From positions 1 to 64,000 of IMG/VR virus record IMGVR_UViG_3300025769_000099: DNA of 64,000 bases; one strand, 5' to 3'. Shown piece after piece: positions 1-64,000 of this stretch. The DNA is from a virus. Numbering within the stretch: the stretch's first letter is position 1; each line of letters opens with the position of its first letter. The notes under the pieces are model-generated. The model was not told the origin of the DNA. It saw only the letters and a list, made by a program, of their open reading frames with translations, and searched no databases. The translations under genes were made by a program, and so were the position numbers.

Positions 1-3000
1 ACAACTACTTTAGGTAGAGCTGGTTTTTCAGCAGCATCGCTAGGTGTTATGACTGCTGGTCAACAAATAGGTGACATGAATTACCAGGAACAAATATTAC
101 TAGGTATGGACATAAAAAAATATGGCGAAGACTTAGAATATAATAATAAAAACTGGTCTGATATGGAAAAGTTTTTAATAGGTAGCGGTTATGGTTTTGC
201 TGAAGGAGGCTTGGGTACTATGCCTACAGCTTTATTAATGAGCAGAGGTTTTAAACTAATGAAAGAAGCTGGTAGAAAAGGAATCTTTGATTTAAATATA
301 AAAAATGTTTTTAAAGAAGGTGGTTTAGGAATTGCTGGAGAAGTGCCAACAGAAGGTTTAACTCAGGTTACTCAAAATGGCATATTGATAGCTGCGGGTG
401 ATGATCAAGTTGATCTTTTTGACAATGTTGATCATGCTACGTTTTCCGGTGGATTTTTTGGTTTTGCTTTAGGTGGTGGATCTGTTGCTATGGGTATGGC
501 TATGCAAAAGTTTATGCCTAATGAGCTTAATAAAGATATGGAGCAACGTTTCAACAGGTTAAATGATTTAAAAGGTCAATATGTTAAGTTATTTAATGAA
601 GGTAAAAGAGGAGATGCGTTGAATGAAATAAAGCAAGAGATTTTAAACGAAAGAGATGGTATAAATAATCAAATGATTAAGTTTAACGAGCGTGTTAAAG
701 ATGTGTTAGGTGATAAAAGAGTATATCAAGATTTTATAGATCTTTCAAAAACAAAATCTGAAATAAGAGCTAAAGCACGTAGAATAGCTAAAGATCCAGA
801 TATTGATCCTAAAGTTAAACAAGATTTAATAGACAAACTAGCTATACAGTATCAACAAGCTGAGGGCATTTTAAATCAAATGTTAGGTGAAAATAATCCT
901 AACAGATATTTAGCATTAAAAGTTAAAGATCCTGAAAGGTATGATAGAATACAAGAAAAAGCTAAACTTAATCTAAATAAGCAAGGTATTGATATAACAG
1001 ATAAAAAATTAGCTTCAGAAGCTTACGATTTATACCTTAGAGAAGAAGTTAATTTAGATATAAAAAATACAACAAAATTAATTAAAGAACTTGATTTAAA
1101 AGATAAAGTTAATTATACATTTTGGAATACAGAAACCGCTGCTAAGCAAGAAGCCGCGGAAAAACTAGCAAAAGGTAATTTAACTGATGGACAAAAAGGA
1201 TTTTACATGCAAATATTAGCTGCTAGACCTGGTTCATTAAATGGTGTATCTGCTAAAGACGGTAATATTGTTGACGGAAAATTTATACCTAATGGTAAAT
1301 ACTTACTAGCTGGTGTTGTAGATACAATGGTTAACAACGAGAGAACACGTACAGCGATGCATGAGTTAGATCACGTTATAATGTGGAACGCGCTTTTAGA
1401 TCCAGAAAAAAAAGGAACACGTGATTACAAATGGAAACCTATGGCTGACGCTATACAAGCTTACTTAAAAGAACACAACCCATCCTTGTATAATAAAATG
1501 TTTGTTTTAGGTGGATCACAAGGTGTTGCTTTAGGCAAAGATGGTAAACCAGATCCTATGGAAGTTGTAATAAACTTTATGGAAAGAATAGATGAAGTTG
1601 ATTTAAATAACAATGGTCAAGCTGGTAATTTATTTTCTTATTGGTTTGGTCAAGAAACTAACAAAGTATTAGGCAAAGATATAAATTGGAAAAATACAAA
1701 TGACGTAGTTACTTTTATAAAAGAAATGGCTACTAAAATTAAAAGTGGTGAGTTTACAAGACAAGATTTAGAAAAGTTTAGAAAAAGTGAAATAATTGAA
1801 AAATACAGTGTAGATAAAAAAGATATTGATAAAGCAGCTAATTCAGAGTCGCAAGCTTTTGATCTTGTAGAGCAATTGTGGGATAAAGACACGTGGAATA
1901 ATTTAACTGAAGAGCAAAAAATAGGTGTTGCTCAAACAGCTGGTTTATATTTAGAAAACTATTTAAAGAAAAGAATAGGTAATATAGTTTCTACAGAAGA
2001 AGGACAAGATGAAAAAAGAGAAATAGAACTTTTAGCTTTAGTAAATAAATTTACAGGGCTTGATACTAGAAAAGAAGATATAAAAGATTCTTTTGCTTAT
2101 AAAAGAGGTTTGATAAATTTAATAGCTGGTAAACCAGGTAAGAAAAGTGGGTTTGATCCATCAAAAAATGATTCAATGATGGCTTGGGTTAACACAGAGT
2201 TGGGTAACAGATTATTAGAGGTTGCTCAAGGTTCTGGTAAGTTTGGTAGATTTGAAAAAGATATAGATGCTAAAAGTTCAGATGGAGCACCTGCTTTTCA
2301 AGTTGCTTCTACAGATTTAAGTCCAGATGCGATGCAGTTAACTTCAGAGGAGTTTAACAAAACTAGGCAAATACTAGAAATATCTGAGACTAATCCTATA
2401 TACGACAAAACACTAAAAGTAAACACAGATGCTTTTCTTAACCTAAAAGATACTAAAGGTAAAACTAAAGGTAAAACAGTTCAAGAGCTTCTTACTATCA
2501 ATCCTAGAAGAGCTAGAACCGTTATGCAAGAGTTTGCTGCTAAAAATCTTAGAGCAGATGTTACAAGTATTATTGGTGCTCAAAAATCACAAAAGTTTAA
2601 AGACTTTATAAGAGATGAACAAAAGTTACAAACTTTAATAAATTTAGTAGCTGTAAAACACAGATCAAGTTTTCCTTTCTTTAGCAACGCAGAAGGCACA
2701 ATGAATGTTGAACAAGCTAAAGCTAACATAAGAAGTGATCAAGGTTCTTTTGTATCAGATGTAAAAGCTGGTAATACAATATGGACACCAATACAATTAG
2801 CAGACATGTCTAAGTCTGAAAAGGTAAACTTTATAAACGAGGTTGAAAAAGCTTTTGTAGATGGTTTAGTTACTAAAAAGTTTGCAAAAGATGGTACTGT
2901 AGAATACAACGGTAGAGAAACCGTACATAAATCATTAAAAGATGCTTTAGCAAATGAACTAATGTTAGATGCTACTTTTACAGCAATGAAACTTTCACCT

Positions 3001-6000
3001 GACTTTAATACTAGGTTTGAAGGTAATTTAAGTATTATAGCAGAGAATATAAAAAGAGATCCAAATGTTGCTTTTTCTGAATCTTATACTAATGCTGTTT
3101 ATGACGGCAGTGTTAAAAAACTAGCTGATGCAGTTATGAAAAAAGGGTACGACTCTGTTTATGATTATAAAGGTAATCTAAAAGATGACTATAAATCTTT
3201 TTCAGATGCAGCCGCTGAAATAGTAAAATCAGCCCACGAACTAGCTATAATACCTGATGGTAAAGTAGCCCAATTTATGACTGAGTTTAAACGAAGTGGA
3301 ATATTTCCTAAAAGTTTAAAGAAAGCTTTTGAGCAGGCTTTAACTAGCAAAAGACCTTTAAAAGAAAGAATGAAGTACGCTATTCAAGCTGAAATTTTAG
3401 CTAAAGAACTAGGTGGTCAAGTTATAAAAGTAATGACACCTAATAATGATATAGTGTTACTAGGGTTTTTTAATAGAGCATTAGACCCAGCTTCTAAAAA
3501 AATAGCAAATGTCAAAGAAAGAAAAGATATTCAAGCTCAAAACAAAATAAGAAAACAAGAAGGAAAAGAGTTACTACCTTTACCTAAAATAATATATGAA
3601 GGTACTGGTGATTTTTATAAATTTCAAAACGGTTTAAAACAGGATTTAAAATCTATAACATCTGATATACCTTTAGATAAAAATGGTAAACCAATTATAG
3701 ATCTTAGTAAAGTTAGATTAATGAACACTAAGATACCTAAAGGTTTATTTGCTAGAATAAATACATTGTTAAATAATCCTGAACTTAACGCTGAGCAAAA
3801 AAGAGAGATATATGAAAGAGATTTTTTACAAGAAGTAAAAGATGCTAACATAAATAACAAACTTTTATTTAAATATATAGTTAGAAAGCTTGTAGATAGT
3901 AAAATGAGTGATTTATCTAAATTACAATTATTACAATTTCAAACATCTGCTGCTGAAGGTTTAAGAGCTTTAACAGGTTTAAAATATATAACATTTACAG
4001 ACACACCTATAGGTACGTTAAAAGGTGAGCATTTAGCTGATAACGCTGGTAGCATGATGGAAATAGCTAAATTATTATTTGAAAGTAAAAAGCTAACAGA
4101 TCAAGAAATAAACAATAGAATAGATGAAATAGCTGAGTATCACGATCAATGGTTAGAAAATAGAGCTATACTAGATAAATTAGTTGATGCTTTTGATACT
4201 AATAATCCATTTAAAGATCTTAGAATATTAACAACAAAACCAATAGGTAGATTAGGTAATATATTTGCTTTTGATTTAAGACCAGCAGAAACTTTAATAA
4301 AACAAAGGGAAAATGACATTAGAGTAAAACAAGAGATTAGTAAATCTAAAAAAGCTACAGGTATATTAGAAATGGCTAATAGTTTATCTGCACCTGCAAA
4401 AGGTATAAGTGTATTTGATTTTGACGATACATTGGCAAAATCTAATAGTAAAGTAGGTGTTACTATGCCTGATGGCACAACTAGAAAAATTAATGCAACT
4501 GAGTTTGCTTTAGAATCTGCTGATTTAGAAGCGGCTGGTGCTAAGTTTGATTTTAGTGAGTTTAGCAAGGTTGTTGACGGTGAAAAAGGTCCGTTAGCTG
4601 ATCTTGCTTTAAAAAGACAAAATAAATTTGGATCTGGTGATATATTTGTTTTAACAGCTAGACCACAAGAAGCTGCATATGCTATACACGCGTTTTTAAA
4701 AGGCATAGGTCTAAACATACCTATAGATAATATAACTGGCTTAGAAGACGGTAGACCAGAGGCTAAAGCTGATTGGATAATAGATAAAGTAAATCAAGGT
4801 TACAATAACTTTTATTTTGCTGATGATGCTATTAAAAACATAAAAGCAGTAAAAGATGCTTTAAAAGATGTTGATGTCAAAGGTAGAGTTGAACTAGCGT
4901 TTAGCAAGTCAGAATTAGAAATAAAAATAAACGAAATAATAGAACACCAGAGTGGCGTAAACAAAGATGCTACATATTCTAAAATAGTAGCTGAAAGAAA
5001 AGGTATGAACAAAGATAAGTATACTATGTTTTTACCTCCATCTGCAGAAGATTTTGAAGGTTTGTTATACTACTTAGCTGGTAAAGGTGAACAAGGTAGT
5101 AAAGATTTAGCTTGGCTACAAGACAACTTATTTAAACCTTACTTAAAAGCTGTTGACGCTATTAATATAGCTAAAACATCTATAGTAACTAACTTTAGAA
5201 ACTTAAACAAACAATACAAAGGTATCGGTAAGAAGTTAACAACATTAATGCCAGATGGCAACTTAACTTATGATCAAGGTATTAGAATATACATATGGAA
5301 TAAACAAGGTCAAGAAATACCTGGTATATCTAAAAGAGATTTAAATGGTGTTTTAAAAGAAATAAATAAAGATCCAAGGTTAAAAGAATACGCTGATCAA
5401 ATACAAATAGTAGGTGGTAATATAGATGGTGTTTATGCTCCGGCTAAAGATGGTTGGCAAATAGGTAGTATATTAGGTGATCTTGATAATTTATCTAATA
5501 AGGTAGGTAGAAAGTCATTTTTAAAAGACTGGATAGCAACAAAAGATGCTGTTTTTACTCCTGATGTTTTAACTAAAATAGAAGCTATTTATGGTACTAG
5601 ATACGTTGAAGCTTTAAAGGATATATTGTGGAGAATGGAAAATGGTACTAACAGACCTAGTGGTGCTAATAGAGCTACAAACAGTTGGTTAAATTGGATA
5701 AACAACTCTGTAGGTACTATAATGTTCTTTAACAGAAGATCAGCATTGTTACAAGGTATATCGTTTATCAACTTTATAAACTGGAACGATAACAACATGT
5801 TAAAAGCAGGTTTAGCATATGCTAACCAACCTCAGTTCTGGAAAGACTTTGCTATGATATGGAATTCACCTAAACTAAAACAAAGACGTAGAGGTTTAAA
5901 AACAGATTTACAATGGCAAGAAATAGCTAATGCTGCTAAAAACTCTAAAGACAAGTTTAATGCCGCTGTATCTTGGTTGTTACAAGTAGGTTTTACACCT

Positions 6001-7041
6001 ACACAACTTATGGATAATTTTGCTATTGCAGCGGGTGGTGCTCCTTTTTATAGAAATAGAGTTAAGACTTATGTTAAAGAAGGTATGACATTAAAAGAAG
6101 CTGAAGCAAAAGCATTTGATGATTTTTCTGAAATAGCTGAAAAGACACAGCAATCAGGTGATCCGGCCTTAGTATCTTCAGAACAAGCTAGTCAACTAGG
6201 TCGTTTGGTATTAGCCTTTCAAAACGTTACACAACAGATGACTAGGTTAATGAAGAAATCAGGTACAATGCTAGTTAAAAGGCAAAAGTACCCTGGTCAA
6301 ACTCAGTTTCAAAGTGATATGACAAACGTTAGTAAAATAATATACTACGGAGCTATACAAAACTTTATATTTACGTTTTTACAAAATGCCATGTTTGGTT
6401 TACTACCAGGTTTCGAAGGTGATGAAGTCGATGACTATGAAAAGCAAATGATGAAAGAAAGTGAAAAAAGAGCTAGACAAGCTAATAACATGGTAGATAC
6501 TTTATTAAGAGGATCTGGTTTAAAAGGTGCTGTATTATCTACCTTAAAAAATGTTATTATGCAATATCAAAAGCAAGAAGAAAAAGGTTTTAGAGCTGAT
6601 CATGCATATACTTTAATTGAGCTAGCTAATATATCACCACCAATAGGTTCTAAAGCTAGAAAACTCTATGGTGCACATCAAACTAAAAAGTTTAATCCAG
6701 ATCTTTTAAAAGATAGAGGATTTGAAGTTTCAGCTGATGGTAGATTAAATTTAGCGCCTGCTTATGAAATAATAGGTAACTTAGCATCTGCTACATTAAA
6801 CTTACCTCTAGATAGAGTTGTAAATGAAATCGAGTCTCTTGTAGAAGCTACTGATAATAGAAATGCAGCTTGGCAAAGAATAGCTTTAGCATTAGGTTGG
6901 AGAACTTGGGATGTAGGTGCTAAAAATGAAGAAGAAGATTTAATAAAAATAATCACCAAAGAATACAAGAAAGAATTAAAAAAATTAGAAAAGAAAACTA
7001 AATCTAAAAAATCTGATGCAGATTTACTAGACTTGCTTTAA
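1..7041 (+). CDS. Giant multidomain virion-type protein (5' partial)
   Basis: The reading frame is open from base 1, so the true start lies upstream; the first in-window ATG is at 49 and gives 2330 residues (numbering below from there). A zincin motif HELDH is at residues 438-442. A HAD-type phosphatase core sits later: DFDDT at 1457-1461 (motif I) and VLTARP around 1534-1539 (motif II), with an FADD segment further on. From about residue 1890 there is a region starting NRRSALLQ that resembles the C-terminal parts of phage large polyvalent proteins. The C-terminus is Lys-rich. Proteins of this build are usually internal virion proteins injected with DNA. The fold calls come from motifs only; the overall role is inferred. 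Confidence 0.75.
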   Translation, partial: TTTLGRAGFSAASLGVMTAGQQIGDMNYQEQILLGMDIKKYGEDLEYNNKNWSDMEKFLIGSGYGFAEGGLGTMPTALLMSRGFKLMKEAGRKGIFDLNIKNVFKEGGLGIAGEVPTEGLTQVTQNGILIAAGDDQVDLFDNVDHATFSGGFFGFALGGGSVAMGMAMQKFMPNELNKDMEQRFNRLNDLKGQYVKLFNEGKRGDALNEIKQEILNERDGINNQMIKFNERVKDVLGDKRVYQDFIDLSKTKSEIRAKARRIAKDPDIDPKVKQDLIDKLAIQYQQAEGILNQMLGENNPNRYLALKVKDPERYDRIQEKAKLNLNKQGIDITDKKLASEAYDLYLREEVNLDIKNTTKLIKELDLKDKVNYTFWNTETAAKQEAAEKLAKGNLTDGQKGFYMQILAARPGSLNGVSAKDGNIVDGKFIPNGKYLLAGVVDTMVNNERTRTAMHELDHVIMWNALLDPEKKGTRDYKWKPMADAIQAYLKEHNPSLYNKMFVLGGSQGVALGKDGKPDPMEVVINFMERIDEVDLNNNGQAGNLFSYWFGQETNKVLGKDINWKNTNDVVTFIKEMATKIKSGEFTRQDLEKFRKSEIIEKYSVDKKDIDKAANSESQAFDLVEQLWDKDTWNNLTEEQKIGVAQTAGLYLENYLKKRIGNIVSTEEGQDEKREIELLALVNKFTGLDTRKEDIKDSFAYKRGLINLIAGKPGKKSGFDPSKNDSMMAWVNTELGNRLLEVAQGSGKFGRFEKDIDAKSSDGAPAFQVASTDLSPDAMQLTSEEFNKTRQILEISETNPIYDKTLKVNTDAFLNLKDTKGKTKGKTVQELLTINPRRARTVMQEFAAKNLRADVTSIIGAQKSQKFKDFIRDEQKLQTLINLVAVKHRSSFPFFSNAEGTMNVEQAKANIRSDQGSFVSDVKAGNTIWTPIQLADMSKSEKVNFINEVEKAFVDGLVTKKFAKDGTVEYNGRETVHKSLKDALANELMLDATFTAMKLSPDFNTRFEGNLSIIAENIKRDPNVAFSESYTNAVYDGSVKKLADAVMKKGYDSVYDYKGNLKDDYKSFSDAAAEIVKSAHELAIIPDGKVAQFMTEFKRSGIFPKSLKKAFEQALTSKRPLKERMKYAIQAEILAKELGGQVIKVMTPNNDIVLLGFFNRALDPASKKIANVKERKDIQAQNKIRKQEGKELLPLPKIIYEGTGDFYKFQNGLKQDLKSITSDIPLDKNGKPIIDLSKVRLMNTKIPKGLFARINTLLNNPELNAEQKREIYERDFLQEVKDANINNKLLFKYIVRKLVDSKMSDLSKLQLLQFQTSAAEGLRALTGLKYITFTDTPIGTLKGEHLADNAGSMMEIAKLLFESKKLTDQEINNRIDEIAEYHDQWLENRAILDKLVDAFDTNNPFKDLRILTTKPIGRLGNIFAFDLRPAETLIKQRENDIRVKQEISKSKKATGILEMANSLSAPAKGISVFDFDDTLAKSNSKVGVTMPDGTTRKINATEFALESADLEAAGAKFDFSEFSKVVDGEKGPLADLALKRQNKFGSGDIFVLTARPQEAAYAIHAFLKGIGLNIPIDNITGLEDGRPEAKADWIIDKVNQGYNNFYFADDAIKNIKAVKDALKDVDVKGRVELAFSKSELEIKINEIIEHQSGVNKDATYSKIVAERKGMNKDKYTMFLPPSAEDFEGLLYYLAGKGEQGSKDLAWLQDNLFKPYLKAVDAINIAKTSIVTNFRNLNKQYKGIGKKLTTLMPDGNLTYDQGIRIYIWNKQGQEIPGISKRDLNGVLKEINKDPRLKEYADQIQIVGGNIDGVYAPAKDGWQIGSILGDLDNLSNKVGRKSFLKDWIATKDAVFTPDVLTKIEAIYGTRYVEALKDILWRMENGTNRPSGANRATNSWLNWINNSVGTIMFFNRRSALLQGISFINFINWNDNNMLKAGLAYANQPQFWKDFAMIWNSPKLKQRRRGLKTDLQWQEIANAAKNSKDKFNAAVSWLLQVGFTPTQLMDNFAIAAGGAPFYRNRVKTYVKEGMTLKEAEAKAFDDFSEIAEKTQQSGDPALVSSEQASQLGRLVLAFQNVTQQMTRLMKKSGTMLVKRQKYPGQTQFQSDMTNVSKIIYYGAIQNFIFTFLQNAMFGLLPGFEGDEVDDYEKQMMKESEKRARQANNMVDTLLRGSGLKGAVLSTLKNVIMQYQKQEEKGFRADHAYTLIELANISPPIGSKARKLYGAHQTKKFNPDLLKDRGFEVSADGRLNLAPAYEIIGNLASATLNLPLDRVVNEIESLVEATDNRNAAWQRIALALGWRTWDVGAKNEEEDLIKIITKEYKKELKKLEKKTKSKKSDADLLDLL

Positions 7042-7084
7042 ATTAAGCGTTAAACAAGTAATGATATTAAGATAAACCCTCACT

Positions 7085-8305
7085 ATGAAAAAACTCGTTA
7101 TATTACTATGTGTATTCATAGGCTCTACCGCCTTTGCACAAGAAAAGAAAAGCAACTTTTTTAAAGAAGTCTATAATGATTTCTTAAAATACGGTACAGT
7201 ATATGTGGCCGGAGATGTTAACAACCCTCAAACAGAAGTAAAAGAATACTTTGTTAGAACAGATCCTCAAGATTTTTATGGTATACCAGATGTTATAGAC
7301 GAAACAACGTATCACCCTTACGATTATAGATTTGGTTTTGGTATACGTAAACTAGCTAGATTTGGTTACGAAAGTAAACCAGGTAACTTTTGGACAGGTG
7401 ATGCAGACATTGAAAAACAAACAGCTTTATCAGCACCAACATCAGCTGTTAAAGGTTTAGAGTATTTGTTGCATTGGGAAAAAGAAAGACAAAACGGTGA
7501 TGAGTTTACTAATAAAAGATTATTCGTAAGACATACTGGTAAATATCACATTGCTAAGTTTGAATCAAGAGAATCAGGTAATGTAGGTTTTGAATATACT
7601 TCTGGTGAAATAAGAGCTAGATTACCTATTGGTAAAAAATTAAGTATATCTGCGGGAGCTATATATAGAACACATCAACAACCTTACGGATATAATCCAA
7701 TTGAAATATGGTTAAACGAAACTGAAATATATACAGACCCTAACACAGGTGAAGAGTTTGAGTACCCAGCTAACCCTTGGTATTCGCTAGGTTTTTTATA
7801 TGGTTATGACGATATATATTATTCGTCTAACGACGAAAATGGTAACTCAACTTCTGATTGGTACTGGGTTGACGGTGATGGTAGTATAGTTGCTTATACA
7901 GATTTACAGTTTAGAGACGAAGTGTTTGGTGATTTAATGAACAGATTTAATAATGAAGCTTGGGACGAATTAGAGCCATTTGCAGAAATTGCTCCTATTG
8001 TCGGAATTGATTTTTACCACTACAAGTCTAATTTTTGGTTACATGCTTACGCTAACTATATATTGCCTTATCACAAGTATGTTAAAGGTAATGTAGATTT
8101 TAGTTACTTACACCGTAATAGTTGGGGTAAAGGTGGTCACAATAATCAACTTGACGGAGAGCAATGGGACGATTATCAAGCTGGTTTAATGTTTGGATGG
8201 AAAGTTAGTAAATCAATAGGTGTATTCATAGAAGGTGAATATACTAAGTTTTGGGATAGTAAAATATATAACAGTAGCGTTGGACTTAACTTTACATTTA
8301 GATAA
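7085..8305 (+). CDS. Secreted beta-barrel outer-membrane-like protein
   Basis: 406 residues with a clear signal peptide: MKKL, a hydrophobic core, then AFAQ with predicted cleavage near residue 18, typical of Flavobacteriia. The mature part is rich in alternating aromatic/polar stretches and Gly, and ends SVGLNFTFR, an aromatic-containing final strand as in beta-barrel outer-membrane proteins. No enzymatic motif is visible. It starts 43 bases after the giant gene and its stop overlaps the next start (TAATG). A phage gene for a surface barrel could alter the host envelope, for example superinfection exclusion, or it could have been captured from a host. Function is inferred from architecture. 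Confidence 0.6.
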   Translation: MKKLVILLCVFIGSTAFAQEKKSNFFKEVYNDFLKYGTVYVAGDVNNPQTEVKEYFVRTDPQDFYGIPDVIDETTYHPYDYRFGFGIRKLARFGYESKPGNFWTGDADIEKQTALSAPTSAVKGLEYLLHWEKERQNGDEFTNKRLFVRHTGKYHIAKFESRESGNVGFEYTSGEIRARLPIGKKLSISAGAIYRTHQQPYGYNPIEIWLNETEIYTDPNTGEEFEYPANPWYSLGFLYGYDDIYYSSNDENGNSTSDWYWVDGDGSIVAYTDLQFRDEVFGDLMNRFNNEAWDELEPFAEIAPIVGIDFYHYKSNFWLHAYANYILPYHKYVKGNVDFSYLHRNSWGKGGHNNQLDGEQWDDYQAGLMFGWKVSKSIGVFIEGEYTKFWDSKIYNSSVGLNFTFR

Positions 8306-8610
8306 TGAGCGAACTGTCGGAAAAATCAGAAGTAAAATTAGACATAAAAACACTAGTAGGTATAGTAATAGGTATTGTATCAATAGCAGGCATATGGTTT
8401 GATTTGACAGCTAAAATAAGTAACATAGATACTTCGCTTGTTAGATTAGAGTACAATCAAACTTTAAACGATGAATTTAGAATAAAATGGCCTAGAGGTG
8501 AAATGGGTGCTTTACCAGATGATGCTAAGCAAGATCTAAGAATTGAATACCTACAGAAAGATGTAGAAAAACTTATGGCAACAATCGAAGAACTAAAAGC
8601 AAAAAAATAA
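8305..8610 (+). CDS. Small single-TM protein with coiled-coil tail
   Basis: 101 residues. A short polar N-terminus is followed by one membrane segment (about residues 15-34, LVGIVIGIVSIAGIWF), then a polar region and a C-terminal heptad-like helix. The start overlaps the preceding stop (TAATG), and the stop overlaps the next start. It resembles its downstream neighbour in layout (TM segment ending in G-x-WF, then a helical tail), so the two are probably paralogues. Position just before the endolysin suggests a role at the membrane during lysis, such as an i-spanin or accessory holin, but no family was recognised. Confidence 0.6.
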   Translation: MSELSEKSEVKLDIKTLVGIVIGIVSIAGIWFDLTAKISNIDTSLVRLEYNQTLNDEFRIKWPRGEMGALPDDAKQDLRIEYLQKDVEKLMATIEELKAKK

Positions 8611-8930
8611 TGGCAAAAGAATTAAACGAAAATCACAAAATAGGTTTAGATATTGATGGAGATGGCAAACCAGATTTTGCAGTATCATTAAAAACTATAG
8701 GCGCATTAGTATTTGGTATAGTATCACTAGCTGGTGTTTGGTTTAGTTTAAAATCGGATATAGCTTTAGCTATGGAAATGCCTAAACCTGAAATATCAAA
8801 AATAGAGTTTGACATGAAAGATGAATTAATACGTCAAACTATTATGGACACTCAAGAGGATGTTGAATCAATATTAGAGAAACTAGATAAACTAGACGAA
8901 AGAATATACGAGATACAAAAAAACCGATAA
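8610..8930 (+). CDS. Small single-TM protein, probable paralogue of the previous gene
   Basis: 106 residues. A calcium-loop-like DIDGDGKPDF lies at residues 14-23, followed by a membrane segment (about 26-46, ending GVWFSL) and a long acidic helical tail with coiled-coil character. The TM segment and its G-x-WF ending parallel the upstream gene. Tight spacing on both sides (1-base stop/start overlap upstream, 1-base gap downstream) puts it in the same transcript as the secreted and lysis genes. Function unknown; membrane-anchored. Confidence 0.6.
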   Translation: MAKELNENHKIGLDIDGDGKPDFAVSLKTIGALVFGIVSLAGVWFSLKSDIALAMEMPKPEISKIEFDMKDELIRQTIMDTQEDVESILEKLDKLDERIYEIQKNR

Positions 8931-8931
8931 C

Positions 8932-9348
8932 ATGAGAAATTTAATTTTAATTTTAATTTTAATACCATTTATATCATACACTCAATCGGATGTTCCGGAA
9001 AAATACTGGTTAACTGATGATAATTTTGAAGATGTAGTTTCTGGTAATTCTGCTTTTGGAGATGATGATGATCAAACTATTCTTATAGAGTTTTGGGCAG
9101 ATTTTAATAAAGAAAATTGCTTTAACGAATGGGGAAAAGTAAAAGATGCTTTATACTATAGAGTAGATATTTCTAAAGCTCCAAATGCTAAAAAAGAATA
9201 TAGAATACGTATGGCGCCAACTTTATTAATATTTAAAGGTGGTGAGAAAGAAGCAACGTTTAAAGCTGGGTTAGACTTGTTGCTACCAACAAATCTTGAT
9301 GAAATACAACAAACAATAAACGAAATTAACACAGCAAGTAAATTTTAA
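8932..9348 (+). CDS. Secreted thioredoxin-fold protein lacking the CxxC pair
   Basis: 138 residues. It has an N-terminal signal peptide (MRNLILILILIP, then a cleavage region near SYTQ). The thioredoxin core is recognisable: ILIEFWADF (beta strand plus start of the active-site helix), then RMAPTLLIFKGG carrying the cis-Pro. The active-site loop reads WADFNKENC, so only one cysteine is present where thioredoxins have WCxxC; disulfide exchange is therefore unlikely in the usual form. It may act as a periplasmic binding or chaperone domain. It shares the operon with the endolysin. Confidence 0.6.
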   Translation: MRNLILILILIPFISYTQSDVPEKYWLTDDNFEDVVSGNSAFGDDDDQTILIEFWADFNKENCFNEWGKVKDALYYRVDISKAPNAKKEYRIRMAPTLLIFKGGEKEATFKAGLDLLLPTNLDEIQQTINEINTASKF

Positions 9349-9363
9349 TTAAAAAATAAAAAT

Positions 9364-9504
9364 ATGTGGAAATTAACTAAAGAGTACTGGAAAGACATGT
9401 GGAAATTACTATGGAGTAAAACTACAGTCGATGATATTATTATAGCTAAAGCTGAAGAAATTAAAGCAAAAGCTAAAGCTGTGAAAGAAGCACTGAAGAA
9501 ATGA
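9364..9504 (+). CDS. 46-residue helical protein upstream of the endolysin
   Basis: A short gene starting MWKLTKEYWKDMW and ending in a Lys/Ala/Glu-rich helix. Its TGA overlaps the ATG of the endolysin (ATGA), a hallmark of translational coupling, which supports it as real. The N-terminal half is Trp-rich and amphipathic, so membrane-surface association is possible. No family was recognised. Confidence 0.55.
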   Translation: MWKLTKEYWKDMWKLLWSKTTVDDIIIAKAEEIKAKAKAVKEALKK

Positions 9505-9968
9505 AAAAAATAAGCAAACACGTATCGTATAAAGAAGGTACATACAGTTTAACAGCTAATAGGCTTGGTTTGCCAAATGATCCCTCTGATGAGCATTTAG
9601 CTAACATGGAGTTAGTTGCAGAAAAAGTGTTTGAACCTCTTAGAGAGCACGTAGGACATCCTATAAAGATTAATTCGTTTTATCGTGGACCTCAACTCAA
9701 TAAAGCTATAGGCGGAAGTTTAACATCACAACATTGTAAAGGCCAAGCGATTGATATAGATGATTCATATGGTAATGCTACTAATGCTTATATGTATGAA
9801 TGGATCAAAGAAAACTTAGATTTTGATCAGATGATATGGGAGTTTGGTACGGATGAAAACCCAGACTGGGTGCATGTAAGTTTTGTAAACGAAGGTGAGA
9901 ATAGAAACAGATGTTTAAAAGCTTATAGAAAAGAAGGTTCAAGAAAAACCTATTATAAATTAAACTAA
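9501..9968 (+). CDS. Endolysin, M15-type zinc D-Ala-D-Ala peptidase
   Basis: 155 residues, matching a single-domain M15 (VanY/Peptidase_M15_3-like) lysin. The zinc ligands are visible: H78 and D85 in SQHCKGQAIDID and H125 in WVHVSF; the SFYRGPQLN segment is also typical. No signal peptide is present, so export would depend on a holin. The start overlaps the stop of the upstream 46-residue gene. Expected to cut peptidoglycan stem peptides at lysis. The holin candidate lies far away at 36.8 kb. Confidence 0.85.
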   Translation: MKKISKHVSYKEGTYSLTANRLGLPNDPSDEHLANMELVAEKVFEPLREHVGHPIKINSFYRGPQLNKAIGGSLTSQHCKGQAIDIDDSYGNATNAYMYEWIKENLDFDQMIWEFGTDENPDWVHVSFVNEGENRNRCLKAYRKEGSRKTYYKLN

Positions 9969-9974
9969 ATAAAT

Positions 9975-10382
9975 ATGAAATTATGGAAAATTGCCCTTTT
10001 TGTTCTGGCTGCTACTGTAAGTAGTTGCGGAACGTACAACGTTAAACCTAAAATACAAATCACGCATGTCTTAGCTGTCACAGAACAAGGTGATACACTG
10101 AGGTTACCTATTAATATGATTAAACCAAACGTTTATTACAACGTTATATCATATCCTAATAGATATTATGGCGGTTGGTATAATAGCTATTATCAACCAG
10201 GATACTATAATAATAGACCTATATACGCTCCAAGCAGCGGTAGCTCAAGCAGTGGTAACAACAACAACAATAATAATAATAATAATAATAACATTAACAA
10301 ACCTACACAAGTAAATGCTCCGCGCCCAACACCTAGTGTTAATCCGCCAGCTACACCTGTTAATCCTATAAAAAATAGATAA
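9975..10382 (+). CDS. Lipoprotein with poly-Asn stretch
   Basis: 135 residues. A lipoprotein signal (MKLWKIALFVLAATVSSCG) has its lipid-attachment Cys at residue 18. The mature protein is Tyr/Asn-rich, then carries a run of 12 Asn codons and a Pro-rich C-terminus. It lies 6 bases after the endolysin gene, a position often taken by an outer-membrane spanin subunit (Rz1-like); the Pro-rich tail fits that. The call of spanin is inference only. Confidence 0.6.
   Translation: MKLWKIALFVLAATVSSCGTYNVKPKIQITHVLAVTEQGDTLRLPINMIKPNVYYNVISYPNRYYGGWYNSYYQPGYYNNRPIYAPSSGSSSSGNNNNNNNNNNNNINKPTQVNAPRPTPSVNPPATPVNPIKNR
10257..10292 (+). repeat. Trinucleotide AAY tract (12 Asn codons)
   Basis: An in-frame simple repeat of AAC then AAT codons inside the lipoprotein gene. 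It is prone to slippage in multiples of 3, which would change linker length without breaking the frame. Confidence 0.8.
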
Positions 10383-10384
10383 TT

Positions 10385-10867
10385 ATGAGTTACATAAGTA
10401 AAATAATAGCTTCAGCTAGAGCAAAAAAACCTTCAGCCCTAAAACACACAACAGACGCAAAGGGAAATCCTAAAGGTAAAAGTCACCTTAGCAAACATAA
10501 AGCAGGACACTGGGGACCTGATGGTCACGGGGATAGATCTGCTAGTGGTATAATAGCTAAAGGGATAAACGCTGGTAAACAAATAGTTGAAGATGGGAAA
10601 CAACTGGTTGAAGATGTAAAAGAAAAAGTTGATGGTGCTCCTACTAAATTTACAAAAGAAGCTTTAGGAAAACTACCTTCAGGAATAGGTGGTAAGTTTG
10701 GTGCTATTGTTGATGAAAAGAAAAAAGAAGCTGGTTTACTTCAAAAAAGAGGTAAAAAGAAAAAAGGTAAAGGTTTAAAAAGCGCTTGCTGGAAAGGTTA
10801 CGAAGCTATTGGTATGAAGAAAAAAGGCGGTAGAAAAGTGCCTAATTGCGTACCTAAAAAGAAATAA
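10385..10867 (+). CDS. Basic Lys/Gly-rich phage protein with CWKGYEAIG motif
   Basis: 160 residues, strongly basic. The C-terminal segment CWKGYEAIGMKKKGGRKVPNC is a recurring ending in marine-phage proteins that I recognise by pattern but cannot name functionally. The N-terminal part has His/Lys-rich and Gly-rich stretches. Preceded and followed by genes at 1-2 base spacing. It may be a DNA-associated virion component; unproven. Confidence 0.6.
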   Translation: MSYISKIIASARAKKPSALKHTTDAKGNPKGKSHLSKHKAGHWGPDGHGDRSASGIIAKGINAGKQIVEDGKQLVEDVKEKVDGAPTKFTKEALGKLPSGIGGKFGAIVDEKKKEAGLLQKRGKKKKGKGLKSACWKGYEAIGMKKKGGRKVPNCVPKKK

Positions 10868-10868
10868 T

Positions 10869-11228
10869 ATGACTTGGTTACAAAGACATTTACAGACTAG
10901 AGATGCTGGTTGCCCTACCTGTGGTGAATCAAAAGGTAGCTGCGATGAGTGTTCATCACCTTTAAATAAAAAGAAAAAACCTGATGTAAGAAAAACCACA
11001 AAAGGTAAAGGTCGTAACTTTCGTACAACAAAAGAAGGTGCTGGTATGACAGCTAAAGGTGTTAAAGCTTATAGAAAGAAAAACCCAGGTAGTAAATTAA
11101 AAACAGCGGTTACAGGTAAAGTTAAACCAGGAAGTAAAGCCGCTAAACGTAGAAAATCATTTTGTGCAAGATCTAAAGGTTGGACAGGTGAAAGAGGTAA
11201 AGCTGCTAGAAGAAGATGGAAATGTTAA
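10869..11228 (+). CDS. Small basic protein with N-terminal Cys pairs (DUF6321-like)
   Basis: 119 residues. N-terminal Cys pairs (CPTC and CDEC) could bind zinc. The rest is very basic, with KAYRKKNPGSKLKTAVTGK and a KRRKSFCAR-x-KGWTGERGKAARRRW ending that matches a small-protein pattern common in phages (DUF6321-like, by memory). It overlaps the next gene start by 13 bases. Possible nucleic-acid-binding virion protein. Confidence 0.6.
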   Translation: MTWLQRHLQTRDAGCPTCGESKGSCDECSSPLNKKKKPDVRKTTKGKGRNFRTTKEGAGMTAKGVKAYRKKNPGSKLKTAVTGKVKPGSKAAKRRKSFCARSKGWTGERGKAARRRWKC

Positions 11229-11758
11229 TATCAGAAGAATACAAAAAGAAAATACAAGAAAAACATCAACAGCATAAAAAATGGGGAGGAGCTGTAATAG
11301 CTAAAGGACCTAGAATAGATTTTATAGCAAAGATAAGTAACTCTAAAAGTATTTTAGATTATGGATCTGGTAAAAATTCTTTTGAAAAAGAAATTAAATC
11401 TATGTATGATGTTGTACCATACTCAATACATAATTATGAACCTGGTATAGAGGAATTTAGTGGTGATCCACCTTGCTGTGATATGACTATATGTATAGAT
11501 GTTATGGAGCACGTGGAACCAGAGTGTGTAGACACTGTGTTTAAACACATATTTAATAAAACAAATAAAATCGTTATGTTTAACATTAGTTGCGTTCCAG
11601 CAGGTGGTGCTTTTGCTAACGGTGATAATCTTCACTTAACTGTAAGACCACCTCTCTGGTGGCTAGATAAAGCTAGAAAACATGGCTTTGAAATAATAGA
11701 ATCTATTAGTGGAATAAAGCATGTTGAATTTATAGCTAAACCAGTTGGATCAGCATGA
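11216..11758 (+). CDS. Class I SAM-dependent methyltransferase-like protein
   Basis: 180 residues. SILDYGSGKNSF is the motif I Gly-rich loop; CIDVMEHVEPE matches the motif following strand 4 in small-molecule/lipid-type methyltransferases. It is short but complete for a Rossmann core. Starts inside the previous gene and ends with an ATGA overlap to a tiny membrane protein. Substrate unknown; the glycosyltransferases on the opposite strand nearby make a sugar or surface-polymer target possible. Confidence 0.7.
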   Translation: MEMLISEEYKKKIQEKHQQHKKWGGAVIAKGPRIDFIAKISNSKSILDYGSGKNSFEKEIKSMYDVVPYSIHNYEPGIEEFSGDPPCCDMTICIDVMEHVEPECVDTVFKHIFNKTNKIVMFNISCVPAGGAFANGDNLHLTVRPPLWWLDKARKHGFEIIESISGIKHVEFIAKPVGSA

Positions 11759-11886
11759 AGTTCTTTGATTTAAATAATAACGGAAAGTACGACTGGTGGG
11801 AATATATATTACCTATCCTGATAATTTTTGTGATTGAGCTAGCCGCTGAGCTCGTGGCAGGATTTTTGATACCTTTGATTTTCTAG
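11755..11886 (+). CDS. 43-residue membrane protein, antisense-overlapping
   Basis: An ATGA overlap with the methyltransferase stop gives the start. The product has a polar N-terminus (MKFFDLNNNGKYDWWEY) and one hydrophobic segment running to the C-terminus, so a single-pass membrane peptide. Its last 74 bases overlap, on the opposite strand, the 3' end of the convergent glycosyltransferase gene (ending at 11813). This marks the meeting point of the plus and minus transcription units. Confidence 0.5.
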   Translation: MKFFDLNNNGKYDWWEYILPILIIFVIELAAELVAGFLIPLIF

Positions 11887-12646
11887 GAGCAGTCTTAGTT
11901 AACTTTTCACCTTTCATCCAATCATTATAACTTATCTGATTATCTTTAAGATCACTAAGTATATGCCAATTAATATCTCCTCTTCTTTTTAAGAAATACA
12001 TAAACTGTTGCTCTAACTCTGCATCATGAGCAGATCTAGTTAGTAAGTAAACTGGTAAATGCCAACTATGAGGTGCTGCATTGCTTTTAACACCACGTTT
12101 ATCTTTACTTAAAACATTATCAACTTTTTTAGCAAAGAAATCAAAACCTATTAAGTTTAAGCTTTTATAGGTTTTTACTTTTTGCATAAACCAAAGTATA
12201 GTTAAAAACCCGGCGCTGGGTCTATATGACCTAGGATTTAACATATCTACATCAAACATATTCATTATATCAATTATTTCTTGATCTGTATACATCTGCG
12301 TATAAGGCATACCTATGGGTAAACGATCTTCTATTATCCAGTCGCTTAAACAGAAGTTTCCTCTACATCTGTTAAGTAATATCTTAACATCTTTAAATTT
12401 ACCTCTTTCAAACCATTCACGTTTTGTATCGTAACATGGTGCTCTGAACTGACCTGTTACCCATATATCTACCTTAGTACCTATAGACTCTTCTTGGGCA
12501 GGTGTAGCTTGTATAGCTCTACCAAATCTAACAACTATATCATAGCTGTTTATAGTGTCTTTAAGTTTATGATGCATTATTTCTACGGAATTACCGACAA
12601 ATAATACTCTTTTATTTTTTACAAGCTCTTGTATGTCTTCAACCAT
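11813..12646 (-). CDS. GT29-like (sialyltransferase-type) glycosyltransferase
   Basis: 277 residues. RVLFVGNS (13-20) and DIVVRFGRA (36-44) resemble the sialyl-motif-L type start of family GT29 proteins; GTKVDIWVTG and RPSAGFLTILWF continue the pattern. Last gene of the minus-strand unit, overlapping the start of the next glycosyltransferase by 28 bases. In this phage the acceptor could be a fibre glycan, an envelope glycan or modified DNA. The family call is moderate and the substrate unknown. Confidence 0.6.
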   Translation of the reverse strand: MVEDIQELVKNKRVLFVGNSVEIMHHKLKDTINSYDIVVRFGRAIQATPAQEESIGTKVDIWVTGQFRAPCYDTKREWFERGKFKDVKILLNRCRGNFCLSDWIIEDRLPIGMPYTQMYTDQEIIDIMNMFDVDMLNPRSYRPSAGFLTILWFMQKVKTYKSLNLIGFDFFAKKVDNVLSKDKRGVKSNAAPHSWHLPVYLLTRSAHDAELEQQFMYFLKRRGDINWHILSDLKDNQISYNDWMKGEKLTKTAPRKSKVSKILPRAQRLAQSQKLSG

Positions 12647-13275
12647 TCTTCTGATAATTCTGCATTTTTATATTCTTCAAACCATGGTCCTCCATTCGTG
12701 TAATGCAGAGCTCTTGCTTTCTTAGTATCGTAACCTTCGTGACCTACTAGACAATTATATCTTCTAGGTAAGTCTACTATTTGAGCATCGTTTATAAATT
12801 TAAATTCGTGTAATTGATCTGGTCTAGCGTTATCTAAATATTCTTTACTTAATTTATTTTTAAAGAATTTGTTAGAAAAAACCATCAAAGAACTCCAGTT
12901 TTTCTTTGGATAAGTTTTATTAACAACGCCATTCATTTTAATTTCACCGGCTTTGTAATCAGGGTGTTTTACAACACCTAAAGGTTCTTGGCCCATGTAT
13001 CTACCAACTTCTCTAGGATCACATCTCCATAAGAAATCATTATCACAAAATAAAGCTTTACCCTCGTAATTACAAATTAACGGTACATAAAATCTTGTAA
13101 AAGAAAATTCTGTTGATTCACCTTCTACATCTTCTCTACCATAAAATCCTATTTCTTTTAATTTAGTCTTACATAGATAATCCACTTGACCATCAAAACC
13201 AGCATCTCTTATAGACTTAATGCATGTTTTTGTAGCTTCTGGAAATCTAGAGTCATGTCCTACAAATATTCTCAT
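12619..13275 (-). CDS. GT-A fold glycosyltransferase
   Basis: 218 residues. The N-terminus MRIFVGHDSRFPEA matches bacterial/phage GT-A enzymes of the GT8-like group. A nucleotide-sugar metal motif DND is at 78-80 in ALFCDNDFLW. The end (HYTNGGPWFEEY) is also typical of these proteins, where a late His binds metal. Adjacent to the GT29-like gene, so the pair may build one glycan. Confidence 0.7.
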   Translation of the reverse strand: MRIFVGHDSRFPEATKTCIKSIRDAGFDGQVDYLCKTKLKEIGFYGREDVEGESTEFSFTRFYVPLICNYEGKALFCDNDFLWRCDPREVGRYMGQEPLGVVKHPDYKAGEIKMNGVVNKTYPKKNWSSLMVFSNKFFKNKLSKEYLDNARPDQLHEFKFINDAQIVDLPRRYNCLVGHEGYDTKKARALHYTNGGPWFEEYKNAELSEEWLKTYKSL

Positions 13276-13308
13276 AATGTTATTCTTTATTATATTATCA
13301 CTTATTTT

Positions 13309-13653
13309 TTAAGATTTTGAACCTGATGTTCTTCTGTTTATATCATCATGGTTAAATTCAGCCCAGTATAATTCAAACGCAACACCATCTTCTAATCCTT
13401 CAAACTGATGGAATTTACCAGGTTTAACCATAGTAAAATCACCAGCTTCAAGTATTGTTTCATCAACTAATCCCTGATCGTCTTGCCAAACCCTTATTAT
13501 CATCTTACCAGACTCAACAAAAAATCCGTTCCATTTAAATTTATGTTCATGCTCTGAACATTTGAATCCTTTATTATATTCTATTCTGTGAAACTCTAGT
13601 ACACCATTTTTGTGTACCATTTCGGTTTTACCCCATACTTTTCCTGCTTTCAT
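13309..13653 (-). CDS. Single-domain cupin protein
   Basis: 114 residues. The cupin motif 1 region CSEHEHKFKWNGFFVESG supplies His/Glu metal ligands, and motif 2 is GDFTMVKPGKFHQF. It abuts the JmjC-like gene (stop/start share a base), so the two oxygenase-type beta-barrel proteins probably work together, perhaps in sugar or small-molecule modification for the adjacent glycosyltransferases. Confidence 0.7.
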   Translation of the reverse strand: MKAGKVWGKTEMVHKNGVLEFHRIEYNKGFKCSEHEHKFKWNGFFVESGKMIIRVWQDDQGLVDETILEAGDFTMVKPGKFHQFEGLEDGVAFELYWAEFNHDDINRRTSGSKS

Positions 13654-14459
13654 TATTTTTGATTGTGTTTAAAATAAGGTCTTTTCCAAGTCTGTGAAGT
13701 CATTGGAAACCTTCTGTTAATAACTACCTTTTTTGTTTTTGTCACTGTTGGATTAAGATTCCACCATTTTTCCCTAACATTTTGTTTTATAGATGTTATC
13801 TTAAATTTATCTAAAGACTGTTCTTTTTTATTTTTAAAATGAATACTACATAGTATTCTAGGGCCAACAGTATCTACTTTGTGAAACTGATATTGTGGTA
13901 TGTATAGCAAATCACCAGCATCTAGTACAAACTCATCTATAATTGTTTTAGGTTTATCTGGCGCAAACTCTTTATATATAGTCCATTTAACCTTACCTTC
14001 TTGATGAAACAAAAAGTTTTCTGTTTTATCACAATGAGCAGGAAAGCTTTTTGATCCTTTACTTGGCGAAGCATATACGTTGCATTGACCATGACCAAAA
14101 TATCTTTCAAACTCAAAACACATATCTACTAATTTTTTACTAGAGTACTCAGCAAAAGGAATTACTATACTTTTACCTTTCCACCATAAATCTACTATCT
14201 TACTCTTTTTAAAGAAGGGTTGTTTTAGTGCTTTGTGTTTATCTAAACACCATCTGTCACCTTTGTCATCATAATCTAATATCTGTAAACCTTTGATGTG
14301 TGGATATTTATTTACGTGACTAGATAAATCTTCCCACGTGTAGAGATCTTTAAATTTATTTCTTCTAAGTATTAAATGTTTTTTACCCCAATACTTTGAA
14401 AAAAATAAACTTTTGCCTACTGGATCTAGTATCTCTTCTAATGTTATTTGTTTTTTCAT
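13653..14459 (-). CDS. JmjC/cupin-type Fe(II)/2-oxoglutarate oxygenase-like protein
   Basis: 268 residues. The iron triad is visible as H142-x-D144 in PAHCDKTENF and H193 in YQFHKVDTV; AGDLLYIPQ just before the distal His is the classic RoxA/JmjC cupin signature. Related bacterial enzymes hydroxylate ribosomal proteins or other proteins. It starts 4 bases downstream of nrdA in the minus unit. A role in modifying a host or virion protein is inferred. Confidence 0.7.
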   Translation of the reverse strand: MKKQITLEEILDPVGKSLFFSKYWGKKHLILRRNKFKDLYTWEDLSSHVNKYPHIKGLQILDYDDKGDRWCLDKHKALKQPFFKKSKIVDLWWKGKSIVIPFAEYSSKKLVDMCFEFERYFGHGQCNVYASPSKGSKSFPAHCDKTENFLFHQEGKVKWTIYKEFAPDKPKTIIDEFVLDAGDLLYIPQYQFHKVDTVGPRILCSIHFKNKKEQSLDKFKITSIKQNVREKWWNLNPTVTKTKKVVINRRFPMTSQTWKRPYFKHNQK

Positions 14460-14463
14460 ATTT

Positions 14464-16185
14464 TTATCCGTCGCAGCTTAAACAGTTTGGATCCATTGCT
14501 TGCTTAGCTATATCACCTCTAAGAACTGATTCAGTTCTCATATAATATAGAGTTTTAACACCTTTCTTCCACGCGTCTAGATGAACCTTGTTTATAAACT
14601 TAGGTTCTGCTTCTGAAGGAAATGCTAAATTTAAGCTAACAGATTGATCAACATACTGTTGTCTAATACCTGCTTGATTAATTAGTTCTAATTGATTTAT
14701 TTCTTTGAAAGTTCTGAAGACTTCTTTGAGCGGTATATCGTGATCGCCCAATGTAATCTTCTCTAATGCTTTTACGCCCTGCACCGAGCCCCCGTCCTTT
14801 AAGATTTGGTCCCATATTTTTTTATTGTTTAAATTGTTTTCTTCTAATACTTTTTCAAGAGTTGGATTTTTACGTATGAACGTACCTTTTGCAGACTGGT
14901 CTGTGAATACATTAGCAGCCCAAGGCTCAATTCCAGGACTAATATTCCCAGATAACTTACTATTACTAACAGTAGGAGCAATAGCTCTAAGATGAGTGTT
15001 CCTAAATCCTGTACCAACGCACCATAACGGTTCGTTAAACGCTTCAGCCAAAGCCATACTAGCTCTTTCCGATTCAATTTTAATTTGACTAAAAATTCTT
15101 CTTGTTTCATATTGTGATAATAAACCTTCAAAAGGTAATCCTTTTTGTTGTAAGTATGTATGCCATCCAACCACGCCTAAACCTAGTGCTCTACCTTTTT
15201 CAGCAGATCTTACTGAGTTTTCAAACCCTCTTCTATTTTTTGCTTTTTGTATAAACTCTTCTAATACACCATCTAAAAACCATATACTATCATATATTAA
15301 GTTACTGTTTTTCCACTCGTGATATTTAGCTAGGTTTAAACTAGATAAACAACAAATAAAACTATGATTTTCATCTGTATGTAATGTAATCTCAGAACAT
15401 ATGTTTGTCATATGAACTTTTAAAGCATTATCCTTATAAGCTGAAGGGTTATTCTTATTAACATTACCTTTAAACATTATATAAGGTTCTCCTGTAGCTT
15501 TACGTTTTTGTAACAGCTTACCCCATTTACGCCTAGAAACCTTATCTCCATCTCTAAGCTTTCTCATAAACTTATCGCCAACTACAGCACATTGATGTAG
15601 GTTAAGTGATTGTCTATTCACATCTCCTTTAGGTTCTCTTATTTCTAACCAGTCTTCAAAATCAGCATGTTCAATATTTATATTAACAGAGGCAGCACCT
15701 CTTCTAACTGATCCTTGGTTTGTTGCTAGTATTGTAGAGTCATATATTTTACAGAAAGGCACAACACCATCTGATGTTCCATTACCTGTTATATTTGCAC
15801 CTGCTGGTCTAATTTGATTTATACCTATACCAACACCTCCACCGTGTTTAGCTAACAGCATCATCTCTAAATTCTTTTGACCTATGTCAATTATACTATC
15901 AGCAACATCAATACCAAAACAACTTATTGGAAAACCTTTATCAGTACCAGTGTTACTAAGCACAGGACTAGCAAGACAGAGCCAACCTTTCCAGATGTAA
16001 TCAAAAAAGACTTCTTCCATTTCTTTTTTCTGTAATCTATTCGCAACTGTCTTAGCAACTCTTCTGTACGCTTGTCTTGGTGTTTCATCTTCTAATAAAT
16101 ATCCTCCTTGTATTGTTTTTTTATATACGTCGGACTCTGCCCAACTTGGGTAGTCTATACCCTTTTTCCATCTATTGCTCCACAT
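14464..16185 (-). CDS. nrdA: Ribonucleotide reductase class I large subunit
   Basis: 573 residues, short because the N-terminal ATP-cone regulatory domain is missing. Active-site residues are present: C89 in PISCFGI, N261-x-C263-x-E265 in NICSEI, the partner Cys in FICCLSS, and the tyrosine pair in YYMRTES. The C-terminus carries a CLSC redox pair. It reduces ribonucleoside diphosphates together with NrdB, encoded just upstream with one small gene between. Loss of the ATP cone suggests relaxed allosteric control, common in phage enzymes. Confidence 0.95.
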   Translation of the reverse strand: MWSNRWKKGIDYPSWAESDVYKKTIQGGYLLEDETPRQAYRRVAKTVANRLQKKEMEEVFFDYIWKGWLCLASPVLSNTGTDKGFPISCFGIDVADSIIDIGQKNLEMMLLAKHGGGVGIGINQIRPAGANITGNGTSDGVVPFCKIYDSTILATNQGSVRRGAASVNINIEHADFEDWLEIREPKGDVNRQSLNLHQCAVVGDKFMRKLRDGDKVSRRKWGKLLQKRKATGEPYIMFKGNVNKNNPSAYKDNALKVHMTNICSEITLHTDENHSFICCLSSLNLAKYHEWKNSNLIYDSIWFLDGVLEEFIQKAKNRRGFENSVRSAEKGRALGLGVVGWHTYLQQKGLPFEGLLSQYETRRIFSQIKIESERASMALAEAFNEPLWCVGTGFRNTHLRAIAPTVSNSKLSGNISPGIEPWAANVFTDQSAKGTFIRKNPTLEKVLEENNLNNKKIWDQILKDGGSVQGVKALEKITLGDHDIPLKEVFRTFKEINQLELINQAGIRQQYVDQSVSLNLAFPSEAEPKFINKVHLDAWKKGVKTLYYMRTESVLRGDIAKQAMDPNCLSCDG

Positions 16186-16186
16186 A

Positions 16187-16438
16187 TTATGTTATTAAGT
16201 GTTTTATCCATGCAATTAAACCATTAAGATTTAACGCTACTAAATTCCATTGTTTTCTTGATCCTGTCTGTACCATAACACAAATAAAACCTATTATATA
16301 TAACCAAGGTTCTAATGTCCATTGTGCAGCTACTAGAAAGCCAGCACCCATATATCCAATACGGGTTGCCATCCTTTCTAATACTGTTAACTGTCTTTTT
16401 CTTTCGACAAGAAACTTTTTAAATTTATAACTTACCAT
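16187..16438 (-). CDS. Small membrane protein between nrdB and nrdA
   Basis: 83 residues. A basic N-terminus is followed by about two hydrophobic segments (RIGYMGAGFLVAAQW and WLYIIGFICVMVQTG). It overlaps the end of nrdB by 7 bases and is 1 base from nrdA, so it is translated within the same message. No known function; small membrane genes inserted in this way are common in marine phages. Confidence 0.6.
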   Translation of the reverse strand: MVSYKFKKFLVERKRQLTVLERMATRIGYMGAGFLVAAQWTLEPWLYIIGFICVMVQTGSRKQWNLVALNLNGLIAWIKHLIT

Positions 16439-17400
16439 ACGTCTTCAAAATCTTCTCCTTCATTTGCCTTACTATAGTCAGTTGACCTAATCGCGAAAAA
16501 ATCAGTGTGGGTATGACCCCCAGTAAGATGATAGAACCAATCCAAATTACCCGCTGCTTCTTCGTCATATGAGAAGTACGATCCGAGATCCACGTAACCA
16601 AGTTCTTGTAATTTTTCATTAGTTCTTTTTCTTATAAATTGTTTTAGGTCATAAGACTTTATACCATCTATATCACCCATTTCAAACATCTTTTCTATAT
16701 ACTTCTCTTCTAACTCAACCATTATCTTAGCTGCATCTACAATATCATCTCTACAGTCTTCTAATAAGCTTTTATCTTCCTCGCACATGTGTCTAAATAA
16801 TTGACAACCCATACGGCTATGTAAAGACTCATCTCTGACTGACCATTTCATTTGTTGGCCAATACCTTTAAGTAAATTACGTAGCTGAAAGCTATACAAA
16901 ACGGCAAAAGCAGAGTATAAAGAAACTCCTTCTGCGAAAGCAGAAAAAACAGCCAATGACTTTGCGATACCTCTTTTATCGTTGCCATCATATGCAACGA
17001 GGTTATCAAAACGCTCAGCCGTAGCTGGTTCATGAAGAAACGCTTCATAATCTTCTAATTTTAATGTTTCATTTAAATAGCTATAAGCTACAGCGTGTAC
17101 AGTTTCCTGTGAGCCAAACATCATAGCCATTTGTTGTATCTCATGTTTAGGAAACCAAGATACAACCTTCTGAGTCCAGTAATCACTTACCGCACATTCA
17201 GTCTGAGCAAAACCTAGCAGGATATTTCCCACTAGGTGTTTCTCTTTAACAGTTAAAGACTCATTCCAGTCCTTAACATCTCCACTCATAGGTATTTCGG
17301 TATGTAACCAAAATGCTTGAGCTTGTTTTAGCCAACCTTCTGTATAGTACTCAGGGTACTCAAAAGGTTTATATGCAATACGTTCATCGAATAGTCCCAT
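16432..17400 (-). CDS. nrdB: Ribonucleotide reductase class I small subunit
   Basis: 322 residues. All metal ligands can be assigned: E68, E99, H102, E157, E191 and H194, with the radical tyrosine at Y106 in the E-x-x-H-x-x-x-Y pattern (ETVHAVAY). This is the Tyr-bearing class I type. It pairs with NrdA encoded downstream and supplies dNDPs for phage replication. The start is an ATG 1 base past the stop of a 46-residue gene. Confidence 0.95.
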   Translation of the reverse strand: MGLFDERIAYKPFEYPEYYTEGWLKQAQAFWLHTEIPMSGDVKDWNESLTVKEKHLVGNILLGFAQTECAVSDYWTQKVVSWFPKHEIQQMAMMFGSQETVHAVAYSYLNETLKLEDYEAFLHEPATAERFDNLVAYDGNDKRGIAKSLAVFSAFAEGVSLYSAFAVLYSFQLRNLLKGIGQQMKWSVRDESLHSRMGCQLFRHMCEEDKSLLEDCRDDIVDAAKIMVELEEKYIEKMFEMGDIDGIKSYDLKQFIRKRTNEKLQELGYVDLGSYFSYDEEAAGNLDWFYHLTGGHTHTDFFAIRSTDYSKANEGEDFEDVW

Positions 17401-17401
17401 A

Positions 17402-17542
17402 TTAATTATATAAAGTTAAACAAATATCAAATATACCAACGTATAAAACGTGATCTATTTTATTCCCATCCGGATAACTTCTGTATCCAAATAATATTCC
17501 ATTGAATAAGCCAAAGCTTAATTCCCAATTATTTTCCTCCAT
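17402..17542 (-). CDS. 46-residue conserved-type small protein upstream of nrdB
   Basis: Starts MEENNWELSFGLFNGILFG, has a GYRSYPD turn, and ends VLYVGIFDICLTLYN; two short hydrophobic beta-like or membrane segments. It overlaps the end of the nuclease gene by 14 bases and is 1 base from nrdB. The compact packing and hydrophobic/charged layout support a real gene of unknown role. Confidence 0.5.
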   Translation of the reverse strand: MEENNWELSFGLFNGILFGYRSYPDGNKIDHVLYVGIFDICLTLYN

Positions 17543-17987
17543 CTGATTTTTTTATTAGTTCTACAGTCATATCACATTCTTTTTGATTTTGAGGTTTGTA
17601 AAGGGTAAAAGGTCCTATTCTATCATTTGCCATTAGCCTTTTAAATAATTTCCATCTCATTGGAAAAGACTCGTTAGCTCTACCTTTTGTTTCAATTATA
17701 AAACCTTTGCCTATAAAATCAGGCGTGTATTTTATATTTAAAATCTTTTTATTACCTCTATTTTTATAATCACCTTTACCATTGCCACATCTTTCATATG
17801 CTTCAAAAGGAAAGTCAAAACTCTCTACTAACTCGAATGTTTGCCCCTCGTAAAGAGCTTTGATCTTAGCCTTTTTTAATGCCATATACATATAGCGCTC
17901 TAAACCTGACGCAAAAGTAATACCGTCGTATGTTATTTTTCGCGATTGTACAGGACCTCTTTTTTTCTTCTTATAAAACTTCTTCAT
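17529..17987 (-). CDS. PD-(D/E)XK endonuclease (Holliday-junction-resolvase-like)
   Basis: 152 residues. The basic N-terminus precedes FASGLERYMY (catalytic Glu), then YTPDF and IIETKGR provide the PD...E-x-K core. This resembles the DUF1064/T7 endonuclease I type phage nucleases that resolve branched DNA before packaging. Overlaps the MazG-like gene upstream by 17 bases. Exact substrate is not shown by the sequence. Confidence 0.75.
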   Translation of the reverse strand: MKKFYKKKKRGPVQSRKITYDGITFASGLERYMYMALKKAKIKALYEGQTFELVESFDFPFEAYERCGNGKGDYKNRGNKKILNIKYTPDFIGKGFIIETKGRANESFPMRWKLFKRLMANDRIGPFTLYKPQNQKECDMTVELIKKSDGGK

Positions 17988-18282
17988 CGTTTACTTGTAT
18001 ATCATAATGTAAACCGTCGTTTCCATTTTGTCCTATGATATTGATTCTATTAAGCATTGCCTCTTCTATCTCATCACCTAAACATCTTTTAGCTGATTCT
18101 AGATACAACAAAGCATCCATTAATTCTTCTTGTACGTCAACGATAAATCTATTAAGATCTTTCTTCTGGCCTTCAATTTCTTGCATCATCGTAGCTCCAT
18201 ATTTTTTTTGGCCAATTAAACTACGTTCGTCCATTTTAGCTAAAACAGATTGAACTATTTTATCTTTTGTTTTAATTTTCAT
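17971..18282 (-). CDS. MazG-like nucleotide pyrophosphohydrolase-type protein
   Basis: 103 residues. RSLIGQKKYGATM followed by DLNRFIVDVQEELMDALLYLE matches small all-alpha NTP-pyrophosphohydrolase-like phage proteins, with the E-E-x-x-D cluster as metal ligands. It overlaps both neighbours by 11-17 bases. Together with the next MazG domain it could remove unwanted dNTPs; T4 dCTPase belongs to a comparable all-alpha class. Confidence 0.6.
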   Translation of the reverse strand: MKIKTKDKIVQSVLAKMDERSLIGQKKYGATMMQEIEGQKKDLNRFIVDVQEELMDALLYLESAKRCLGDEIEEAMLNRINIIGQNGNDGLHYDIQVNDEEVL

Positions 18283-19078
18283 CTTTTACAAATGTTCCGT
18301 TAATCATCTTGCCGGTTCTTTTACTTATGACATCATACGCTGTTGCTATACATGCCTCAATCTTAACACCTTCTAAATGTGCTAAGTTTGTAAGTACTAC
18401 TACCATATCACCAATAGCGTCTATAACTTCTGGCTTATCGTTTTTTAATAAAGCTTTTGCAAGTTCTCCAGCTTCTTCTTGTAGTTTAACATATTGTGTG
18501 TGTGAATTACCCTGTTGGTATAATCCTCTTACCAGTGCCCACTTTCTAATTTTATCAAATACATTTGATTTACTAGTAGCTTCCTCACTGTGTAACATTT
18601 CATGAACAACTGCGTGCTCATATTCAATAGGGTTTTTTTGAAAGTTTGACATAGCTTTGTTATATACATAGCTTCTGTCATTATTAAACATCGAGGTTTT
18701 AACGTTTTTCATTATCCAATTAACTAAGTCTAATGTTAATTTAAAATCCCCATGTTCTGTTTTCCATGTCATACCAATGTTATCCATTAGTTGTCCTTTA
18801 AGTTTATTGACTGGACAAGGAAAAGTCGTGGTTTGTTCGGTCACGTTTATCTTCATATTCTTATTTGGTTTAAGGTTTCTATAAGGTACTAGATCTACTC
18901 TGTACCCATACTCTCTCTGTCTTTCAAGCTCTAAACAAGATATATAATCTATATCATCTGATGTTTCTAATATCTCATATTCATCAGGACCATATCCTTG
19001 TTGTATTGTGACCCGGTTATTAAGATCACAGGTAACACCGATCTTTTTACCCGGTATATGATATAAATAATACGTCAT
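18272..19078 (-). CDS. GIY-YIG-like domain fused to MazG pyrophosphatase
   Basis: 268 residues in two parts. Residues 1-70 start YYLYHIPGKKIGVT, like a GIY-YIG-type nuclease N-terminus in which the first motif is degenerate. Residues 190-268 form a MazG domain with E201, E202, E205, E217 and D220 in the EExxE...ExxD pattern. MazG enzymes hydrolyse NTPs or dNTPs to monophosphates. It overlaps the dCMP-hydroxymethylase-like gene by 4 bases. Whether the nuclease half is active is doubtful. Confidence 0.65.
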   Translation of the reverse strand: MTYYLYHIPGKKIGVTCDLNNRVTIQQGYGPDEYEILETSDDIDYISCLELERQREYGYRVDLVPYRNLKPNKNMKINVTEQTTTFPCPVNKLKGQLMDNIGMTWKTEHGDFKLTLDLVNWIMKNVKTSMFNNDRSYVYNKAMSNFQKNPIEYEHAVVHEMLHSEEATSKSNVFDKIRKWALVRGLYQQGNSHTQYVKLQEEAGELAKALLKNDKPEVIDAIGDMVVVLTNLAHLEGVKIEACIATAYDVISKRTGKMINGTFVKDEN

Positions 19079-19716
19079 AATTTATCGTTGTATAAATGCA
19101 TGTTATGTGCATGATGATAATACCATCCGACGTCAATAGACAGTCTCTCTGCAATCATTTGTTGTAATGATGAAAATTGATACTGATCGTTACAGAAACC
19201 GTACCAGATGTCATTAGAACGCATATACACAGACATACAAAGTTTGTTGTTAATTATTGTAAACTGTATTGCATATGTACAAGGAGTATCTTTACGATAC
19301 TTTTCATATTCTTTACAGTCATATATACTAATAGCAGCGTGTCTAGTATTAGGATTATCTCTTAGTTTAGCCACTACATAATCTATTTGATTATTACGTT
19401 GCCATTGATAACCGTAATTACTATTTACTTCTCTATCGCTATTAGCCATCTTTTCCCATATAGGTGGAACCTTACCGTATAACTCACCTAGTTTGTCTAT
19501 ACTAGGATCACCCGATAAGTACCATTGCCATTCAGCTTCTGCATATTCATGAGACCATTTTCTATACTTGTTTTTAATATGATTGTCTAATGGATCTTCT
19601 ATTGTGAAGCCTACATTAAACAAAGCTTTAGTATTATCAAAGTCTACACCTTCTACTCTTAACTCGTGTAGTATGCAGTTGAATGCTTCGTTAGCATTTA
19701 AAAATTTAGTTCGCAT
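19075..19716 (-). CDS. Thymidylate synthase-fold enzyme, predicted dCMP hydroxymethylase
   Basis: 213 residues from the chosen ATG at 19716; an upstream ATG at 19776 would overlap the previous gene by 71 bases. From the chosen start the numbering matches E. coli ThyA: C146 (nucleophile, in TPCTYAIQF), R166, S167, D169, and D177 where ThyA has N177. Asp at this place is the known switch from dUMP to dCMP (T4 gp42 has it). The stretch MRSNDIWYGFCND closely follows the T4 gp42 pattern. Predicted product: 5-hydroxymethyl-dCMP. A plain dUMP enzyme is the alternative. Confidence 0.75.
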   Translation of the reverse strand: MRTKFLNANEAFNCILHELRVEGVDFDNTKALFNVGFTIEDPLDNHIKNKYRKWSHEYAEAEWQWYLSGDPSIDKLGELYGKVPPIWEKMANSDREVNSNYGYQWQRNNQIDYVVAKLRDNPNTRHAAISIYDCKEYEKYRKDTPCTYAIQFTIINNKLCMSVYMRSNDIWYGFCNDQYQFSSLQQMIAERLSIDVGWYYHHAHNMHLYNDKL

Positions 19717-19948
19717 ATTTTTTATAATAATATAATTGATATTCTGATATTTTTTGCCATATAACTCCAGGTCCAAAAGACTCAGGTGATGTACCTATTC
19801 TAACTCTGTTAGGCCAAACACCTTTTTCTACATCTACTAGCCATTTACTTTCACCCCATTTTTCTTGCCTAGGTGATATACATATATTGTTTCTATTACA
19901 CCAAAGCATAGCTTCATTTTCTTCAGGAGTTCTTGTGTGTGAACCCAT
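19706..19948 (-). CDS. Hypothetical 80-residue protein
   Basis: Start set at the ATG at 19948, with AAAGGAAT upstream as a ribosome-binding site; a longer frame begins at 19990 but would overlap the primase gene. It begins MGSHTRTPEENEAMLWCNRNN and ends Tyr-rich. Lies 13 bases after primase-helicase and overlaps the hydroxymethylase-like gene by 11 bases. Not recognised beyond being a recurrent marine-phage type. Confidence 0.55.
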   Translation of the reverse strand: MGSHTRTPEENEAMLWCNRNNICISPRQEKWGESKWLVDVEKGVWPNRVRIGTSPESFGPGVIWQKISEYQLYYYKKYAN

Positions 19949-19961
19949 TGTTATTCCTTTT

Positions 19962-21686
19962 TTACTCCCACGGTAATGCGCTGCCGCCATCTTCTTCGTC
20001 TATTACATTAACTTGTGGTACAAATGAACCTGATCTATGTTCCCATGTAAAAAACGATTCAGCACCGTTTTCACCTAGGTTTTGAAACTTACATTTTAAT
20101 ACTTTTACTTTAGTATTTTTAGCTTCATAATCTCTATGTACTAATAAACCGTGGTAACTAGCATCATACCACTCACCACCACCTTTTATATTATACATCG
20201 TAGGTTCTTCTATTTTACCGTCTTGGCCTTTATACATTTTAGTTGGATGTGCTACTATAAATGTTAAAACATCATACTTTTTACAAAAGGCTTCTATCTT
20301 TGCTAGATAGTCCATAGTATATCTGTTCACATCATCTGAAACTGCATTTGTATCTCTAACCTTATTAAACGGATCAATAACTAAACATTTAATACCTTTA
20401 CGTTTAACTAGCTCAGCACCTTTTTTCAATACTGATTCTAGGCTATATTTATCCATGTCTATAAAATAATAGTTGTCATTTACATGATCTGAAACTTCTT
20501 TCCATTTACCATTACCTATATCGCTAGGAGATGGCATATCACCCCATGTTTTACGCATGAGCTTATGTGCATGTAGGTATATGGGTGCATTTTCAGGACT
20601 AGCAAAAGCTGTCTTCCAACCATATTGTTTATTATAACCTACTACCATCTGATCAACGAAGTCAGACTTTCCGCTACTAGGTATCCCAGTAACAGTGATA
20701 AACTGCCCAGTATAAGTACTAAAAACATCATCAAAATTAGATAACCCAATTTGGAACCCAGGTTTGAAACCATTTTTAACAAAGTCTTTAAGTTCATTTT
20801 CTATATTTTTAAGAGTTGTTACATTTTCTAAAGGTACTGGTGTTGATGCGTGTATAGCAGAACGTAAAGCATCTTTACCGTGATTTAATAAATATTCGTT
20901 AGCATCTTTACAGTCTACAAAATCTATTAAAAAACAATTTTCTGCTCCTAACCTACGTATAAACTCTTGTTTAAGCATATTGCCAGGCTCGTCAGCATCT
21001 ACAGCTAGAATTATCTTTTCTTTGTCTTCGAAATAATCTATACAGTTATCGAGATAATCTAAATTATTGTGGTTTAACGTAGCACCGTTTGGTACTGATA
21101 TTACGTTAGGCACACCTGCCTCGTGTAGAGCTAGCACGTCCATTTCACCTTCAACTATAACACAGCTGTTATGACCTACAATACTATTAATATTATAAAA
21201 TACTTTTTCAGCTCCTTTATATAGTTTAAAGTTTTTACGTCCATCTCTATATTTTACATTGATAAGTTGATTACCTACGTAATAGTTAAATTTTATTGTA
21301 TTCTCAGTCTTACCTGTCTGTGGCATAAACTCAGGACCCTCACCGACATCTAAGTCAATAAGAGTCTTCTGAGATATACCTCGAGACTTAAACCAATCAA
21401 CAACTTTACTACTCGGTACCGTAGGCTCTTGAGCTACGGGGCGAACATATTCACGATCGCTATTACCTTTACGTTGATACGTGTGTAGTTGAAAAGTTGA
21501 ATCACAGTTGTGACAAGTACCGAGACCACGTTCCCAATCATAAGAAGCACATTTCTTCTTCTTATTCTCAGGTTTTCTTGTGTGTGAGCAAACAGGGCAT
21601 GTGCCTTGTGTTTTCCCTACTTCAAGATTATGTTGATTGAACTTGTCAATCTTAAACCCATTGATCTCTATTTCTTCTACTTGCAT
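19962..21686 (-). CDS. Primase-helicase (T7 gp4/Twinkle-like)
   Basis: 574 residues. An N-terminal zinc finger uses C30, C33, C58 and C61; a TOPRIM primase core has E180 (VIVEGEMDV) and D230-x-D232; the DnaB/RecA-type helicase domain has Walker A GIPSSGKS at 334-341 and a Walker B around CLVIDPFN. It unwinds DNA and primes lagging-strand synthesis in the replisome. SSB and recombination genes lie directly upstream in the same transcript. Confidence 0.92.
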   Translation of the reverse strand: MQVEEIEINGFKIDKFNQHNLEVGKTQGTCPVCSHTRKPENKKKKCASYDWERGLGTCHNCDSTFQLHTYQRKGNSDREYVRPVAQEPTVPSSKVVDWFKSRGISQKTLIDLDVGEGPEFMPQTGKTENTIKFNYYVGNQLINVKYRDGRKNFKLYKGAEKVFYNINSIVGHNSCVIVEGEMDVLALHEAGVPNVISVPNGATLNHNNLDYLDNCIDYFEDKEKIILAVDADEPGNMLKQEFIRRLGAENCFLIDFVDCKDANEYLLNHGKDALRSAIHASTPVPLENVTTLKNIENELKDFVKNGFKPGFQIGLSNFDDVFSTYTGQFITVTGIPSSGKSDFVDQMVVGYNKQYGWKTAFASPENAPIYLHAHKLMRKTWGDMPSPSDIGNGKWKEVSDHVNDNYYFIDMDKYSLESVLKKGAELVKRKGIKCLVIDPFNKVRDTNAVSDDVNRYTMDYLAKIEAFCKKYDVLTFIVAHPTKMYKGQDGKIEEPTMYNIKGGGEWYDASYHGLLVHRDYEAKNTKVKVLKCKFQNLGENGAESFFTWEHRSGSFVPQVNVIDEEDGGSALPWE

Positions 21687-21695
21687 TTATTTAAT

Positions 21696-21782
21696 TTAAT
21701 TACTGTCTCTACAATCTGGACATATGTCACAGAAGTCATATTCCTCCTGTGACACGTCTTGTCCACATATTTCACATTTCAT
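21696..21782 (-). CDS. 28-residue zinc-ribbon microprotein
   Basis: Starts 1 base after the SSB stop: MKCEICGQDVSQEEYDFCD then ICPDC and a short tail. Six cysteines include CxxC pairs at C3/C6 and C21/C24, a minimal zinc ribbon. It fills almost the whole gap between ssb and primase. Its size is far below usual cutoffs, but the cysteine spacing and position favour a real product, perhaps a replication accessory. Confidence 0.5.
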   Translation of the reverse strand: MKCEICGQDVSQEEYDFCDICPDCRDSN

Positions 21783-21783
21783 A

Positions 21784-22095
21784 TTAAAATGGTAGATCAT
21801 CTGCAACAGCCGCAGACGGAGCTGGAGCTTGTTGTGGTTGATCATCTCTTGGTGCAACCGCGACATTGTCGCCGTTCGTCCATACCACCTTTACATTACC
21901 TAAGTAAGTCTTAGCAGTTTTAGCATCTCTTTCCTCTTTAGTCTGTTGCACAGACACAGGGCCTTGATTACCAAACTGATCTAACTCATCATTTAACGTG
22001 ATGGTTATCGGTAAGTATTTACCTTTCTTACCTACGATAATTTTATCTTTAGGTATAGCGTTAAGGTTAATACTTGTAGCTATTATACTTGCCAT
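21784..22095 (-). CDS. Single-stranded DNA-binding protein-like
   Basis: 103 residues. A beta-rich N-terminal part is followed by a Gln/Pro/Ala-rich linker and an acidic end with aromatic terminus, ADDLPF, which is the hallmark tail by which SSBs recruit partner proteins. Short for an OB-fold SSB but within the range for phages. Situated between the nuclease/ERF genes and primase-helicase, fitting a replication or recombination role. Confidence 0.65.
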   Translation of the reverse strand: MASIIATSINLNAIPKDKIIVGKKGKYLPITITLNDELDQFGNQGPVSVQQTKEERDAKTAKTYLGNVKVVWTNGDNVAVAPRDDQPQQAPAPSAAVADDLPF

Positions 22096-22096
22096 A

Positions 22097-22315
22097 TTAT
22101 ACTGCTGTTTGGAATAAATTATTAAACATTGTTCTAAGCTCAGTAGTTCCTACTGTTGCTCCTGTAGCTTGTAATCTTCTTCTGAAGTTATCAGCTTTCT
22201 TACTATAAGAGTGTAAACCGTCTGTAGAGTTTTTATTTACATAAAACTCTGTTGTAGGAAAAGTCATTCCTGTCATTGTACATTCTTTTGTAGTAACTTT
22301 TTTTCTTCTTGCCAT
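22097..22315 (-). CDS. Hypothetical 72-residue basic protein
   Basis: Begins MARRKKVTTKECTMTGMTF and ends with FNNLFQTAV; basic and helical in its second half. One base from ssb and 10 bases from the nuclease, so it belongs to the recombination/replication message. No domain recognised. Confidence 0.55.
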   Translation of the reverse strand: MARRKKVTTKECTMTGMTFPTTEFYVNKNSTDGLHSYSKKADNFRRRLQATGATVGTTELRTMFNNLFQTAV

Positions 22316-22325
22316 AATTATTATA

Positions 22326-23069
22326 TTAAAGTGTTTTACTTATGAAATATTGTTTAGGGTCGAAACCCTCGGATTGGTAGAACAGCTCATAAGCTTTTTC
22401 TGCTCTATCAACCTTGTCTTTACCTGAAGCATAAAATTCAGGTGAACAATCAAATATACCTATTTGATGTGTTGTTTTATCTATTACTATAAATACCATG
22501 TCATAGCCAAATAATTTTCTGTATATGTAAGCTTGTGAATCGTAATTGTACTTAGAAGCTGACCATCTAAATTTTTGTATATCAGCCGTAGTTTTTAAAT
22601 CAACTACTAGTTTTTCTGCATGATTTACTATATCAGCTTTACCTTTCCATACGAAATCATTTACCTTACCTACACCTGGTACTTCATAATCAATTTCAAC
22701 ATCATTACTAGTACCTCTTATTAAGTCTTTACATACTTCATTACTTAACATTTTATCTGTCATTAACTCTATGCCATCTACCTCGTGTTGTAATAAACAC
22801 AACTCACCGCCTGACATTTCTTTGTAAGCTTTAGTATTTCTACTTGATGATTCTATTATTTTGTATTTCTTGAGCTTATCTGGCTCGAGTATACAAGTGT
22901 GAAAATAACCACCTACAAGAAACGCAGAGCTTGGTTTACTAGGCTTACCAAACGCTAATGGGTTAGTAAGCAAAGTTCCTATATCTGAGTTGCTTAAGTA
23001 TTGCCTTCCAAAGTCTCCATAATAATGCTTATCATCTTCTAACTTTTTCAGGATTTCTTCTCTTTTCAT
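22326..23069 (-). CDS. RecB/RecE-type PD-(D/E)XK exonuclease
   Basis: 247 residues. GGYFHTCILEP is the early His motif; KGKADIVNHAEKLVVDLKTT supplies the D...D-x-K core; SKYNYDSQAYIY is the trailing Q-x-x-x-Y motif of RecB-like nucleases (PDDEXK_12/RecE family style). It is next to ERF, and an exonuclease plus annealase makes a standard phage recombination pair. The enzyme would resect dsDNA ends for ERF to anneal. Confidence 0.8.
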   Translation of the reverse strand: MKREEILKKLEDDKHYYGDFGRQYLSNSDIGTLLTNPLAFGKPSKPSSAFLVGGYFHTCILEPDKLKKYKIIESSSRNTKAYKEMSGGELCLLQHEVDGIELMTDKMLSNEVCKDLIRGTSNDVEIDYEVPGVGKVNDFVWKGKADIVNHAEKLVVDLKTTADIQKFRWSASKYNYDSQAYIYRKLFGYDMVFIVIDKTTHQIGIFDCSPEFYASGKDKVDRAEKAYELFYQSEGFDPKQYFISKTL

Positions 23070-23070
23070 A

Positions 23071-23628
23071 CTATAGTGTTAATAATTCTTTCTCAATTAA
23101 TTCATCGAGAGCATATTTATTTTTAATAGTTTCTACTTTACCACCTGCTTTTACATATTGAACCGCTTTTTCATAAGCTGGATCTGTTTTAGAGGTTAAA
23201 GTTGGTTTTTTAGGTACGAATTTACCTGTTGCTTTTTTTCCATGATCATTTGTTGCATCACTATCAGCAGTGTCATCAATTAAGAATAAATTACCAAGTG
23301 CATATTTCTTGGCATAAGAAGATGCTGAGCCAAACTGCTGGGGTACATTCATACCTTTTTGGTTTAAGTCTACACCGACTATAGCTGTTGCGTGTATAGC
23401 ATCTTTACCATCACTTATTGTAGCGGTAGATTCTAATACAGGCATTTCATATGCGTTGTTAAGTTGTTCGTTGATTGTAACCGTGATACCTAACTCTAAT
23501 AGGAAAGGTTTGGTTGCTTCGAGAATGTCTTCGGCTGATCTGAAGTTGTATTTACCGAAGGAGTTAAATCTACTTTTTTTCGATTTAAACTTGGTCTGGA
23601 CCGTTGCCAGTTTTTCATTAATAGTCAT
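23071..23628 (-). CDS. ERF-family single-strand annealing protein
   Basis: 185 residues. GKYNFRSAEDILEATKPFL and QFGSASSYAKKYAL are the classic ERF signatures; the C-terminus is a Lys-rich linker and a short helical end. It anneals complementary ssDNA during phage recombination, paired with the adjacent exonuclease (1-base gap). Upstream is a 73-base spacer in which I see no gene. Confidence 0.85.
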   Translation of the reverse strand: MTINEKLATVQTKFKSKKSRFNSFGKYNFRSAEDILEATKPFLLELGITVTINEQLNNAYEMPVLESTATISDGKDAIHATAIVGVDLNQKGMNVPQQFGSASSYAKKYALGNLFLIDDTADSDATNDHGKKATGKFVPKKPTLTSKTDPAYEKAVQYVKAGGKVETIKNKYALDELIEKELLTL

Positions 23629-23701
23629 ATAATTTAATTTAAGTCTGTATATATATAATCACACATAAACACGTTGTTTTACAATAGTTCACTTGCGTAA
23701 A

Positions 23702-24469
23702 CTACAGATAATCAAGCACTTGCGAGTGATCTACATTATCAATTAATTTTGTTACAGCTTGCTTTTTTAACTGTGAAACTCTAACATAAGAGCTAGATCC
23801 TTCGATCTTTAATTCTGCTGCAATTTGTTTTGCTGAATACTTATCACAGTCTAGGCCATAGCTTAATCTAAGTACCTCATACTCTTTATTGTTTAAATAC
23901 TTTCTCATTAAACCTTTTAAATATGTATTTAGTAATTGCATGTTGTATGGTTCAGATTTATCTGGTATTTGATAAGCAGAATCATCGTCTTGATTAGGTT
24001 TATCATCTATGCTTAAGAATATAGAATTAAAAAACATTGATACCATCTTTTTATCTTTACCAAAGTTTCTACGTATTTCATTAAGCTTATGCTCAGGTAT
24101 TCTCATGTCACCACGATTAATATCTATTGCTCTACGTATTTGACCTTTTATTCTTTTTGAGAAAAAAGATTTTAGTGTTTTTTCTTGATCTTCTGATTCA
24201 TCTAACATTGAATAGTCTAATCTGTCTACAGCTTTAGTCAAACCTGAATTACCTTCTTGTATTAAATCCATTATAGTCATTACACCACTAGCTTGTTGAG
24301 TAGTGGAAAATTTTCTTGATAGATTCTCAACTAAAGGAGCAAAACAGATTATCATTTGCTCTCTGTTGTATATTGTAAAATCACCGTCTGTAACTTCAGG
24401 CAACTTACTTATTTTAAGCTCTATATCTTTTTTCCACCGGATATAGTTAGCTATGTTATAACTCTTCAT
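23702..24469 (-). CDS. Sigma-70-like RNA polymerase sigma factor
   Basis: 255 residues. A region 2 core is visible: LVENLSRKF, then MDLIQEGNSGLTKAVDRLDY (core-binding helix) and SKRIKGQIRRAID (-10 recognition helix). The C-terminal part, with YEVLRLSYGLD, SAKQIAAEL and YVRVSQLKKQAVTKL, is a region 4 helix-turn-helix. Region 1.1 and most of region 3 are absent, as in phage or alternative sigmas. It likely redirects host RNA polymerase to middle or late promoters. It overlaps the upstream HTH gene by 14 bases. Confidence 0.8.
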   Translation of the reverse strand: MKSYNIANYIRWKKDIELKISKLPEVTDGDFTIYNREQMIICFAPLVENLSRKFSTTQQASGVMTIMDLIQEGNSGLTKAVDRLDYSMLDESEDQEKTLKSFFSKRIKGQIRRAIDINRGDMRIPEHKLNEIRRNFGKDKKMVSMFFNSIFLSIDDKPNQDDDSAYQIPDKSEPYNMQLLNTYLKGLMRKYLNNKEYEVLRLSYGLDCDKYSAKQIAAELKIEGSSSYVRVSQLKKQAVTKLIDNVDHSQVLDYL

Positions 24470-25076
24470 TTAATATTTGTTTTTCTTTCTTTAATTGTTT
24501 ATTTAAATTTCTGTAAATAGTTCTTGTAGAACAATCAAGTAAACCCGCTACTCTACCCCATGTTATTTTCTTACCTATGTCATTTAAATCTAACATGCAT
24601 TGGTATATAGCTTCTTCATCAACACTTGATGATCTACCTATTAGTTGACCTACAATTTTTAATTTTCCACTCAAGTCTAACCCAGAGTACGGTTTAAATA
24701 CTACTTTACGTAGCTTGTTATTAGGTGGATCTCCACCTTTATCAAAAACATCTTGTATCATGTCATTTAGTATTTTAGTTTTAATAAAGAAAGTTACAAA
24801 ACCATTTTCTTTATCAGCTATAAATCTAAACACTGTGTATATTTGATCTTCAATGTCATTATCAATATTAAGATAATATAATACAAGCATATGCCACTTC
24901 AGCGATTTGTATGTAGTTATCTTAGCCTTACTATTAAATAAGTGATAACATTGATACGTACCATCTTCGTAGTATTTATATTTATCGGTTTCAATAGTAG
25001 GTACATCTGTTATAGGATCTCTTCTATATAGAATACGTCTATCATTCAACCATTTTATATTTCTATCTTGTGACAT
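24456..25076 (-). CDS. HTH-containing protein upstream of sigma factor
   Basis: 206 residues. The C-terminal 40 residues form a likely helix-turn-helix (ITWGRVAGLLDCSTRTIYRNL); the rest is mixed alpha/beta without a recognised family. The C-terminal HTH and coupling to the sigma gene point to a transcription role, possibly an anti-sigma or co-regulator. The 44-base leader has no repeat element. Confidence 0.55.
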   Translation of the reverse strand: MSQDRNIKWLNDRRILYRRDPITDVPTIETDKYKYYEDGTYQCYHLFNSKAKITTYKSLKWHMLVLYYLNIDNDIEDQIYTVFRFIADKENGFVTFFIKTKILNDMIQDVFDKGGDPPNNKLRKVVFKPYSGLDLSGKLKIVGQLIGRSSSVDEEAIYQCMLDLNDIGKKITWGRVAGLLDCSTRTIYRNLNKQLKKEKQILNEEL

Positions 25077-25120
25077 TTGCTTATTACTAATTATCTCTTA
25101 ATACCTTGTGTCATAAAAAA

Positions 25121-25465
25121 TTAATCATTAATTAATTTTATTTCTACATTATACCATTTACCCCATCTAATTTTTTTATCAACTAAAAAATCTATGGATT
25201 TATAGTATCTTCTATTCATTCTGTCTTGTACAGTCCACACACCATCAAATTCAGTGCCTGTACCTGATACCATTACTTTTGCGCCAAACACAAAACCATC
25301 AAGTTCTAAATCTCTGCTTACAGCTAACCACCTATGGTCACCTGGGCAACATTCTTGGATTATAGCACCTGATGCTGTAATAAAAGGCGTGTCATCAGTT
25401 TGTTCAGGCGTTGCATGGTATATTGTCGCAGTAACCATAATTGTCTTTAATAAATTTAATATCAT
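25121..25465 (-). CDS. 3D-domain (RlpA/MltA-like beta-barrel) protein
   Basis: 114 residues. TATIYHATPEQTDDTPFITASG followed by RWLAVSRDL, FGAKVMV and VQDRMNRR is the 3D double-psi beta-barrel pattern with its Asp residues. Such domains act on peptidoglycan glycan strands. The start may be at 25465 or 25438; the latter shortens overlap with the upstream gene. Its place among early genes, away from lysis genes, is odd. Confidence 0.65.
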   Translation of the reverse strand: MILNLLKTIMVTATIYHATPEQTDDTPFITASGAIIQECCPGDHRWLAVSRDLELDGFVFGAKVMVSGTGTEFDGVWTVQDRMNRRYYKSIDFLVDKKIRWGKWYNVEIKLIND

Positions 25466-25925
25466 ATAGTTTTTCTTTGTTATGCGCTATGTTTTTCTTT
25501 TCGTGTACGTAGTACAACCAGTATGCGTGTATAGCACTTTCACGCTTGTATTTATCAGGCATACATTGTGGAGGTTCTGAAAAACCTGTATGTAGTATAC
25601 CGTCAGGATATTTAGCTAATGGTTCTTTACATTTTGTAATTGTTAAATGTGTTTTACCATAGCGTTTAGTATATTCATCACCTAATGCTAGCATGTGATA
25701 ATATAACCACAAATAATTACTAGCACTTTGTCTAGCCCACCTTGTAGATGGGTGATTGACATGAGCTTTTTTATAAGGTACCCATTCAGTTTCATAATCT
25801 AAACCATGACAATGATGTGCCGTACAAAGCATCTGGGCTGATTCTAAAATCATCTTTACAACATGCTTATTGTATTGTAGCTTTGCAGCTTTTACCGGAT
25901 CCTTATCTAAATAAAATATATTCAT
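25404..25925 (-). CDS. Pyrimidine-dimer DNA glycosylase-domain protein
   Basis: 173 residues. MNIFYLDKDPVKAAKLQYNK then HVVKMILESAQML-x-TAHH matches the Pyr_excise-type domain (PF03013) found in many marine phages, and RWARQSASNYLWLY is a further conserved stretch. The family includes T4 DenV-like enzymes that cleave at UV-induced dimers, fitting a surface-ocean phage. Activity is inferred from family. Confidence 0.7.
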   Translation of the reverse strand: MNIFYLDKDPVKAAKLQYNKHVVKMILESAQMLCTAHHCHGLDYETEWVPYKKAHVNHPSTRWARQSASNYLWLYYHMLALGDEYTKRYGKTHLTITKCKEPLAKYPDGILHTGFSEPPQCMPDKYKRESAIHAYWLYYVHEKKNIAHNKEKLYDIKFIKDNYGYCDNIPCNA

Positions 25926-26032
25926 TTATATCTTTTGTTATTTAATCTATTATAATGTTTGTCTAATAAGAGGTTTGCTACCTCTTCTGATATTAAGTTG
26001 TCGTTGTATAATTGCCATATTAGTTTACTCAT
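25922..26032 (-). CDS. 36-residue hypothetical protein
   Basis: Start chosen at the ATG at 26032 (MSKLIWQLYNDNLISEE); a longer frame from 26128 would lie mostly antiparallel-free but inside the ligase gene in another frame. It overlaps the ligase stop by 8 bases and the next gene by 4. Helical and amphipathic. Function unknown. Confidence 0.45.
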   Translation of the reverse strand: MSKLIWQLYNDNLISEEVANLLLDKHYNRLNNKRYK

Positions 26033-26876
26033 AATTTCTGATTGCTTTGAATAACGGGTGTCTGTATGAACCCGCATTTGTACGTTGAAAGTAAGTAAAG
26101 GTAGCACGTTTGCCGATATAATCACCAATGTTATCGAGTATATTTGCTAGGTCTTTGTAGTTGTAGCCTTTGCCCGGAGGACAACCGAACTTGTTACCGT
26201 CATCATCTTGCATTAAGAATTTTCCGATAGTACCTTCGCGCTTACCTTTACCTGTTTCATAACCTATGATAGTTGCTTCGGTGTCGCTGAAGTCTTTGAA
26301 CTTCATAAGATCATAAGATCTGCCGTGCTTGTATAAGCCGTCAAGCCTGATGATTGAACCTTCGTAACCTTGATCTAGGTATTCTTGATGTAATGTTCTA
26401 GCGTAACCGTAGCTGTCAACTAGCTTAGCTGGAACGTATTTGACACAAGCACTGTATATATCAGATGCAACTAGTTGATGCATTCTGTGTTTGTATGTTT
26501 CATAATGACTGTCTTGTGAGAAGTAGTCGTAGCAATGAAACTGTATAAGGTGCTGAGCATTAATTCTGTCTTCATCAGTAGGTTTTTGTTTTCTTACTAA
26601 TGATATAATTTTTTCGAAGTCGTGTTTTAGTTTATGATTATATAATTCGCCGTCGAGTACAACATCTGGTTGTGACTTGAAGAACGATTGTAGAGACATT
26701 TCTATGTGTCTTAGGTTCATAAACTGTTTACCTGTACGTGAAAAGCATACAATATCTTTATTATCGTTTAGGTATATATTACAACGCACGCCGTCAAGCT
26801 TTGGTTGTATGTAGGTTGGTTGGTTAAAGTCACAACGTTTTTCGTCGAACTTATGGGCTAACATTGGTTTTTTCAT
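26025..26876 (-). CDS. ATP-dependent DNA ligase
   Basis: 283 residues. The adenylation motif I is K26-L-D-G; later motifs include VLDGELYNH (motif III-like), YEGSIIRL (motif IV) and LMKFKDF (motif V). The final part is an OB-type domain. Small two-domain ligases of this type seal nicks in phage replication. It overlaps its neighbours by a few bases at both ends. Confidence 0.88.
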   Translation of the reverse strand: MKKPMLAHKFDEKRCDFNQPTYIQPKLDGVRCNIYLNDNKDIVCFSRTGKQFMNLRHIEMSLQSFFKSQPDVVLDGELYNHKLKHDFEKIISLVRKQKPTDEDRINAQHLIQFHCYDYFSQDSHYETYKHRMHQLVASDIYSACVKYVPAKLVDSYGYARTLHQEYLDQGYEGSIIRLDGLYKHGRSYDLMKFKDFSDTEATIIGYETGKGKREGTIGKFLMQDDDGNKFGCPPGKGYNYKDLANILDNIGDYIGKRATFTYFQRTNAGSYRHPLFKAIRNYE

Positions 26877-27136
26877 AATTTATCTAATCTATTTTGTATT
26901 ATATCTAGTTTTCTTTTTATTATTGCAGCTTTATTGTATTGTTCTTTTTCTTCGTACATATTTAATAGTGTCATTAGCCTAGCTAACTCAGCGATGAGAA
27001 ACTCTTCGTCTGATTCTTTGAAAGGCATTTGACCACGTATTAAATCTTCTACAGATAAAGGTGTCATAGCATGTATCTCGTTCTTCATCTTGTAGAGAAG
27101 TTTATCGAGTACTAAATCTGCGATTGTATCTAACAT
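26873..27136 (-). CDS. Helical protein with UVR-like C-terminus
   Basis: The start at 27136 is preferred because the first possible ATG (27163) lies inside the repeated promoter-like element at 27148-27171; from 27136 there are 87 residues. It is acidic and helical, ending YEEKEQYNKAAIIKRKLDII, which resembles a UVR motif (a helical protein-interaction hairpin of UvrB/UvrC). No catalytic domain. Confidence 0.55.
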   Translation of the reverse strand: MLDTIADLVLDKLLYKMKNEIHAMTPLSVEDLIRGQMPFKESDEEFLIAELARLMTLLNMYEEKEQYNKAAIIKRKLDIIQNRLDKL

Positions 27137-27147
27137 ATTATCATCTA

Positions 27148-27171
27148 TATTATCCAACTGCATTCGTATTT
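27148..27171 (-). promoter_or_regulatory. Promoter-like repeat element, copy M7
   Basis: Read on the minus strand: AAATACGA, then ATGCAG, then TTGGATAATA. It matches the eight-copy consensus AAAYACKA-N6-WWGGATAATA. The stop codon of the 27150-27617 gene (TAA) is inside GGATAA. The next start in this direction is 11 bases on at 27136. Confidence 0.6.
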
Positions 27172-27617
27172 AATTTGTGATTAAAATCAGTGTACTCATA
27201 CTCACCTTTATACTTTTGTATAACTTTAGATATAGGTAGTACAAATACATTTTTACTTGAGTATTGATCATAACAACTTATCCACACATCAGGTTTACCT
27301 GTCCATATAATGTAAGTGTAATGATGATCTATACTTTCTACGCTAGGGTATAAGTATTGTGAGTTGTAATGAAAGTCTTTCACTAAGTGTGATGCTATTC
27401 TTGAGCCATCACCAAAGTTTGTAAAACCTTGATCTTCTTGCATATGCTTAACCCAATTAGCAAGCTCTACAGCTCTATATTCAGGGTAACCATCATGATG
27501 TAAATACATATTTACATAGCTATCGTCACTGACTACACTTGGGCTACAAGCGAAGCCTAGGTCATTATCTTCCGCAGCCGACCTATCAACTACCATTGTT
27601 ACATTTCTTGTTGCCAT
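27150..27617 (-). CDS. Hypothetical 155-residue protein
   Basis: Mixed alpha/beta, rich in aromatic residues and Asp/His, starting MATRNVTMVVDRSAAEDND. No domain recognised. Its last codons (HKLNTNAVG then stop) are encoded within the promoter-like element M7, the same tail style as two other genes of this unit. Confidence 0.6.
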   Translation of the reverse strand: MATRNVTMVVDRSAAEDNDLGFACSPSVVSDDSYVNMYLHHDGYPEYRAVELANWVKHMQEDQGFTNFGDGSRIASHLVKDFHYNSQYLYPSVESIDHHYTYIIWTGKPDVWISCYDQYSSKNVFVLPISKVIQKYKGEYEYTDFNHKLNTNAVG

Positions 27618-27907
27618 TAATCTAGTAATTTCATATAAGCTTTAGGATTTTCTGATCTAAACCAGTCCATGCCTTTGATTAATTCTTTTCTTAGTTTAGT
27701 TATGTATGGATCTTCTACATTTGAGTCGTTGTCAAACGTTACTTCTATAGTATAAGTAGCACCCATGATAAAATCATACATACTAGCTTCTGCTCCGGTT
27801 AACAGGCAAGTTTCACCACTAAATGGATTTGTTACCTCTTCTGGTGAGCTGTACCAGGCGCCTTTAAACCACTTTGGTTTAGACTGGTTCTTCAACGTAT
27901 CCTTCAT
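27617..27907 (-). CDS. Hypothetical 96-residue protein
   Basis: Contains KWFKGAWYSSPEEVTNPFSGE and TGAEASMYDFIMG, a pattern seen in marine-phage hypotheticals, then an acidic helical end. Shares one base with the next gene and overlaps the upstream one by 29. Function unknown. Confidence 0.55.
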   Translation of the reverse strand: MKDTLKNQSKPKWFKGAWYSSPEEVTNPFSGETCLLTGAEASMYDFIMGATYTIEVTFDNDSNVEDPYITKLRKELIKGMDWFRSENPKAYMKLLD

Positions 27908-28337
27908 CTATTAGTATATCTTTAATTTCTTGTTCTGTTATTTCACAAATACCCTGGTATATCTCGCTAAACATATCTGAGTACCAGTACTCATCTATAA
28001 AATCATCTGCTACATATATAACAGAGTCTACACTACCCATGCTTCTTATTGCATCTTCTAATTCTGTAGCTAGATTACTGTCATAATAATGCACGTGTTC
28101 ACCTACGCATATATTTCTATCGTCATACGTAGCAATGAATACTTCGTAACCATCTGCCGTTGATTCAGGATATACATAGTAGTCTGCTGACTGCGTATAG
28201 TCATTTGTAATTTCTACTTCGTAGTATTTTAATACTGCCGCTTGTATAAACTCTTCATCTTGTAGCTTATCACCGTCGGTTGGTAAACCTCTTTTGATCA
28301 TTTCGGCTTCAACTATTTCATCTGTTATATACTTCAT
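27879..28337 (-). CDS. Acidic hypothetical protein, 152 residues
   Basis: Very acidic (many Asp/Glu), with alternating Tyr and short beta-like segments such as YEVFIATYDDRN. Overlaps its neighbours by 4 and 29 bases. The charge pattern would fit a DNA-mimic or inhibitory protein of the early region, but nothing diagnostic is present. Confidence 0.55.
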   Translation of the reverse strand: MKYITDEIVEAEMIKRGLPTDGDKLQDEEFIQAAVLKYYEVEITNDYTQSADYYVYPESTADGYEVFIATYDDRNICVGEHVHYYDSNLATELEDAIRSMGSVDSVIYVADDFIDEYWYSDMFSEIYQGICEITEQEIKDILIDEGYVEEPV

Positions 28338-28573
28338 GATTTGTCAATTATGTTTTCACCGTACATGAAACTCCAAGATTCTAGCTTATAACTAGTTATA
28401 TCACCGTATGTTAATAAGTCTCTCATTTCATCTATTGTTAGTTCTTGCCACATTAACTTTGACATCAACGTGTACTTTAGTCTTTTTGCAGAGTTGTACT
28501 TTCTAGCACTAGCTTGCAAGCTTGTTTTAACGTCGGGCAATAGTTTGTCGTAGACGGATTTAATTTTACTCAT
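28334..28573 (-). CDS. Hypothetical 79-residue protein
   Basis: Starts MSKIKSVYDKLLPDVKTSL; helical and mildly basic. It is the first gene after promoter-like element M6 (26 bases between). Unknown function. Ends with ATGA overlap to the acidic protein. Confidence 0.55.
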   Translation of the reverse strand: MSKIKSVYDKLLPDVKTSLQASARKYNSAKRLKYTLMSKLMWQELTIDEMRDLLTYGDITSYKLESWSFMYGENIIDKS

Positions 28574-28599
28574 ATTTATTATTTATTTAATTACGTATT

Positions 28600-28623
28600 T
28601 ATTATCCTATTGTCATCGTATTT
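28600..28623 (-). promoter_or_regulatory. Promoter-like repeat element, copy M6
   Basis: Minus-strand reading: AAATACGA, TGACAA, TAGGATAATA. It fits the consensus, with A in place of the second T of the TTGG block. It lies 11 bases downstream (in the transcription direction) of the tRNA-Met gene and 26 bases before the 28573 start. Confidence 0.6.
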
Positions 28624-28634
28624 ATGATGTATAT

Positions 28635-28710
28635 TGGTGCGCAGGGAGGATTCGAACCTCCGACCTCGAGTTTATGAGACTCGCGAGCTAACCATCTGCT
28701 CTACCGCGCA
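28635..28710 (-). tRNA. tRNA-Met (anticodon CAT)
   Basis: A cloverleaf can be drawn: D stem GAGC/GCTC, anticodon stem CGAGT/ACTCG around loop CTCATAA, T arm GGAGG-TTCGAAT-CCTCC, acceptor TGCGCGG against CTGCGCA with one G-T pair, and an encoded CCA. The odd point is that the seventh acceptor pair uses the base that should be the discriminator; read normally there are only 6 acceptor pairs with A73 then CCA. The CAT anticodon could also be tRNA-Ile2 if lysidine-modified. Confidence 0.85.
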
Positions 28711-28716
28711 ATAAGT

Positions 28717-28795
28717 TACCGGCTGTCACTACAACTGGCTTTGTACAACTGATACCTCAAGGAAGCCGAGACGTCGATTTACTGTTAAGCCGGTA
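28717..28795 (-). ncRNA. Hairpin-closed RNA module next to tRNA-Met
   Basis: An 8-bp perfect closing stem joins 28717-28724 with 28788-28795 (TACCGGCT/AGCCGGTA). Inside are two copies of CAGTTGTA on the minus strand and a TCGACG stretch. No open frame is evident, and no tRNA fold works. Orientation is assumed from its RNA neighbours. It may be a separate small RNA or a domain of a larger transcript. Confidence 0.35.
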
Positions 28796-28803
28796 TTATA
28801 TTA

Positions 28804-28891
28804 AGAGAGATGTGCCCACGAAGCGCTTCGTTTACGTAAACCCGCCGTTGTTTGTTGGACAAGTATATCTCTGCATATCTGCCATCTCTCT
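28804..28891 (-). ncRNA. Second hairpin module with two 12-bp palindromes
   Basis: A 9-bp closing stem joins AGAGAGATG (28804-28812) with CATCTCTCT (28883-28891). Inside are two perfect 12-bp palindromes that share one base: CGAAGCGCTTCG (28819-28830) and GTTTACGTAAAC (28830-28841). They could be protein-binding sites or RNA hairpins. The strand is uncertain. Confidence 0.35.
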
Positions 28892-28893
28892 GT

Positions 28894-29122
28894 TAGTGGA
28901 AGTGGGCGGAGTCGAACCGCCGTTACTACAATTTAGGGCCCGCGTCAGCGGTCTCTTTACGGCATTCGCCCACCTATTTTGTAGTGCTTACCTTATCACT
29001 CCCTTTTCGAGGCACCAGTCGCGGACCGGTACTAACTAGTATTATGCTTTATCCGCGCTTTTGACCAGTATGCCGCCGCCTCGATTGCTAGCTATTCGCT
29101 TATGTGTGTGTAATACACTTCC
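28894..29122 (-). ncRNA. tmRNA-like structured RNA with tRNA-like ends
   Basis: On the minus strand the 3' end has a T arm GGCGG-TTCGACT-CCGCC (28905-28921) directly followed by CACTTCC (28898-28904) and ACTA. A perfect 7-nt partner GGAAGTG lies at 29116-29122. The stretch before the T arm (GCGAATGCCGTAAAGA..., CTAAATTGTAGTAA) parallels the 3' pseudoknot region of E. coli ssrA (GCGAATGTAAAGAC..., CTAAGCATGTAGTA). Nested stems 29007-29013/29078-29084 and 29020-29025/29052-29057 form another domain. A canonical tag ORF and the GG-TTCGAC 5' motif at the expected place were not found, so this is tmRNA-like rather than proven. Confidence 0.5.
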
Positions 29123-29171
29123 GTATGTACCAGTGATCAAATCTTCGACGCCACATACACACCTAATTAAG

Positions 29172-29363
29172 TTACTCGTCTAGCTTATTTTCTTCGTATA
29201 ATTTTACAGCTTCTCTAATATCTTCTATATTATAATCTATTAGTATTCTGTATGCTTTTTTGTTTTCTTGGCCTATACCTGCCGCAGCCATTTCTTTATC
29301 CGCTTGCAGTGAAACCTTCATTTCTTCTTGCATTTCAAACCATTTTTTTACTGAATCACTCAT
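29172..29363 (-). CDS. Hypothetical 63-residue helical protein
   Basis: MSDSVKKWFEMQEEMKVSL start, all-helical, acidic C-terminus. ATGA overlap with the upstream 68-residue gene. It is the last gene before the structured-RNA cluster. Function unknown. Confidence 0.5.
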   Translation of the reverse strand: MSDSVKKWFEMQEEMKVSLQADKEMAAAGIGQENKKAYRILIDYNIEDIREAVKLYEENKLDE

Positions 29364-29566
29364 GATTTTATGTATTTATTAGCGAGTTTACCGATAACGA
29401 GCTGCATCAAGTAACTATGAGCTTCGTTTATATCTAAGGGTGTAGAGCTTAGTAATGACTCAGCGTCGCTACCGGTTAATGTCCACTCGCATATTCTGTA
29501 TATTTCTTTTACTGCTTCATGTGTAGCTTTGTCAGCTAACATATCAAATTCTTTAGTTTTACTCAT
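29360..29566 (-). CDS. Hypothetical 68-residue protein
   Basis: Starts MSKTKEFDMLADKATHEAV; helical, no Cys pattern. Tight spacing to both neighbours supports it as part of the early message. Not recognised. Confidence 0.5.
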   Translation of the reverse strand: MSKTKEFDMLADKATHEAVKEIYRICEWTLTGSDAESLLSSTPLDINEAHSYLMQLVIGKLANKYIKS

Positions 29567-29579
29567 AGTTTTATATTTA

Positions 29580-29789
29580 TTATCTTAGACATGTGCCATA
29601 ACCTCTGCGAGCGCCTAGCTTTCTTACACGTTTCGCCTGTTCTTTCGGCATAATCTGAATGGTATTACCGGTTTTGTGGTAAGTGATAGCAATGCAACCA
29701 TAAGGTTGAGTGGTGCTACATTCGACGCAAGAGGTATAACCTAGTGCTAGACGCTGTGGAGGTATTATATTTTTACATTTGCATTTCAT
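29580..29789 (-). CDS. Small zinc-ribbon protein
   Basis: 69 residues. Cysteines at MKCKCKN and SCVEC give a zinc-ribbon-like C-x-C...C-x-x-C set, followed by the ITYHKTGN segment; basic C-terminus with RGYGTCLR. It starts 7 bases downstream of promoter-like element M5. A nucleic-acid or protein adaptor role is possible. Confidence 0.55.
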   Translation of the reverse strand: MKCKCKNIIPPQRLALGYTSCVECSTTQPYGCIAITYHKTGNTIQIMPKEQAKRVRKLGARRGYGTCLR

Positions 29790-29796
29790 ACAATTA

Positions 29797-29820
29797 TATT
29801 ATCCAATTGTGTTCGTATTT
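29797..29820 (-). promoter_or_regulatory. Promoter-like repeat element, copy M5
   Basis: Minus-strand reading: AAATACGA, ACACAA, TTGGATAATA. The 29799-30227 gene stops inside it (GGA TAA). The zinc-ribbon gene starts 7 bases downstream. Confidence 0.65.
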
Positions 29821-30227
29821 ATATTGTGTACATAGTTTCTTAAATAAAATTCTAACATAAATTTAAGTCTTGCCATACCGCTATATATTTTAGCTCTTGA
29901 TATAGTTGTATATTTTTTAGTTATAGTCTTGTCACCTTCTAAAAATACCCACCTTTTCTCACGTTTGTACGTAGGATTTAGTTGATAGTTAGATGAACAA
30001 GAGTTTTGGTTTCTAACATAGCCAGTTTTGAAGCAAGCTAACCTTAGTTTGTTGCTATTTGGCCATGTTTTTCTTGATGGTACAGGGAATTCGAACTCTC
30101 TTGTGCCATTTATTGCTTGTCTTTGTGTAGTTACTTCACGAATATTGTACTCGATCAGTAATGCTCTTGCGAAAGAGTCTTCTAACATTTGTTGTTCTTG
30201 TCTCCAAGTGTATTTAGGTTTACTCAT
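29799..30227 (-). CDS. Hypothetical 142-residue basic protein
   Basis: Basic, with PSRKTWPNSNKLRLACFKTGY and a helical end. The C-terminal residues YVHNINTNTIG are encoded by the promoter-like element M5. No domain recognised. Confidence 0.55.
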   Translation of the reverse strand: MSKPKYTWRQEQQMLEDSFARALLIEYNIREVTTQRQAINGTREFEFPVPSRKTWPNSNKLRLACFKTGYVRNQNSCSSNYQLNPTYKREKRWVFLEGDKTITKKYTTISRAKIYSGMARLKFMLEFYLRNYVHNINTNTIG

Positions 30228-30243
30228 AGTTAATTATTTTTTT

Positions 30244-30453
30244 TTAAATGAAAGCTTTATGTGCATTATGTAGTGCATATTCTGCAACACCTTGCCTGAA
30301 TTGCCACTCACGTTTGCGATAGTTGATGTCATTGCACCACTTTTTCCACGCAATAGTACGTGTAGATTCACCGTATTTAGCTTCATACTCTTGCACTTGC
30401 TTGAGTTTTGCTGCTATTTTGTCTGCTGGATAATCTTTATACATAAGTTTCAT
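30244..30453 (-). CDS. Hypothetical 69-residue protein
   Basis: The start at 30453 (MKLMYKDYPADK) is preferred over an ATG at 30558, which would sit well inside the upstream gene. Lys/Arg/Trp-rich (TIAWKKWCND, RKREWQFRQG), helical. Possible nucleic-acid binding; unrecognised. Confidence 0.5.
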   Translation of the reverse strand: MKLMYKDYPADKIAAKLKQVQEYEAKYGESTRTIAWKKWCNDINYRKREWQFRQGVAEYALHNAHKAFI

Positions 30454-30628
30454 TGTTAATTTTAGTAAAAGCAGGGAAAGTTCTGTATTGTTTGTCTGCT
30501 TTGTCGTAATACTTAGTGTGAGGCCAAGCGTCAAGTACTTCTGTATCGCCATTTGCATACTTTAGTATAACATTTTGAGGCTTGCCGAGTGCATTGTAGT
30601 TAGTAAATTTAAGTTTATTCATATTCAT
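30437..30628 (-). CDS. Hypothetical 63-residue protein
   Basis: Begins MNMNKLKFTNYNALGK, beta-rich (NVILKYANGDTEVLDAW). It starts 9 bases downstream of promoter-like element M4. Unknown function. Confidence 0.55.
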   Translation of the reverse strand: MNMNKLKFTNYNALGKPQNVILKYANGDTEVLDAWPHTKYYDKADKQYRTFPAFTKINNETYV

Positions 30629-30637
30629 TATTTATAT

Positions 30638-30661
30638 TATTATCCAACTTTGTTCGTATTT
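30638..30661 (-). promoter_or_regulatory. Promoter-like repeat element, copy M4
   Basis: Minus-strand reading: AAATACGA, ACAAAG, TTGGATAATA. The stop codon of the 39-residue gene upstream lies inside it; the next start is 9 bases on. Confidence 0.65.
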
Positions 30662-30759
30662 ATGTTGTATTTTCTGTACCAAGCGTCTTCTATCATCATT
30701 ATTTCTCGACGAGTTAACTTGATAATCTTCTTACTTGTATGTTTTCTAGAGCGTGCCAT
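30640..30759 (-). CDS. 39-residue basic peptide
   Basis: MARSRKHTSKKIIKLTRRE start, helical and basic, ending KYNINTNKVG, a tail encoded by element M4. It overlaps the upstream 44-residue gene by 14 bases. Too short for a family call. Confidence 0.45.
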   Translation of the reverse strand: MARSRKHTSKKIIKLTRREIMMIEDAWYRKYNINTNKVG

Positions 30760-30880
30760 AGTGTACATCAGTATATTCTTCAATAGTTATCCATTTTTCT
30801 AACTCATTAGAGTAAATCATATTATCTATTACGTGCTCGTCACTGAATGACCACACTTTGTCGTGTTTAAATTTTCTCAT
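30746..30880 (-). CDS. 44-residue hypothetical peptide
   Basis: MRKFKHDKVWSFSDEHVID start, acidic second half. Its start overlaps the previous stop (ATGA) and it overlaps the next gene by 14 bases. The chain of overlaps is the main support. Confidence 0.45.
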   Translation of the reverse strand: MRKFKHDKVWSFSDEHVIDNMIYSNELEKWITIEEYTDVHYGTL

Positions 30881-31014
30881 AGTTTATTAGTTGATTTATA
30901 AAATTCTATTCTGTCAAGAACATCTTGTCTAGTTATTTTATTTTCCATTTGCTGACCGATATAGTAAGACATATCTATTTCTTTACCATTATCGCAAGTT
31001 AAAATCCACTGCAT
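30877..31014 (-). CDS. 45-residue hypothetical peptide
   Basis: MQWILTCDNGKEIDMSYYIG start and a helical charged end; ATGA overlap to the downstream peptide. Unknown function. Confidence 0.45.
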   Translation of the reverse strand: MQWILTCDNGKEIDMSYYIGQQMENKITRQDVLDRIEFYKSTNKL

Positions 31015-31038
31015 ATTATTATTATTTATTAGTTATTA

Positions 31039-31233
31039 TTAGTTATATATTCCGAAGTTAGCATTAGAAGGATCTATCTCACCTGTCAGTAAACCTACTA
31101 TCATGAATAGTATTCCTGAAACTGCCATTGGCATCAGTACTCCGAAAGCTAACACTTCAAATGCTAGTTCTACTACTGATTTACCTTTTACATAGTTGTA
31201 CACTTTGTTCTGTACGAATTTAATTTTACTCAT
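31039..31233 (-). CDS. 64-residue membrane protein
   Basis: A basic N-terminus followed by a long hydrophobic stretch (VLAFGVLMPMAVSGILFMIV), so one or two membrane passes. It starts 23 bases after promoter-like element M3. Early small membrane proteins of phages often modify the host envelope; no specific function is visible. Confidence 0.55.
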   Translation of the reverse strand: MSKIKFVQNKVYNYVKGKSVVELAFEVLAFGVLMPMAVSGILFMIVGLLTGEIDPSNANFGIYN

Positions 31234-31256
31234 AGTTATTTATTTATTTACATTAT

Positions 31257-31280
31257 TATTATCCAATAGTTGTCGTATTT
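31257..31280 (-). promoter_or_regulatory. Promoter-like repeat element, copy M3
   Basis: Minus-strand reading: AAATACGA, CAACTA, TTGGATAATA. It lies in a noncoding gap: the upstream 39-residue gene ends at 31292, yet the frame continues past that stop as TYKLNTTTIG then stop, a relic of the shared tail. Confidence 0.65.
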
Positions 31281-31291
31281 AGTTTGTAAGT

Positions 31292-31411
31292 CTAGTGAAA
31301 CTCGTTATAAATTGATAGAACTTTTCTTTGTTCTGACTTAGTTAGTTGAAATACATTTTTTTCTGGGAATAGTTGCTTAGCTATTCTAATTAAAGCTGAT
31401 TGATTATACAT
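31292..31411 (-). CDS. 39-residue helical peptide
   Basis: MYNQSALIRIAKQLFPEKN start; reads like a small helix-rich protein. It ends FH-stop 12 bases before element M3. Not recognised. Confidence 0.45.
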   Translation of the reverse strand: MYNQSALIRIAKQLFPEKNVFQLTKSEQRKVLSIYNEFH

Positions 31412-31427
31412 ATTATTAAGATTTTAT

Positions 31428-31471
31428 TAGTTGACATGGTGAGAATCGAACTCACATTAACCATTATGTCA
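31428..31471 (-). ncRNA. T-arm/acceptor minihelix (armless tRNA-like element)
   Basis: Minus-strand reading: TGACATA (31465-31471), a 9-nt linker, T arm GTGAG-TTCGATT-CTCAC (31439-31455), then CATGTCA (31432-31438) and ACTA. Six of seven acceptor pairs form. It lacks D and anticodon arms. The ACTA ending is shared with the tmRNA-like RNA. Upstream (31456-31550) is noncoding and holds a hairpin ACTCAA-loop-TTGAGT. Confidence 0.4.
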
Positions 31472-31550
31472 TTTGATAGACTCAACTTTGTTTTGAGTGG
31501 AGAGAATCGTCGACGCCCACTTGTGCTACTGCTGTAAGAGTTAAGTTAGA

Positions 31551-31784
31551 TTATACTAACTCTTTACCTCTTAGTGCTAATGGAATATTATTAGTAGCAG
31601 TGTAAGACTTGTACTTTAACCAACATGGTAATTTAGATAGTGTGTCTTTCATAATTGAGAAAGCTTTGTCATGTGAGTACTTTATTGTGTCACCTTTTTT
31701 GTTAGTGAATGTTACAATAGTGTTAGTGTTAAGTAGAGATTTTCTTAGTACAAATCTTTTTGAAGTGATTGAGTTTGAAGTCAT
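31551..31784 (-). CDS. Hypothetical 77-residue basic protein
   Basis: MTSNSITSKRFVLRKSLL start; beta-rich (TIVTFTNKKGDTIKY), basic. It starts 45 bases after element M2. Unknown. Confidence 0.55.
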   Translation of the reverse strand: MTSNSITSKRFVLRKSLLNTNTIVTFTNKKGDTIKYSHDKAFSIMKDTLSKLPCWLKYKSYTATNNIPLALRGKELV

Positions 31785-31829
31785 AGTTTTAAATTTAAGT
31801 TATTAATTATTATTATTTAGTTACATTAT

Positions 31830-31853
31830 TATTATCCAAATTACTTAGTATTT
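31830..31853 (-). promoter_or_regulatory. Promoter-like repeat element, copy M2
   Basis: Minus-strand reading: AAATACTA, AGTAAT, TTGGATAATA. The 42-residue gene upstream stops inside it (TAA at 31841-31843). Confidence 0.6.
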
Positions 31854-31969
31854 ATTATGTGTATAAAAGTAGATAATTTGTTTAGTAGTTTAAAATTAGT
31901 TAGTAGTATTCCACACTGTCTCGCAACTTCTAAATTAGTTTGGAAATTAAATGTGTTTACTATTATCAT
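31841..31969 (-). CDS. 42-residue hydrophobic-helical peptide
   Basis: MIIVNTFNFQTNLEVARQC start, ending FIHIINTK inside element M2. It is the first gene of the minus-strand unit, 26 bases after element M1. Short and unrecognised, but its tail matches the NTN-style tails of other genes. Confidence 0.4.
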   Translation of the reverse strand: MIIVNTFNFQTNLEVARQCGILLTNFKLLNKLSTFIHIINTK

Positions 31970-31995
31970 ATTATATTGTTTGTTACTTACATATA

Positions 31996-32019
31996 TATTA
32001 TCCATTATGAGTAGTATTT
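31996..32019 (-). promoter_or_regulatory. Promoter-like repeat element, copy M1 (head of minus unit)
   Basis: Minus-strand reading: AAATACTA, CTCATA, ATGGATAATA. It is the outermost copy, facing the minus-strand genes, 57 bases from the plus-facing copy. This back-to-back pair defines the divergent control region. Confidence 0.65.
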
Positions 32020-32313
32020 ATTATGTGAGTGAATTATAATATAGTAGTGTAGTGAAGAATCTGCTATACACATGGTAAACACGAAATCCTATGGATAATA
32101 AGGGTGAAGCAGGTGGGGCCCGGGTAAATATATTGATTTTTCTTTTTATTAATCTTGGTGAGGTAGTAGGGGCAACCCTACACCCCATTATATCTAGCAA
32201 CTTTTTTTATGACACTAGCCTTTAATAGTATACTAGTAACTACCTAATGTCACACTCTGTAAATCTACTATATTACATGTAACTATTATATGTAAGAATA
32301 AACAACAACATCT
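32020..32313. other. Divergent intergenic control region
   Basis: No gene is seen between the minus-strand unit and the plus-strand gene at 32314. It holds the plus-facing promoter-like element, a G/C patch (GGTGGGGCCCGGG, near 32112-32124), a GNRA-capped hairpin (32166-32181: GTAGGG-GCAA-CCCTAC) and a T7 run near 32202-32208. The 214-base leader after the plus element is long enough for RNA regulation or a terminator/attenuator. Confidence 0.6.
32077..32100 (+). promoter_or_regulatory. Promoter-like repeat element, plus-strand copy
   Basis: Plus-strand reading: AAACACGA, AATCCT, ATGGATAATA, the only plus-facing copy I found. It would drive the plus-strand gene block from 32314 onward. Confidence 0.6.
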
Positions 32314-32547
32314 ATGCCAAAGCAAAAACTATCTAAACGCGCGGCTCTGGCTAAAAAGAAAAGAGATCTCGCATACGCAAATAGTCCTAGACGTAAAGCT
32401 ATGAGAGCTGAAAACCAGAGATTAAGACGTGCTAGAAAGAAAGCAGGTAAAAGCTTAAAAGGCTTAGATTATGACCATAAAACCAAGAGGTTTACAACAG
32501 TAAAAAAGAACCGTGGAAACAGAGGGCACGGTACAAAGAAAGAATAA
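32314..32547 (+). CDS. Small basic phage protein
   Basis: 77 residues, about 40% Lys/Arg: SPRRKAMRAENQRLRRARKK, then GLDYDHKTKRF and KNRGNRGHGTKKE. I recognise this arrangement as a recurrent small marine-phage protein, likely nucleic-acid binding. First gene of the plus-strand unit. Function not established. Confidence 0.6.
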   Translation: MPKQKLSKRAALAKKKRDLAYANSPRRKAMRAENQRLRRARKKAGKSLKGLDYDHKTKRFTTVKKNRGNRGHGTKKE

Positions 32548-32579
32548 CCACACCTCTGACAACCTAAAAAACCAAAATT

Positions 32580-32870
32580 ATGACGTTTTTTTACAAGACT
32601 CAATCGTGGAGTAGTCAACCACAGATCACCAAAGAAACCATTTCAATTTGGGAGCATTTAGCTGCTAAGAAAAACTGGAGAATAGTTCAGTTACCAAATG
32701 GTTATCATCAAACCGAATACCAAGACATCGAAGATAAAGATGTATGGCACGACGTTACTAGACGAGAAACAATTGAATCAGCTGAGGCTGCAATTGATGG
32801 ATCAGTCGCACACTACACAAAAAAGTTAGAGTTCACAAAAGGACCTAAAGTAGTGAAAACATTTAAATAA
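32580..32870 (+). CDS. Hypothetical 96-residue protein
   Basis: Starts MTFFYKTQSWSSQPQ; contains a Trp/Asp-rich region (DIEDKDVWHDVTRRET) and a Lys-rich end. Precedes groEL by 24 bases. No domain recognised. Confidence 0.55.
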   Translation: MTFFYKTQSWSSQPQITKETISIWEHLAAKKNWRIVQLPNGYHQTEYQDIEDKDVWHDVTRRETIESAEAAIDGSVAHYTKKLEFTKGPKVVKTFK

Positions 32871-32894
32871 TATATTAACTAACAATTTAATTTA

Positions 32895-34466
32895 ATGGAA
32901 TATAGTCAACCTAGTGAGATTGTAAAAGATCTCAACTTTGGCGTCGATGCTAAAGGTAAAATTATGAATGGTGTAGATAAACTAGCAAAAGCTGTTAAGT
33001 CTACACTAGGAGCTTCTGGTAAGTGTGTTATATATGAAGACACATTTGGTAGACCACTGGTTACAAAAGATGGTGTAACCGTTGCGGATAGCGTAGTCTT
33101 ATACGACCCGGTGGAAAACATAGGTGCAACACTTATTAAAGAGGCTTCTAAAAACACAGTGAAAGAAGCAGGTGACGGTACTACTACAGCTATCGTCCTT
33201 GCTGAATCACTATTAAAAACTGCAATAGAACCTGAATACAAAGATATAAGTATAAGGGAAATAAAAAGTGGTATAAAATCAGGCTACGATAAAGTAGTGG
33301 ATTACATAAAAAACAATACAACACCAGTAACAGGTGATACATTAAGCCATGTTTCTGCAATAAGTTGTAATAATGACAAAGAATTAGGTGAGTTAATATC
33401 TAGTACCTATAATAAAGTGGGTAAAGATGGTGTTGTTTTACTAGAAGAAAGTGAAACAGATGTAACTTACGCTGATATTGTTGAAGGAGTGCAAATAGCA
33501 TCAAAGCTTACATCTCCTCATTTTGTCACAAATAAAGACAGACAGCTGTGTGAGCTTGAAAATCCGTATGTATTAATAATAGCATCGGAAATACCTAATA
33601 TTAGAAAGATACAATCTATATTAGAACATATTATAAAGACTAATAGAAGTTTACTTATTGTAGCTTCTGTAAGCACACAGGTAAAATCTGCACTATTAAT
33701 GAACAAGGTTAAGGGTAATATTAAGGTAAATATTATTGACACACCTGGTTTTGGTGCAAATAAAAGAGATACAATAGAAGATTTAGCGCTTTTAACTGGT
33801 GCTAAAGTTATAGACGAAGAGTTAGGAGATGATTTAGATCTGATCCGACCAGATTGTTTAGGTGAAGTAGTAAAATCTGTAACAGATAACAGAACTACAG
33901 TCCTGACAACTGGTTTGTTACAAGACGAGGTCTCTAATAGAGTTAAAGAAATCGAAAAAAAGATAACAGAAACCAAAGATCCTTTCTTTAAAAAGAAATA
34001 TCAAGAAAGATTAGCTATGTTAAGCGGTTCTGTGGGTGTTATTAAAGTAGGTGCTAACTCAAAAATAGAATTAAAAGAAAAGAAAGACAGAGTTGAAGAT
34101 GCAATTTACGCAGTTAAGGCTGCTTTGCAAGAAGGAATTGTTCCTGGAGGCGGAATAGCACTGTTAAATGCTTCAAATACTGTAAAACCAAAGAATTTTG
34201 GCGAAGAAATACTAATAAAAGCCATAAAATCACCATTTTTAACCATAATGTCCAACGCAAGTATCGAAGAATACGATCTACCTACTAAAAAAGGTGATGG
34301 ATATGACGTTACTAGCGGTAAAATAGTAAATATGGTAGATTCTGGTATTGTAGATCCTGCTCTCGTTACTAAAACAGCACTAAAAAACGCAGTTAGTGTT
34401 GCTACAACTATAATTTCTGCGGATTGTATAATTTCAAACATAAGATTAGACAATGCGAGCAGTTAA
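32895..34466 (+). CDS. groL: GroEL-type chaperonin
   Basis: 523 residues, slightly short of bacterial GroEL. The ATP site is clear: GDGTTT (residues 93-98) and the catalytic segment TKDGVTVA near 57-64; GIVPGGGIALLNA is the conserved C-terminal nucleotide-binding segment. No GGM tail. Likely helps fold phage capsid or enzymes. Order here is groEL then groES, the reverse of most bacterial operons, with a 14-base overlap. Confidence 0.93.
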   Translation: MEYSQPSEIVKDLNFGVDAKGKIMNGVDKLAKAVKSTLGASGKCVIYEDTFGRPLVTKDGVTVADSVVLYDPVENIGATLIKEASKNTVKEAGDGTTTAIVLAESLLKTAIEPEYKDISIREIKSGIKSGYDKVVDYIKNNTTPVTGDTLSHVSAISCNNDKELGELISSTYNKVGKDGVVLLEESETDVTYADIVEGVQIASKLTSPHFVTNKDRQLCELENPYVLIIASEIPNIRKIQSILEHIIKTNRSLLIVASVSTQVKSALLMNKVKGNIKVNIIDTPGFGANKRDTIEDLALLTGAKVIDEELGDDLDLIRPDCLGEVVKSVTDNRTTVLTTGLLQDEVSNRVKEIEKKITETKDPFFKKKYQERLAMLSGSVGVIKVGANSKIELKEKKDRVEDAIYAVKAALQEGIVPGGGIALLNASNTVKPKNFGEEILIKAIKSPFLTIMSNASIEEYDLPTKKGDGYDVTSGKIVNMVDSGIVDPALVTKTALKNAVSVATTIISADCIISNIRLDNASS

Positions 34467-34701
34467 TTATTATATAGTAGTAGAAAAAATCAAATCCGAG
34501 CCTAAAAAGGTTGCAGGTTTGTTGATAAAAGACGAAGAAAGTAGATATTCTAAAGGAAAAGTCATCACAATAGGTAATTTAGTACAAGGAGTGTGTGATA
34601 ATGATATAGTACACTATGATAAACATACAGGCCATGACATTAGCTGGCAAGATAATGATTATCAAGTGATCACTATAAAGGACGTAGTCTTGGTAGAATG
34701 A
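34453..34701 (+). CDS. groS: GroES-type co-chaperonin
   Basis: 82 residues, a single GroES beta-barrel. The expected mobile loop region lies around KKVAGLLIKDEE, and GKVITIGN follows as in GroES. It overlaps groEL and ends in an ATGA overlap with the next gene. Its divergence suggests a phage-adapted partner for the adjacent chaperonin. Confidence 0.85.
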   Translation: MRAVNYYIVVEKIKSEPKKVAGLLIKDEESRYSKGKVITIGNLVQGVCDNDIVHYDKHTGHDISWQDNDYQVITIKDVVLVE

Positions 34702-35138
34702 AATTAACCCCATCTGATTTAAGAGATATTGGTTTATTTAAATATTACAGGCTCGTTCGAAAATGGGCCTGTAAAACTTATGGGCTAACCGATGCGGATC
34801 TAGAACTATTAATATACCTTGATTGTAAAGGTAGATTTACACGTAATGATTTCATCAATGGAACTTATACTTATTCATGGGATAAGAAACGTTGGGAAAG
34901 ATTACGTGATAAAGGTTATATAGAGATATGGAGGCATCGTAACCGCACTTCAATTAAATTCAGCATTTTTAAGACATCATTTAAATGCTCCCAGTTAATA
35001 AGTAGGATATACCGCATACTTTTAGCGGAAGAAGATCTGCCTACATCAGAAAGAAATACATTTTATAATAACAAATCATATACTGATAAAGTTTATAACA
35101 AAGCTATAGATGATATGATAAAAGACAAAAACAGATAA
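34698..35138 (+). CDS. MarR-like winged-helix protein
   Basis: 146 residues. A helical N-terminus (LVRKWACKTYGLTDADLELLIYL) and a wing-like segment (RWERLRDKGYIEIWRHRNR) give a winged-helix layout common in MarR-type phage proteins. It is coupled to groES. Possibly a late regulator; DNA binding is inferred. Confidence 0.6.
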   Translation: MKLTPSDLRDIGLFKYYRLVRKWACKTYGLTDADLELLIYLDCKGRFTRNDFINGTYTYSWDKKRWERLRDKGYIEIWRHRNRTSIKFSIFKTSFKCSQLISRIYRILLAEEDLPTSERNTFYNNKSYTDKVYNKAIDDMIKDKNR

Positions 35139-35140
35139 TT

Positions 35141-35407
35141 ATGGGATATGCAGGACCAAAAGCAGTTTCTAAGGTAAACATGATTTTAAAGGATAAAAAA
35201 TGTAACCACGGGTTACTAGGTAATCCATTAAAGAAAAAAGTAAAACCTTCTAAAGCGGGTGCAGAAGCGATGATTGAAGCAAGAGAGGAAAACGTTAAAC
35301 CTTCCAAACCCCAACCAACTCCTTCAGTTAGTGAATTTGTAGCTAACAGAAAAAAAGGCTTGTTACAGAAAAGAGGTTGTAAGAGCAAGTACGGTAAAAG
35401 AAAATAA
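35141..35407 (+). CDS. Hypothetical 88-residue basic protein
   Basis: Low-complexity, Lys/Pro-rich; ends QKRGCKSKYGKRK. The phrase GLLQKRG recurs in the 10385-10867 protein, so both may belong to a group of basic virion proteins. Unrecognised function. Confidence 0.55.
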   Translation: MGYAGPKAVSKVNMILKDKKCNHGLLGNPLKKKVKPSKAGAEAMIEAREENVKPSKPQPTPSVSEFVANRKKGLLQKRGCKSKYGKRK

Positions 35408-35409
35408 TA

Positions 35410-35739
35410 ATGGGTTTTAAAATGTCGCGGCCTAGTTTTCATAATGAGGATCAGCAACCTGAAATCATTAAGAAAAACTTAGGTAAGGATATAATAGCAG
35501 AAGCTAATCAAGATGGTACTATATTCTTAGATAAATCTGTTGATAAAAATAGCAAACTAGGCAAAGAAGCTATTAGTCATGAAAAAGTACACCTCGATCA
35601 AATGGAAAGAGGTGATCTTAGTTATGACGATAGCTATGTTTACTGGAAAGGTAAAAAATATTCAAGAGCTAATATGAAAGAGGGAGCTAAAAACTTACCT
35701 TGGGAAAAAGAAGCTTACAAAAAAGAAAAAAAATCATGA
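35410..35739 (+). CDS. Small HExxH metallopeptidase-like protein
   Basis: 109 residues. HEKVH at 57-61 is a zincin motif, followed by LDQMERGDLSYDD and a C-terminal LPWEKEAY whose Glu could be a third ligand. Such small zincins occur in phage virion modules; they may process or merely resemble peptidases. Shares an ATGA overlap with the next gene. Confidence 0.6.
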   Translation: MGFKMSRPSFHNEDQQPEIIKKNLGKDIIAEANQDGTIFLDKSVDKNSKLGKEAISHEKVHLDQMERGDLSYDDSYVYWKGKKYSRANMKEGAKNLPWEKEAYKKEKKS

Positions 35740-36827
35740 TCTACAAAAAAATTAAAGCAGCTAAAAAATCTAATCTACTAAGAAAAACAAAAGATCCAGA
35801 AGATGGTGATATTGTTAATATAGACGGAGATGCTCACACATATATTAAAGATAAATTAAGAGTAGAAGGTACCAGCAAACCTAGTATTGCAACCGCTATA
35901 AGTGGTGGAACACCAGGTGAAGAATGGGAAAACACAATGAAAAATTATTATAAAGATGGTGCTTCTATAGCGGATCTTGTAACCGCAGGACATGGTTCAA
36001 CAGAGGGTTTAACTAGTTTATTCGAGGGTTTAACACAAGGTTCTAATACACCTGGTAAAACAACAATTACTACAAGTGCAAATCCATTAACAGAAACGAT
36101 TAAAAAAGATCCAACCCAAAGATATAATATGGGTGAAAGAGCCGCTGAAGATGCTAACTGGGCTAAAGGTAGAATGCGTAGAGGATTAAACAGAGAGGAA
36201 AGAAAAGGTATGAAAGATATTGTTAAAGGTTTAGACCCTAAACAAAGACAAGAGTTTAAAGACAATATGAAAAAGCAAAGAAATGTTGATCTTGATGGTG
36301 ATAATAAAGTTTCTTTTATGGAAAAAATAAAAGGTACTTTTGGTGGTAATAGACAACAAAAGAAATTAAATGCTTTAAATCAAATTGATGGTGTAAAAGA
36401 AGAATTTGGTCTTAAAGATAAAACAATAAGACAAGATATAGCTAAAGCTGCTCAAGGGGCTTATGATTTTGGCGATAGAGCTAATATGAGTGAAAGAGAT
36501 AAAAAGATCGAAGCCGCTTCACAAAGTAAATATAGTTTTGGCTTAGATAATTTTGGTGATTTTAAACCAGGTAGCACAACAACAGGTAATATGAAAGCAA
36601 CTGATGATATGGAAGTAGTTGATAAATCATCTTTAGGTACTAAAACTATTTTTGATTCAGAGAACGGTATGCAAACGGTAGACGCTTCAAATCCTTTTAG
36701 CGGTATGAATTTAAATCCAGACGATTATAAAATAGAATTAGGAGATGCTTTTAAATTTCCTAAAAAAGGTTACAAGCCTAAAAACTCAGCAATTGCTAAA
36801 AAACTAAAACCCGGAGCTGGTTATTAA
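35736..36827 (+). CDS. Structural-region protein with EF-hand-like loop
   Basis: The start at 35736 overlaps the previous stop (ATGA), giving 363 residues; a start 36 bases upstream is possible but overlaps more. Rich in Lys/Asp/Gly with DLDGDNKVSF-x-E (near residue 185), an EF-hand-like calcium loop. The rest has no recognised domain. Located just before the holin, likely a virion protein. Confidence 0.6.
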   Translation: MIYKKIKAAKKSNLLRKTKDPEDGDIVNIDGDAHTYIKDKLRVEGTSKPSIATAISGGTPGEEWENTMKNYYKDGASIADLVTAGHGSTEGLTSLFEGLTQGSNTPGKTTITTSANPLTETIKKDPTQRYNMGERAAEDANWAKGRMRRGLNREERKGMKDIVKGLDPKQRQEFKDNMKKQRNVDLDGDNKVSFMEKIKGTFGGNRQQKKLNALNQIDGVKEEFGLKDKTIRQDIAKAAQGAYDFGDRANMSERDKKIEAASQSKYSFGLDNFGDFKPGSTTTGNMKATDDMEVVDKSSLGTKTIFDSENGMQTVDASNPFSGMNLNPDDYKIELGDAFKFPKKGYKPKNSAIAKKLKPGAGY

Positions 36828-36829
36828 TT

Positions 36830-37228
36830 ATGAGTAAGTTATTAGCGAAATTATTCGGCGGAGCCGGAGGCGGTGTAATAGAAAAACTATCAGGAGTTGC
36901 TGATAAGTTTATACAGACTAAAGAAGAAAAAGCTCAGTTTGAAAAAGAAATGACTGAGATAATGATAAAAGCTGAGGCTGAAATGCAGAAGAACGTTACG
37001 GAAAGATGGCAAGCAGATTTACAGCACGGAAATTGGTTAACTAGATCAGTTAGGCCTTTAGTACTTATATTTTTAATTGTTTCTACAGTATTATTAGTTT
37101 TTATTGATAGTGGAGCAATTGGTTTTAATGTAGAACAAAAATGGACAGATCTTTTACAACTTGTATTAATCACCGTTATAGGTGCTTATTTTGGTGGTCG
37201 AAGTTTTGAAAAACTAAAAAAGAAATAA
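36830..37228 (+). CDS. Holin, 3TM (gene-transfer-release) type
   Basis: 132 residues. A charged amphipathic helix (residues 25-60) then W-x-TRSVRPLVLIFLIVSTVLLVF, and a further pair of hydrophobic segments ending GAYFGGRSFEK. This matches the holin family with three membrane segments used in phage-like gene transfer release. It would let the M15 lysin (9.5 kb) reach peptidoglycan. The two lysis genes are 27 kb apart and in separate operons. Confidence 0.8.
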   Translation: MSKLLAKLFGGAGGGVIEKLSGVADKFIQTKEEKAQFEKEMTEIMIKAEAEMQKNVTERWQADLQHGNWLTRSVRPLVLIFLIVSTVLLVFIDSGAIGFNVEQKWTDLLQLVLITVIGAYFGGRSFEKLKKK

Positions 37229-37229
37229 C

Positions 37230-37580
37230 GTGCCAAAAATATCCAACATACAGCTAGATACTAATATAACTAATTCAGACAAATTACTTGGATCTGATGA
37301 AGCAGGAAACACTAAAAATTTTAAAGTAGAACATCTTTCTGCTTTCTTTGCTAACAATGCTGGTAGTTTTAAGCATCACCAAAATAACGCCTCTGATACA
37401 TGGACGATAACGCACAACTTAGATCTTACGGATTATCTACCACAAATAAATGTAAAATTATCAGGTGGTGGAACTTATAACAACGTTCAGGCAATGGGCG
37501 TTGTTACTTATTTAAGTAAAGATCAATTAAAAATAGAATTTTCAACCGCAAATAGCGGTTACGCTTATTTAAAAGCATAA
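37230..37580 (+). CDS. Small tail-fibre-associated protein
   Basis: 116 residues with a GTG start 1 base after the holin stop. DTWTITHNLDL is a segment typical of phage tail-fibre C-terminal modules. Probably a receptor-binding or accessory virion protein. Start codon choice is tentative. Confidence 0.55.
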   Translation: MPKISNIQLDTNITNSDKLLGSDEAGNTKNFKVEHLSAFFANNAGSFKHHQNNASDTWTITHNLDLTDYLPQINVKLSGGGTYNNVQAMGVVTYLSKDQLKIEFSTANSGYAYLKA

Positions 37581-37616
37581 CTTTAAACAACAACAACAAA
37601 AACTAAAAATTAAAAA

Positions 37617-39461
37617 ATGGCAATACCAGTTTTAAATCACATGGATTTTCAGCAAGCTTCTGAGATCCGAAATGTGCTACTCCATATAACGGGCGCAGGA
37701 TCGGTTAGTGGGAACGTAGCAGGACAAATCATTTACGACTCAGGCTCTGTAAAATTCAACAATGGATCAGGCTGGGTCACATTAAGTGCTTCATCAGGTA
37801 CTATGAGTAACTTCATAATAAGTGATGGAACAACAACACAAACAATAGCAGATGGTAATACGATAACTTTCACACCAGGAGAAGGTATCGATTTATCAGT
37901 TGCAGCAACAGACACGGTTAATATCTCTGCTGAAGACGCTACCTCATCAAACAAAGGTGTAGCTTCGTTTAGTACTGATAATTTCTCTGTAAGTTCTGGA
38001 GCTGTTACAATAAAAGATGGAGGTGTTGCTCTTGCTGAAATGGCAAACATTGCAGATGATAGAGTATTAGGTAATGTTTCAGGCAGTGCTGCTGCACCAA
38101 GCGCTTTAACAGCGGCAAACATTAGAACATTAATTAACGTAGCTGATGGTGCACAAGTAAACGTTGGCACAAACCTTTCACAAACAACAGCAGCAGCTCA
38201 ACTTACAATCGCATCTTCAACTGGTGATAATATAATTGTTGCTGAAGCATCTTCTACTATCGCTGGTTTAATGAGTACTACTCATCATGATAAATTAGAT
38301 GGTATTGAAGCAAACGCAACTGCAGATCAAACAGCATCCGAAATTAAAACTTTAGTTGGAGAAGGAAATGGAAAATTTGTTCCAGCTGCTGGATCAAGTG
38401 GAGAGTTCTTAAAACATGATGGTACATTTGGTACTCCATCTTATACAAATAATACTGACATAAACGTTAACGTTGCAAACTTAACAGCTAGACTTCCTCA
38501 AATTACAGAAAGTGTTACAATTGGTGATGCAACAGATGTTGTTGTAACCACATCAGGTAACTTAGTTGTAACTGGTGATTTAACTGTATCAGGTGATACT
38601 GTAACAGCAAATGTTGGAACATTAGATGTTGAAGATAAAAACATAACATTAAACAAAGCATCCGGTGATTCAAGTTCAACTGCTGACGGTGCTGGTCTTA
38701 CTATTCAAGATGCGGTAGACGCTTCAACCGATGCCTCAATATTGTGGAACGCTTCAGGTGATAAATTTGTATTTTCACATCCAGTAGATGTAACAGGTAT
38801 ACTTACAGCTACAGGTACTTCTGTATTTGCTAATCTTGATATATCAGGTGATGTAGATGTTGATGGTACTTTAGAAGCTGATGCAATAACAGTTAACGGT
38901 TCTACTCTACAAGTAGTTGTTGAAGATCACGTTGGTGCAATGCTTGATGGTACTGAAACATTTATTGATGTTAGCTATGATGCTACTAATAACAACTTAG
39001 ATTTTGTAGTTCCAGTTAAAGATGAAGACAATATGGCTTCTGATTCTGCAACTTTTTTAGCTACACAACAAAGTATTAAAGCTTATGTTGATGGTCAAGA
39101 TTATAAAACAGCAGCATCAAAAACTGAAGTTCAAACTGGTAGTAACACAACTAAATTTGTAACTCCTGATACTTTAGGTGCTAAATCAGTACATTCTACA
39201 ATCGATGTTTCTAATTCAGATTTTGTATCTAATCTATATGCTGAAGTTGAGCATGGTTTAGGTACTGAAGATGTAATTGTTCAATTATTTGATTCTTCAT
39301 CAAAAGAAACAGTATTAGCTGAAGTTGCTAGAACAGACAAAGCTGGAAGCGCATCAACAAGTAAAATAAAGATAGTATTTTCTTCTGCACCTTCTAGCGA
39401 TATTGAAGTAATGATTACGTCAATAAAAGGTTCTACAGTAAAAACTGCAGTATACGCTTAA
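37617..39461 (+). CDS. Tail-fibre-like protein
   Basis: 614 residues, Ser/Thr/Ala/Asp-rich and beta-repetitive. ASSTIAGLMSTTHHDKLDGI is the common phage fibre connector motif preceding a shaft. Leader is the Bacteroidetes-like A-rich stretch before ATG. Likely forms a trimeric fibre with the C-terminal host-binding end. Exact domain boundaries are not visible. Confidence 0.7.
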   Translation: MAIPVLNHMDFQQASEIRNVLLHITGAGSVSGNVAGQIIYDSGSVKFNNGSGWVTLSASSGTMSNFIISDGTTTQTIADGNTITFTPGEGIDLSVAATDTVNISAEDATSSNKGVASFSTDNFSVSSGAVTIKDGGVALAEMANIADDRVLGNVSGSAAAPSALTAANIRTLINVADGAQVNVGTNLSQTTAAAQLTIASSTGDNIIVAEASSTIAGLMSTTHHDKLDGIEANATADQTASEIKTLVGEGNGKFVPAAGSSGEFLKHDGTFGTPSYTNNTDINVNVANLTARLPQITESVTIGDATDVVVTTSGNLVVTGDLTVSGDTVTANVGTLDVEDKNITLNKASGDSSSTADGAGLTIQDAVDASTDASILWNASGDKFVFSHPVDVTGILTATGTSVFANLDISGDVDVDGTLEADAITVNGSTLQVVVEDHVGAMLDGTETFIDVSYDATNNNLDFVVPVKDEDNMASDSATFLATQQSIKAYVDGQDYKTAASKTEVQTGSNTTKFVTPDTLGAKSVHSTIDVSNSDFVSNLYAEVEHGLGTEDVIVQLFDSSSKETVLAEVARTDKAGSASTSKIKIVFSSAPSSDIEVMITSIKGSTVKTAVYA

Positions 39462-39478
39462 TAATAACAATAAAATAC

Positions 39479-39500
39479 AGCGGTGCTTCACGGCGCCGCT
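39479..39500 (+). terminator. Stem-loop between fibre genes
   Basis: AGCGGTGC pairs with GCGCCGCT (8 pairs, one G-T) around a 6-nt loop. No run of Ts follows, so it may be an attenuator or RNA-stability hairpin rather than a strong rho-independent terminator. Confidence 0.45.
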
Positions 39501-39523
39501 AGTATTAATTTAATATATATAAT

Positions 39524-39943
39524 ATGTCTATAAAAGTTCTTAGCGAATTAAAGGTTGGTACAGTTAGAGAGGATATAGCTGCGGGTACTAAGAGTGGAAG
39601 CAATAATGAAATCCACAATATAGACTTTGCTGCAAGTCATGCTAATTATACTTTAGCAGCTGTTAATGCCGCTAATAATAGAATTACTTTTACTAATTTA
39701 GGGGCGAATGTTGTAGGTAAAAATGGATCTATAATAATAACAAATCCCAGTTCAGTAGGTTCTTATACATGGCAAGGCGCTGGTGGTTTACCAGCCACAG
39801 CCTTTACACCAGGTGGACAGCAAATAAGTTTTGATACAACCGCTAGCAAAACGGCTATAATAACTTATTTTATTGTAGCTAGTAATAAAGTTTTAATTAA
39901 TTACGCGGGAGCGTTTTCTGCGTACGAGCAACCTGCACCTTAA
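39524..39943 (+). CDS. Beta-rich structural protein
   Basis: 139 residues, small-residue-rich (Ala/Gly/Thr/Asn), starting MSIKVLSELKVGTVRED. Repeated beta-strand-like segments and an aromatic end suggest a fibre or baseplate component. It is directly upstream of the giant Thr-rich fibre gene. Confidence 0.5.
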   Translation: MSIKVLSELKVGTVREDIAAGTKSGSNNEIHNIDFAASHANYTLAAVNAANNRITFTNLGANVVGKNGSIIITNPSSVGSYTWQGAGGLPATAFTPGGQQISFDTTASKTAIITYFIVASNKVLINYAGAFSAYEQPAP

Positions 39944-39946
39944 ACT

Positions 39947-42589
39947 ATGAAGTGGTTATGGAATAGAATAGATTTTTGGGGCACGAGCACTGTTAAATCT
40001 ACTTCAAAAATTACAACTAAGTCTACTAGTACTAGTAAGTCAACCACGACTACATTTAGTACTAGCAAGTCTACTAGTACAGAATACAATACTACTACTA
40101 GTACACTAACGACTACTACTTTCAATACCACAAAAGATACAACAACTACATTTGAAACTCAAAAAAGTACTAACACGGTATATAATACCCAAACAGCTAC
40201 TAATACTGCTTTTGTAACTGCTTATAATACTAGCACAAGCACTACAACAACTTTTGCTACATCTAAATTAACTACAAAAGATACTGTTACAACGTATAGT
40301 ACGGATAAAACAACAAGTACAGAATACAACACATCCACTACTACGGCAACAACCACGGTTTATAATACTAGTAAAACAACGAGTACTGTATTTAACACTA
40401 CAACTACAACTACAACTACATACTCAACAGCTTACAATACATCCACATCAACAAAAACACAATTTTCTACTAGTAAAACTACAAGTACCGCTTTTGTGAC
40501 TACTTACAACACTAGTACAAGCACGTCAACCGCTTACAATACAAGTACTACAACTACCAAATCAACTACAACAACATTTGGAACTAGTAAGGCGACTAGT
40601 ACTGTGTATATAACTAATAGACTTACAACTACAACTTTTAACACTAGTACAACCACTATTTTTGTAACAGCTACTGTATATCAAACTACTAAAACAACTA
40701 ATACAGTTTTTAACACATCTACAGTAACTAAATACAATACATCAACTTCTACAACTGTTAGTACTAGTAAAGTAACGCTAACGCAGTATAATACATCTAC
40801 AAACACTACAACTACTTTTGCCACAAGCAAGGTAACTAATACAGTATTTAATACATCTACATTAACTACTAAAAATACTACGACTGTATATACGACTTCT
40901 TATAATACTACTAGAGTAACAAACACTATAACTATAACTCATTTTAATACTCAAACTACTACAGTATATAATACTAGCACAGCTACTACCACTACATATA
41001 ATACATCTACAGCTACTTTTAAAAATACTACAACAGTATTTAATACTAGTACTGTAACTAAACGTAGTACAACAACAGTCTATAACACTAGTACAACTAG
41101 AACAATAAACGATACGGCGAGAGATACTACAACTACTTACAATACTGTGTATCAAACTTTCTTGCAAAACACTATTACAAATACAGCTACTATATATCAG
41201 ACTAGTACTACAACAACGACAACATTTAATACTAGTAAATCTACTTCAACTGTTTTTGTAACAAGTAGAGTTACTGATAAAGACACTAGCACAGCTTACA
41301 ACACTAGTACGGTTACAGTTAAGAGTACAAACAAAAGTACAAGTACAACTTATAATACTAGTACGTCTACATCTAAAAATACTACAACTACGTTTGCTAC
41401 GAGTAAAAATACAACTACAACGTATAATACAAGTAAAACTACTAGCACCGTATTCAATACAAGTACGTCAACTAACACTATATATACTACAAGCTGGAAC
41501 ACTACTAAAACTACTAATACAGTATATAATACTAGCACGACCACTACTACAACGTATAATACATCAACGTCAACTAGTAAAAACACGACAACAACGTTTG
41601 GAACTAGTAAGAACACTACTACTGCTTATAACACTAGCACTACTACTGTTACTGAATATACAACAACTTTTGCAACGGGTAAAAACACTACCACTACTTT
41701 TGCAACTTCTAAAACAACGTCAACAGTGTTTAATACTAGTACAACTACTACTTACACCACGTCAACGGTTTATGCAACTAGTAAAAATACAACTACTACG
41801 TTTGCCACTAGCAAGAGTACAACTACTACGTTTTCTACGAGTAAAAACACTACTACTGTTTATAACACTGGTACAACTACTTATTTTAACACAAGTACCG
41901 TGACTAATAGGTTAACAAGTAGAATTACTAATAAAAACACTAGTAGAGGAACAAGTAAAAACACGACAACTACGTTTTCTACCACATATGCTACGGCTTA
42001 TCAAGCAGATTACACTACAACTTACTTAACCGTTTATTCTACAGCAGCAAGCACAACTAGTGCTTTAAGATCTAGTGCATCTAGCTTCTTCTTCTCTTGT
42101 AACGAGTTTTGTACTAGTACGTTTTATTTCACAGGAGGTTCTTATCCTCCAACTGCTGGGACATCATTTGCTTATACAAACTCTGGTGGTACTAGTGCTT
42201 TAAGTGATGCTTGGTATGGTATTAGCAATACTTTCGGAGGCGCACAACATCAAATGAGAACGTCTGGTGGCGCAGGTGGAGTTCAAGTTGTTAACGTGTG
42301 TTCTGGTGGTGGTGGTTTCTCTGATAGAAGACACAAGAAAAACATAAAGTTAATAGGTAAATCTAAAAAAGGATTTAATATATATAGCTTTGAGTTTGGT
42401 GGTACTAAACTAGGTGATAAAGCTGCTAAAAAATGGCCTGGAAGATGGCAAGGTGTTATGGCTGATGAATTAGAATATTTAGATGATGGTACTGTTTACA
42501 GAATGATGCTAAGCGATAAAAAAGATGACTACGTTAACTTTGTAGATTATGGTAGAATAGATGTTGAATTTAAAATATGTATGGCATGA
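39947..42589 (+). CDS. Thr/Ser/Asn-repeat fibre with C-terminal S74 chaperone domain
   Basis: 880 residues. Roughly the first 700 are almost pure Thr, Ser, Asn, Lys with an aromatic residue about every 10 positions (units like YNTSKTTSTV, FNTSTTTTT). A short Gly/Ser-rich head follows, then FSDRRHKKNI (S792-D793), the start of a peptidase S74 intramolecular chaperone domain, with the QGVMADEL motif. S74 domains trimerise fibres and cut themselves off at the Ser. So this is a long trimeric spike or fibre; the repeat fold is unknown. Confidence 0.8.
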   Translation: MKWLWNRIDFWGTSTVKSTSKITTKSTSTSKSTTTTFSTSKSTSTEYNTTTSTLTTTTFNTTKDTTTTFETQKSTNTVYNTQTATNTAFVTAYNTSTSTTTTFATSKLTTKDTVTTYSTDKTTSTEYNTSTTTATTTVYNTSKTTSTVFNTTTTTTTTYSTAYNTSTSTKTQFSTSKTTSTAFVTTYNTSTSTSTAYNTSTTTTKSTTTTFGTSKATSTVYITNRLTTTTFNTSTTTIFVTATVYQTTKTTNTVFNTSTVTKYNTSTSTTVSTSKVTLTQYNTSTNTTTTFATSKVTNTVFNTSTLTTKNTTTVYTTSYNTTRVTNTITITHFNTQTTTVYNTSTATTTTYNTSTATFKNTTTVFNTSTVTKRSTTTVYNTSTTRTINDTARDTTTTYNTVYQTFLQNTITNTATIYQTSTTTTTTFNTSKSTSTVFVTSRVTDKDTSTAYNTSTVTVKSTNKSTSTTYNTSTSTSKNTTTTFATSKNTTTTYNTSKTTSTVFNTSTSTNTIYTTSWNTTKTTNTVYNTSTTTTTTYNTSTSTSKNTTTTFGTSKNTTTAYNTSTTTVTEYTTTFATGKNTTTTFATSKTTSTVFNTSTTTTYTTSTVYATSKNTTTTFATSKSTTTTFSTSKNTTTVYNTGTTTYFNTSTVTNRLTSRITNKNTSRGTSKNTTTTFSTTYATAYQADYTTTYLTVYSTAASTTSALRSSASSFFFSCNEFCTSTFYFTGGSYPPTAGTSFAYTNSGGTSALSDAWYGISNTFGGAQHQMRTSGGAGGVQVVNVCSGGGGFSDRRHKKNIKLIGKSKKGFNIYSFEFGGTKLGDKAAKKWPGRWQGVMADELEYLDDGTVYRMMLSDKKDDYVNFVDYGRIDVEFKICMA
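39990..42060 (+). repeat. Degenerate decapeptide-coding repeat, first fibre
   Basis: About 30-bp periodicity at the protein level (aromatic-N-T-S-x-T-x-T-x-x). Synonymous codons are mixed, so DNA copies are not identical, yet ACTAGT hexamers (Thr-Ser) recur densely. The antisense frames give only Val/Leu-rich or Ser/Cys-rich nonsense. Confidence 0.75.
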
Positions 42590-43140
42590 TAGATGAAAGT
42601 TTAATACAAGAGTTTGATGGAAACGAATTTGAAATAAATAAAATAACTAAAGCTATCGATGCTGATAATAGTGAGGTTGTTTCAGAGTTAAAATACAAAT
42701 CAGACATAATACACAAGTATTATAATAAAGAAATAGAAGCTAAAATAAAAACTGGTAGTTGTGACACTTGTGGTCATGATGATCTACAAGCTGCATTTAA
42801 TGGTGCAACATGGGGAGATATACTTGTTTTAGGTTTAGGTTTAGGTGTTGTGCCTGAATATATAATAGATAATAAAAGTCCTAGCAGCGTTGATGTTGTT
42901 GAGGACAACGCGCAAATAATAAGCAAAGTTACTTGGTTAGATTCTGATATAAACGTTATAAATGGTAATGAATTTTCTTATACAACAGATAAGAAATACG
43001 ATATAATAATATGCGATATATTTGCAGAACCTACAGATGTTACTGAAGATAACAAGGATACATTGTTAAGCAACTATAGTAGTAATTTAAAAGCTGGAGG
43101 TAGAATAATTATACCTGTAACAGAAGAAATAATAAGTTAA
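42586..43140 (+). CDS. Spermidine-synthase-like/class I methyltransferase fold protein
   Basis: The start at 42586 overlaps the fibre stop (ATGA); an earlier ATG at 42577 is possible. 184 residues. GDILVLGLGLGVVPEYI is a Rossmann SAM-binding loop, VDVVEDNAQI carries the acidic residue at the end of strand 2, and YDIIICDIFAEP corresponds to strand 4. It resembles spermidine-synthase-like methyltransferases and lies between two fibre genes; it may modify them. Confidence 0.65.
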   Translation: MIDESLIQEFDGNEFEINKITKAIDADNSEVVSELKYKSDIIHKYYNKEIEAKIKTGSCDTCGHDDLQAAFNGATWGDILVLGLGLGVVPEYIIDNKSPSSVDVVEDNAQIISKVTWLDSDINVINGNEFSYTTDKKYDIIICDIFAEPTDVTEDNKDTLLSNYSSNLKAGGRIIIPVTEEIIS

Positions 43141-43141
43141 T

Positions 43142-45271
43142 ATGCCAAATACTAGTAGGAACACGTCGAGAATAACTCAGACAAACACGATACAGAATAC
43201 GTCTAGAAATACTTCTTCAAGTACTTCTACGGCATATTCTACTGTGTTCAATACTAAGTATACTACTTACTGGGGTACTTATTATACTACAAGTTGGCAA
43301 ACTCAAAGAGGAACAACTCACTCAACCTCTAAAAGCACATCAACAACTTTTAACACAAGTAAGAGTACAACTACAACTTTTAATACAAGTAAAAGTACAA
43401 CTACAACTTTTAACACAAGTAAGAACACAACAGAGTCTCGTACTACTACTATTAGTACTAGTAAAAACACTACCACTACTTTTAATACTAGTAAAACTAC
43501 GTTCACTACTTACAACACTAGTAATATAACTACTAAAAATACAGTTACAGCGTATAATACCACTACAACAACTGTAACTTCGTTTAATACTACTAAGACA
43601 ACAGAGACTACTTTTAATACCTCTTATAATACAAGTAAGAATACAACTACGACTTATAGTACTAACAAAAATACTACGACTACATTTATTACATCTAGTA
43701 TAACTAATAAGAATACAACAACAACTTTTAGTACAAGCAAGAATACAACTACGACTTTTGCAACAAGTAAAACGACGTTGACTACTTTTAATACAACTAA
43801 GACTACATTAACTACTTTTAATACAGCTTATAACACGTCTACTAATACGACGACTACTTTTAATACCGCTTATACAACAACGTATAACACGAGTACTAAC
43901 ACTAATACTGTATACACTACTTATTGGAATACTAGTAAAAATACTACAACTACATTTAGCACAAGTAAGAACACGACAACTACAATGATAACGATGAATA
44001 ATACGTTAGCAACAGTTGCCATATATAGAAACACGACCAGATCTACTAGTACTACAACTATAACAGCTTTTAACACTAGCACTACTACTGTATTTTCAAC
44101 TAGTAAAGCTACTCTAACGCATTTTTCTACAGCTTATAATACAAGTACTACCAAGCTAACATTAAAGAATACTACGTATAGTACAAACAAAAACACTAAT
44201 ACGGCTTATAATACAAGTACTGTTAAAACTATAGATACAGCTCGTGACACTAGTACTATTTATACAACTACATTTAATACTAGTACTATCACTAATACTA
44301 TAACTATAACTCAGTATACAACTACTGTGTCGACAAACAAAAACACAACTACCACGTTTAATACTAGTAAATCAACCTCTACGGCTTACAATACTAGCAC
44401 TACGACGACTACAGTTTACAATACGTCTACAACTACAGTATATATTACTGATAGATCTACAGCTCATTCTACTAACAAAAATACAACTACTACGTTTAAT
44501 ACTAGTAAAAATACAGTTACAAGTAAAGCTACTACGGTTAGTACTACAAAAGATACTTATACGATATTCAACACTAGTACAAATACTATAACAGCTTATA
44601 ATACTCAAACTACCACAAACACTGTTTATACAACAACGTATAATACTAGTACAAATACCACAACAGTATATAATACTACGACAACTACTAGTAAAGATAC
44701 GACTACAGTGTATAATACAATGACAAATACTGTAACACAGTACAATACTAGTACAAATACACAGAGATCTACGGTAACAACGTTTAACACATCTCAGAAT
44801 ACAACAACTACTTACAATACTAGTACAGCTGTAAATACTACTACAACGTATAATACGTCAACAAATACAACTACTGTTTACAATACTACTACGACTACTA
44901 GTACTGAGTATACAACAACGTATAATACTACTAAAAACACAACAACAGCTTATAATACTAGTACTACAACTAGCAAGAATACTCTTACTACTATTAGTAC
45001 GAATAAAAACACTACGACTACATTTAATACTAGTAAGACTACTACGACGACATTTAATACAACTAAGCAAACTAATACTACTACCGCGTATAACACAAGT
45101 ACTAATACTACTACTACGTATAACACGAGTACTAGTACCACTACAACGTTTAATACGACCACTACTTATACAACTACTTATAATACAAGTACTAGCACAA
45201 TAACATCATGGTATGCTGATGGTGGAAAGCAAGGTCAACTAGGTGAAAAACCTTTTAGTGACGGAAGGTAG
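43142..45271 (+). CDS. Second Thr/Ser/Asn-repeat fibre protein
   Basis: 709 residues, almost entirely the same decapeptide type (TTTFNTSKNT, TTTYNTSTNT). The ending is different: SWYADGGKQGQLGEKPFSDGR, with no S74 domain. The N-terminus is Arg/Asn/Thr-rich. Probably a paralogue of the first, differing in its tip; it may co-assemble. It may be cut or trimerised by another factor. Repeat-rich composition gives many potential O-glycosylation and N-x-T/S sites. Confidence 0.75.
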   Translation: MPNTSRNTSRITQTNTIQNTSRNTSSSTSTAYSTVFNTKYTTYWGTYYTTSWQTQRGTTHSTSKSTSTTFNTSKSTTTTFNTSKSTTTTFNTSKNTTESRTTTISTSKNTTTTFNTSKTTFTTYNTSNITTKNTVTAYNTTTTTVTSFNTTKTTETTFNTSYNTSKNTTTTYSTNKNTTTTFITSSITNKNTTTTFSTSKNTTTTFATSKTTLTTFNTTKTTLTTFNTAYNTSTNTTTTFNTAYTTTYNTSTNTNTVYTTYWNTSKNTTTTFSTSKNTTTTMITMNNTLATVAIYRNTTRSTSTTTITAFNTSTTTVFSTSKATLTHFSTAYNTSTTKLTLKNTTYSTNKNTNTAYNTSTVKTIDTARDTSTIYTTTFNTSTITNTITITQYTTTVSTNKNTTTTFNTSKSTSTAYNTSTTTTTVYNTSTTTVYITDRSTAHSTNKNTTTTFNTSKNTVTSKATTVSTTKDTYTIFNTSTNTITAYNTQTTTNTVYTTTYNTSTNTTTVYNTTTTTSKDTTTVYNTMTNTVTQYNTSTNTQRSTVTTFNTSQNTTTTYNTSTAVNTTTTYNTSTNTTTVYNTTTTTSTEYTTTYNTTKNTTTAYNTSTTTSKNTLTTISTNKNTTTTFNTSKTTTTTFNTTKQTNTTTAYNTSTNTTTTYNTSTSTTTTFNTTTTYTTTYNTSTSTITSWYADGGKQGQLGEKPFSDGR
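43250..45190 (+). repeat. Degenerate decapeptide-coding repeat, second fibre
   Basis: Same unit and period as the first fibre repeat, with more uniform copies (FNTSKNTTTT runs) near the start (43340-43430), suggesting recent duplication there. Confidence 0.7.
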
Positions 45272-45322
45272 ATAACTGTAAAAGCGTGTAACTATTATAA
45301 ATAACGAATAAAATTTAATTAT

Positions 45323-46219
45323 ATGGAAATGTTTAACAAAAAAGAGTTGGACAAAAGAATTGGTCCACTCAGGAAAAATGACTCACTGTATCAACTAGAA
45401 CAAGTTGAAGGGTATGTCATTAGAAAATGCCAAGAAAAAGGCATAGAAACTAGTTATGATGTAATGGCTGAAGAAATGCCTTACTTTAAAACTATAGGTT
45501 ACACAGAATATGCTGGTAACTTTTATTTACAACCTTTAAACTTTAAAATGCGTAACGAGCAAATGTCTGATGCATGGCATCATAATACTAAAGACGTTGC
45601 AGATTATGCGTCTTGGTTAGTTAAAAATGTTGTAGATAAAAACTCTAACAAATACAAGCATAGAACAGAAGAAATTGATAAATATCCTGCTAAAGATTAT
45701 TTAGTGGTTCTTCCAGGTTCTAACAAGCTAAGAGAAAACGTTTGTTTAAATAAATTAAAACATGTTGTTAATAAACATGGTAACAATGTTTTATTTAAAC
45801 CACACCCTATAACAACACATCAGATTATAGGTGAATTAAAAGACTTCTTTGGTGAAGAAAATATACTACCAAAGAACGTAGATATGTACTACTACATGCA
45901 GAAAGCTAAAGGAGTGTATTCTACACAAATAAGTGAAAGCGCATTATATGCAGCTGTTTTAGGTAAAAAAATAGAACCTGTAGATGTATGGAACAATATA
46001 CAAAGAGGTTCTTTTTATTGCGTAAATAGTTATATATATTTTAATCAAGACAATATCAAAGAGTACGTGAACAGAACTTTTTCTAGTTATAAATCTGGTA
46101 TCATAAATCCAGAGTTAGATAAAGACTGGAAAAAGAAAGTTGATGATTACATAGAATATATATGTGAAAAAAGAGAGAAGTATAAAGATTGGTATATAGC
46201 TGTACCAAAGAAAAAATAA
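45323..46219 (+). CDS. GT-B/polysaccharide-type glycosyltransferase-like protein
   Basis: 298 residues. DYLVVLPGSNKLR and NVLFKPHPITTHQ, then SESALYAAVLGKKIE, match the KpsC/KpsS or TagF-like retaining-GT core (KPHP and S-E-S...G-K). Directly follows the second Thr-rich fibre. A plausible fibre or capsule glycosyltransferase; function inferred. Confidence 0.6.
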   Translation: MEMFNKKELDKRIGPLRKNDSLYQLEQVEGYVIRKCQEKGIETSYDVMAEEMPYFKTIGYTEYAGNFYLQPLNFKMRNEQMSDAWHHNTKDVADYASWLVKNVVDKNSNKYKHRTEEIDKYPAKDYLVVLPGSNKLRENVCLNKLKHVVNKHGNNVLFKPHPITTHQIIGELKDFFGEENILPKNVDMYYYMQKAKGVYSTQISESALYAAVLGKKIEPVDVWNNIQRGSFYCVNSYIYFNQDNIKEYVNRTFSSYKSGIINPELDKDWKKKVDDYIEYICEKREKYKDWYIAVPKKK

Positions 46220-46235
46220 AATTAAATTAAATATT

Positions 46236-46490
46236 ATGGCTAAAAAAGCAAAGAAAATTACTAAAGATGAACTATCATTAATAAATGGTTTAGTTTCAAA
46301 CATAAATCATTTACAAATGCAAGTTGGAAATATAGAGTTTCAAAAGAAACTTCTTATAGATCAAATAGTTCAAATACAAACAAAGATACAAGAAAACAAT
46401 CTAGAGCTTAAAAAGAAATACGGAGATGTTCAAGTTAATGTTCAGGATGGTACTATAAAACCCGCAGTCCATGAAAAACTTAATTCGTAA
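46236..46490 (+). CDS. Coiled-coil protein, 84 residues
   Basis: Nearly all helical with heptad-like hydrophobic spacing (LVSNINHLQMQVGNIEFQKK) and Lys/Glu content; ends in a beta-like segment. Function unknown. Confidence 0.55.
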   Translation: MAKKAKKITKDELSLINGLVSNINHLQMQVGNIEFQKKLLIDQIVQIQTKIQENNLELKKKYGDVQVNVQDGTIKPAVHEKLNS

Positions 46491-46692
46491 AATAAGCGTA
46501 GGTAGAGATTATAAAAACGAAGCAATGCATTACTCCGTAGGCCAAGATGTTTACGGAGGACATGTCATTTCTGATATAATCGAAGAAGATGATAAGTATA
46601 AGATACTTATTAAGAAAGGTGATGAAATATTACCATGGAAAGATTTTAATAAGAATATGGCTATAGCTGTTGAATATAATTTAGAATATTAG
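46471..46692 (+). CDS. Hypothetical 73-residue protein
   Basis: Basic N-terminus (MKNLIRKISVGRDYKNE) and a small beta-rich body; overlaps the coiled-coil gene by 20 bases. Unrecognised. Confidence 0.55.
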   Translation: MKNLIRKISVGRDYKNEAMHYSVGQDVYGGHVISDIIEEDDKYKILIKKGDEILPWKDFNKNMAIAVEYNLEY

Positions 46693-47297
46693 TGAAAAGT
46701 GTTTTAAACTTTATAGTAAAACCTTTAAACAACAATAGATATAATAATAAGAAAAAAGTAGGAGACAAAGAGTTAATACTTAATGCTGAAAACTTTTCTC
46801 ATCAATATGTTAATAGACATGCTGAAGTTATAGCTATACCTAGTGTTGGTGAAACTAATATACAGGTTGGTGATATTGTTATAGTACATCATAACGTATT
46901 TAGAAGGTGGAATGATATTAGAGGTAGGGAAAAAGATAGTAAATCATATTACAGAGATGATATGTATTTTGTATTTCCAGATCAAATATTTTTATACAAA
47001 CATGATGGTGTTTGGAATGCTAATGACACTTTTTGTTTTGTTAAACCTATAGAGTCTTTATCTAATAGTATTTTTGATAATGAAAAAGAGCAACCTTTAG
47101 TTGGTATACTTAAATACGGAGATAAATATTTAAAACAAGCTGGTTTAAAATCTGGCGATTTAATAGGTTTTAAACCTAACACTGAATATGAGTTTGTTAT
47201 AGACGATCAAAAGCTATATAGAATATTCAGCAATTCAATTACAATTAAATATGAATATAAAGGAAAGGAAAAAGAGTATAATCCAAGCTGGTTATGA
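46692..47297 (+). CDS. GroES-like-fold hypothetical protein
   Basis: 201 residues with a GTG start sharing a base with the previous stop. The region AEVIAIPSVGETNIQVGDIV then VIVHHNVFRRW resembles a GroES/Cpn10-type barrel with an inserted loop. May aid folding of virion proteins, or be structural. Tentative. Confidence 0.5.
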   Translation: MKSVLNFIVKPLNNNRYNNKKKVGDKELILNAENFSHQYVNRHAEVIAIPSVGETNIQVGDIVIVHHNVFRRWNDIRGREKDSKSYYRDDMYFVFPDQIFLYKHDGVWNANDTFCFVKPIESLSNSIFDNEKEQPLVGILKYGDKYLKQAGLKSGDLIGFKPNTEYEFVIDDQKLYRIFSNSITIKYEYKGKEKEYNPSWL

Positions 47298-47526
47298 AGC
47301 AGTCAAAGAACTTGTTAAAGTCGCGAAAGAACCGATTGTTGAAACTGATGATGACATCTCAGCAGATAGACTCAAGAACGCTGCCGCTACTAAAAAGCTC
47401 GCCATATTTGATGCATTCGAGATATTAAATCGTATAGAAGATGAGCAGAATATGCTTGATGGCAAAGTAAAAGAAGATACTAAACCTAAGGCGTTTAGTG
47501 GTTTTGCTGAAAAAAGATCTAAGTAA
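47251..47526 (+). CDS. Putative small terminase-region protein
   Basis: 91 residues, helical, with DRLKNAAATKKLAIFDAFEI and an acidic linker. It lies immediately before TerL (TAATG overlap), the usual place of TerS. No DNA-binding motif is obvious, so the assignment rests on position only. Confidence 0.45.
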   Translation: MNIKERKKSIIQAGYEAVKELVKVAKEPIVETDDDISADRLKNAAATKKLAIFDAFEILNRIEDEQNMLDGKVKEDTKPKAFSGFAEKRSK

Positions 47527-49718
47527 TGTACGAACAAACATTATATGAGGTTATAGAGCCTATTAAAATAAATACTATAAAAAGGCTTAATAAAAAGAAA
47601 GCCTGGAAATACGGCTATAATAAAGAGCATGATGTAGTTGTTATAAGTAAAGATGGTACAATAGGCGATGTGTATAGCATACAAAATTTAAAGATAGCTT
47701 TACCAAAGACACCAAAAAATACACATAAGTTTGATTCCAATAAGTGGGAAGTAACTGAGTATCCAAAAGAATTACAACGTGTAAACACTATATTTGATTG
47801 GAAAAACTTACCTAATGACTTTAAAAGTAAGTACATTGATTACATAGAGAGTGAGTTTAGTAAAAGAGATGATGGTTTTTGGTTTTATAACAGAGATAAA
47901 GCAACTTATATAACCGGCACTCATTACATGTATTTACAATGGAGCAAGATTGATGTAGGTAAACCTGATTTTAGAGAAGCAAATAGATTATTTTATATAT
48001 TCTGGGAAGCTTGCAAAGCTGATAAAAGATGTTATGGAATGTGTTATTTAAAAAACAGACGTTCTGGTTTTTCTTTTATGGCATCAGGAGAAGTTGTAAA
48101 TCAAGCAACTTTAGCTAGTGATTCAAGATTTGGTATATTATCAAAGACTGGTCCAGATGCTAAAAAAATGTTTACAGACAAGGTAGTTCCAATATCAGTT
48201 AACTATCCGTTCTTTTTTAAACCGATTCAAGATGGTATGGATCGACCTAAAACAGAGTTAGCGTATAGAGTACCTGCTAGCAAACTAACAAGAAGAAATA
48301 TTACATCAGATAATAAAGAACAGTTAGAAGGATTAGATACCACTATTGATTGGAAAAACACAGGTGATAACAGTTATGATGGTGAGAAACTTAAGTTATT
48401 AGTGCACGATGAGAGTGGTAAGTGGGAAAGACCCAATAACATATTAAATAACTGGAGAGTTACGAAAACAACACTACGATTAGGTAGTAGAATTATCGGC
48501 AAGTGTATGATGGGGTCAACATCAAATGCTTTGGATAAAGGTGGTGATAACTTCAAGAAATTATATAAAAACTCTGATGTTACAAAAAGAAACCGCAATG
48601 GACAGACAAGCTCAGGACTCTATTCTTTGTTCGTACCTATGGAATGGAACTACGAAGGATTCATTGATTCTTATGGCTTACCTGTATTCGATACGCCAGA
48701 AAATGAAGTTGAAGGACCTCATGGAGACTTCATAGATATAGGTGTTATAAATCATTGGCAAAACGAAGCTGATGGATTAAAAAATGATGGAGACGCTTTA
48801 AATGAATTTTATAGACAGTTTCCTCGTAATGAAGAGCATGCTTTCAGAGACGAAACAAAAAATAGTATATTTAATTTAGCAAAAATATACGAACAAATAG
48901 ATTATAATGAAGAGTTTGCTTCTGATTATGTTTCAACTGGTAATTTCCAGTGGATCAACGGAATAAAAGATACAAGGGTAATGTTTTACCCAGATGCTAA
49001 TGGTAGGTTCAAAGTATCATGGGTGCCAAAACAAGAGTTACAAAATAATGTAATTATTAAAAATGGTGTAAAATACCCTGGTAATGAACACTTAGGTTGC
49101 TTTGGTTGTGATAGCTATGATATATCAGGAACTGTTGATGGTAAAGGATCTAAAGGTGCTTTACACGGTTTAACAAAGTTCAGTATGGAAGATTGTCCAC
49201 CAAACCAATTTTTCTTAGAGTATATAGCTAGACCTCAGACTGCTGAGATTTTCTTTGAAGATGTTCTAATGGCTTTAATATTCTACGGGATGCCTATATT
49301 AGCAGAGAACAACAAACCTCGTCTATTGTATTATATGAGAAGGCGTGGTTATAGAGGTTTTAGCATGAATAGACCTGATAAAACTTGGAATAAACTTTCT
49401 GTTGCAGAAAGAGAAATAGGTGGAATACCTAACTCAAGTGAAGATATTAAACAAGCTCATGCAGCAGCTATTGAAATGTATATACAAGATCACGTTGGTG
49501 ATAGAGGTAGTATGTATTTTACAGAAACCTTACAAGACTGGTCTAAATTTGATATAAACAATAGAACAAAATTTGATGCCGCTATTAGTAGTGGTTTAGC
49601 TGTTATGGGTTGTAATAGACATTTATATACTCCAAACGCATTAAAAGAAAAAAAGAAACTAAATTTAAAGATTTCAAGGTATGAAAACAAAGGTACCTTA
49701 TCTAAGTTAATAAAATAA
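47526..49718 (+). CDS. terL: Terminase large subunit
   Basis: 730 residues. KNRRSGFSF acts as the Walker A-like loop; KLLVHDESGKW gives Walker B with D295-E296; MMGSTSN is the coupling motif (330-333). A C-terminal nuclease-type region (CFGCDSYDISGT and later Asp) follows. It packages DNA into the prohead. Packaging mode cannot be told from sequence. Confidence 0.88.
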   Translation: MYEQTLYEVIEPIKINTIKRLNKKKAWKYGYNKEHDVVVISKDGTIGDVYSIQNLKIALPKTPKNTHKFDSNKWEVTEYPKELQRVNTIFDWKNLPNDFKSKYIDYIESEFSKRDDGFWFYNRDKATYITGTHYMYLQWSKIDVGKPDFREANRLFYIFWEACKADKRCYGMCYLKNRRSGFSFMASGEVVNQATLASDSRFGILSKTGPDAKKMFTDKVVPISVNYPFFFKPIQDGMDRPKTELAYRVPASKLTRRNITSDNKEQLEGLDTTIDWKNTGDNSYDGEKLKLLVHDESGKWERPNNILNNWRVTKTTLRLGSRIIGKCMMGSTSNALDKGGDNFKKLYKNSDVTKRNRNGQTSSGLYSLFVPMEWNYEGFIDSYGLPVFDTPENEVEGPHGDFIDIGVINHWQNEADGLKNDGDALNEFYRQFPRNEEHAFRDETKNSIFNLAKIYEQIDYNEEFASDYVSTGNFQWINGIKDTRVMFYPDANGRFKVSWVPKQELQNNVIIKNGVKYPGNEHLGCFGCDSYDISGTVDGKGSKGALHGLTKFSMEDCPPNQFFLEYIARPQTAEIFFEDVLMALIFYGMPILAENNKPRLLYYMRRRGYRGFSMNRPDKTWNKLSVAEREIGGIPNSSEDIKQAHAAAIEMYIQDHVGDRGSMYFTETLQDWSKFDINNRTKFDAAISSGLAVMGCNRHLYTPNALKEKKKLNLKISRYENKGTLSKLIK

Positions 49719-49722
49719 TAAT

Positions 49723-52131
49723 ATGGCCGAATCAATAACAAAAGAATATTTTCCAAGTCAGGTTGCTCCCGATATAGAGAAGGTGAGTCAAGAATATGGC
49801 TTAAAGGTAGCTAAAGCTATTGAAAGCGAGTGGTTCGTTAGAGATGGAGTGACTTATAGATTTGCTAATAATCAGGATAGTTTTCATAAACTTAGGATGT
49901 ATGCTAGGGGAGAGCAGTCTGTACAAAAATATAAAGACGAATTATCTATTAATGGTGATATGTCTTATTTAAATTTAGACTGGAAGCCAGTGCCTATTAT
50001 ACCTAAGTTTGTTGATATAGTTGTAAATGGTATTGCTGAAAGAGTTTATGATATAAAAGCTTATTCGCAAGATCCTTACGGCGTTGATAAACGTACTAAA
50101 TACATGGAAAGTCTTTTAATAGACATGAATAATTTAAAATTAAACGAAGAAGTTAAAGCTTTTTATGGTGAAGGTATATTACAAAACCCTGAAGAATTAG
50201 TACCAGAAAACAAAGAAGAATTAGAATTACACATGCAGCTTACATATAAGCAAGCTGTAGAAATTGCTGAAGAGCAAGCTTTAAACGTATTACTTGATGG
50301 TAATAAGTATGAGTTAATAAGAAAAAGATTTTACTATGATTTAACTGTTCTAGGTATTGGAGCCGTTAAAACTGGTTTTAATACATCACAAGGTGTTACT
50401 ATAGATTATGTAGATCCTGCTAATTTAGTTTGGTCTTTTACTCAAGACCCTTATTTTGACGATATATATTATGTAGGTGAGGTAAAAGTTATACCTATAA
50501 ATGAATTAGTAAAACAGTTTCCTGATCTAGATCAACAAGAGTTAGAGGAAATAGCTGGCCAAAGTTTTAGAAAAGCAGGTTATTACAACTCACATCATGA
50601 TCATGATGAAATAGATAAAAATCAAGTACAAATATTGTACTTTAATTATAAAACTTATTCAAAAGAAGTTTATAAAGTAAAAGACACAGCATCTGGAGCT
50701 ACAAAAGTTATTGTTAAAGATGAATCATTTAACCCTGTAGTTGATGCTGCTTTAGAACAAAGATTTGGTAAGTTAGAAAGACAAATAGAGGTTTTATATG
50801 AAGGAGCTCTTATATTAGGTAGTGATAAATTACTTAAATGGGAGTTAGCTAAAAACATGATGAGACCTAAGAGTGACTTTACTAAAGTTAAAATGAACTA
50901 TAATATAGTTGCTCCAAGAATGTATAAAGGTAAAATTGAATCGCTAGTGAGTAGATGTACTTCGTTTGCTGATATGATTCAAATAACACACCTTAAACTC
51001 CAACAAGTTCTTTCGCGAATGGTACCGGACGGCATATTTATGGATGCTGATGGCCTTGCAGAGATAGACCTTGGTAACGGCACGAACTACAACCCGCAAG
51101 AAGCATTAAACATGTTTTTCCAAACTGGTAGTATAATCGGTAGATCCTTAACTATGGATGGAGATCCAAACCCAGGAAAGGTGCCTATTCAAGAAATACA
51201 GAGTGGTAATGGCGGTGGCAAGCTACAAAGTTTAATACAGACATACAATTATTATCTGCAGATGATAAGAGACGTGACCGGATTAAATGAGGCAAGGGAT
51301 GCTAGCACACCAGACGCGAAAGCTTTAGTTGGTATACAAAAAATAGCTGCTGCTAATAGTAATACAGCTACTAGGCATATACTAAAAGCTGGTTTATATT
51401 TAACAGCTGAAGTTTGTGAAGCTTTATCTTTAAGAGTATCTGATATTATAGAGTACTCACCAACAAAAGATGCTTTCATACAGTCAATAGGTGCACACAA
51501 TGTTGCTACGTTAGAAGAAATGTCCAATTTACACTTGTATGACTTTGGTATATTTTTAGAACTAGAGCCTGATGAAGAAGAAAAACAACTATTAGAAAAC
51601 AATATACAAATGGCATTAACTCAACAAAGTATAGAGTTAGAAGATGCTATTGATCTTAGAATGATTAAAAACATTAAGTTAGCTAATCAGTTATTAAAAA
51701 TACGTAGAAAAAAGAAACAAGAAAGAGATCAAGAACTACAACAAAGAAATATAGAAGCTCAAGCTAAAGCCAATGGTGAAGCACAGCAAATGGCTTCTCA
51801 AGCTGAAGTTCAAAAACAACAAGCTATAATTCAAATGCAAACTCAGCTAGAACAAGTTAAGGCTAAAATAGCTGCCCAAAACTTAATACAAGAAACACAG
51901 CTTAAAAAAGAATTAATGGCTTATGAGTTTGAATTAAATCAAAAACTACAACAAAAACAAGATCAACTTGTAGAGCAAAAAGAAAATATAAAAGAAGATC
52001 GTAAAGATCAAAGAGTGAAGTTACAGGGAGAAGAGCGAAGAAAATCACAAGATGATGCTAAAAAGTTCGAGTCTTCAGGTAATGATATACTAGGTGGAGG
52101 CATTGATATGAGTGGCTTCGATCCTAGGTAA
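49723..52131 (+). CDS. Portal protein
   Basis: 802 residues. The N-terminal half carries the portal body with VPIIPKFVDIVVNGIAERVY; the last ~230 residues are a long Gln/Lys/Glu coiled coil ending in a Gly-rich tip. Placed between TerL and the scaffold/capsid genes, as expected. It forms the dodecameric vertex through which DNA enters. Its size and PxFVDIVVNG segment recall portals of Bacteroidetes podoviruses. Confidence 0.8.
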   Translation: MAESITKEYFPSQVAPDIEKVSQEYGLKVAKAIESEWFVRDGVTYRFANNQDSFHKLRMYARGEQSVQKYKDELSINGDMSYLNLDWKPVPIIPKFVDIVVNGIAERVYDIKAYSQDPYGVDKRTKYMESLLIDMNNLKLNEEVKAFYGEGILQNPEELVPENKEELELHMQLTYKQAVEIAEEQALNVLLDGNKYELIRKRFYYDLTVLGIGAVKTGFNTSQGVTIDYVDPANLVWSFTQDPYFDDIYYVGEVKVIPINELVKQFPDLDQQELEEIAGQSFRKAGYYNSHHDHDEIDKNQVQILYFNYKTYSKEVYKVKDTASGATKVIVKDESFNPVVDAALEQRFGKLERQIEVLYEGALILGSDKLLKWELAKNMMRPKSDFTKVKMNYNIVAPRMYKGKIESLVSRCTSFADMIQITHLKLQQVLSRMVPDGIFMDADGLAEIDLGNGTNYNPQEALNMFFQTGSIIGRSLTMDGDPNPGKVPIQEIQSGNGGGKLQSLIQTYNYYLQMIRDVTGLNEARDASTPDAKALVGIQKIAAANSNTATRHILKAGLYLTAEVCEALSLRVSDIIEYSPTKDAFIQSIGAHNVATLEEMSNLHLYDFGIFLELEPDEEEKQLLENNIQMALTQQSIELEDAIDLRMIKNIKLANQLLKIRRKKKQERDQELQQRNIEAQAKANGEAQQMASQAEVQKQQAIIQMQTQLEQVKAKIAAQNLIQETQLKKELMAYEFELNQKLQQKQDQLVEQKENIKEDRKDQRVKLQGEERRKSQDDAKKFESSGNDILGGGIDMSGFDPR

Positions 52132-52156
52132 TTGTTTAATTTTATAATATTATATT

Positions 52157-53434
52157 ATGTCAAAAAAAGAAGAAGTGGTTGAAGAAGTTCAATCCGTAAA
52201 ACCAGTAGAGGCAGCTCCAAAAAAAGAAGAAGCTGCAATCACTGAAGGTGGTGATATGAAAATAAAGCCAAAAGCAAAAAGATTTGCTAACAAACCTAAC
52301 GAACCGATTAAAGTAGATTTATCTAAACCGGTTGAAAAGGTTGAAGAAAGTGAAATAGCTAAAGTAGATTTAACTATTAAGGAAGAACCTAAAGAAGAAC
52401 CTAAAGAAGAGCAGCCTAAAAAAGATGTTGTTATTGAAGAGGTAAAAGAAGAAGAAGTTACTCCTGAAGAAGAAACAGAGGTAAAAGATACACCTGTTCT
52501 TGAAGAGATAACAGATGAAGAAAAAGAGGAAATAGTTGAAGCTAAAACAGAAGAATTAAAAGACGAGGTTGAGCAAGCTGTGCAAGAGTCACAGGAAAAA
52601 TCTGAACCACTACCAGAAAACATACAAAAAGTTGTAGACTTTATGAATGAAACTGGTGGAAGTCTAGAAGAGTATGTTAGATTAAATCAAGACTATTCTA
52701 GTTATGATGAAAAACAACTACTAAAAGAATACTATAAACAAACCAAACCACATCTTGATGATGAGGAAATTGGTTTCTTAATGGAAGATCAATTCGCTTT
52801 TGATGAAGAATCAGATAGTGAAAGAGATATTCGTAGAAAAAAACTGGCGTTAAAAGAGCAAGTTGCAAATGCCAAAACCCACCTGGACGGGTTAAAGTCC
52901 AAATACTATAAAGAAATCAAAGCTGGTGTTAAGTTAACACCGGAACAACAAAAAGCTGTTGAATTCTTTAATAGATATAACGATGAGCAAGACCAGAGTC
53001 AGAAAGTTCAAGATCATCAAGCATCTATATTTAAAAATGAAACTAGTAAAGTTTTTAATCCTAATTTCAAAGGTTTTGAATACAACGTTGGAGAAAAACG
53101 ATACAGGTTTAATGTTAAAGATGCTAATAAAATTAAGACCGAACAAAGTGACATCAGTAATTTCGTTAAAAGATTTTTAAATAAAAACAACGAAATGCAA
53201 GATGCTGCAGGTTACCACAAGTCTTTATTTACAGCTATGAACCCAGACATAGTTGCTAACCATTTCTATGAGCAGGGCCGAGCAGATGCTATCAAGGATA
53301 GTATTGCTAAGGCGAAAAACGTGAGCATGGACCCCAGACAAACACATAAAACTGTTGAAGCTGGTGGTATGAAGGTTAGAGCTATAACAGGCAACGACTC
53401 TAATGCGTTCAAAGTTAGATTTAACAAAAAATAA
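52157..53434 (+). CDS. Acidic scaffold-like protein
   Basis: 425 residues. The first ~150 are extremely acidic and low-complexity (KEEPKEEPKEEQPKKD), then helical. It sits between portal and capsid, the classic scaffold position. It would guide prohead assembly and then leave. A protease domain was not seen. Confidence 0.7.
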   Translation: MSKKEEVVEEVQSVKPVEAAPKKEEAAITEGGDMKIKPKAKRFANKPNEPIKVDLSKPVEKVEESEIAKVDLTIKEEPKEEPKEEQPKKDVVIEEVKEEEVTPEEETEVKDTPVLEEITDEEKEEIVEAKTEELKDEVEQAVQESQEKSEPLPENIQKVVDFMNETGGSLEEYVRLNQDYSSYDEKQLLKEYYKQTKPHLDDEEIGFLMEDQFAFDEESDSERDIRRKKLALKEQVANAKTHLDGLKSKYYKEIKAGVKLTPEQQKAVEFFNRYNDEQDQSQKVQDHQASIFKNETSKVFNPNFKGFEYNVGEKRYRFNVKDANKIKTEQSDISNFVKRFLNKNNEMQDAAGYHKSLFTAMNPDIVANHFYEQGRADAIKDSIAKAKNVSMDPRQTHKTVEAGGMKVRAITGNDSNAFKVRFNKK

Positions 53435-53461
53435 AGTTTAACTAATTAAAAATTAAAAATT

Positions 53462-54973
53462 ATGCCTTTTTCAAGTTCAGGTTCTTACCAGAACCACTTA
53501 ACTCCAAGACCGACTCAGTCGTTATTTTCAGATAACTACTTGTCGTTCGACAGCGCCTCTGGCGGCGGTACATTTGCACAGCAATTTTTACCGGAAATTT
53601 ATGAAAAAGAAGTAGAGAGATACGGTAAAAGAACTATCTCTGGCTTCTTACAGATGGTTGGTGCAGAAATGCCACTAGCTTCTGATCAAGTAATTTGGTC
53701 TGAGCAAGGTAGATTACACATTGCGTACTCTGCAGCATCTTACAACGATGGTGCTAACGCAGTGCAAATCGCCGCAGCCGCGAATAACACAATTACTTTA
53801 CCTGCTTCTAACTTAATACAAAACCACGATACTATTGTAGTTGCTTCAACTGACAATGCTAAAGTGTTAAAATGTTTAGTTGTATCAGGTGGTGGATCAA
53901 CTACTATTACTGTTGCTCCATATACTCAAAGAAGATTATCTAATGTTGACGATGGTTCAGGTACTACTGGTGCTGTAAACTTCGCTAACGGTGATGACCT
54001 TAACATCTTTGTTTACGGAACTGAATATATCAAAGGATCTTCTGAAGATTCAAGATCTATTGACGCTTCTTTCACAAGATTTAGCAACAAACCAGCTATC
54101 TTAAGAGACAGATACCAAGTTAATGGTTCTGACACTGCACAGATCGGTTGGGTTGAAGTTACATCTGAAAACGGAGCTTCTGGATACTTATGGTATTTAA
54201 AATCAGAGCACGAAGCAAGATTAAGATTTCAAGATTACCTAGAAATGGCTATGATTGAAGGTGAGCAAGTAGCAATGCCAAGTAACCACACATTCCAAGG
54301 GACATCTAACTTCGCGGTTGGTGGTACTCAAGGTTTATTCTCTGCTCTAGAAGCAAGAGGATTAGTTTGGACTGGTACTGACTTTGATATTGTTGACACC
54401 GGTGGTGTTACAGATCAAATCGCTGCTAACGCACACGTTGGTATGAATGAGTTTGATACTATTCTTCAAGAATTAGACAAGCAAGGTGCTATTGAAGAAA
54501 ACATGATGTTCCTAGACAGATCTACTGCTTTAGAAATTGACAACATGTTAGCTTCACAAAATAACTACGGTGTTGGTGGTACTTCTTACGGAGTATTCAA
54601 CAACTCTGAAGATATGGCGTTGAACCTAGGCTTCTCTGGTTTCAGAAGAGGTTCTTATGACTTCTACAAGTCTGACTGGAAATACTTAAATGACTCTGTA
54701 ACAAGAGGACTTATTGGAGACATCGAAGGTGTTATCGTTCCTGCTGGAACTTCAACAGTTTACGACGAATCAATGGGTAAAAACATCCAAAGACCTTTCT
54801 TACACGTAAGATATAGAGCTTCTGAGGCTGATGATAGAAAAATGAAATCTTGGATCACTGGATCTGTAGGTGGAAACTATACATCATCTGCTGATGAAAT
54901 GGTTGTTAACTTCTTATCAGAAAGATGTTTATGTGTACAAGCTGCGAATAACTTCGTATTGCTTAAAGCATAA
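53462..54973 (+). CDS. Major capsid protein
   Basis: 503 residues, starting MPFSSSGSYQNHLTPRP and containing EIYEKEVERYGKRTISGFLQM, with long beta-rich domains. Position after scaffold, size, strong A-rich leader without Shine-Dalgarno and a strong terminator downstream all fit a highly expressed capsid gene. HK97-type fold is assumed. Confidence 0.82.
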   Translation: MPFSSSGSYQNHLTPRPTQSLFSDNYLSFDSASGGGTFAQQFLPEIYEKEVERYGKRTISGFLQMVGAEMPLASDQVIWSEQGRLHIAYSAASYNDGANAVQIAAAANNTITLPASNLIQNHDTIVVASTDNAKVLKCLVVSGGGSTTITVAPYTQRRLSNVDDGSGTTGAVNFANGDDLNIFVYGTEYIKGSSEDSRSIDASFTRFSNKPAILRDRYQVNGSDTAQIGWVEVTSENGASGYLWYLKSEHEARLRFQDYLEMAMIEGEQVAMPSNHTFQGTSNFAVGGTQGLFSALEARGLVWTGTDFDIVDTGGVTDQIAANAHVGMNEFDTILQELDKQGAIEENMMFLDRSTALEIDNMLASQNNYGVGGTSYGVFNNSEDMALNLGFSGFRRGSYDFYKSDWKYLNDSVTRGLIGDIEGVIVPAGTSTVYDESMGKNIQRPFLHVRYRASEADDRKMKSWITGSVGGNYTSSADEMVVNFLSERCLCVQAANNFVLLKA

Positions 54974-54985
54974 CAATTATTACTT

Positions 54986-55023
54986 AAAAGCAAAGGGGCT
55001 TCGGCCCCTAGCTTTTATTTTTA
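54986..55023 (+). terminator. Rho-independent terminator after the capsid gene
   Basis: GGGGC-TTCG-GCCCC with a UUCG tetraloop, an outer AAAAGC/GCTTTT stem and a following T-rich tract. This should limit transcription beyond the capsid gene. Confidence 0.85.
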
Positions 55024-55047
55024 CAAACTTTTTAATTATATTATATT

Positions 55048-55812
55048 ATGGAAAAACAAAACTTACCAACCGTGGAAAAAGGTTGGGAAATTAAAGACAG
55101 AGTTTATATGTTGACTGGAGACAATCAACCACCTGTCATGACAATACAAAGTAAGCATACAAGAAGAAAACCTTTATTATGGTTTGATGAAGAACAAGGT
55201 TATAATAGAGAACTTAGATATGCTACAAATCAAAGATCGCCAATTAAAGATCTACAAAAAGGTTATTCAACTTTAGGTCACATATTTTTTAAAGAAGGTA
55301 GATTATCGGTACCAAAAAGCCAGCCAGCTTTACAAAAATTGTTATCATTATATCACCCTAAAAAAGGTAAATTATATTTTGAATATACACCACAAGTGTA
55401 TGCTGAAAATGAAGTTGATATGATCGAACTAGAAATTGAAGCTTTAAATTTAGCTAAAAAACTTGAAATAGATGAGTTAGAAGCTATATTAAGAGTTGAA
55501 AAAGGAAATAAAGTTAGCAAGTTATCTACTAAAGAACTTAAAAGAGATGCTTTAGTTTTTGCTAAAAATAATCCTGAAGCTTTTATAGATTTAGCTCAAG
55601 ATGATAATGTTCATTTAAGAAACATTGGAATCAAGGCTGTAGAAGCAAACATTATACAATTATCCCCTGATGGTAAACAATTCACATGGGGCAACGGTAG
55701 AAAACTATTTAAAGTACCATTTGAAGAAAACCCATATTCAGCTTTAGCTGCTTGGTTTAAAACAGATGATGGTGTTGAAGTTTTAGGAGCTGTTGAGAAA
55801 AAAATGAAATAA
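55048..55812 (+). CDS. Virion protein downstream of capsid
   Basis: 254 residues. HTRRKPLLWFDEEQGYNREL then RYATNQRSP and later IFFKEGRLSVP follow a pattern I recall from marine-phage structural genes of this position. Likely a head or portal-proximal component. Specific function unknown. Confidence 0.6.
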   Translation: MEKQNLPTVEKGWEIKDRVYMLTGDNQPPVMTIQSKHTRRKPLLWFDEEQGYNRELRYATNQRSPIKDLQKGYSTLGHIFFKEGRLSVPKSQPALQKLLSLYHPKKGKLYFEYTPQVYAENEVDMIELEIEALNLAKKLEIDELEAILRVEKGNKVSKLSTKELKRDALVFAKNNPEAFIDLAQDDNVHLRNIGIKAVEANIIQLSPDGKQFTWGNGRKLFKVPFEENPYSALAAWFKTDDGVEVLGAVEKKMK

Positions 55813-55827
55813 TAATCACTTATAGAG

Positions 55828-55852
55828 GTAACCATCTCTATGAGGTGGTTAC
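55828..55852 (+). terminator. 11-bp hairpin between virion genes
   Basis: GTAACCATCTC and GAGGTGGTTAC pair over 11 positions (one G-T) with a 3-nt loop TAT. No T tract follows, so it is more likely an attenuator or processing site. Confidence 0.55.
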
Positions 55853-55873
55853 TTACTATAAACAAAAACAATT

Positions 55874-56653
55874 ATGGCAGTTAATATAGATACAGTATAT
55901 CAAAGAGTTTTAGCGATAGCTAATAAAGAACAGAGAGGTTTTATAACTCCTCAAGAATTTAATCTATATGCTAACCAAGCTCAGATGGATATATTTGAGC
56001 AATATTTTTATGATTTAAACGCTTTAAATAGATTACCTTCAAACGATTTTACATACTCGGATCAAGTAGATATAATAGAAGAAAAAATAGATATATTCGA
56101 AAGATACAGACAACCGGTTGTAATGTCAGGTGATGCTAGTGAAGGCGGTATGGGTACTATTCCCTCTTATTATAGACTAGGTGAAATTTACTACAAACAC
56201 AAAGGTGGTTATGTAGAAGTTGAAAAAATTAGTCAAAACGAAATACATCATATACAAAACTCCCCTTTAACGGCGCCGTCGTTAACAAGACCTGTTTATG
56301 TTAGAACTAGTAGCGTTGTACCAGACGATGCTAGTGGTAACGCACAAACCGCAACAACTAACAATGAAATAGGTTTATCAAGATCAATACAAATTTATCC
56401 TATAAGTATAACTAGCAACGTAGTGTGTAACTATATAGCTAGACCTATTACTGTAGAGTGGGCTTATACAACTGTTTTAGACGAAGCTTTATATAACGCA
56501 AACAATAGTCAAGATTTTGAATTACACCAATCAGACGAGTCTGAACTGGTTATTAAAATATTAGAACTTGCTGGTATTGAAATTAAAGATCCACAAGTAT
56601 ATCAAGTTGCTGCTGCGGAAGAAGCACAAAACATTCAACAAGAAAATAAATAA
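55874..56653 (+). CDS. Head-tail connector-type protein
   Basis: 259 residues. RGFITPQEFNLYANQAQMDI then FEQYFYDLNAL is a helical N-terminus typical of neck proteins; the rest is beta-rich with IYPISITS and IARPI segments. Probably an adaptor or stopper below the portal. Confidence 0.65.
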   Translation: MAVNIDTVYQRVLAIANKEQRGFITPQEFNLYANQAQMDIFEQYFYDLNALNRLPSNDFTYSDQVDIIEEKIDIFERYRQPVVMSGDASEGGMGTIPSYYRLGEIYYKHKGGYVEVEKISQNEIHHIQNSPLTAPSLTRPVYVRTSSVVPDDASGNAQTATTNNEIGLSRSIQIYPISITSNVVCNYIARPITVEWAYTTVLDEALYNANNSQDFELHQSDESELVIKILELAGIEIKDPQVYQVAAAEEAQNIQQENK

Positions 56654-56655
56654 TT

Positions 56656-57792
56656 ATGCCACTATTCGAAGGAACACACGAACAATATTACGGAGCTCAA
56701 GAGTTTGCTACAACTTCTGCACAAGCAAGTGGTGGTGGTACTGCTGGACAATATGTTATAACATTTCCAGCAAATCAAACACTGCTTAATAGTTTAGCAA
56801 CTATGCCAGAATCTGCTGGTGAGATTAGAGTAGATACTGTTGTAAGTGGTACAACAACTATTGGTGTTGACTTCACTTTTAATCCTACTACATATACAGT
56901 AACATTAGCCTCTCCTGTTGCAGTAGGATCTATAGTTACAGTTAGAATAATAAATCCTCAATATGGTAATTATCAGTTTATATCACTACAAACTATTATA
57001 AACAACTTTATTATAAGTTATGTTGGTAGCAACAAGATAATACCTAAGGTAAGAAAAGCAGATGTTGCATTTCATGCTCAAAGAGCAATACAAGAATTAA
57101 GCTATGATACTTTTAAGTCTAGTAAATCTATGGAGGTAGAAGTTACACCTTCGTTAAGAGTAGCTTTACCACATGATTATGTTAATTACATAAAAGTTTG
57201 CTACATAGATGATGATGGTATTGAAAGAATATTATATCCTGCTAGAAAAACAGGCAACCCAATATCATATGCTCAGGATGCTAACGGAGAATATTTATTT
57301 CAAGCTGATAGTAGCTTGTTATATTTAAGTGATTCTACACAATGGACTAGATACCAAGGCGCGAATGAAGATGAATCCGGATTAAACGATCCTAAAAGAA
57401 GTGATGACGATTTTGAATCTGTTCAAGGTAGAAGATTTGGTTTAGAACCAGAACATGCTCAATTTAATGGAATATTTTACATAGATGAACATAGAGGTTA
57501 TATAAACCTAAGTAGTTCAATGAGTGGTAAGATACTTGTCCTTAAATATATTAGTGATGGTTTGGGAACTGATGATGAAATGATAGTACATAAATTTGCT
57601 GAAGAAGCTATGTATAAATCAATAGCATACGCAATAGCTAGTACACATACTAGTGTTTCGCCTAATTATATACCTTTATTAAAAAGAGAAAGATTTGTTG
57701 CTATAAGAAATGCTAAAATAAGATTATCAAACTTAAAAATAGAAGAGCTTGCTCAAGTGATGAGAGGTAAATCTAAAGTAATTAAACACTAA
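56656..57792 (+). CDS. Tail tubular/connector protein
   Basis: 378 residues. An N-terminal beta-domain (about 1-110) precedes a helical part starting AFHAQRAIQELSYDTFKSSK and LPHDYVNYIKVCYID, recurrent in podovirus-like connector or tail-tube genes. It follows the previous gene by 2 bases. Assigned by pattern and position. Confidence 0.65.
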   Translation: MPLFEGTHEQYYGAQEFATTSAQASGGGTAGQYVITFPANQTLLNSLATMPESAGEIRVDTVVSGTTTIGVDFTFNPTTYTVTLASPVAVGSIVTVRIINPQYGNYQFISLQTIINNFIISYVGSNKIIPKVRKADVAFHAQRAIQELSYDTFKSSKSMEVEVTPSLRVALPHDYVNYIKVCYIDDDGIERILYPARKTGNPISYAQDANGEYLFQADSSLLYLSDSTQWTRYQGANEDESGLNDPKRSDDDFESVQGRRFGLEPEHAQFNGIFYIDEHRGYINLSSSMSGKILVLKYISDGLGTDDEMIVHKFAEEAMYKSIAYAIASTHTSVSPNYIPLLKRERFVAIRNAKIRLSNLKIEELAQVMRGKSKVIKH

Positions 57793-57797
57793 TACAT

Positions 57798-60700
57798 ATG
57801 CCAGATATTAAACATTACTTCCGTTCAGGTAAAATGAATAAAGACCTGGACGAGAGATTAGTACCTAATGGAGAGTATAGAGACGCTCTTAATATTGAGA
57901 TGTCTACATCTGATGGTGATGATGTAGGTACTGTTCAAAATGTTAGAGGAACTACACAGGTATTAGGTAAAGTTTACGATTCAAATAAAAAAACTATAAC
58001 TAGCAATTGGGGTACTGATAGCTTTGGTTTAACTAATGCAATTTGTGTTGGTACCAAGTTAAACAACGAGAACGATAGAATATATTGGTTTATAAAAGCT
58101 GATGAGGCTGATTGTATTGCTGAGTACGATGATAATACCGGTGTAATATCACCAGTATTAGTAGATGCAAATAATATACTTGGATTTGAAACAAACACGT
58201 ATATAACAGGTATAAACGTGTTAGATGGTATGTTAATGTGGACAGATGGTGAAAAAGAACCTAAAAAAATAGATATAGAGATATTTAAGTCTGGTTGTGG
58301 CTCAAACTTTACAACACATACTAAGTATACTGGCCAAAAAATTCTTCCTGAAAATTTATCAGCAGCTTCTAGTTTTACAGAACAACATATAACTGTAGCT
58401 AAAAAAGCCCCAATGGGTAAACCAACGCTAACAATGAGCTCCTCCACAAGAGGTGGTAACGGTACTGGTTCATCTTCAGTTAATGTAAGTAATGCAGTTA
58501 ATACAACGTTTACAGATTCAGAAGGTGTTGCAAAGGCAGCTGGAACTTCTATACCTTTAACATTTTCACCGCTACCTAACTGGATAGTAGGTGATATAAT
58601 AACTTGTACGGCCATATATGAAGATCTAGGCCAACAAGAAACATTTGAAATAAAACTATTAATAAACGCTATAAGCGCTAATAATACATTTACATGTATA
58701 ATACAAAGTATTCCTGTAGAAATACCTTATGTTCCTTTACAATGGGAAGCTATATTAAGTGAAGAAGGTGTTTTATTTGAAAAGAAATTTGTAAGCTTTG
58801 CTTACAGATGGAAATATTATTCTGGTGAATATTCTACATTTTCACCTTTTAGTGAATTAGCATTTTTACCCGACACTTTTGAATACTTATCTACCAACGG
58901 TTATAATGATGGTATGATAAACAATTTAAGACAATTAACAATAAACATAACAGAATCAAGACCTGTTGATGTAGAAGAGGTTGAAATACTATATAAAGAG
59001 TCAAACAATAACAATGTATACGTTGTAGATACACTTAAGTATGCTTCTGATGGCACTTTTCCTACCGACTATAAGTTAGAGTCAGAAATAATAAGTAAGA
59101 CTGTAGAAACTAATCAAATGATTAGACCTTGGGACAACGTGCCAAGAAAAGCACTTGCTCAAGAAGTTACAGCTAATAGACTTATATACGCTAACTACTT
59201 ACAAAACTACGACATACCTGATTTCAATAAACCTGATGTTAGCATGAATATCTCACAAACTGCTATTACGACGGTTAAAGAACCTCAGTTATCTATAAAA
59301 TCACTTAGAACGTATCAAGCAGGTGTCGTTTATATAGACCAATATAATAGACAATCACCTGTATTTACTAGCTCAAACGCTTCAAAACAAACTAGTAAAG
59401 ATTATGCAAAAACAGTAAATGCAATAAACGTTACTTTAAATAATCAGCCACCAGACTGGGCAACACATTTTAAATACTACGTAAAAGAAACTTCTAACGA
59501 GTACTATAATTTAGCTATGGATAGATATTATCTAGCTGAAGATGGTAATGTATGGTTAAGCTTTCCATCATCTGAAAGAAACAAAGTTGATGAAGAAACT
59601 TATTTAATATTAAAGAAAAAGCATGATTCTGATGATTTTGTAACAACAAAGTCTAGATATAAGATATTAGATATATCAAATGACGCTCCTGATTTTCTAA
59701 AGTTAAAAGAAAGAGCCATAGCAACTGGTGATGTAATAGCTAGATCATCTAGTATACCGCAAATTGGTAGTATATCATTTGAGTTTTTAGGACCAGATCC
59801 AGTTTCTAACCCTAGTTTTGGTGAGGGATTTTCATCTGATGCTGTAATTCAAATAGCTGTAGGTGGTGTTAAAACAGATAAATATAAAGTACTTAGTGGT
59901 GGTCCAACTGGTGATCAAGATGGTGGTGTTGCTAATAAAAAACATATATACAAAATAACATTAGAAGAACCTATTAAAACAGGTGACACCATGGTTAGTA
60001 GTTTATCATCTGGAGATGCTTTTGAAGTAACGCTTTTTGAAGAAAAGTTTGAAAGAAAAGCTGAGTTTTATGGTAGATTTTTTGTTAAAATAAATAGAGA
60101 TGGTAATTTTGACACTAACATTATAGCTAGCTTTCCGGAAGAAAACGAAGAGTACGGTATATCGGATGCTAGAACTATATTTCAAAACTGTCCAAACACC
60201 GGTCCTGGTGATTCAACATCTGAAGCATCATGGTTTGATACACGAGCTAGACACAATAAAGTAAGTCAAGCTAATAATGGTCACCCTAAGTTAGGATCTC
60301 ATGATATGACAGTTGTTTTTGCAGGTGGACCTAAAAGTGGTGAGAAAAACTTTGGTGCAAGTCATGGTGTTCCTAATGATTTTTTAGGATCATTACAGCA
60401 ACATGGTACTTTATTTAGGTTTAAAGGTAGTTCAGCTAACGCACTAGGTGAAATATATAAAGTAACAAACTGCGAAGTAGTTTATAAATATAGGAGAAAC
60501 GGTAGAAAAAAATTATTCTCAAGTAAACAGAGAAGATACAAGATAACTTTTGAGCATCATAAAAATGGTACTCCATATGAAGATCCTTTTACTTTTCCTT
60601 CATCTGGTAACGCTTCTAACTATGCTGATGAAATACAGATATTACAAAATGTAATAACAACAGACGTTGAAGTTTTAACATCTGATAACCCGGCTATATG

Positions 60701-63700
60701 GGAGACAGAGCCTAAAGAAGCTGTTGAGTTAGATCTTTACTACGAAACTGGTTTATCAAGACCAATATCTGAACATGGCAGTACACACGCATTAGATTTT
60801 AAAAACTGCTACTCGTTTGGTAACGGTGTAGAGTCTGATAGAATAAATGATGATTATAATGCTCCTAGAATGGGTAAAGGAGTTAAAGTGTCAGCTGTTT
60901 TAGACGAGCCATATAAAGAAGAAAGAAGAAAAAATGGTTTAATATACTCAGGTATATTTAATTCAACAAGCGGTGTTAATAAACTTAATCAGTTTATACA
61001 AGGTGAAGCTATAACTAAAGATTTAAATCCACACTACGGAGGTATACAAAAGCTACACGCTAGAAATACAGATTTAATAGTTTTATGCGAAGACAAGTGT
61101 TTAAAAGTTTTAGCAAATAAAGATGCAATATTTGAAGCAAGTGGTAACCCACAATTAACAGCTACTAATAGAGTTTTAGGTCAAGCTGTTCCTTTCATAG
61201 GCGAGTATGGTATATCAAAAAACCCAGAATCTTTTGCTTCTTATGCTTATAGATGTTATTTTACAGATAAATCAAGAGGTGTTGTTATTAGATTATCAAG
61301 AGATGGTTTAACTGCAATATCAGAGCATGGTATGAGAGACTTTTTTAAAGACACTTTACCAAGTTCAACATTGATATTAGGTAGTTACGATGGTAGCAAA
61401 GGTTTATACAATTTAACTTTAGACGGACAAACAGTTGCTTTTGACGAAAAAGTAAAAGGATTTCCTAGTTTTAAATCATTTATACCAGAAGGTGCAATAT
61501 CTTTAAATAACAAGTACTACTCTTTCAAAAATGGTGAAATGTTTGTACATGACAATGCTGTTAGAAATAATTTCTATGGAGTACAGTATGAATCGTCTGT
61601 TACATTTTTAATAAATGAAATGCCAGAAACTATTAAAGGTTTCAAAACATTAAATTATGGTGGATCTCCATCAAGAGTTTACACAAATAACTATGGTAAT
61701 TCTACATCTACAAACACTAAAGGTTGGTACTGTGATTATATAAACACAGATACTCAACAAGGTTTTATAAAAGAGTTCAAGAAAAAAGAAGGTAGGTTCT
61801 ATAATCATATTAAGGGCGAAGCTACAACATTAGAAAACTTAGATTCAAAAGAATTTAACGTTCAAGGTATAGGTCAGTTAACAACTATATCTGGTGACAC
61901 AGCTCTTAGTGATAGAACAGTTACAGTAAGTTTAACAGGTATAGCTAACTCAACAAACCCAGGTTCTACATTTGATGTCGAAGTTGGTAGTGAAATACAT
62001 AGCACTAACTCTAGTGTAACTGTTTTAATAACACCAGATACTGGATCTACATTAACAGCTGGAGATTTAAGTGTTGCTGGAAGCGCTACCGGTGCTTATG
62101 TTGATAGTGTTAGTTTTGCTCAGAGTGGTTTAAACGTTATAGCAACAATAAACTTCACAGATGGTGTTAACATGCCATCTAGTAATTTAAATATTTCATT
62201 AGCCGTAACAGGTGATGGTGTTTTAAATAAATACAAATTACAAAACTTAGTTCTAGTAGATCAAAGTGATGGTAATATAGCTACTGCTGTAACTTACAAC
62301 GGTAGTGGTAATAATGAAACAGCAAACCCAAGTGGTAATCAATTAGGTTATAAAGCTGAATATGGAACACAGAATGCGGTTGCTGTTGTTAAGTTTAACT
62401 TAAATAATGCTTATAACTTTAAAAAACCACCTGGTTTTAAAATAACAGTTGAAGATAATGATCCTGAAAGTTATTATGTAGTAACTCATCAAGATAAAGA
62501 TTCTACTGCTGCTGATATAACAATAGGTGTAGCTCCTACAACATCTTCTAACGCAAAATCTACAGCACAAGCATCTGACTCGACTTTAGAGCTTGAAGCT
62601 GCTAATGTTAATATAGTTGCAGGTATGACACTTTCAGCTGCATCACACCCAAGCGGTTGGAGTGTTCAATCAGGAACTACAGTTTCTAGTGTAAATGGAG
62701 TAAATATAACACTAAACCAAGATATATCAACATCAAGTGCAGATACACCAGCTAACCACGAAATTACTTTTACAGGACCAACACCAACTTTAGAAGATGT
62801 AGATCAAAGATGGTTTACTGTTCAGTATAAGTTTCCAGCACAAGACACAAACAAAAATGAAATAGTGTTTAACGCTGAATCAGTTTTAGAAAACGATCCT
62901 GATCAAAACAAGATAACAGGCTACAATGTTGTAGGTGGTAATAATGTAGGTAGATTTGCTACTACTAAACAGGTCAAAATATTTGGTGCTGTAGGTGCAG
63001 ATTTTAGAGTTAAGAACTTTACAACATCAACAGCTAGCACACCGGCTGGTAGCACAACTATATTAAATTTAACAGCTACAAACAATGATATAAGACCAGG
63101 TATGCTTATAACAGGTACTGGCGTAAGTGGAACTGTTACAGTTGTTAGTATAAATGGTACGCAAATTACAATGTCTAACAATCAAGGAATAAACTCCACA
63201 ACATTAACTTTTTCACAATGGTGGAATGGTACTACGTTTGTAAGTTCTCAAACTGACTTAGAAATACCATCAATAGGTTTTTATAGTGTTAACATACCTT
63301 TCTTTGAAACCTCTGTAAGTAGCAGGTATTATTTATTAATAGAAGCAATAAGTCCAACAGCTTTGTTACCTATAACTCCATCAAGTTCTGGAGATCCTGT
63401 TTTACAAGGAAACGTATACAACTCTTCTAATGTTGTACAAAATCCATTTTATATAAATCAACTTTCAAATGTAGATTTAACACTTGGTATGGCAACAACT
63501 AGTGATTTTACTATAACATCTAGTAGCGCTACAAAAACATATACAGCTTTATCCTACCCTGTAGAAACATCAGATTTTGCTGAGTTTGATTTAACTTTAA
63601 CAGCAACAGCTACTAATAACATAACTAAACTAAGAGATCCAGAAGTAGATGATTGGTCAAACTTTGTGTCTACAACTGATGATATAGATTTATTTGCGAA

Positions 63701-64000
63701 TGATTTCGAATTAGATTATCAAACACCTATAATAAACATAGTTAATACTAGTAGTCCAAAAACAATAAGTATAACAGGTAAAATGTTTGTTAGTAAGTAT
63801 GGTAGTGATGATTTAACATCTAACTTAAACATAAATAGTTTCGCTTCGGTTTCAGGTGGTTCTAGTTCTGGTGGATCAAGATTATACACACCTACAGTTA
63901 CTGGAGCAGGTGGTGGATTAATACTTGGTCAACACAGAGCAACATATAATGATGGTAATGGAAATAGTGGAACAGCAGCTAAAAACGTATTAATCGGAAC
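57798..64000 (+). CDS. Very large tail/neck structural protein (3' partial)
   Basis: The frame runs from the ATG at 57798 to the window end (over 2060 residues), with no stop seen. The N-terminus MPDIKHYFRSGKMNKDLDER then LVPNGEYRDALNIEMS is a signature I recall from marine-phage tail/stabilisation proteins. From about residue 1370 it becomes Thr/Ser/Gly-rich with repeated beta domains, like fibre or Ig-like modules. Likely the nozzle or long tail component. Confidence 0.7.
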   Translation, partial: MPDIKHYFRSGKMNKDLDERLVPNGEYRDALNIEMSTSDGDDVGTVQNVRGTTQVLGKVYDSNKKTITSNWGTDSFGLTNAICVGTKLNNENDRIYWFIKADEADCIAEYDDNTGVISPVLVDANNILGFETNTYITGINVLDGMLMWTDGEKEPKKIDIEIFKSGCGSNFTTHTKYTGQKILPENLSAASSFTEQHITVAKKAPMGKPTLTMSSSTRGGNGTGSSSVNVSNAVNTTFTDSEGVAKAAGTSIPLTFSPLPNWIVGDIITCTAIYEDLGQQETFEIKLLINAISANNTFTCIIQSIPVEIPYVPLQWEAILSEEGVLFEKKFVSFAYRWKYYSGEYSTFSPFSELAFLPDTFEYLSTNGYNDGMINNLRQLTINITESRPVDVEEVEILYKESNNNNVYVVDTLKYASDGTFPTDYKLESEIISKTVETNQMIRPWDNVPRKALAQEVTANRLIYANYLQNYDIPDFNKPDVSMNISQTAITTVKEPQLSIKSLRTYQAGVVYIDQYNRQSPVFTSSNASKQTSKDYAKTVNAINVTLNNQPPDWATHFKYYVKETSNEYYNLAMDRYYLAEDGNVWLSFPSSERNKVDEETYLILKKKHDSDDFVTTKSRYKILDISNDAPDFLKLKERAIATGDVIARSSSIPQIGSISFEFLGPDPVSNPSFGEGFSSDAVIQIAVGGVKTDKYKVLSGGPTGDQDGGVANKKHIYKITLEEPIKTGDTMVSSLSSGDAFEVTLFEEKFERKAEFYGRFFVKINRDGNFDTNIIASFPEENEEYGISDARTIFQNCPNTGPGDSTSEASWFDTRARHNKVSQANNGHPKLGSHDMTVVFAGGPKSGEKNFGASHGVPNDFLGSLQQHGTLFRFKGSSANALGEIYKVTNCEVVYKYRRNGRKKLFSSKQRRYKITFEHHKNGTPYEDPFTFPSSGNASNYADEIQILQNVITTDVEVLTSDNPAIWETEPKEAVELDLYYETGLSRPISEHGSTHALDFKNCYSFGNGVESDRINDDYNAPRMGKGVKVSAVLDEPYKEERRKNGLIYSGIFNSTSGVNKLNQFIQGEAITKDLNPHYGGIQKLHARNTDLIVLCEDKCLKVLANKDAIFEASGNPQLTATNRVLGQAVPFIGEYGISKNPESFASYAYRCYFTDKSRGVVIRLSRDGLTAISEHGMRDFFKDTLPSSTLILGSYDGSKGLYNLTLDGQTVAFDEKVKGFPSFKSFIPEGAISLNNKYYSFKNGEMFVHDNAVRNNFYGVQYESSVTFLINEMPETIKGFKTLNYGGSPSRVYTNNYGNSTSTNTKGWYCDYINTDTQQGFIKEFKKKEGRFYNHIKGEATTLENLDSKEFNVQGIGQLTTISGDTALSDRTVTVSLTGIANSTNPGSTFDVEVGSEIHSTNSSVTVLITPDTGSTLTAGDLSVAGSATGAYVDSVSFAQSGLNVIATINFTDGVNMPSSNLNISLAVTGDGVLNKYKLQNLVLVDQSDGNIATAVTYNGSGNNETANPSGNQLGYKAEYGTQNAVAVVKFNLNNAYNFKKPPGFKITVEDNDPESYYVVTHQDKDSTAADITIGVAPTTSSNAKSTAQASDSTLELEAANVNIVAGMTLSAASHPSGWSVQSGTTVSSVNGVNITLNQDISTSSADTPANHEITFTGPTPTLEDVDQRWFTVQYKFPAQDTNKNEIVFNAESVLENDPDQNKITGYNVVGGNNVGRFATTKQVKIFGAVGADFRVKNFTTSTASTPAGSTTILNLTATNNDIRPGMLITGTGVSGTVTVVSINGTQITMSNNQGINSTTLTFSQWWNGTTFVSSQTDLEIPSIGFYSVNIPFFETSVSSRYYLLIEAISPTALLPITPSSSGDPVLQGNVYNSSNVVQNPFYINQLSNVDLTLGMATTSDFTITSSSATKTYTALSYPVETSDFAEFDLTLTATATNNITKLRDPEVDDWSNFVSTTDDIDLFANDFELDYQTPIINIVNTSSPKTISITGKMFVSKYGSDDLTSNLNINSFASVSGGSSSGGSRLYTPTVTGAGGGLILGQHRATYNDGNGNSGTAAKNVLIG

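What the first reader, a model, noticed from the sequence alone, without database searches (positions are those of the whole stretch)
39947..46219. Possible mucin-like glycosylated fibre system
Two fibres built almost wholly of Thr/Ser/Asn decapeptides flank a methyltransferase-like gene and are followed by a glycosyltransferase. Two more glycosyltransferases, a cupin and a 2OG oxygenase are encoded elsewhere. Dense hydroxyl residues, and N-x-T/S sites, make heavy glycosylation plausible; the phage may display a sugar-coated fibre.
Basis: inference. Interest (0 to 1): 0.75.

Follow-up and report, generated by a model that had tools for sequence, protein, structure and literature searches.

The report
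Two phage fibre proteins paired antiparallel
A marine phage carries two long threonine-rich fibre genes whose products vary in length together and gain or lose same-sized pieces at mirror-image positions, which means the two different proteins very probably lie side by side, head to tail, and build one very long fibre.

Summary
The two Thr/Ser/Asn-rich ORFs are real: A, 39947-42589, 880 aa; B, 43142-45271, 709 aa. The methyltransferase-like gene between them and the glycosyltransferase-like gene after B are also there. The important fact is not glycosylation. In 33 related phage loci the A and B repeat lengths match almost exactly (432-1202 aa, r = 0.9995, mean difference 11 aa). Between close relatives, A and B gain or lose pieces of identical size at mirror-image positions: 16 of 23 events match antiparallel, 1 parallel, 1.9 +/- 1.3 expected. 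Within single genomes the aromatic residues of A line up with those of reversed B in 31 of 35 loci. I conclude that A and B pair antiparallel, in register, along their whole length. The repeats form two-faced extended strands (Thr/Tyr/Phe/Lys on one face, Ser/Thr/Asn on the other), so the shaft is most likely an antiparallel beta-needle, probably A3B3, like the T4 gp37 needle but built by two genes and perhaps 130-400 nm long. Glycosylation stays possible: a GT-B-like gene always follows B. 'Mucin-like' does not fit. The pairing is well supported; the oligomer and its place on the virion are inferred.

The parts
39947..42589 (+). Fibre protein A (880 aa): conserved N-terminus MKWLWNRIDFW, Thr-rich repeats to about residue 709, then a C-terminal tip/chaperone domain
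   Evidence: ORF; repeat statistics; relatives
39947..42073 (+). Repeat shaft of A, residues 1-709. Register with B: A1-403 with B696-294, A406-637 with B293-62, A668-709 with B61-20
   Evidence: antiparallel alignment on aromatic positions
42047..42586 (+). C-terminal globular domain of A (residues 701-880), confidently folded in AlphaFold2 (pLDDT mostly 65-92)
42320..42475 (+). Peptidase_S74-like intramolecular chaperone motif (FSDRRHKKNIKLIG..WQGVMADE), A residues about 792-843
   Evidence: PF13884 matched by 23 of 24 relatives, best E 2.7e-6; weak in the window protein itself (E 0.21)
42577..43140 (+). Class I methyltransferase-like gene between the fibres (187 aa)
   Evidence: PF05175 E 7e-4, PHROG 3820/15480; spermidine-synthase and methyltransferase PDB matches E 0.02-0.07
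43142..45271 (+). Fibre protein B (709 aa): Thr-rich repeats to about residue 689, then a short tail ...WYADGGKQGQLGEKPFSDGR
   Evidence: ORF; relatives
45323..46219 (+). Glycosyltransferase-like protein (298 aa, FKPHP motif), always directly after B
   Evidence: PHROG 26179 unknown function; 39 of 39 loci at 55-69 bp after B; weak GT-B-like fold matches

Best explanation
A and B are the two strands of one fibre shaft. Step 1 (shown by comparative evidence): their repeat regions lie side by side, antiparallel and in register over the whole length. A's N-terminus is therefore next to B's C-terminus, and A's C-terminus next to B's N-terminus. Step 2 (strongly suggested): each chain is a very long, almost continuous extended beta-strand with two faces, one of Thr/Tyr/Phe/Lys and one of Ser/Thr/Asn/Val. 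Aromatics of A sit opposite aromatics of B about every 10 residues. Step 3 (inferred): an isolated two-stranded ribbon would not be stable. A's C-terminal S74-type chaperone implies trimers, so three A and three B chains probably form a six-stranded antiparallel needle. This is the out-and-back arrangement of the T4 gp37 needle, but with the 'out' strand made by A and the 'back' strand by B. At about 0.3-0.34 nm per residue the shaft would be roughly 210-240 nm here and 130-400 nm across relatives. Step 4 (inferred): the N-terminus of A with the C-terminus of B is the virion end, and the C-terminal domain of A is the receptor-binding tip. The methyltransferase-like and glycosyltransferase-like genes assist or modify the fibre.
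For: Length match: r = 0.9995 in 33 loci, A repeats 439-1202 aa, mean difference 11.3, sd 7.6 aa. Mirror-image indels between relatives, each locus used once: 16 of 23 A events have a same-size B event at the antiparallel position, 1 at the parallel position, random placement 1.90 +/- 1.31 with maximum 8 in 5000 trials. In L026 vs L047 all five events match (-40, +56, +12, -10, -20) at A 77/522/629/737/811 and, from B's C-end, 77/539/631/740/813. L123 vs L125 (about 97% identical) differ by the same 68 aa at A 159 and B-from-end 163. Register inside single genomes: aromatics of A against reversed B beat rotated B in 31 of 35 loci, parallel in 2 of 35. In the window the gapped antiparallel score is 92.5, parallel 52.9, unrelated B at most 48.8. 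Lys/Arg-Lys/Arg pairs, which were not scored, are depleted to 0.2x. Two faces: aromatic face 60-63% Thr, 21% Tyr/Phe/Trp, 11-13% Lys/Arg; other face Ser/Thr/Asn. Even-sized indels 119 of 125. In the length outlier L022, A lacks the tip domain and B has a globular insert near its N-terminus, so the tip moved between chains but stayed at the same fibre end. S74 chaperone in 23 of 24 A relatives. No inverted DNA repeat links the genes.
Against: AlphaFold2 on a single A chain gives no fold for the repeats (pLDDT about 25); a multimer could not be run. L014, L017, L024 and L071 show no significant gapless register, and L017 scores slightly better parallel. In the window a gapless parallel register is also nominally significant (p = 0.003). 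The loci are related, so their register results are not independent. The S74 match is weak in the window protein itself, and the L022/L033/L044 group lacks that domain. No virion proteomics or cultured isolate exists here to show that A and B are in the virion.
Confidence: 0.75

Rival explanations
1. A:B pairing is antiparallel and in register, but the assembly is not an A3B3 tail needle: for example A2B2, a stacked or amyloid-like sheet, or a fibre on the head or inside the particle.
For: The sequence evidence fixes the pairing, not the stoichiometry or location. Some relatives lack the S74 domain that suggests trimers.
Against: S74-type chaperones act on trimeric phage fibres and most A relatives carry one. 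Similar GT-like genes sit in tail-fibre clusters of cultured Caulobacter phages.
Confidence: 0.2
2. Mucin-like, heavily O- or N-glycosylated, largely disordered fibres.
For: High Thr/Ser content; a conserved GT-like gene beside B in all loci; unstructured AlphaFold2 model of the repeats.
Against: Strict two-faced periodicity, even-sized indels and antiparallel length matching need an ordered paired structure. The GT family is only weakly supported. No further GT genes were found among the proteins scanned.
Confidence: 0.1
3. A and B are separate homotrimeric fibres (beta-helix or solenoid), and their lengths match only because both must reach the same distance.
For: Equal total length alone would fit.
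Against: Does not predict same-size indels at mirror-image positions, or aromatic register with reversed B inside single genomes. AlphaFold2 gives no autonomous fold for the A repeats.
Confidence: 0.04
4. A DNA-level effect: linked recombination, inverted repeats or gene conversion changes both genes together.
For: The genes are only about 550 bp apart and repetitive (84 same-strand matches).
Against: No opposite-strand match exists between the two genes. Direct-repeat exchange would give parallel, not mirror-image, order.
Confidence: 0.01

Closest known systems
T4 long tail fibre gp37 needle (D11 stem, residues 882-931 and 960-1009)
   Same: Thin shaft of extended chains that run out to the tip and come back, so neighbouring strands are antiparallel; trimeric (PMC9603124).
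   Different: In T4 one protein makes both strands with a turn at the tip and the stem is about 50 residues each way. Here two genes make the two directions, over 430-1200 residues, in even-length Thr-rich units.
Phage tail fibres with an intramolecular S74 chaperone (endosialidase, T5 pb1)
   Same: C-terminal chaperone domain following a fibrous shaft (T5 homotrimer with C-terminal chaperone, PMC4690869).
   Different: Those shafts are homotrimers of one protein; here a second, length-matched protein is paired with the shaft.
Triple-stranded beta-helix (T4 gp5)
   Same: Slender beta-structured trimeric shaft with short repeats (PMC4576200; PMC3004832).
   Different: gp5 has parallel, intertwined identical chains with octapeptides; here two different chains pair antiparallel.
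Length-matched heteropolymers such as collagen I or keratin pairs (from general knowledge)
   Same: Two different long repeat proteins co-assemble and must match in length.
   Different: Those are parallel and helical; this one is antiparallel and beta-type.

Membership tests
T4 gp37-type antiparallel needle | Neighbouring strands run antiparallel along the shaft | tested here: met
   Mirror-image indels and reversed-B aromatic register
T4 gp37-type antiparallel needle | One chain makes both directions with a turn at the tip | tested here: not met
   A and B are separate genes in all 39 loci; the single-chain hairpin scan gave no convincing fusion
T4 gp37-type antiparallel needle | Three-fold symmetric stem of six extended strands | not testable with these tools
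   No multimer prediction or structure available
S74-chaperone tail fibre | C-terminal Peptidase_S74 domain | tested here: met
   23 of 24 relatives match PF13884, best E 2.7e-6; the window copy alone is weak, E 0.21
S74-chaperone tail fibre | Autocatalytic release of the chaperone | not testable with these tools
   Needs protein
Mucin-like glycosylated domain | Irregular, disordered Thr/Ser-rich sequence | tested here: not met
   Strict two-residue register, even-sized units and indels
Mucin-like glycosylated domain | Glycans on Thr/Ser | not testable with these tools
   Needs mass spectrometry
GT-B glycosyltransferase (45323-46219) | Match to a glycosyltransferase family or fold | tested here: inconclusive
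   No Pfam or NCBIfam match; PHROG 26179 unknown function; low-confidence model (pLDDT 56) with MnaA/TagF/SenB/NeuC matches at E 0.01-0.06
Class I methyltransferase (42577-43140) | SAM-binding Rossmann motif | tested here: inconclusive
   PF05175 E 7e-4, below the curated cut-off; PDB methyltransferases E 0.02

The most novel reading that the evidence does not exclude
A protein 'duplex' fibre: two genes encode complementary, length-matched antiparallel strands with a residue-level pairing code (aromatic opposite aromatic about every 10 residues, Lys/Arg seldom opposite Lys/Arg). It assembles into a phage needle up to about 1200 residues long, with the tip domain able to move between the two chains at the same end.
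Probability: 0.55. Interest if true: 0.93.

Novelty: new variant of a known kind. Interest (0 to 1): 0.85.

Why it matters
I know of no phage fibre shaft built from two different proteins that run antiparallel in register, and the searches made here found none. It would give a simple two-component beta-fibre whose length is set by repeat number. It would also be a natural case where the pairing of two proteins can be read directly from matched indels. And it would explain a widespread, so far unannotated feature of marine phages related to flavobacterial podoviruses.

Tried and rejected
AlphaFold2 on 360 residues of A: the repeats were not folded, and the structure search with that model was uninformative. 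tblastn of A, its C-terminal part and the methyltransferase against cultured phages found nothing. A search for natural single-chain A-B fusions that could be folded found none convincing. The first position-matching of indels ignored the length of deletions and undercounted matches (14 of 24); corrected. Circular rotation is a weak control for the gapped score, because the unrotated part still aligns, so the comparison with unrelated B chains was used. The gapless parallel signal in the window (p = 0.003) was set aside because gapped scores and relatives favour antiparallel. A coiled coil was rejected because the period is 2, not 3.5. Literature searches for Thr-rich or hetero-oligomeric phage fibres found no earlier description.

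Full report
WHAT IS THERE. The window is part of a 65.5 kb virus record. Its terminase is 62% identical to an environmental podovirus (Manatee Spring) and 44% to Flavobacterium 'elemo' podoviruses. A related gene copy lies in a Flavobacteriales metagenome bin, so the host is probably a flavobacterium (inference). The finding covers four genes in one orientation: fibre A (39947-42589), a methyltransferase-like gene (42577-43140), fibre B (43142-45271) and a glycosyltransferase-like gene (45323-46219).

REPEATS. A and B are 43% and 46% Thr in their repeats, and the autocorrelation peaks at 10 residues far above shuffles. Units are 10 residues with inserted 4-, 8-, 12- and 14-mers. Almost everything is even: aromatics sit at even spacings (2062 even against 216 odd in A, 2119 against 211 in B, pooled over loci), and internal indels between relatives are even in 119 of 125 cases. 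The chain is thus two-faced. The face with the aromatics is 60-63% Thr, about 21% Tyr/Phe/Trp and 11-13% Lys/Arg; the other face is Ser/Thr/Asn with some Val/Ala. This is what a very long extended beta-strand looks like.

MODULE. Scans of viral contigs with the GT-like protein, A and the methyltransferase gave about 140 loci. In all 39 loci with both fibres complete, the GT-like gene begins 55-69 bp after B, and one or two methyltransferase-like genes lie between A and B.

LENGTH MATCH. In 33 loci with the short spacer the A and B repeat lengths correlate with r = 0.9995, although A runs from 439 to 1202 residues; the mean difference is 11.3 with sd 7.6. Loci with a longer enzyme between the fibres also match (575/576, 601/602, 712/712). 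L049 has a broken A frame (one search shows the rest in a second ORF). L022 is the one real outlier: its A has no tip domain and its B carries a globular insert near the N-terminus. That is exactly the end at which A's tip domain sits if the chains are antiparallel.

MIRROR-IMAGE INDELS. I aligned close relatives chain by chain and compared the indels, using each locus once. Of 23 events in A, 16 have an event of identical size in B at the antiparallel position (offsets -19 to +11 residues); 1 matches in parallel; random placement gives 1.90 +/- 1.31 with a maximum of 8 in 5000. L026 against L047 matches five of five. L123 and L125 are about 97% identical and differ by the same 68 residues in both chains at mirror positions. 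L087 against L130 matches five of five before nearby events are merged. Recombination of the whole cassette or slippage in direct repeats cannot give mirror order, and the genes share no opposite-strand DNA similarity.

REGISTER WITHIN ONE GENOME. Without any comparison between genomes, the aromatic positions of A coincide with those of reversed B better than with rotated B in 31 of 35 loci; forward B does so in 2. Best offsets are mostly near zero. In the window the gapped antiparallel score is 92.5, parallel 52.9, and unrelated B of similar length at most 48.8. The alignment pairs 49 of the 74 A and 71 B aromatics and maps A1-403 to B696-294, A406-637 to B293-62 and A668-709 to B61-20. Lys/Arg opposite Lys/Arg is depleted to 0.2x although it was not scored. 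Four loci (L014, L017, L024, L071) show no significant gapless register.

INTERPRETATION. A and B pair antiparallel and in register; I regard this as about 90% certain. Two strands alone would not make a stable rod. A ends in a domain that AlphaFold2 folds confidently and that contains a Peptidase_S74 chaperone in 23 of 24 relatives, a module of trimeric phage fibres. The T4 gp37 needle is a thin trimeric stem whose chains go out and come back (PMC9603124). The simplest model is therefore an A3B3 six-stranded needle in which A goes out and B comes back. At 0.3-0.34 nm per residue it would be 210-240 nm long in this phage. These last steps are inference: AlphaFold2 on one chain left the repeats unfolded, which is expected if the partner is needed but proves nothing.

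GLYCOSYLATION. The GT-like protein is highly conserved (65-99% in the loci), but no curated family covers it. Its model is poor (pLDDT 56) and only its Rossmann half resembles GT-B enzymes and UDP-GlcNAc 2-epimerases. Distant relatives lie in tail-fibre clusters of Caulobacter phages such as Lullwater. Fibre modification is a fair guess for this gene, but the high Thr/Ser content is explained by the beta-strand design and is no evidence of a mucin.

CONCLUSION. The finding is novel as a fibre architecture and is directly testable by co-expression and electron microscopy.

Noticed in passing
L033:4233-5276, L044:5744-6790, L022:5512-6555 (also L038, L049): In one subgroup the gene between A and B is a different methyltransferase fused to an apparent Hint/intein-like C-terminal domain (PF14890 E 0.005, below cut-off), and A lacks the S74 tip domain and ends in GGCxRGCI-like tails.
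   Followed up: partly
L076:5594-6707 and near-identical loci: Two methyltransferase-like genes in tandem between A and B; A ends in a glycine-rich tail instead of the S74 domain.
   Followed up: no
L054 and L024, A and B repeats: Long super-repeats of 98 aa in A and 96 aa in B; the A:B register drifts by 2 residues per super-repeat, so the chains are not exactly equal per unit.
   Followed up: partly
window 32895-34463 and 46692-47294: The phage encodes its own GroEL-like chaperonin and, just downstream of the GT-like gene, a GroES-like co-chaperonin; perhaps used for fibre folding.
   Followed up: no
window 13312-14459 (- strand): A cysteine-dioxygenase-like cupin next to a JmjC/cupin protein (PF08007 E 2e-15).
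   Followed up: no
window 14467-17400 (- strand): Large and small ribonucleotide reductase subunits; a thymidylate synthase at 19078-19776.
   Followed up: no
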